From: Collinsella aerofaciens | Lineage (GTDB): Bacteria; Actinomycetota; Coriobacteriia; Coriobacteriales; Coriobacteriaceae | NCBI GenBank assembly: GCA_008671285.1 | Contig: RPYR01000133.1 | Span: 1-15,345, forward strand | Length of the DNA stretch: 15,345 nucleotides | Direction: 5' to 3' | Part shown: positions 1 to 15,345 of the stretch, in pieces | Layout of the letters: each line of letters opens with the position of its first letter | Position numbering within the stretch: the first letter of the stretch is position 1 | Notes under the pieces: model-generated | What the model was told of the DNA's origin: nothing | The model's database searches: none | The model's input: only the letters and a program-made list of their open reading frames with translations | Made by a program: the position numbers and the translations under genes

Positions 1-696
1 AAGGTGTTCGCTGACGGTGCAAACCTCGAGGGCATGCTCGACATGTACGAGAACGGCAACGTTCAGGGTTTCACGACCAACCCGTCCCTTATGAAGAAGG
101 GCGGCGTGACGGATTACCGCGCGTTTGCCAAGGAGGTCCTGACTCACATCACCGATGTGTCCGTCTCGTTTGAGGTCTTTGCCGACGACGTCGAGACCAT
201 GGAGGTCGAGGCCCGCGAGATCGCTACCTGGGCCGACAACGTCTATGTCAAGATTCCGTGCGTGACCACCAAGGGCGAGTCCACCGCCGAGCTGGTCCGC
301 AAGCTTTCGGCCGACGGCATCAAGGTCAACGTCACCACCATCTTTACGCCCGAGCAGGTCGACGAGATGGTCGAGGCCGTTGACGCCGAGACGCCGTCCA
401 TCATCTCGCTCTTTGCCGGCCGTATCGCCGATACCGGCGTCGATCCCATTCCGTTTATAACGGAGTCGGTCAAGAAGGCTGCCGCCAAGCCCAGCTGCGA
501 GGTCCTGTGGGCGTCCACACGCGAGCTCATCAACATTTACCAGGCCGAGGCCTGCGGTTGCCAAATCATCACGGTGCCCAACAGCATCCTGGCCAAGCGC
601 AAGAACATCGGCCGTGATCCGTACGAGGTCTCGCTCGACACCGTCCGCGGCTTTGCCAAGGATATCGCCTCGCTCGGCTTCCATATCCTGCCGTAA
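1..696 (+). CDS. Transaldolase / fructose-6-phosphate aldolase family protein (5' partial)
   Basis: Class I aldolase of the small transaldolase (TalC/FSA-like) family, a cytosolic enzyme handling C3 transfer between sugar phosphates. Frame is open from base 1 (Lys-Val-Phe-Ala-Asp), so at least the initiator codon lies outside the window; the GTG at 4 is probably an internal Val. Counting from that codon, the TTNPSLM motif is at about 24-30, the Schiff-base lysine is K83 in YVKIP, and SLFAGRIADTG near residue 137 is the phosphate-binding strand/loop. The 231 visible residues match the usual 215-230 aa of the family, so little is missing. It ends in FHILP and TAA. Transaldolase and F6P aldolase activities cannot be separated from the sequence alone. 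The last 21 bp are nearly repeated at 830-850 (see repeats). Confidence 0.9.
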   Translation, partial: KVFADGANLEGMLDMYENGNVQGFTTNPSLMKKGGVTDYRAFAKEVLTHITDVSVSFEVFADDVETMEVEAREIATWADNVYVKIPCVTTKGESTAELVRKLSADGIKVNVTTIFTPEQVDEMVEAVDAETPSIISLFAGRIADTGVDPIPFITESVKKAAAKPSCEVLWASTRELINIYQAEACGCQIITVPNSILAKRKNIGRDPYEVSLDTVRGFAKDIASLGFHILP

Positions 697-850
697 CGCG
701 AACACTGGCTGCGCCGAGGGTTGTTCGCCCCGGCCTTTCCTTTCCCTATCGCTCACGCGCTTCGCGAGGGTCGCGCTAGGCAAAGGAAAGGCCGGGGCTG
801 CCGACACGAACTTGCCAGTAGGTTGGTAATCGGCTTTCATATCCTGCCGT
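674..850. repeat. 21-bp direct repeats flanking a hairpin segment
   Basis: Positions 674-694 and 830-850 are identical at 20 of 21 bases (C681 versus T837). The first copy is the coding end of the transaldolase gene just before TAA; the second follows the hairpin at 727-798. The repeat period is 156 bp. This could be an insertion with target duplication or a partial tandem duplication of the gene end. Confidence 0.75.
727..798. repeat. GC-rich inverted repeat (hairpin)
   Basis: Arms 727-743 and 782-798 are a perfect 17-bp inverted repeat (GCCCCGGCCTTTCCTTT). After one mismatch (744/781) the arms continue for 4 more bp (745-748 / 777-780). There is no T-tract next to it on either strand, so it is not a standard intrinsic terminator; it resembles a dispersed intergenic hairpin element. 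Confidence 0.75.
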
Positions 851-857
851 GGACAAA

Positions 858-1062
858 GGTACCCCCGCCTGCGACGTGCAAAATTGAGAGTATTCAGCAA
901 GGTAAAGGTTTTTACCAGCTGGTTGAAGCACGGAACAGCCCCCGTTTTGGCTCTGACGACGCTAAAACGGGGGCTGTTTTTTGCTTTTCGTCTCTGAGAG
1001 GCATCCGGAGCGGTGGAATTTGCAGAATACTCGCTATTTTGCACGTCGCTGCAGGGGGTACC
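858..1062. repeat. 41-bp imperfect inverted repeats flanking the terminator
   Basis: Arms 858-898 and 1022-1062 match at 35 of 41 positions as reverse complements, sharing GGTACCCCC, GCGACGTGCAAAAT and GAGTATTC blocks. They bracket the terminator at 934-982. The GTGCAAAAT block recurs at 3484-3492, suggesting a dispersed family. It could be a small non-autonomous element; no transposase is present. Confidence 0.65.
934..982 (+). terminator. Intrinsic terminator
   Basis: Perfect 15-bp stem (934-948 / 964-978) around AGCCCCCG, with the right arm running into a T-run at 977-982. Only the + strand has the T-tract. It lies about 240 bp past the transaldolase stop, so it either ends that transcript or ends a transcript starting inside the gap. 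Confidence 0.8.
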
Positions 1063-1076
1063 CTTGCTTTGGCGGT

Positions 1077-3224
1077 TTACTTCCCCTGCACCATGGTGAG
1101 TGAGATCTTCTTGCGGTCGCGGTCGACTTTCTCTACCCACACCTTGACCGTGTCGCCGACGCGCACCACGTCGCTCGGGTGTTTGACGAAGCGGTTGGCG
1201 AGCTTGGAGATGTGCACGAGGCCGTCCTGGTGCACACCCACGTCGACGAAGGCGCCAAAGTCGACGACGTTGCGCACCGTGCCCTTGAGTTCCATGCCGG
1301 GCTCCAGGTCGTCGATGGAAAGTGCCGAGCGGCTAAAGACCACCTCGGGCGCGTCGTCGCGCGGGTCGCGACCGGGCTTCTTGAGCTCGTTGACGATGTC
1401 GATGAGCGTGAGGGTGCCGCAGTCCAGGTCGCTTGCCAGCGCCGAGATGCTGCCCAGACGGCGCTCAATGTCGGGCACGCCGCCACGGCTGAGCTCGCTG
1501 GCTTTAACGCCTGCGCGCTCCAGGACGGACGTGGCCACCTCGTAGCTTTCGGGGTGGACGCTCGTCGCGTCGAGCGGGTTCTTGCCACCGCTGATGCGCA
1601 GGAAGCCCGCGGCGTTGAGATATGCCTTGGGCCCCAGTTTGGGGACCTTCTTAAGCTGGCGGCGATCGGTAAAGGCGCCGTTTTCCTCGCGGTAGGCCAC
1701 GATGTTCTTGGCTACGCTCGGCGTAATGCCCGAAACGTATCCCAGCAGGCTCGCACTCGCGGTGTTCACGTCGACGCCCACGCGGTTGACGACGTCCTCC
1801 ACCACGTGGCCCAGGGTGTGCGAGAGCTCAGCCTGGTCAAGGTCGTGCTGGTACTGGCCCACGCCGATGGACTGGGGCGGAATCTTGACGAGCTCTGCCA
1901 GCGGGTCCTGCAGGCGGCGGCCCAGGCTCATGGCGCCGCGCACGGTGACGTCCAGGTCGGGATACTCCTGGCTCGCGAGCTCGGAAGCGGAGTACACCGA
2001 CGCGCCGGCCTCGTTGACGATGGTGTAGCGAAGGCTGGGCGCCTGCTCGGCAATGAACTCCGAGACGACTTCCTCGGTCTCGCGGCTGGCGGTGCCGTTG
2101 CCGATGACGATGGTGTTGACGCTGTCCTTCTTGACGAGGCGGGCGAGCTCGCGCTTGGTGCCGGCGACGTCGTGGCGCGGCTTGGTGGGATAGACCACGC
2201 CGTGGTCGAGCAGCTTGCCGGTCTCGTCCATGACGGCGACCTTGCAGCCGGTGCGGTAGCCCGGATCGAGCGCGAGCACGCGGGCGCCGCGCACGGGGCG
2301 TGCCGAGAGCAAGCCTTCGAGATTCTTGGCAAAGACGTTGATGGCCTCGGTCTGGGCGCGAACGGTGAGTTTGGCGCGGGCCTCGCGCTCCAGCGAGGGG
2401 GCCATGAGGCGCTTGTAGCCGTCGGCGATAGCGGCGTCAAAGACGGGCGCGAACACGCCTTGGCGGCGGGGCCAACGGCTGCCGAGGCGCGCCGTGGCGA
2501 CAGCACCGTCGACGTTCACGTGCACGCGGAGTTTGCCCTCGCGCTCACCGCGGTCGATAGCCAGCACGCGGTGGTTGGGTATACGGCGCAGCGGCTCGTC
2601 AAAGTTGTAGTAGGGCTCGTAGGGAGTCTTTTCGGCGGGGTCGGTGGCCTCGACGACGATGTCGGCGGTGTTTTGCGTAAAGGCGCGCAGGTCGGCGACG
2701 TTCTCGGGATCTTCGGCTACCGTCTCGGCCACGATGTCGGCGGCGCCGGCGAGCGCCTTCTCGGGCGTGTCGAAGCCGGCCTCCTCGTTGACGTATGCCG
2801 CGGCGGCGTCGAGTGCGCTGCCCTTGGCCGAGGCCTGCATGATGATCATGTTGGCGAGCGGCTCCAGGCCGGCCTCGCGGGCCTTTTGCGCGCGGGTCAT
2901 GCGCTTTTTGCGGTAGGGCTTGTAGAGGTCCTCGACACGCTGGAGCTGCGTGGCCTCGCGAATCTGCTGTTCGAGTTCGGGCGTGAGCTTGCCCTGGGCG
3001 TCGATGAGCAGAATGACGTCCTCTTTGCGCTGCTCAAGATTGCGCAGGTAGGACAGGCGCTCGTCGAGCGCGCGCAGGGCGACGTCGTCCATGCCGCCCG
3101 TTGCTTCCTTGCGGTAGCGCGAGATAAAGGGGATGGTGTTGCCCTCATCGATGAGCTTGACGGCAGCCTCGACGTTGGCGGCCTTAAGGTTGAGCTCGCG
3201 GGCGAGCTGGGCGATAAGATCCAT
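1077..3224 (-). CDS. tex: Tex-type RNA-binding transcription accessory protein
   Basis: Cytoplasmic nucleic-acid-binding protein of the Tex/YhgF family, 715 aa. Order of domains: helical Tex N-domain (about 1-190, with TIPFISRYRKEATGG at 30-44), YqgF/RNase H-like fold beginning near 313 (RVLALDPGYRTGC), helix-hairpin-helix region (about 483-545, including VNTAS and LLGYVSGI), and a C-terminal S1 RNA-binding domain (about 642-712, with GTVRNVVDFGAFVDVG). The ATG at 3224 is chosen because AAGGAG (3229-3234) lies 4 nt upstream and MDLIAQLAREL is a typical family N-terminus. The frame stays open upstream to 3311, but that stretch runs through a hairpin and looks non-coding. Family members are usually 715-780 aa. 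Convergent with the transaldolase gene. Confidence 0.96.
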   Translation of the reverse strand: MDLIAQLARELNLKAANVEAAVKLIDEGNTIPFISRYRKEATGGMDDVALRALDERLSYLRNLEQRKEDVILLIDAQGKLTPELEQQIREATQLQRVEDLYKPYRKKRMTRAQKAREAGLEPLANMIIMQASAKGSALDAAAAYVNEEAGFDTPEKALAGAADIVAETVAEDPENVADLRAFTQNTADIVVEATDPAEKTPYEPYYNFDEPLRRIPNHRVLAIDRGEREGKLRVHVNVDGAVATARLGSRWPRRQGVFAPVFDAAIADGYKRLMAPSLEREARAKLTVRAQTEAINVFAKNLEGLLSARPVRGARVLALDPGYRTGCKVAVMDETGKLLDHGVVYPTKPRHDVAGTKRELARLVKKDSVNTIVIGNGTASRETEEVVSEFIAEQAPSLRYTIVNEAGASVYSASELASQEYPDLDVTVRGAMSLGRRLQDPLAELVKIPPQSIGVGQYQHDLDQAELSHTLGHVVEDVVNRVGVDVNTASASLLGYVSGITPSVAKNIVAYREENGAFTDRRQLKKVPKLGPKAYLNAAGFLRISGGKNPLDATSVHPESYEVATSVLERAGVKASELSRGGVPDIERRLGSISALASDLDCGTLTLIDIVNELKKPGRDPRDDAPEVVFSRSALSIDDLEPGMELKGTVRNVVDFGAFVDVGVHQDGLVHISKLANRFVKHPSDVVRVGDTVKVWVEKVDRDRKKISLTMVQGK

Positions 3225-3282
3225 GGGACTCCTTGCGTTTAAGGTGCGTTTGCAGCACAGGGCTACCAAGGATACCACCCGT

Positions 3283-3301
3283 CCCAAAAGACTGTTTTGG
3301 G
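3283..3301. repeat. Small hairpin in the tex leader
   Basis: CCCAAAA (3283-3289) and TTTTGGG (3295-3301) form a 7-bp stem with a GACTG loop. Together with the preceding CCCGT it (3278-3294) resembles the outer arm of the inverted repeat at 14220-14344, which contains CCCGTCCCAAAAAGACTGG. Confidence 0.5.
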
Positions 3302-3316
3302 GTTGCGCCACGAAAG

Positions 3317-3456
3317 GGGCCTATCTACTACGTTTGAACCGTATGGGTCGACCATCCCCCGGTTTTCCGAAAATCGGCAAGCCGTCTACCTGCGGTTTTA
3401 ATTTCGCGAAATTCGGCATGGTTGAGGGTAATCGGTTAAACGTAGTAGATAGGCCC
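3317..3456. repeat. Long inverted repeat with about 90 bp spacer
   Basis: Left arm 3317-3341 (GGGCCTATCTACTACGTTT then GAACCG) and right arm 3433-3456 are reverse complements over 24 bp with a single extra G in the left arm. The spacer contains two similar blocks, GAAAATCGGCAAG and GAAATTCGGCATG. It codes for nothing recognisable; it resembles a dispersed intergenic or MITE-like element. Confidence 0.7.
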
Positions 3457-3527
3457 ATTTGGTGGCGAACGAATCAAGCCGAGGTGCAAAATAGCCCCCG
3501 CCCCAGAAAAATCGTCGTTAAGGTAGC

Positions 3528-3562
3528 AAAAAGCCCCGCGGGCAGGAGGCTGCTCGCGGGGC
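3528..3562 (-). terminator. Intrinsic terminator of the SDR-MFS-oxidoreductase genes
   Basis: On the minus strand a GC-rich 13-bp stem (3550-3562 with 3533-3545, one G-T pair, 4-nt loop) is followed directly by TTTTT (3528-3532). It sits about 75 bp past the stop of the Gfo/Idh/MocA gene. Confidence 0.85.
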
Positions 3563-3635
3563 AAAGAAGAGGGGCATATTTGTGGCGGACCGAGGGGTTC
3601 GGCATGGGGTTTCTGCCGCGGCCGCTCTTAAGGCA

Positions 3636-4676
3636 TTACAGCTCGACGAGCTGGCCGGTCTCGGCGGCCTCCTTGATGGCGTTAAGCAGCGTGAGCGTCT
3701 TAACGTTGTCGGCGGGGGTCACGACGGGCTCGACCTCGCGGCGAACGACCTTCACAAAGTGCTTGAGCTGCATCTTGTGCGGCAGCGCCGGGTCGACGGC
3801 CGGAATCTCCATCTGCAGCGGCTTGTGCCAGTTGGAGGCTCCGTCGTAGGAGAACTGGTGCAGGCGGGGCAGCGAAAGGGCACCCAAGGTTCCGCCAATA
3901 AAGTAGGCGTCGGCGTCGAAGGGGCGGTACTGCGGATCCTCGCGAGCGGTGGCCTCCCAGTTCCAGGGGCTGGCGGTGGCGTCGGAGATGGTCATGCTCG
4001 CAAGCGCGCCATCGGCAAAACGGACGTTGACCACGGCGGAGTCCTCGGTCTCAAAACCGCGGGCGGCACTGGACTGCATGCCCTGGACGGCAACGGGCTC
4101 GCCCAGCAGGTAGCGGAGCAGGTCGACGTCGTGCACCAGGTTGACCAGGATCGGGCCGGCACCCTTCTTGCGGCGCCACTCGACATCGAAGTACTCGTCA
4201 TTCTTATAGATCATGTAGTGGAAGCTCGACACGGTGAGCTTGCCCAGCTCGCCGGCCTCGATGATCTCCTTGGCCTTGTTGACGAAGGGATTGTGGCGAC
4301 GGTGCTGACCCACGAGCACGGGCACGCCAGCGGTCTCGGCCTCGGCGGCGAAGGCCTGGGCATCCTCCAGGTCGTTGGAGATCGGCTTTTCGACCAACGG
4401 CACGATGTTGCGCTTCACAGCCTCGCGGGCAACGCCCAGGTGCAAGTCGTTGGGGGTGGCGATAATGACGGCCTCGGGTTTGACCTCGTCCATCATCTGG
4501 GCGGGATCGGTGTAAAACGGCACGCCGGCGGCCTCGGCCGTGGCGCGAGCGCCCTCAAAGGCGTCGGCGATGGCGACGAGTTCGGCCTCGGGTTCCTCGG
4601 TGACAAAGCGGATGTGGTTGCGGCCCATGGCGCCGGCGCCGATAACGGCAATGCGGACGGGGTTGAGCTCAGACAT
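3636..4676 (-). CDS. Gfo/Idh/MocA family NAD(P)-dependent oxidoreductase
   Basis: Cytosolic dehydrogenase, 346 aa, usual length for the family. The N-terminal Rossmann fold carries the dinucleotide motif GAGAMG (13-18); ATPND at 73-77 and the EKP motif (96-98) mark the family, with the C-terminal alpha/beta domain after about 125. The region NLVHDVDLLRYL (179-190) holds the conserved His182 and Asp185; the Asp often found a few residues earlier is Val178, as in the subfamily with an INLIHDID-like motif. ATG at 4676 has AAGGAG 6 nt upstream. Last gene of a three-gene minus-strand cluster with an OFA-type transporter and an SDR. Substrate is likely a polyol, sugar or sugar acid such as an inositol-type compound, but this is inference only. 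Confidence 0.92.
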   Translation of the reverse strand: MSELNPVRIAVIGAGAMGRNHIRFVTEEPEAELVAIADAFEGARATAEAAGVPFYTDPAQMMDEVKPEAVIIATPNDLHLGVAREAVKRNIVPLVEKPISNDLEDAQAFAAEAETAGVPVLVGQHRRHNPFVNKAKEIIEAGELGKLTVSSFHYMIYKNDEYFDVEWRRKKGAGPILVNLVHDVDLLRYLLGEPVAVQGMQSSAARGFETEDSAVVNVRFADGALASMTISDATASPWNWEATAREDPQYRPFDADAYFIGGTLGALSLPRLHQFSYDGASNWHKPLQMEIPAVDPALPHKMQLKHFVKVVRREVEPVVTPADNVKTLTLLNAIKEAAETGQLVEL

Positions 4677-4705
4677 TTCGACTCCTTAATACTGGTGACC
4701 GGTGG

Positions 4706-4738
4706 GATGCGACAAAGGGGCTGTCCCTTTGTCGCATC
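4706..4738 (-). terminator. Strong hairpin between MFS and oxidoreductase genes
   Basis: Perfect 14-bp stem GATGCGACAAAGGG (4706-4719) with 4725-4738 and a 5-nt loop, in the 69 bp gap after the MFS stop. No T-run follows on the minus strand, so it may attenuate, protect or process the transcript rather than end it fully. The sequence resembles a common intergenic hairpin type, so it may also be a dispersed repeat. Confidence 0.5.
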
Positions 4739-4745
4739 GGTAAAA

Positions 4746-6002
4746 CTAGGCGGACTTCTTCTTGCTGTCGGAGACCATCATGTAGACGGTGAGCACGACG
4801 GCGATGGCGGCGATCACAATGGCGCCGTAGAAGGACTGCTGGTAGGCGGCGCTGCCGGCCTCGGCGTGATACAGCACGGCGGTGATGGGCTGGCTGATCC
4901 AGGTGGAAGCGGCGTAGCCCAAAAACATGATGCCGTAGTTGACGCCGATGTTGCTGGTGCCAAAGGCGCCACCGGTGAGCGGCGGGTAGATGACGAGCAG
5001 AGCGCCAAAGCTAAAGCCGAGCAGGGCGAGCGCCACGAAGAACATGCTCTGCGTAAAGCTCATCGACATGATAACGAGGGCGACGATGGTGACGACAAGG
5101 CTGATGAGCAGCGACTTATAGGCGCCGAGCTTGTCGATGATCTGGCCAAAGGACAGACGGCCAACCAGGTTGGCGCAGGTGTTGACGGAGACCACCACGC
5201 CGCCGAGGGCGACGGCAGCGGCGCTCGTGGGGTCGGCGAAGAGCTGGACGGCGGCGATGGAGGCAACCTTGCCCACGAGCAGGGTGCCCGCGGTGGCGGC
5301 AAAGGCGAAGGTGACGATGAGGACCCAGAAGCGCGGGGTCTTGACCATCTCGCCCGGTGTGAGGTCACCGAAGGTGCCGGCATGCGCGCCACCCTTTGGG
5401 GCCTCGAAGCCCTCGGGCAGCCAGCCGGCCTCCGGGGCCTTCAGGAACAGCGCGGAGGCAGCGATTGTCACAAAGAAGATGACGCCGAGCGCCTTGAGGG
5501 CGCCAAAGATGCCCAGGCTTGGGATGAGCAGCGAGGCGAGCACCGGGGACAGTACAGCGGGGCCGGCGGTCGAAGCGGCCAGGGTGATGCCGGAGGCGAG
5601 GCCCTTCTTGTCGATGAACCACTTTTGGCCGGTGGTGAGCGCCGGGTTGTAGCCCAGGCCGTTGCCGATGGCGGCGACGAGCGAGAACCACAGGTAGAAC
5701 TGCCACGGCTCGGTGACGGTGCCGGACATGAACCAGCCCAGGCCGTAGCACACGGCGGCGGCGATAACGACGTTGCGCGGTCCGATCTTATCGGAGATGC
5801 GGCCGGCGAAGATGCCCGTCACGGCCATGATGGTCTGAAAGACCGGGAAGGCCCAGGTAAGGGCGCTCGACCACTCGGGGTAGACGGCGAGCAGGTTCTT
5901 GCTCACGACGGAATACAGCGCGATGGAGCTGATGAAGAACATGGTGACGCACGCGGCGGAAAGCACGACGGCGCGACCCTTGTTGGAGTTGGTGGAAGCC
6001 AT
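4746..6002 (-). CDS. MFS transporter, oxalate/formate antiporter (OFA) type
   Basis: Integral inner-membrane carrier of 418 aa with about 12 hydrophobic segments in two halves joined by a charged loop (about 187-222). MFS loop motifs GRISDKIG (67-74) and GRLSFGQIIDKLG (281-293) sit at the 2-3 and 8-9 loops. KWFIDKKGLASGI (127-139) is the hallmark of the OFA branch, which moves small mono- and dicarboxylates, often by antiport. ATG at 6002 follows a weak AAAGAG site. The 66 bp between it and the SDR upstream contains a possible hairpin (6026-6056). Cotranscription with the SDR and Gfo/Idh/MocA genes suggests it imports the substrate or exports the product of those dehydrogenases; which anion or sugar acid is unknown. 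Confidence 0.9.
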   Translation of the reverse strand: MASTNSNKGRAVVLSAACVTMFFISSIALYSVVSKNLLAVYPEWSSALTWAFPVFQTIMAVTGIFAGRISDKIGPRNVVIAAAVCYGLGWFMSGTVTEPWQFYLWFSLVAAIGNGLGYNPALTTGQKWFIDKKGLASGITLAASTAGPAVLSPVLASLLIPSLGIFGALKALGVIFFVTIAASALFLKAPEAGWLPEGFEAPKGGAHAGTFGDLTPGEMVKTPRFWVLIVTFAFAATAGTLLVGKVASIAAVQLFADPTSAAAVALGGVVVSVNTCANLVGRLSFGQIIDKLGAYKSLLISLVVTIVALVIMSMSFTQSMFFVALALLGFSFGALLVIYPPLTGGAFGTSNIGVNYGIMFLGYAASTWISQPITAVLYHAEAGSAAYQQSFYGAIVIAAIAVVLTVYMMVSDSKKKSA

Positions 6003-6025
6003 TGGACTCTTTCTGATCGATACGG

Positions 6026-6056
6026 GGGAGGAGCGGGCGTGTCCGCGGGACCTCCC
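6026..6056. repeat. Possible hairpin before the MFS gene
   Basis: GGGAGG (6026-6031) pairs with CCTCCC (6051-6056), and inside them GCGG (6033-6036) with CCGC (6043-6046), with an asymmetric internal loop. It lies just upstream of the MFS ribosome binding site on the minus strand and could tune translation. Confidence 0.35.
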
Positions 6057-6068
6057 TGTCAGGTTGGT

Positions 6069-6950
6069 TTACTGGTCAGTCGGCTTGGCGACGCCGGACT
6101 CATCGGACCAGAGCTCGACACCCTTGTTCTTAAGGTAGTTGTCGGCATAGGCGCGACGGCCGCCGGGCTTGGCGGTGAGGTCGCCCATCATGTTGGAGAA
6201 GCCGCCGTCGACCTTGATGGCGTCGCCGGTGGTGAAGTCCGAGCGCGTGGACGCCAGGAACATGACGGCGTTGGCGATATCGCTGACCTCGCCGATGCGG
6301 CGCGTGGCGATCAGACGGCTGCGGCTCTTTTCGACCTCGGGGTCGGCGTAGAAGTTGGCCGACATCGGGGTCTTAACGAAGCAGGGTTCGACGCAGTTGG
6401 AGCGGACGCCGTAGGGGCCCCACTCGGCGGCGAGCATCTTGGACATCATGTTGACGCCGGCCTTGGTGGAGCTGTACACGCCCGAGAACGTCTCGGGGGA
6501 GTGGCTGGCGACGGTCGAGATGTGCACCAGGCGGCCCTGGCCGGCCTTGATCATCTCGCGACCAAAGCGCTGCGAGGTGATGAAGTAACCGGTGAGATTG
6601 ACGTTGAGCACCTGCTCCCAGTCGCTCAGCGGCAGGTCTTCCATGGCTGCGAAGCGCAGGATGCCAGCGGTGTTGACGAGAACGTCGACGCGGCCGAAGT
6701 CGGCGATGGTGGCGTCGACGGCAGCCTGAACCTCGGTCTCGTCGGTGGCGTTCATCTTGTAACCCTCGGCGTGGATGCCAAACTCGGCAGCGAGGTCGGC
6801 GGCTGCGGCCTTGACCTTTTCCTCGTCCAGGTCGAGCAGGACGACGTCGGCGCCGTTGCGGGCGAACTCGCGGCAAATCTCGACGCCCATACCGCCGAGC
6901 GCGCCAGTCACGGCGCAGACATCGCCCTCGAGCTTAAGCCAATTGCTCAT
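6069..6950 (-). CDS. Short-chain dehydrogenase/reductase (classical SDR)
   Basis: Cytosolic NAD(P)-dependent oxidoreductase, 293 aa, longer than the usual 250 by a C-terminal tail of about 40 residues after VDGGF (248-252). TGALGGMG (15-22) binds the cofactor; Asp40 at the end of the second strand (VVLLD) favours NAD(H). The usual NNAG is VNTAG (92-96). Catalytic candidates are Asn118, Tyr159 and Lys163 (YSSTK). Spacing places Thr146 where the catalytic Ser normally falls, with Ser145 next to it, so the Ser could be replaced or shifted by one. ATG at 6950 has GGGAAG 5 nt upstream. First gene of the cluster, divergent from the LysR regulator. Resembles gluconate- or polyol-type SDRs; substrate not assignable. 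Confidence 0.92.
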   Translation of the reverse strand: MSNWLKLEGDVCAVTGALGGMGVEICREFARNGADVVLLDLDEEKVKAAAADLAAEFGIHAEGYKMNATDETEVQAAVDATIADFGRVDVLVNTAGILRFAAMEDLPLSDWEQVLNVNLTGYFITSQRFGREMIKAGQGRLVHISTVASHSPETFSGVYSSTKAGVNMMSKMLAAEWGPYGVRSNCVEPCFVKTPMSANFYADPEVEKSRSRLIATRRIGEVSDIANAVMFLASTRSDFTTGDAIKVDGGFSNMMGDLTAKPGGRRAYADNYLKNKGVELWSDESGVAKPTDQ

Positions 6951-7019
6951 AGGAACTTCCCTTCTTGTGCCTCCCGGTGGGTCGCTCCCATTAACCGACC
7001 CACGTGGTTTTCGCTGGTT

Positions 7020-7048
7020 ATCGTATGCTTTGCATTTGCGCAGGTGAA
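7020..7048 (-). promoter_or_regulatory. Putative promoter of the SDR-MFS-oxidoreductase cluster
   Basis: On the minus strand TTCACC (7043-7048) and TACGAT (7020-7025) are separated by 17 bp. Each matches 4 of 6 consensus positions, consistent with an activator-dependent promoter. The predicted start lies about 60 bp before the SDR ATG. Confidence 0.4.
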
Positions 7049-7107
7049 TTGCATATTTGTTAGAATGGCGTTAACCGTAGGTTTACACTGTGCGATGCAG
7101 TTTATTC

Positions 7108-7119
7108 TCAATTAATTGA
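7108..7119. promoter_or_regulatory. Palindrome, candidate LysR operator
   Basis: TCAATTAATTGA is a perfect 12-bp palindrome, and T7108 to A7120 fits the T-N11-A form typical of LysR-family boxes. It overlaps the candidate lysR -10 region, which would allow autorepression, and lies about 100 bp upstream of the predicted SDR transcription start. Confidence 0.4.
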
Positions 7120-7176
7120 ACGTGTGACCTGCGAAAACAACCCCCTGTGGCACCATGTGGCCACGGGCACGAAAAC

Positions 7177-7182
7177 GGGAGA
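7177..7182 (+). promoter_or_regulatory. Ribosome binding site deciding the LysR start
   Basis: GGGAGA lies 5 nt before GTG 7188. The ATG at 7155 in the same frame has no comparable site, which is why the later GTG is preferred. Confidence 0.55.
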
Positions 7183-7187
7183 TTGAC

Positions 7188-8066
7188 GTGTACGATCGAC
7201 GACTTGAGGCCATATCGGCCGCCGCGGAGCTGGGAAGCTTCTCGCGTGCGGCGGCAAAATTGCGCGTGTCGACCCCGGCGCTCGTCAAGCAGGTGTCGGG
7301 ATTCGAGGCCGAGTTCGGCATCACGCTGTTCGAACGCTCGCACTCGGGCGTCAAGGTGACGCCGGCGGGCGCACTGCTGGTGGACGACGCGCGCTCGATC
7401 ATGCGGCAGTCCGAGGACGCGCTGCGCCGTGCCCGACGCGCGGCGGGCGATGGCGGTGCCGTGCGCCTGGGCGTGTCGATGATGTGCCCAGGGCGCCAAA
7501 CGCTGTCGATGTGGTCGGGCATCCACGATCTGGAACCGTCGCTGCGATTTGAGATCGTGCCGGTAAGCGACCTCTACGACGAACGCGAGACCGTCATGCG
7601 CAGCCTCGGTCGCGAGGTCGATGTGGTGCAGTCGAGTTTTTCGACCCCGCGCTGGGGTGACGCCTGCCAAAAGCTCCGCATCGTTAACGTGCCGTTTTAT
7701 ATCGACCTGCCGCGCACGAGCCCGCTGGCGCGCAAGAATCGCATTACGGTCGCCGACTTGGAGGGTATGCGCCTGCGCGTGCTCCGCCACGGCAACGACG
7801 CCATGGACAGCCTGCGCATCGACCTGTTGGCCGACGGCGGCGTGGACGTGATCGACGTGGACAGCTTTGACTTTGCGCTCTTTAACGAGGCAGAGGAAAA
7901 GGGCGACGCGGTGCTCACCTGCGGCGCATGGTCGGGGGTGCACCCGGCCTTTGTGGGCGTGCCGTTCCTGTGCGGCCGCGAGGTGCCAGTCTTTCTGCAC
8001 TACCCGCTCGAGCCCACCCTCCAAGTCCAAAAATTCGTCAACGCCATGGCCCAACTCCTCAAGTAG
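7188..8066 (+). CDS. LysR-family transcriptional regulator
   Basis: DNA-binding regulator, 292 aa from the preferred GTG start. The N-terminal winged helix-turn-helix covers about residues 3-60: LEAISAAAELGSFSRAAAKL leads into the recognition helix STPALVKQVSGFE and the wing LFERSHSGVKVTPAG. The remainder from about 92 (VRLGVSMM) is the periplasmic-binding-protein-like effector domain. The GTG at 7188 is chosen for the GGGAGA site and because MYDRRLEAI is the expected N-terminus; ATG 7155 would add 11 basic residues. Transcribed away from the SDR-MFS-oxidoreductase cluster, which it probably controls in response to a pathway compound. Its stop codon is the first triplet of a 56-bp repeat found again after the sortase gene. 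Confidence 0.9.
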   Translation: MYDRRLEAISAAAELGSFSRAAAKLRVSTPALVKQVSGFEAEFGITLFERSHSGVKVTPAGALLVDDARSIMRQSEDALRRARRAAGDGGAVRLGVSMMCPGRQTLSMWSGIHDLEPSLRFEIVPVSDLYDERETVMRSLGREVDVVQSSFSTPRWGDACQKLRIVNVPFYIDLPRTSPLARKNRITVADLEGMRLRVLRHGNDAMDSLRIDLLADGGVDVIDVDSFDFALFNEAEEKGDAVLTCGAWSGVHPAFVGVPFLCGREVPVFLHYPLEPTLQVQKFVNAMAQLLK

Positions 8067-8119
8067 CTCATTTAGGACGGGGCTTTTTTAGCCACTTTTG
8101 GCGTCCTACCTGCGCAATG
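8064..8119 (+). repeat. 56-bp dispersed element, copy 1 (3' end of lysR)
   Basis: Matches 14119-14174 at 50 of 56 bases without gaps. Both copies begin exactly at the TAG stop of the preceding gene (TAGCTCATTTAGGA) and end in CCTACCTGCGCAATG. Internally AGGACG (8074-8079) pairs with CGTCCT (8102-8107) and GGCT/AGCC flank a T-run, so it may act as a 3'-end hairpin or terminator for lysR. Confidence 0.7.
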
Positions 8120-8161
8120 CGGAAAATGCGAAAAATGACTGCAAATCGGTTACGCATGATT

Positions 8162-8190
8162 TTGCTTTTGCCCTGGGCTGGTTGTAGAAT
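8162..8190 (+). promoter_or_regulatory. Putative pilus operon promoter
   Basis: TTGCTT (8162-8167) and TAGAAT (8185-8190) with a 17-bp spacer. A start near 8197 would leave a leader of about 95 nt before ATG 8292. The -35 is weak (3 of 6), so an activator may be needed. No recognisable dedicated regulator gene lies in the operon. Confidence 0.5.
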
Positions 8191-8245
8191 CAAAAAACTT
8201 AAACGAACTACTTGTGCAGCTTGCGCGAAAGCTCGGGCTGCGGCT

Positions 8246-8253
8246 GGGGGGGG
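8246..8253 (+). repeat. G8 homopolymer tract in the adhesin leader
   Basis: Eight consecutive G residues, 38 bp upstream of the preferred adhesin start. If translation starts at GTG 8214 the tract is coding; if at GTG 8262 it lies where a Shine-Dalgarno sequence would. Such tracts are prone to slipped-strand length change. Confidence 0.85.
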
Positions 8254-8291
8254 ATGCGCCCGTGCGGGGTCCTTTCGGTCATATAGCGTCG

Positions 8292-11200
8292 ATGCGCCGC
8301 ACCTTTGTGATGTTGGCAGCGGTCTTATGCGCGTTCGTTATGGCCGGGGGGGGGTTGCCCTCGCGTGCGTACGGTGACGATGGCAACCTTATAGCGAACC
8401 CAACCTTTACCAACCAAGCTTCTGGTTGGTCGACGACCTCTCCGAATAAGAGAATCGGCGAGACGTTGAAGCTCGACCTCTCCACGAAGCTCCTCAACGG
8501 TCAAAGAAACCTCAAACAAGCTAACGGTAATCGTTTTGCGCTTGCGTGGAATCTTAGGCCACAGGATCAAAATCTTTATTTTGAACCTGGATCAACCTAC
8601 ACCACCTTTTCCACCCAGAGCGGCTCCACGTACGAGTGGGGCCTCAACCATCGCGCCGCAACCGAACACGACGTGCTGATGCTCACGATGGGTCCTCAAC
8701 AGGAGAATCTGTCGGTTAACAACGCAGGCCAAGACCAGCTCATGCAGCTGCGGACTTGGCTTAAGGCGCAGGGCAAGATGCCCCAGGGAAATACCGTTGA
8801 GCAGTACACCGTTTACAGCGATTCCTTTGCCGCAAATGGCGGCTTTGCTGGTAGCAGCGCTGACGGATCCCACTTTTCGTTTGAACAGAGCGACGGCCGC
8901 ATTGCGCTTTCGGTGTGGCTCGTAAGCTCTAACGGACAGGGTTGGTTCTCCTTTGGCACCAACAGCACGCATTATTATCGAGATCTTCCCGAGCAAGACG
9001 ATGAGTTTGCCTATCAGGCAGTCTATACCGCAGCGTCCGAAAAGACGATGCTTGCGCTGACTTGCTACGATTCAAATCTTACGGGTGCGAACGAACAATA
9101 CCGTGAGTGGTTTGGCAATCTGGTCAACGACGTTCATGTGGAAAAGCAGGGCACACGCGACATCTATAGTGATTTTGCCAAGGTGTATCAAGAAAATTCG
9201 TCCGAGACCATGACAACGCTCACGCGCTATGCGTTCTCGACCTCGAATCTTAAGAACGAGAATACGAACATTGCTAACGGCAGCTTTGAAGAGGATATAC
9301 ATCTAGGGAACCAGAGGCCCAGCAAGTTTACGTTGTGCTCGCCCCATTGGCGTACGACCGAGACAGACCATCGTATCGAGATCGTTGCCCAGAACGACTA
9401 CTATATCGACCCAGCTGGGCATTCTGTTACGTTTACGCCCTCCGATGGTGACTATGCAGCCGAGCTCAACGCACACGAGGCGAGTTCGCTCTACCAATAT
9501 GTGACGACCGAGCCGGGAAAACAGTACGAGTGGGGGCTCGATCACCGCGGCCGCTCGGGTCGAGACGCCATGGCCCTTATCATCGGTCCGCGACAAGAAA
9601 ACGAGCCGTACAAGGACAATCAAAAGGCACTCGATCAGTACCAGCAAATTGTTCAATGGATTCAAATGAGCGTCGATAACTATGTCGGCTTGGATGTGGC
9701 CAATTTTTCCCAATCGGGCTGCAGCAAAAAGATCATCCTGTATTCAACCAAGTTTGACAAAGTGGGCGGATTTGCCGATGCGTCCAGCGGAAGCGCGTTC
9801 TCATGGACGGCCGATGCGGAGCATACCGAAAAATGGTGCGTATGGATTATGGCGTCCGAAAACGACGCGTGGGCTTCCTACGGTTCCAACGCGCTCGAGC
9901 AGAACAAAAAGGTTGACTACGACTATACCTACACCATTCCGGATGGCCAAAACCAGAGCGTCTTTGCTTTTGTGGCCTACAACACGGCCAACGGGAGCAA
10001 TTCGATCGGCAACTTCCTCGACAATATCTCGTTTAGGGAGTTCTATCGCATCGAGACGTACACGACGCCCAACGGAAGCGGAACGTATTTTTATAACTCC
10101 GACAACGAGACAGCGGACTTTACGTATGCCAAAAACTACGTAGGGAAACAGGAAAAGAACTCCTACTTTATGGTTGACGCCAAGCGCGATGGCGGGGCAG
10201 TCTTTATCGGTGCTTTTGTCAACGGCGAGTTCTATTCCGCGGACGATAAGGCGCACTGGACCGAATTGGACGATGGCACCTATCACTTTAAGGTCGACAA
10301 GGTCACAAAGCACTACAAAGTGCACCTTGTGTTTTCTAAGGCGGGTGTTCAATACGATGTGAACGGTGGCAAAGCGTATCACTATGATCCGTCCAATGAG
10401 TCCACGGGCGATTTCGTGCAGCTTTCTGGTGCTGGAGCGAACTATACCTCCCATGCTGCCGAAGGGCAAAACGACGGTTGGAAGTTTATGGGCTGGGAGT
10501 ACGCGGGCTCGGGAAAAGCCATTCGTTTTAGCGCAGAGCACACGGTGACCCATACGGCTCCCGAGGGCACCACGGATTCCGGCACTCTTACCATTAAGGG
10601 CAAGAAGGTCGATTCGGATACCGGTGCTGCAGGCGATGAGGTAACGGTCAAAAACATTCCCGAGAGCCAAGGCGCGACGTTCGTGGCGCAATGGAAGTAT
10701 CGTCAGGCCTTTGTTGCTCAGCTTAAAAATGCCGATGGCACGTGGAGCAACGTAACGACGGGCGGTACGGTCAGCTCCAAGCTTAAGGGGGCAAAGGGCT
10801 CCATTGATGCCGGGGATCGCTCGGGCAAGGACGCCGACGCGTACAAAACTTCGGGTATCGCCTACTTTGTGGATGACGGCACGTTTGTGGAGGCGGTGGC
10901 CACTCCCAAGGAGGGCTATCACTTTGAGGGCTGGTACGACCTGTCAAATCAGGACGCCCCGGAGCTGCTGTCGTCTTCACCCACCTATACGTACAACGTA
11001 AAAGAGCGCCATACGGGATGCGTATACGCACGGTTCACCCCACGCACCTACACGCTCAAGGTTTCCAAGAGCGTTACGGGCAATATGGGCGACAAGCGTG
11101 CCTACTTTAAGATGACGGCGACCTTTACGGGCCTCAAGGCTGGTCAGACCTACGCCATCGAGTATTCGGATGCGTCTGCCCAAGGCAGCCATGCGCTCGT

Positions 11201-11597
11201 GGCGCGACCGAATGATCGGGCCGAGACCGTGGAAAACAAGACGGCCTTTACGGCCGATGGCCAGGGCAAGGCGACCATGCCGTTTGCCGTTAAGGACGGC
11301 CTGACCGTTTCGATTAAGGCGCTGGATTACAACGCGGTCTATACCGTGAGCGAAGACGATTATTCTTCGTTGGGGTATCAGGCTAAGCTTACGGGTGCGA
11401 GCGGCACGCTCAACGGTCCGCGTGTGACCGTTGCCGTTGAAGCTAAGGCCACCAATTCCCGACAGGTCGCGGTGCCTACGGGTATTACGCGCAACCCCAT
11501 CTATGCCCTGGCGATTTTGGCCGCCGGCGTGCTGTTGGCTACGGGTATGGTTGCGCTGCGTTTACACCGCGGCTCCAAGAGGGGTGGGCGCCTATGA
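8292..11597 (+). CDS. Large secreted adhesin-like pilus protein with VPTG sorting signal
   Basis: Predicted cell-wall or pilus-tip protein, 1101 aa. Signal peptide 1-28 (MRR, hydrophobic core, SRAYG). Two tandem copies of a module of about 260 residues follow (about 31-287 and 326-588), sharing YEWGLNHR/YEWGLDHR, a following GPQQEN/GPRQEN, and ends rich in aromatic beta strands; they look like jelly-roll ligand-binding folds but I do not recognise the family. Residues about 680-915 contain InlB B-repeat-like patterns (FMGWEY, FEGWYD). About 918-1058 is a Spy0128-like domain with an isopeptide triad K926, E1021, N1055. Then VPTG (1061-1064), a hydrophobic segment and a basic tail. The start is uncertain: ATG 8292 lacks a clear ribosome site; in-frame GTGs lie at 8214 and 8262. 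Base composition is more AT-rich than the metabolic genes. Position matches cpa of streptococcal FCT loci. Confidence 0.88.
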   Translation: MRRTFVMLAAVLCAFVMAGGGLPSRAYGDDGNLIANPTFTNQASGWSTTSPNKRIGETLKLDLSTKLLNGQRNLKQANGNRFALAWNLRPQDQNLYFEPGSTYTTFSTQSGSTYEWGLNHRAATEHDVLMLTMGPQQENLSVNNAGQDQLMQLRTWLKAQGKMPQGNTVEQYTVYSDSFAANGGFAGSSADGSHFSFEQSDGRIALSVWLVSSNGQGWFSFGTNSTHYYRDLPEQDDEFAYQAVYTAASEKTMLALTCYDSNLTGANEQYREWFGNLVNDVHVEKQGTRDIYSDFAKVYQENSSETMTTLTRYAFSTSNLKNENTNIANGSFEEDIHLGNQRPSKFTLCSPHWRTTETDHRIEIVAQNDYYIDPAGHSVTFTPSDGDYAAELNAHEASSLYQYVTTEPGKQYEWGLDHRGRSGRDAMALIIGPRQENEPYKDNQKALDQYQQIVQWIQMSVDNYVGLDVANFSQSGCSKKIILYSTKFDKVGGFADASSGSAFSWTADAEHTEKWCVWIMASENDAWASYGSNALEQNKKVDYDYTYTIPDGQNQSVFAFVAYNTANGSNSIGNFLDNISFREFYRIETYTTPNGSGTYFYNSDNETADFTYAKNYVGKQEKNSYFMVDAKRDGGAVFIGAFVNGEFYSADDKAHWTELDDGTYHFKVDKVTKHYKVHLVFSKAGVQYDVNGGKAYHYDPSNESTGDFVQLSGAGANYTSHAAEGQNDGWKFMGWEYAGSGKAIRFSAEHTVTHTAPEGTTDSGTLTIKGKKVDSDTGAAGDEVTVKNIPESQGATFVAQWKYRQAFVAQLKNADGTWSNVTTGGTVSSKLKGAKGSIDAGDRSGKDADAYKTSGIAYFVDDGTFVEAVATPKEGYHFEGWYDLSNQDAPELLSSSPTYTYNVKERHTGCVYARFTPRTYTLKVSKSVTGNMGDKRAYFKMTATFTGLKAGQTYAIEYSDASAQGSHALVARPNDRAETVENKTAFTADGQGKATMPFAVKDGLTVSIKALDYNAVYTVSEDDYSSLGYQAKLTGASGTLNGPRVTVAVEAKATNSRQVAVPTGITRNPIYALAILAAGVLLATGMVALRLHRGSKRGGRL
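8346..8354 (+). repeat. G9 homopolymer tract inside the adhesin signal peptide
   Basis: Nine consecutive G residues encode Gly-Gly-Gly at residues 19-21, just after the hydrophobic core. Gain or loss of one G would frameshift the protein almost at once. The current length is in frame (ON). All three codons are GGG, as needed for a pure tract. Confidence 0.9.
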
Positions 11598-12226
11598 GAA
11601 GACATGGCGCCAGCAATGCTGGTGATGGGCCAGCCGCACGAGCGGCCCCGCAGGGAAGACCCCGGGGCTCGCGGTATTCGGCCACGTCGAACGTGAGGTT
11701 GGGCGCCCATGCGGCACCAGATCTGGGAGAAGCGGACGACCGGCGCGATATCGTGGGCTTTCTGGCGCGCCTGGCATTTTTTGTCGTGACGCTCTGGCTG
11801 CTCTTTGGTGTGGTCTTGGGCGTGGGCGCAGTCACGACTGGCGAGATGACCCCCCGCATCTGTTCGGGTGACGTCATGCTCTACTGGAGGCTCAGCCAGA
11901 GCTTTAACGAGGGTGACGTGGTGGTATACACCGCGGATGGCGAAGAGCGCCTGGGTCGCGTGGTTGCCCGCCCCGGTGATGAGGTCACAATTACCGAGTC
12001 GGGCGAGCTCATGGTTAACGGGGCTGTTGTGGTGGAAAGCGATATCACCACGCCGACGCCGCGCTATGAGTCTGCTGTGGACTATCCCGTGCATCTGGGA
12101 ACGGATGAGCTCTTTGTGCTGGCAGATTTGCGCGAGGGCGGGCACGACAGTCGCCTGTATGGACCGATTGCCCGTTCGCAGATCAAAGGCAATGTGATCA
12201 GCGTGCTGCGCAGGTCGAACCTGTAG
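11594..12226 (+). CDS. SipA-like pseudo-signal peptidase (pilus assembly factor)
   Basis: Signal peptidase I fold, 210 aa. A long basic N-terminus precedes one membrane segment (about 54-80), then the extracytoplasmic domain. Box B, normally SGSMxP, reads TGEMTP (82-87), so the nucleophilic Ser position is Glu84. In box D, normally KRVxGxPGD, the sequence is GRVVARPGD (121-129), so the general-base Lys is Gly121. Box E is kept as FVLADLREGGHDSRLYG (174-190). The two positions are 37 residues apart, the same as Asp48 and Gly85 of the inactive S. pyogenes SipA, which is needed for pilus polymerisation. Its ATG overlaps the adhesin TGA (ATGA), so translation is probably coupled. A true peptidase is unlikely; a scaffold or chaperone for pilin and sortase is favoured. 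Confidence 0.9.
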   Translation: MRRHGASNAGDGPAARAAPQGRPRGSRYSATSNVRLGAHAAPDLGEADDRRDIVGFLARLAFFVVTLWLLFGVVLGVGAVTTGEMTPRICSGDVMLYWRLSQSFNEGDVVVYTADGEERLGRVVARPGDEVTITESGELMVNGAVVVESDITTPTPRYESAVDYPVHLGTDELFVLADLREGGHDSRLYGPIARSQIKGNVISVLRRSNL

Positions 12227-12248
12227 ACACGAAGCCTGGTTTTATTAA

Positions 12249-12260
12249 GGGCATATGCCC
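12249..12260. repeat. Palindrome before the pilin gene
   Basis: GGGCATATGCCC is a perfect 12-bp palindrome just before the strong ribosome site (AGGAAGG, 12264-12270) of the pilin gene. It may stabilise or process the mRNA so the backbone is made in excess; function is inferred. Confidence 0.45.
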
Positions 12261-12277
12261 GAGAGGAAGGATGCAAA

Positions 12278-13366
12278 ATGAAAACTGGAAAGAGGCGACT
12301 GGCTGCATTTGCGGTTGTGGCGGCCACGATGGTGCTGGCTTTGGTGGGGGTTGCTGCGCCCGCGTGGGCGGAGGGGCAATCCACTAATCCGCAGTTGTCG
12401 GTAACTGAAGGGAGGGTCACGATCACCTCGAAGCTCACCATGGATAAGTACGCCGTGGAGCCGAATGCGGACTTTAAATATACGATTGCGCCGGCGGAGG
12501 CGAGCGAGCTTACGAACACGGGTATGCCCGCTACTGCTGGAGTGGAAGGGGCCGTTTCGCTTTCGCCGTCTTCCGTAAATTATTCTGCCGAAGGTCTTTC
12601 TAGCGAAGATAATGCCGACGGCGTTACTAAGACAATAACCGCCCAAATGAGCGTCAGCCTTGTTACCTCAAGGTTCGCGGCTCCGGGCATCTATCGATAC
12701 AAAATTACGCAGACGCCGCCAGAGCTGGATGGCCTCAACGTTGTGTACAAGGAACTGTTCCTGGATGTTTACGTAGAAAATGGCAACTCAGGTTTAGTTG
12801 CTAAGGGCTGCACTCTTAGCACGGCGGCGGGATCGGGCAGCAAGATCTCAGGCTTTGAGAACAAATATGTCACCCATAAGCTGACCATCACAAAGGTCGT
12901 AGCCGGTAACCAGGGCGATAAAAATAAGGACTTTGAGTTTACCGTCACGATTAAAGGCGCTGACGGGGAGACTTATAAGTACGGCACTGTGAAAAACGGT
13001 GTTACTACCATGAACCAAACTACAACCAAGTCGGGAGCTACGTTTACCGAGACGCTTAAGCATGGGGAATCCGTCATCGTTTACGGTCTCTCATCGGAGG
13101 ATAAATTCGCCGTAACTGAGGCGGATTATCATGGCGACGGTTATAAGACGTCGTACAAGATTGGTGATGGCACCAATTCGACAGAAGGTAGCTCTATTGC
13201 CGAGAAAGCTATCGGTAATTCCGACACCACGGTGATCTTTACCAACACCAAGGATGTTACCGTTCCGACCGATGTTATTCGGACGGTCGTTCCCTATGCG
13301 GCAATCGTCGCGTTTGCTGCCGTGATGGGCGTGGTCTTCTTCCGTCCTCGCCGTAACCGCCGTTAA
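12278..13366 (+). CDS. Spy0128/FctA-like major pilin, VPTD sorting signal
   Basis: Predicted pilus backbone, 362 aa. Signal peptide 1-31 (AWA cleavage), two Ig-like Spy0128-type domains (about 40-195 and 198-326), sorting signal VPTD (329-332), hydrophobic segment and RPRRNRR tail. The second domain shows the isopeptide set K206 (LTITK), E281 (VTEADY) and N323 (FTNTK). The first has N195 (GFEN) and candidate K52, but the expected Glu in KITE is Gln145. N195 to K206 is 11 residues, as from Asn168 to Lys179 in Spy0128. K189 in GSK just before the domain boundary aligns with Lys161, the residue joining Spy0128 subunits. ATG 12278 is preceded by AGGAAGG 7 nt upstream, the best ribosome site of the operon. 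The sorting motif ends in Asp where streptococcal FctA has Gly. Confidence 0.92.
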   Translation: MKTGKRRLAAFAVVAATMVLALVGVAAPAWAEGQSTNPQLSVTEGRVTITSKLTMDKYAVEPNADFKYTIAPAEASELTNTGMPATAGVEGAVSLSPSSVNYSAEGLSSEDNADGVTKTITAQMSVSLVTSRFAAPGIYRYKITQTPPELDGLNVVYKELFLDVYVENGNSGLVAKGCTLSTAAGSGSKISGFENKYVTHKLTITKVVAGNQGDKNKDFEFTVTIKGADGETYKYGTVKNGVTTMNQTTTKSGATFTETLKHGESVIVYGLSSEDKFAVTEADYHGDGYKTSYKIGDGTNSTEGSSIAEKAIGNSDTTVIFTNTKDVTVPTDVIRTVVPYAAIVAFAAVMGVVFFRPRRNRR

Positions 13367-13386
13367 AACAGCGAGGATTACAGCCG

Positions 13387-14121
13387 ATGGAGCTTAAACG
13401 CATAGCTCGGCTGGCGAGAGCCGGCGACCGCGTACTTACGTGGTTTGCCGGCTTTCTCGTGCTGCTCATGCTGCTGTACGGGGGCTATTCGCTGTGGGAT
13501 ACAAACAACGTTATGAACGGCGGGTTCATCAGCGATGAGCTGCTGCACTACAAACCCACCGGGGCCAACGATTGCGCACGCCTGCAGGATCTGATGGCCA
13601 AAAATCCCGATGTGGTCGGATGGGTTACCATCGATGGCACCAACATCGACTATCCCTTTGTTCAGGGAAAAGATAACCAGGAATACCTCAACAAAAACGT
13701 TTTGGGAGAATCCGCGGTCTCGGGAGCGGTGTTTTTGGATGCGCGCAACAGCCGCACGATGACCGATTCCTACAATCTGCTCTATGCGCACCACATGGAT
13801 AACGGCGCGATGTTTGGCGATGTCGACCGGTTTTTAGACAGGGGCTTCTTTGACCTGCACCGCACGGGCACGCTCTACACGAAGGATGGGGCGTTCCGCC
13901 TGCGCATTGTTGCCGTGTGCTCGTTTGCTGCGAGTGATGACATTATCTTTGGGCCGGGAAACCTGGACCAGGCCTCGATGCAGACGCTGCTCACGCATGT
14001 CTCGCAGACGGCGGTGCACGAGAACATGGATGACGTTGGCCCCGATGCACGCATCATCGCGCTTTCTACCTGCAGCGATAAAACAAATGGGCGCCGAGCG
14101 CTCCTAGCCGAAATCTTGTAG
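13387..14121 (+). CDS. Class B sortase (pilin polymerase, SrtC-like)
   Basis: Membrane-anchored transpeptidase, 244 aa. A short basic N-terminus and one membrane helix (about 17-37) are followed by the class B fold: NPDVVGWVTIDGTNIDYP (73-90), the catalytic His in LLYAHHM (H135, AHH), the cysteine in LSTC (C229) and Arg in NGRR (236/237). It starts 20 bp after the pilin stop, with GAGG about 10 nt upstream of the ATG. It probably cuts the pilin VPTD and adhesin VPTG motifs between positions 4 and 5 and joins subunits through a lysine, as SrtC of S. pyogenes FCT loci does. No housekeeping class A sortase is in the window. The TAG stop begins a 56-bp element shared with the lysR end. Confidence 0.93.
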   Translation: MELKRIARLARAGDRVLTWFAGFLVLLMLLYGGYSLWDTNNVMNGGFISDELLHYKPTGANDCARLQDLMAKNPDVVGWVTIDGTNIDYPFVQGKDNQEYLNKNVLGESAVSGAVFLDARNSRTMTDSYNLLYAHHMDNGAMFGDVDRFLDRGFFDLHRTGTLYTKDGAFRLRIVAVCSFAASDDIIFGPGNLDQASMQTLLTHVSQTAVHENMDDVGPDARIIALSTCSDKTNGRRALLAEIL

Positions 14122-14174
14122 CTCATTTAGGATGGGGCTTTTCTGGCTACCTTTGCCGTCCTACCTGCGCAATG
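14119..14174 (+). repeat. 56-bp dispersed element, copy 2 (3' end of sortase gene)
   Basis: Copy of 8064-8119 (50 of 56 bases), again starting at the stop codon. AGGATG/CGTCCT can pair with one wobble. It marks the end of the pilus operon; together with copy 1 it brackets the whole operon in direct orientation. Confidence 0.7.
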
Positions 14175-14219
14175 ATTTTTCTGGGACGGGGATTTTTAGC
14201 TACGGCGTTCCGTTAGCTT

Positions 14220-14344
14220 GACCAGTCTTTTTGGGACGGGGCTAAATTAGCTGGTTTTGGATTAGGGATCAGTTGCGATTTGTTGATTCATCGATATTGG
14301 GATGGAGAATCAGCTAATTTAGCCCCGTCCCAAAAAGACTGGTC
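14220..14344. repeat. Perfect 34-bp inverted repeat, 57-bp spacer
   Basis: Arms 14220-14253 and 14311-14344 are exact reverse complements, containing GACCAGTCTTTTTGGGACGG and GGGGCTAAATTAGCT. The spacer (14254-14310) is AT-rich. Such a long perfect hairpin would be very stable in RNA or as a cruciform; it resembles a MITE-like or dispersed hairpin element. Confidence 0.85.
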
Positions 14345-14376
14345 CTCCACCACCTCCCAAATCATCCTTACAAAAC

Positions 14377-14417
14377 GAGGCCCTGGCCAAACGGCCAGGG
14401 CCTCACTAACTTTTATT
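14377..14417. terminator. Bidirectional intrinsic terminator
   Basis: Perfect 12-bp stem GAGGCCCTGGCC (14377-14388) with 14393-14404 and an AAAC loop. On the minus strand GTTTTG follows at once, so it should end the ABC transporter transcript; on the plus strand TTTTATT follows after 6 nt and could end the pilus operon. Confidence 0.85.
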
Positions 14418-14447
14418 CCGTTCTAAACGACGGGCTGATTGCGCGCA

Positions 14448-14557
14448 GGAGGGCGCCCCGGGGACGGGCGGGGTATTTCCTCCGCGCGCAGTTTCGCAGC
14501 GCAGCGAGAATGTTTGAGCACGGAGGAATTACCCCGCCCGTCCCCGGGGCGCCCTCC
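14448..14557. repeat. 37-bp near-perfect GC-rich inverted repeat
   Basis: Arms 14448-14484 and 14521-14557 match at 36 of 37 positions as reverse complements (GGAGGGCGCCCCGGGGACGG and onwards to CCTCCG). The 36-nt spacer contains GCAGCGCAGCGAG. It lies directly beyond the ABC gene stop. GC content and shape recall the hairpin at 727-798. Confidence 0.85.
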
Positions 14558-14571
14558 GTCAGTAACCGGTC

Positions 14572-15345
14572 CTACTCGAGCTCAAACGCACCCGTGTACA
14601 GCTGGTAGTAATACCCGCGCTTGGCAATCAGCTCGTCGTGGTTGCCGCGCTCGATGATGCGGCCGTGATCCAGACAGATGATCGCGTCGGAGTTGCGCAC
14701 GGTGGACAGGCGGTGCGCGATGACAAACGTCGTGCGGCCTTCCATGAGCTTGTCCATGCCGGCTTGCACGATGGCCTCGGTGCGGGTATCGATGCTCGAC
14801 GTGGCCTCGTCCAGGATCAGCGCCGGCGGATCGGCGACGGCGGCGCGTGCGATCGAGATCAGCTGGCGCTGGCCCTGCGACAGCTGGGCGCCGTTGCCGG
14901 TGAGCATCGTGTCGTAGCCGTCGGGCAGGCGGGTGATAAAGTCGTCCGCGCCGGCGAGCTTTGCTGCCGCGATGCACTCCTCGTCGGTGGCATCCAGATT
15001 GCCGTAGCGGATGTTATCCATCACGGTGCCGGTGAACAGGTTTACGTCCTGGAGTACCACGCCCAGGGATCGGCGAAGGTATGACTTGCTGATCTTTTTG
15101 ACGTTGATGCCGTCGTAGCGAATCTTGCCGTCGGCGATGTCATAGAAGCGGTTGATGAGGTTGGTGATGGTCGTCTTACCGGCACCGGTGGCGCCGACAA
15201 ACGCGACCTTCTGGCCCGGCTTGGCAAACACGGACACGCCGTGCAGCACCTCGTGGTCGGGCGTGTAGCCAAAGTCGACGTTGTCCATGACCCGGTCGCC
15301 ACGCAGCGGCACGTACTCGATCTCGCCGGTTGCGCGGTGCGGATG
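14572..15345 (-). CDS. ABC exporter, ATP-binding part (5' partial)
   Basis: C-terminal 257 residues of a type IV (MsbA/LmrA-like) ABC exporter; the N-terminal membrane domain lies beyond the window, and the frame is open to base 15345. The ATPase domain is complete: Walker A GATGAGKTT, Q-loop VLQDVNLF, signature LSQGQRQ, Walker B ALILDEATSSID with catalytic Glu, and H-loop VIAHRLS. LSQGQ in place of LSGGQ is common in subunits of heterodimeric exporters, so a partner ABC gene would be expected further along. The protein ends GAFELE, TAG. Substrate (peptide, lipid or drug) cannot be told from this domain. The GTG at 15312 is internal, not a start. Confidence 0.93.
   Translation of the reverse strand, partial: HPHRATGEIEYVPLRGDRVMDNVDFGYTPDHEVLHGVSVFAKPGQKVAFVGATGAGKTTITNLINRFYDIADGKIRYDGINVKKISKSYLRRSLGVVLQDVNLFTGTVMDNIRYGNLDATDEECIAAAKLAGADDFITRLPDGYDTMLTGNGAQLSQGQRQLISIARAAVADPPALILDEATSSIDTRTEAIVQAGMDKLMEGRTTFVIAHRLSTVRNSDAIICLDHGRIIERGNHDELIAKRGYYYQLYTGAFELE

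What the first reader, a model, noticed from the sequence alone, without database searches (positions are those of the whole stretch)
8246..8354. Two poly-G tracts (G8, G9) at the 5' end of the adhesin: candidate phase-variation switch
G8 at 8246-8253 lies in the leader and G9 at 8346-8354 lies in the signal-peptide codons, 110 bp from end to end. A single-base change in G9 would truncate the adhesin shortly after the signal peptide. Homopolymer-G slippage controls surface proteins in many bacteria, including sortase-pilus genes of bifidobacteria. The G8 tract could instead change translation or transcription, or act together with G9 if translation starts upstream. Because the next gene is coupled by ATGA, frameshifting could also lower SipA-like protein and downstream expression.
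Basis: partly seen in the sequence, partly recalled or inferred. Interest (0 to 1): 0.82.

Follow-up and report, generated by a model that had tools for sequence, protein, structure and literature searches.

The report
Poly-G switch on Collinsella pilus adhesin
A run of nine Gs inside the secretion signal of a gut bacterium's pilus protein looks like a slippery on/off switch: close relatives carry ten Gs there, which cuts the protein off after 28 amino acids, while the rest of the gene stays intact.

Summary
In detail: G8 at 8246-8253 and G9 at 8346-8354 are the window's only homopolymers of 7 or more. The genus is Collinsella. The gene is first in an adhesin/SipA-like/Spy0128-like pilin/class B sortase operon. 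Five sequences carry it (window plus 4 of 43 genus genomes). Tract 2 is G9, in frame, in two and G10, truncating at 28 aa, in three; all five keep 1080 intact codons after the tract. Truncated alleles lie on two branches, each beside an in-frame allele, and still show purifying selection (dN/dS 0.23), as a reversible frameshift switch predicts. Two other secreted-protein genes in the genus share the layout: G9 in 15 of 20 tract-bearing alleles, G8 or G10, truncating, in 5. Tract 1 is more likely a Shine-Dalgarno run than a second frame switch (8 nt before GTG 8262, -10.3 kcal/mol). Slippage within one culture was not tested. Closest known: the Bifidobacterium breve pilus G-tract switch (PMC9187656). 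New member of a known kind, in another class and pilus type.

The parts
8246..8253 (+). Tract 1: G8 in the leader; likely the Shine-Dalgarno run for GTG 8262 (8-nt spacer)
   Evidence: anti-SD duplex -10.3 kcal/mol; G7 or G8 in relatives
8262..8264 (+). Proposed start codon GTG, conserved in 5 of 5
   Evidence: the predicted protein P0001 begins at the corresponding codon (my reading)
8292..8294 (+). In-frame ATG, alternative start with a poor ribosome-binding site (-2.9 kcal/mol)
8292..8375 (+). Signal-peptide region MRRTFVMLAAVLCAFVMAGGGLPSRAYG (judged by eye, no predictor run)
8346..8354 (+). Tract 2: G9 in the signal-peptide codons; the frameshift switch
   Evidence: G9 in frame in 2 of 5, G10 truncated in 3 of 5
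8375..8377 (+). Out-of-frame TGA met by the G10 alleles after 28 codons (window coordinates)
8262..11597 (+). Putative pilus ancillary/tip adhesin, in frame in this window; DUF7601 near the C terminus; VPTGI-like sorting signal (by eye)
   Evidence: weak fold hints
11594..12226 (+). SipA-like protein of signal-peptidase fold; start overlaps the adhesin stop (ATGA); Glu and Gly where signal peptidases have Ser and Lys (my reading of the alignment)
12278..13366 (+). Major pilin, FctA/DUF7601, related to S. pyogenes T18.1 and Spy0128
13387..14121 (+). Class B sortase, likely the pilus polymerase

Best explanation
Tract 2 (G9, 8346-8354) is a slipped-strand phase-variation switch in the signal-peptide codons of the first gene of a sortase-B pilus operon. 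With 9 Gs the 1101-1111 aa adhesin is made, secreted and anchored. A one-base gain (G10) stops translation after 28 codons from ATG 8292, so no adhesin is secreted. The change is reversible, so the downstream reading frame stays under selection. Shown here: the tract lengths, the frames, the intact downstream frame, the purifying selection, in-frame and truncated alleles interleaved on the tree, and the same layout in two other secreted-protein genes. Inferred: replication slippage as the cause, reversibility within a lineage, and the effect on pili. Tract 1 (G8) most likely serves as the Shine-Dalgarno sequence of GTG 8262, so its slippage would tune translation rather than frame (about 50%).
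For: G9 in window and G001, G10 in G008, G024 and G062; the G10 alleles stop at 28 aa while 5 of 5 keep 1080 post-tract codons with no gap. P0001, a database protein read in frame through the site, has the Val that the G10 alleles have before the tract and matches OFF allele G008 at 1060 of 1080 residues. OFF alleles sit on two branches of the tree, each beside an ON allele (local support 0.97-1.0). OFF alleles G008 and G062 differ by 150 nt with dN/dS 0.23; random placement of the same changes gives 4.3 stops and 105 amino-acid changes on average, against 0 (P 0.011) and 62 (lowest of 2000 runs: 89) observed. Tract 1 differs (G7, G8) between G008 and G024, whose post-tract codons differ at one site. 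In an FctA-domain and a CAP-domain protein a G9 follows the signal peptide in 7 of 10 and 8 of 10 tract-bearing genomes; the other 5 are G8 or G10 and truncate. Seven homologues without the long tract stay in frame as far as their loci reach.
Against: Only five adhesin DNA sequences are held, all but the window from species representatives, so no read-level or same-isolate variation was seen. G008 and G024 are 99.45% identical over 15.6 kb and count as one lineage for tract 2. All three G10 alleles share the GTC codon before the tract while both G9 DNA sequences have GCC, so one G10 event spread by recombination of the 5' end is possible; P0001 speaks against a strict link, but only its protein was seen. 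Assembly error cannot be excluded for each genome; G008 has an odd poly-G stretch elsewhere. Two tract-less FctA-type homologues (G003, G011) also stop, at codon 62, in a different architecture. Composition alone does not make a G9 improbable. Divergence between OFF alleles includes time spent ON, so the selection test does not date the OFF state.
Confidence: 0.85

Rival explanations
1. Tip-only toggle (a variant of the best explanation): OFF removes the adhesin but SipA, pilin and sortase are still made, giving pili without tips, rather than shutting the whole operon by polarity.
For: The SipA-like gene and the pilin gene have their own strong Shine-Dalgarno matches (-11.8 and -11.0). In the S. 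suis srtF cluster an early nonsense mutation in the ancillary pilin gene still leaves pili of the major subunit (PMC2797073, abstract and results section 5 read).
Against: In B. breve transcription drops strongly after the stop codon before the out-of-frame gene body (PMC9187656, section 15); here about 3.2 kb would be untranslated and the next gene is ATGA-coupled. In the S. suis cluster the signal-peptidase gene is listed ahead of the ancillary gene, unlike here.
Confidence: 0.35
2. Tract 1 is a second frame switch because translation starts upstream at GTG 8214, so that both tracts must be in register.
For: The frame is open from GTG 8214 through both tracts in window and G001, giving 1127 aa.
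Against: GTG 8214 has no ribosome-binding match (+0.1 kcal/mol). In G008 and G024 leader indels break that frame, and in G024 the change at tract 1 does not compensate G10: the read from GTG 8214 stops at 31 aa. The predicted protein P0001 begins at the codon matching GTG 8262.
Confidence: 0.1
3. The G10 alleles are ordinary loss-of-function mutations on the way to decay.
For: All are static assemblies; G008 and G024 are one lineage (99.45% over 15.6 kb); the shared GTC codon allows a single G10 origin.
Against: No second lesion in 1080 codons, dN/dS 0.23 between OFF alleles, ON alleles placed among OFF ones, and one-base variants at two other loci.
Confidence: 0.08
4. The length differences are sequencing or assembly errors at homopolymers.
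Against: L015 (same place as G062) is titled as a SPAdes-style contig with coverage 54.5 and reads G10. In-frame tract-bearing alleles are exactly 9 at three loci, and the others differ by one base.
Confidence: 0.06

Closest known systems
Bifidobacterium breve UCC2003 bbr_0113 and bbr_1889 pilus G-tract switches (Penno et al. 2022, PMC9187656; abstract, sections 12 and 15 and found passages read)
   Same: Intragenic G-tract between the Sec signal and the body of the first gene of a sortase pilus operon; tract length sets the frame; polarity on downstream genes proposed. Tract lengths 8-13 in their Table 1.
   Different: Collinsella is in class Coriobacteriia, Bifidobacterium in Actinomycetes. 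The operon here has a SipA-like protein, a Spy0128-like pilin and a class B sortase, and a leader G8 that is probably the ribosome-binding run. Slippage was measured there, not here.
Streptococcus pyogenes FCT pilus and PI-2 pilus of pneumococci and oral streptococci (Cpa or PitA, SipA, FctA or PitB, class B-type sortase; organisation recalled)
   Same: Same gene kinds: pilin matches T18.1 (E 5.8e-32), SipA-like protein matches 4n31 (E 1e-24), sortase is class B. Weak Foldseek matches of a low-confidence adhesin model include PitA.
   Different: No poly-G switch is known to me there (recalled, not searched). The adhesin has no sequence match in the PDB at E 0.1.
Streptococcus suis srtF pilus with nonsense-mutated ancillary pilin (PMC2797073; abstract and section 5 read)
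   Same: Early stop in the putative adhesin gene of a pilus cluster with the other genes working.
   Different: A nonsense mutation, not a slippable tract; class C sortase; different gene order.

Membership tests
Homopolymer (SSR) phase-variable gene | Slippable tract inside the coding region near the 5' end | tested here: met
   G9 in codons 19-21 from ATG 8292
Homopolymer (SSR) phase-variable gene | Tract length differs between relatives by non-multiples of three, with the gene otherwise intact | tested here: met
   G9 in 2 of 5, G10 in 3 of 5; 1080 post-tract codons intact in 5 of 5
Homopolymer (SSR) phase-variable gene | Reversible switching within one clonal population | not testable with these tools
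   No reads available; only indirect support
Bifidobacterial-type pilus G-tract switch | Tract between Sec signal and body of the first gene of a sortase pilus operon | tested here: met
   the tract lies in the last part of the signal peptide, judged by eye
Bifidobacterial-type pilus G-tract switch | Pili appear when the tract is in frame | not testable with these tools
   needs microscopy
FCT/PI-2 class pilus operon | Spy0128-like shaft pilin with adjacent class B sortase and SipA-like gene | tested here: met
FCT/PI-2 class pilus operon | SipA lacks the Ser-Lys dyad | tested here: met
   Alignments to 4n31 and 4nv4 put Glu and Gly at the two positions (my reading); GAS SipA has Asp48 and Gly85 (PMC4049620 passages)
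FCT/PI-2 class pilus operon | First gene is a Cpa- or PitA-type tip adhesin | tested here: inconclusive
   No PDB sequence match; weak Foldseek matches to PitA, among others, from a model of mean pLDDT 55

The most novel reading that the evidence does not exclude
A two-layer switch: G9 toggles the tip adhesin on or off through the frame, while the G8 just upstream is the Shine-Dalgarno sequence and slips to tune how much is made. OFF cells may still build pili without tips. The same genus carries further independent G9 switches on secreted proteins, so a Collinsella population would hold many surface states at once.
Probability: 0.3. Interest if true: 0.75.

Novelty: new member of a known kind. 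Interest (0 to 1): 0.6.

Why it matters
Collinsella is a common human gut genus (recalled). My searches of the open-licence library found no report of slippage phase variation in it. If correct, its pilus and other surface proteins switch at random, which could help explain strain-to-strain differences in adhesion and immune recognition and would make single reference genomes misleading: the same strain may be annotated with an intact gene or a broken one depending on one G. It also suggests that the G-tract pilus switch measured in bifidobacteria has a counterpart in another actinobacterial class, on a different kind of pilus.

Tried and rejected
Leader RNA structure: both tracts can pair with the CCUUUCGGUC segment between them, but the leader folds no better than shuffles (z 0.11, 109 of 200 shuffles at least as good), so a structural switch was dropped. 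Rfam gave no match in the window. A consensus promoter scan found none in 8000-8400, so the promoter is unassigned. An IMG/VR pattern scan for more alleles found none. The adhesin fold is unresolved: mean pLDDT 55 from 18 sequences; the 8 Foldseek matches at E 0.001 or better include PitA chains but also unrelated proteins. The exopolysaccharide-leader G-tracts were only partly read: the flank search failed for 20 of 30 loci tried; of the 10 read, 3 have G9 (one by a poor flank match) and 7 have G5.

Rows set aside: the weak matches (for example G048, G013) and L016 are not orthologues and were not counted. G062 and L015 are counted once (same contig place, identical leader); 34 of 42 genomes matched, but only 12 strongly; the other 22 gave short low-scoring matches and were not counted. 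Of the 12, 10 carry the tract, G011 has none and stays in frame, and G024 is interrupted beside it; of 19 matching genomes, 10 carry a tract of 8 or more, 6 have none and stay in frame as far as the locus reaches, 2 stop at codon 62, 1 is cut by its contig end. For the fold, 18 of 21 protein rows at hand (window, P0001-P0020) were aligned. The weak Shine-Dalgarno match of ATG 8292 is not decisive: of 8 other gene starts in the window, 3 score -4.1 or weaker.

Full report
What is in the sequence. G8 lies at 8246-8253 and G9 at 8346-8354, the only homopolymers of 7 or more in the window. The G9 encodes Gly-Gly-Gly in the signal peptide of an ORF open from GTG 8214 (also GTG 8262 and ATG 8292) to 11597. 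Pfam finds DUF7601 near its C terminus. Its stop overlaps the start of a SipA-like gene as ATGA, followed by a Spy0128-like pilin and a class B sortase. One genome with the locus is recorded as Collinsella aerofaciens and the nearest held genome is in the same genus, which places the window in Collinsella; its own assembly is not held.

Is it chance? Composition alone would allow such runs (0.70 runs of 8 or more expected in the window). But the nearest held genome, G001, has only 13 distinct runs of 8 or more in about 2.5 Mb, far fewer than that model scaled up. By my reading, 6 of the 13 lie at the 5' end or leader of secreted-protein or polysaccharide genes (two here, FctA-type, CAP-type, two exopolysaccharide leaders); two more precede ORFs that may be surface proteins.

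Variation between genomes. The 5' region was found in 4 of 43 genus genomes; with the window that is five sequences. Tract 1/tract 2 lengths are: window G8/G9, G001 G8/G9, G008 G7/G10, G024 G8/G10, G062 G8/G10. In G008 and G024 the A after tract 1 is also missing. From ATG 8292 the G9 alleles give 1101 aa, the G10 alleles 28 aa; all five keep 1080 codons after the tract with no gap. The SipA-like, sortase and LysR genes align without stops in 5 of 5; the pilin also has no stop in its best alignment, which covers residues 1-355 of 362 in G008, G024 and G062 but only 1-250 in G001.

Why reversible. A database protein, P0001, runs in frame through the site, has the Val coded before the tract in the G10 alleles, and matches OFF allele G008 at 1060 of 1080 residues; its DNA was not seen. 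On the tree the OFF alleles sit on two branches, each beside an ON allele, with local support 0.97-1.0. Barring recombination of the 5' end, at least two length changes occurred. Against full independence, all three G10 alleles share GTC before the tract where both G9 DNA sequences have GCC. Two OFF alleles, G008 and G062, differ by 150 nt with dN/dS 0.23. Random placement of the same changes gives 4.3 stops and 105 amino-acid changes on average; 0 and 62 are seen. The gene has been kept in working order for most of that time.

The same design elsewhere in the genus. In G001 an FctA-domain protein and a CAP-domain protein each carry an in-frame G9 just after the signal peptide. Among tract-bearing genomes the FctA-type gene is G9 in 7 of 10, G8 in 2 and G10 in 1; the CAP-type gene is G9 in 8 of 10 and G10 in 2. 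The five G8 or G10 alleles truncate at 61-68 aa while a long frame stays open after the tract as far as each locus reaches. Seven homologues without the long tract stay in frame and two stop at codon 62. Over the three genes, 17 of 25 tract-bearing alleles are in frame, each with exactly 9 Gs, and 8 of 25 are off by one base.

Tract 1. Both genomes examined have the CCTCC anti-Shine-Dalgarno in 5 places, taken to be the 16S rRNA 3' ends. The G8 run pairs with it at -10.3 kcal/mol, 8 nt before GTG 8262; ATG 8292 scores -2.9 and GTG 8214 +0.1. Of 2000 random 22-mers of the window 1.6% score as well. GTG 8262 is conserved in 5 of 5 with a spacer of 7 or 8 nt, and P0001 begins at the matching codon. 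So tract 1 probably sets translation strength or spacing. This is inferred from sequence; some other gene starts in the window also have weak matches, so ATG 8292 stays possible.

What OFF does. In B. breve, transcription falls off after the stop at the tract (PMC9187656: abstract, sections 12 and 15 and found passages read). In S. suis, an early stop in the ancillary gene still leaves pili of the major subunit (PMC2797073: abstract and section 5 read). Both outcomes remain possible here.

Literature. No paper in the library held Collinsella with phase variation and homopolymer or with slipped-strand mispairing. Two held it with phase variation and pili and two with phase-variable; by titles and abstract starts they are off topic, and I did not read them. 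One paper on Eggerthella lenta prophages holds Coriobacteri-, phase variation and tandem repeat (listing only). Subscription papers are mostly not covered.

Noticed in passing
L047:2491, L048:2496, L058:2548: G9, G8 and G11 runs sit in the leader region ahead of exopolysaccharide genes; L047 and L048 have a Bac_transf priming glycosyltransferase next, and in L048 a NusG-like gene precedes it. Seven of 10 loci read have only G5 there.
   Followed up: partly
L050 (reverse complement), tracts at 2556 and 6429: Two similar starts (MNAAEIPF..., MHAAAIDL...) followed by G11 and G10, before ORFs with a sub-threshold DUF285 match and a clear DUF6273 match; possibly further switches.
   Followed up: no
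L057 near the G9 tract (reverse complement 2455): In G024 the CAP-domain surface gene is interrupted right after its G9 tract by about 1.5 kb holding a transposase-like ORF (named by eye, not searched).
   Followed up: partly
G008:C6:692176-692320: A chaotic stretch of very long poly-G and poly-C runs, probably an assembly artefact.
   Followed up: no
window 12278-13366: The major pilin is more divergent between relatives (about 71-91% identity) than its neighbours SipA-like and sortase (about 96-99%), suggesting diversifying selection or exchange.
   Followed up: partly
L086, L087: In G003 and G011 the FctA-type signal peptide ends in a 62-aa stub (G4) and another start-like sequence follows at once; may be a replaced cassette.
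   Followed up: no
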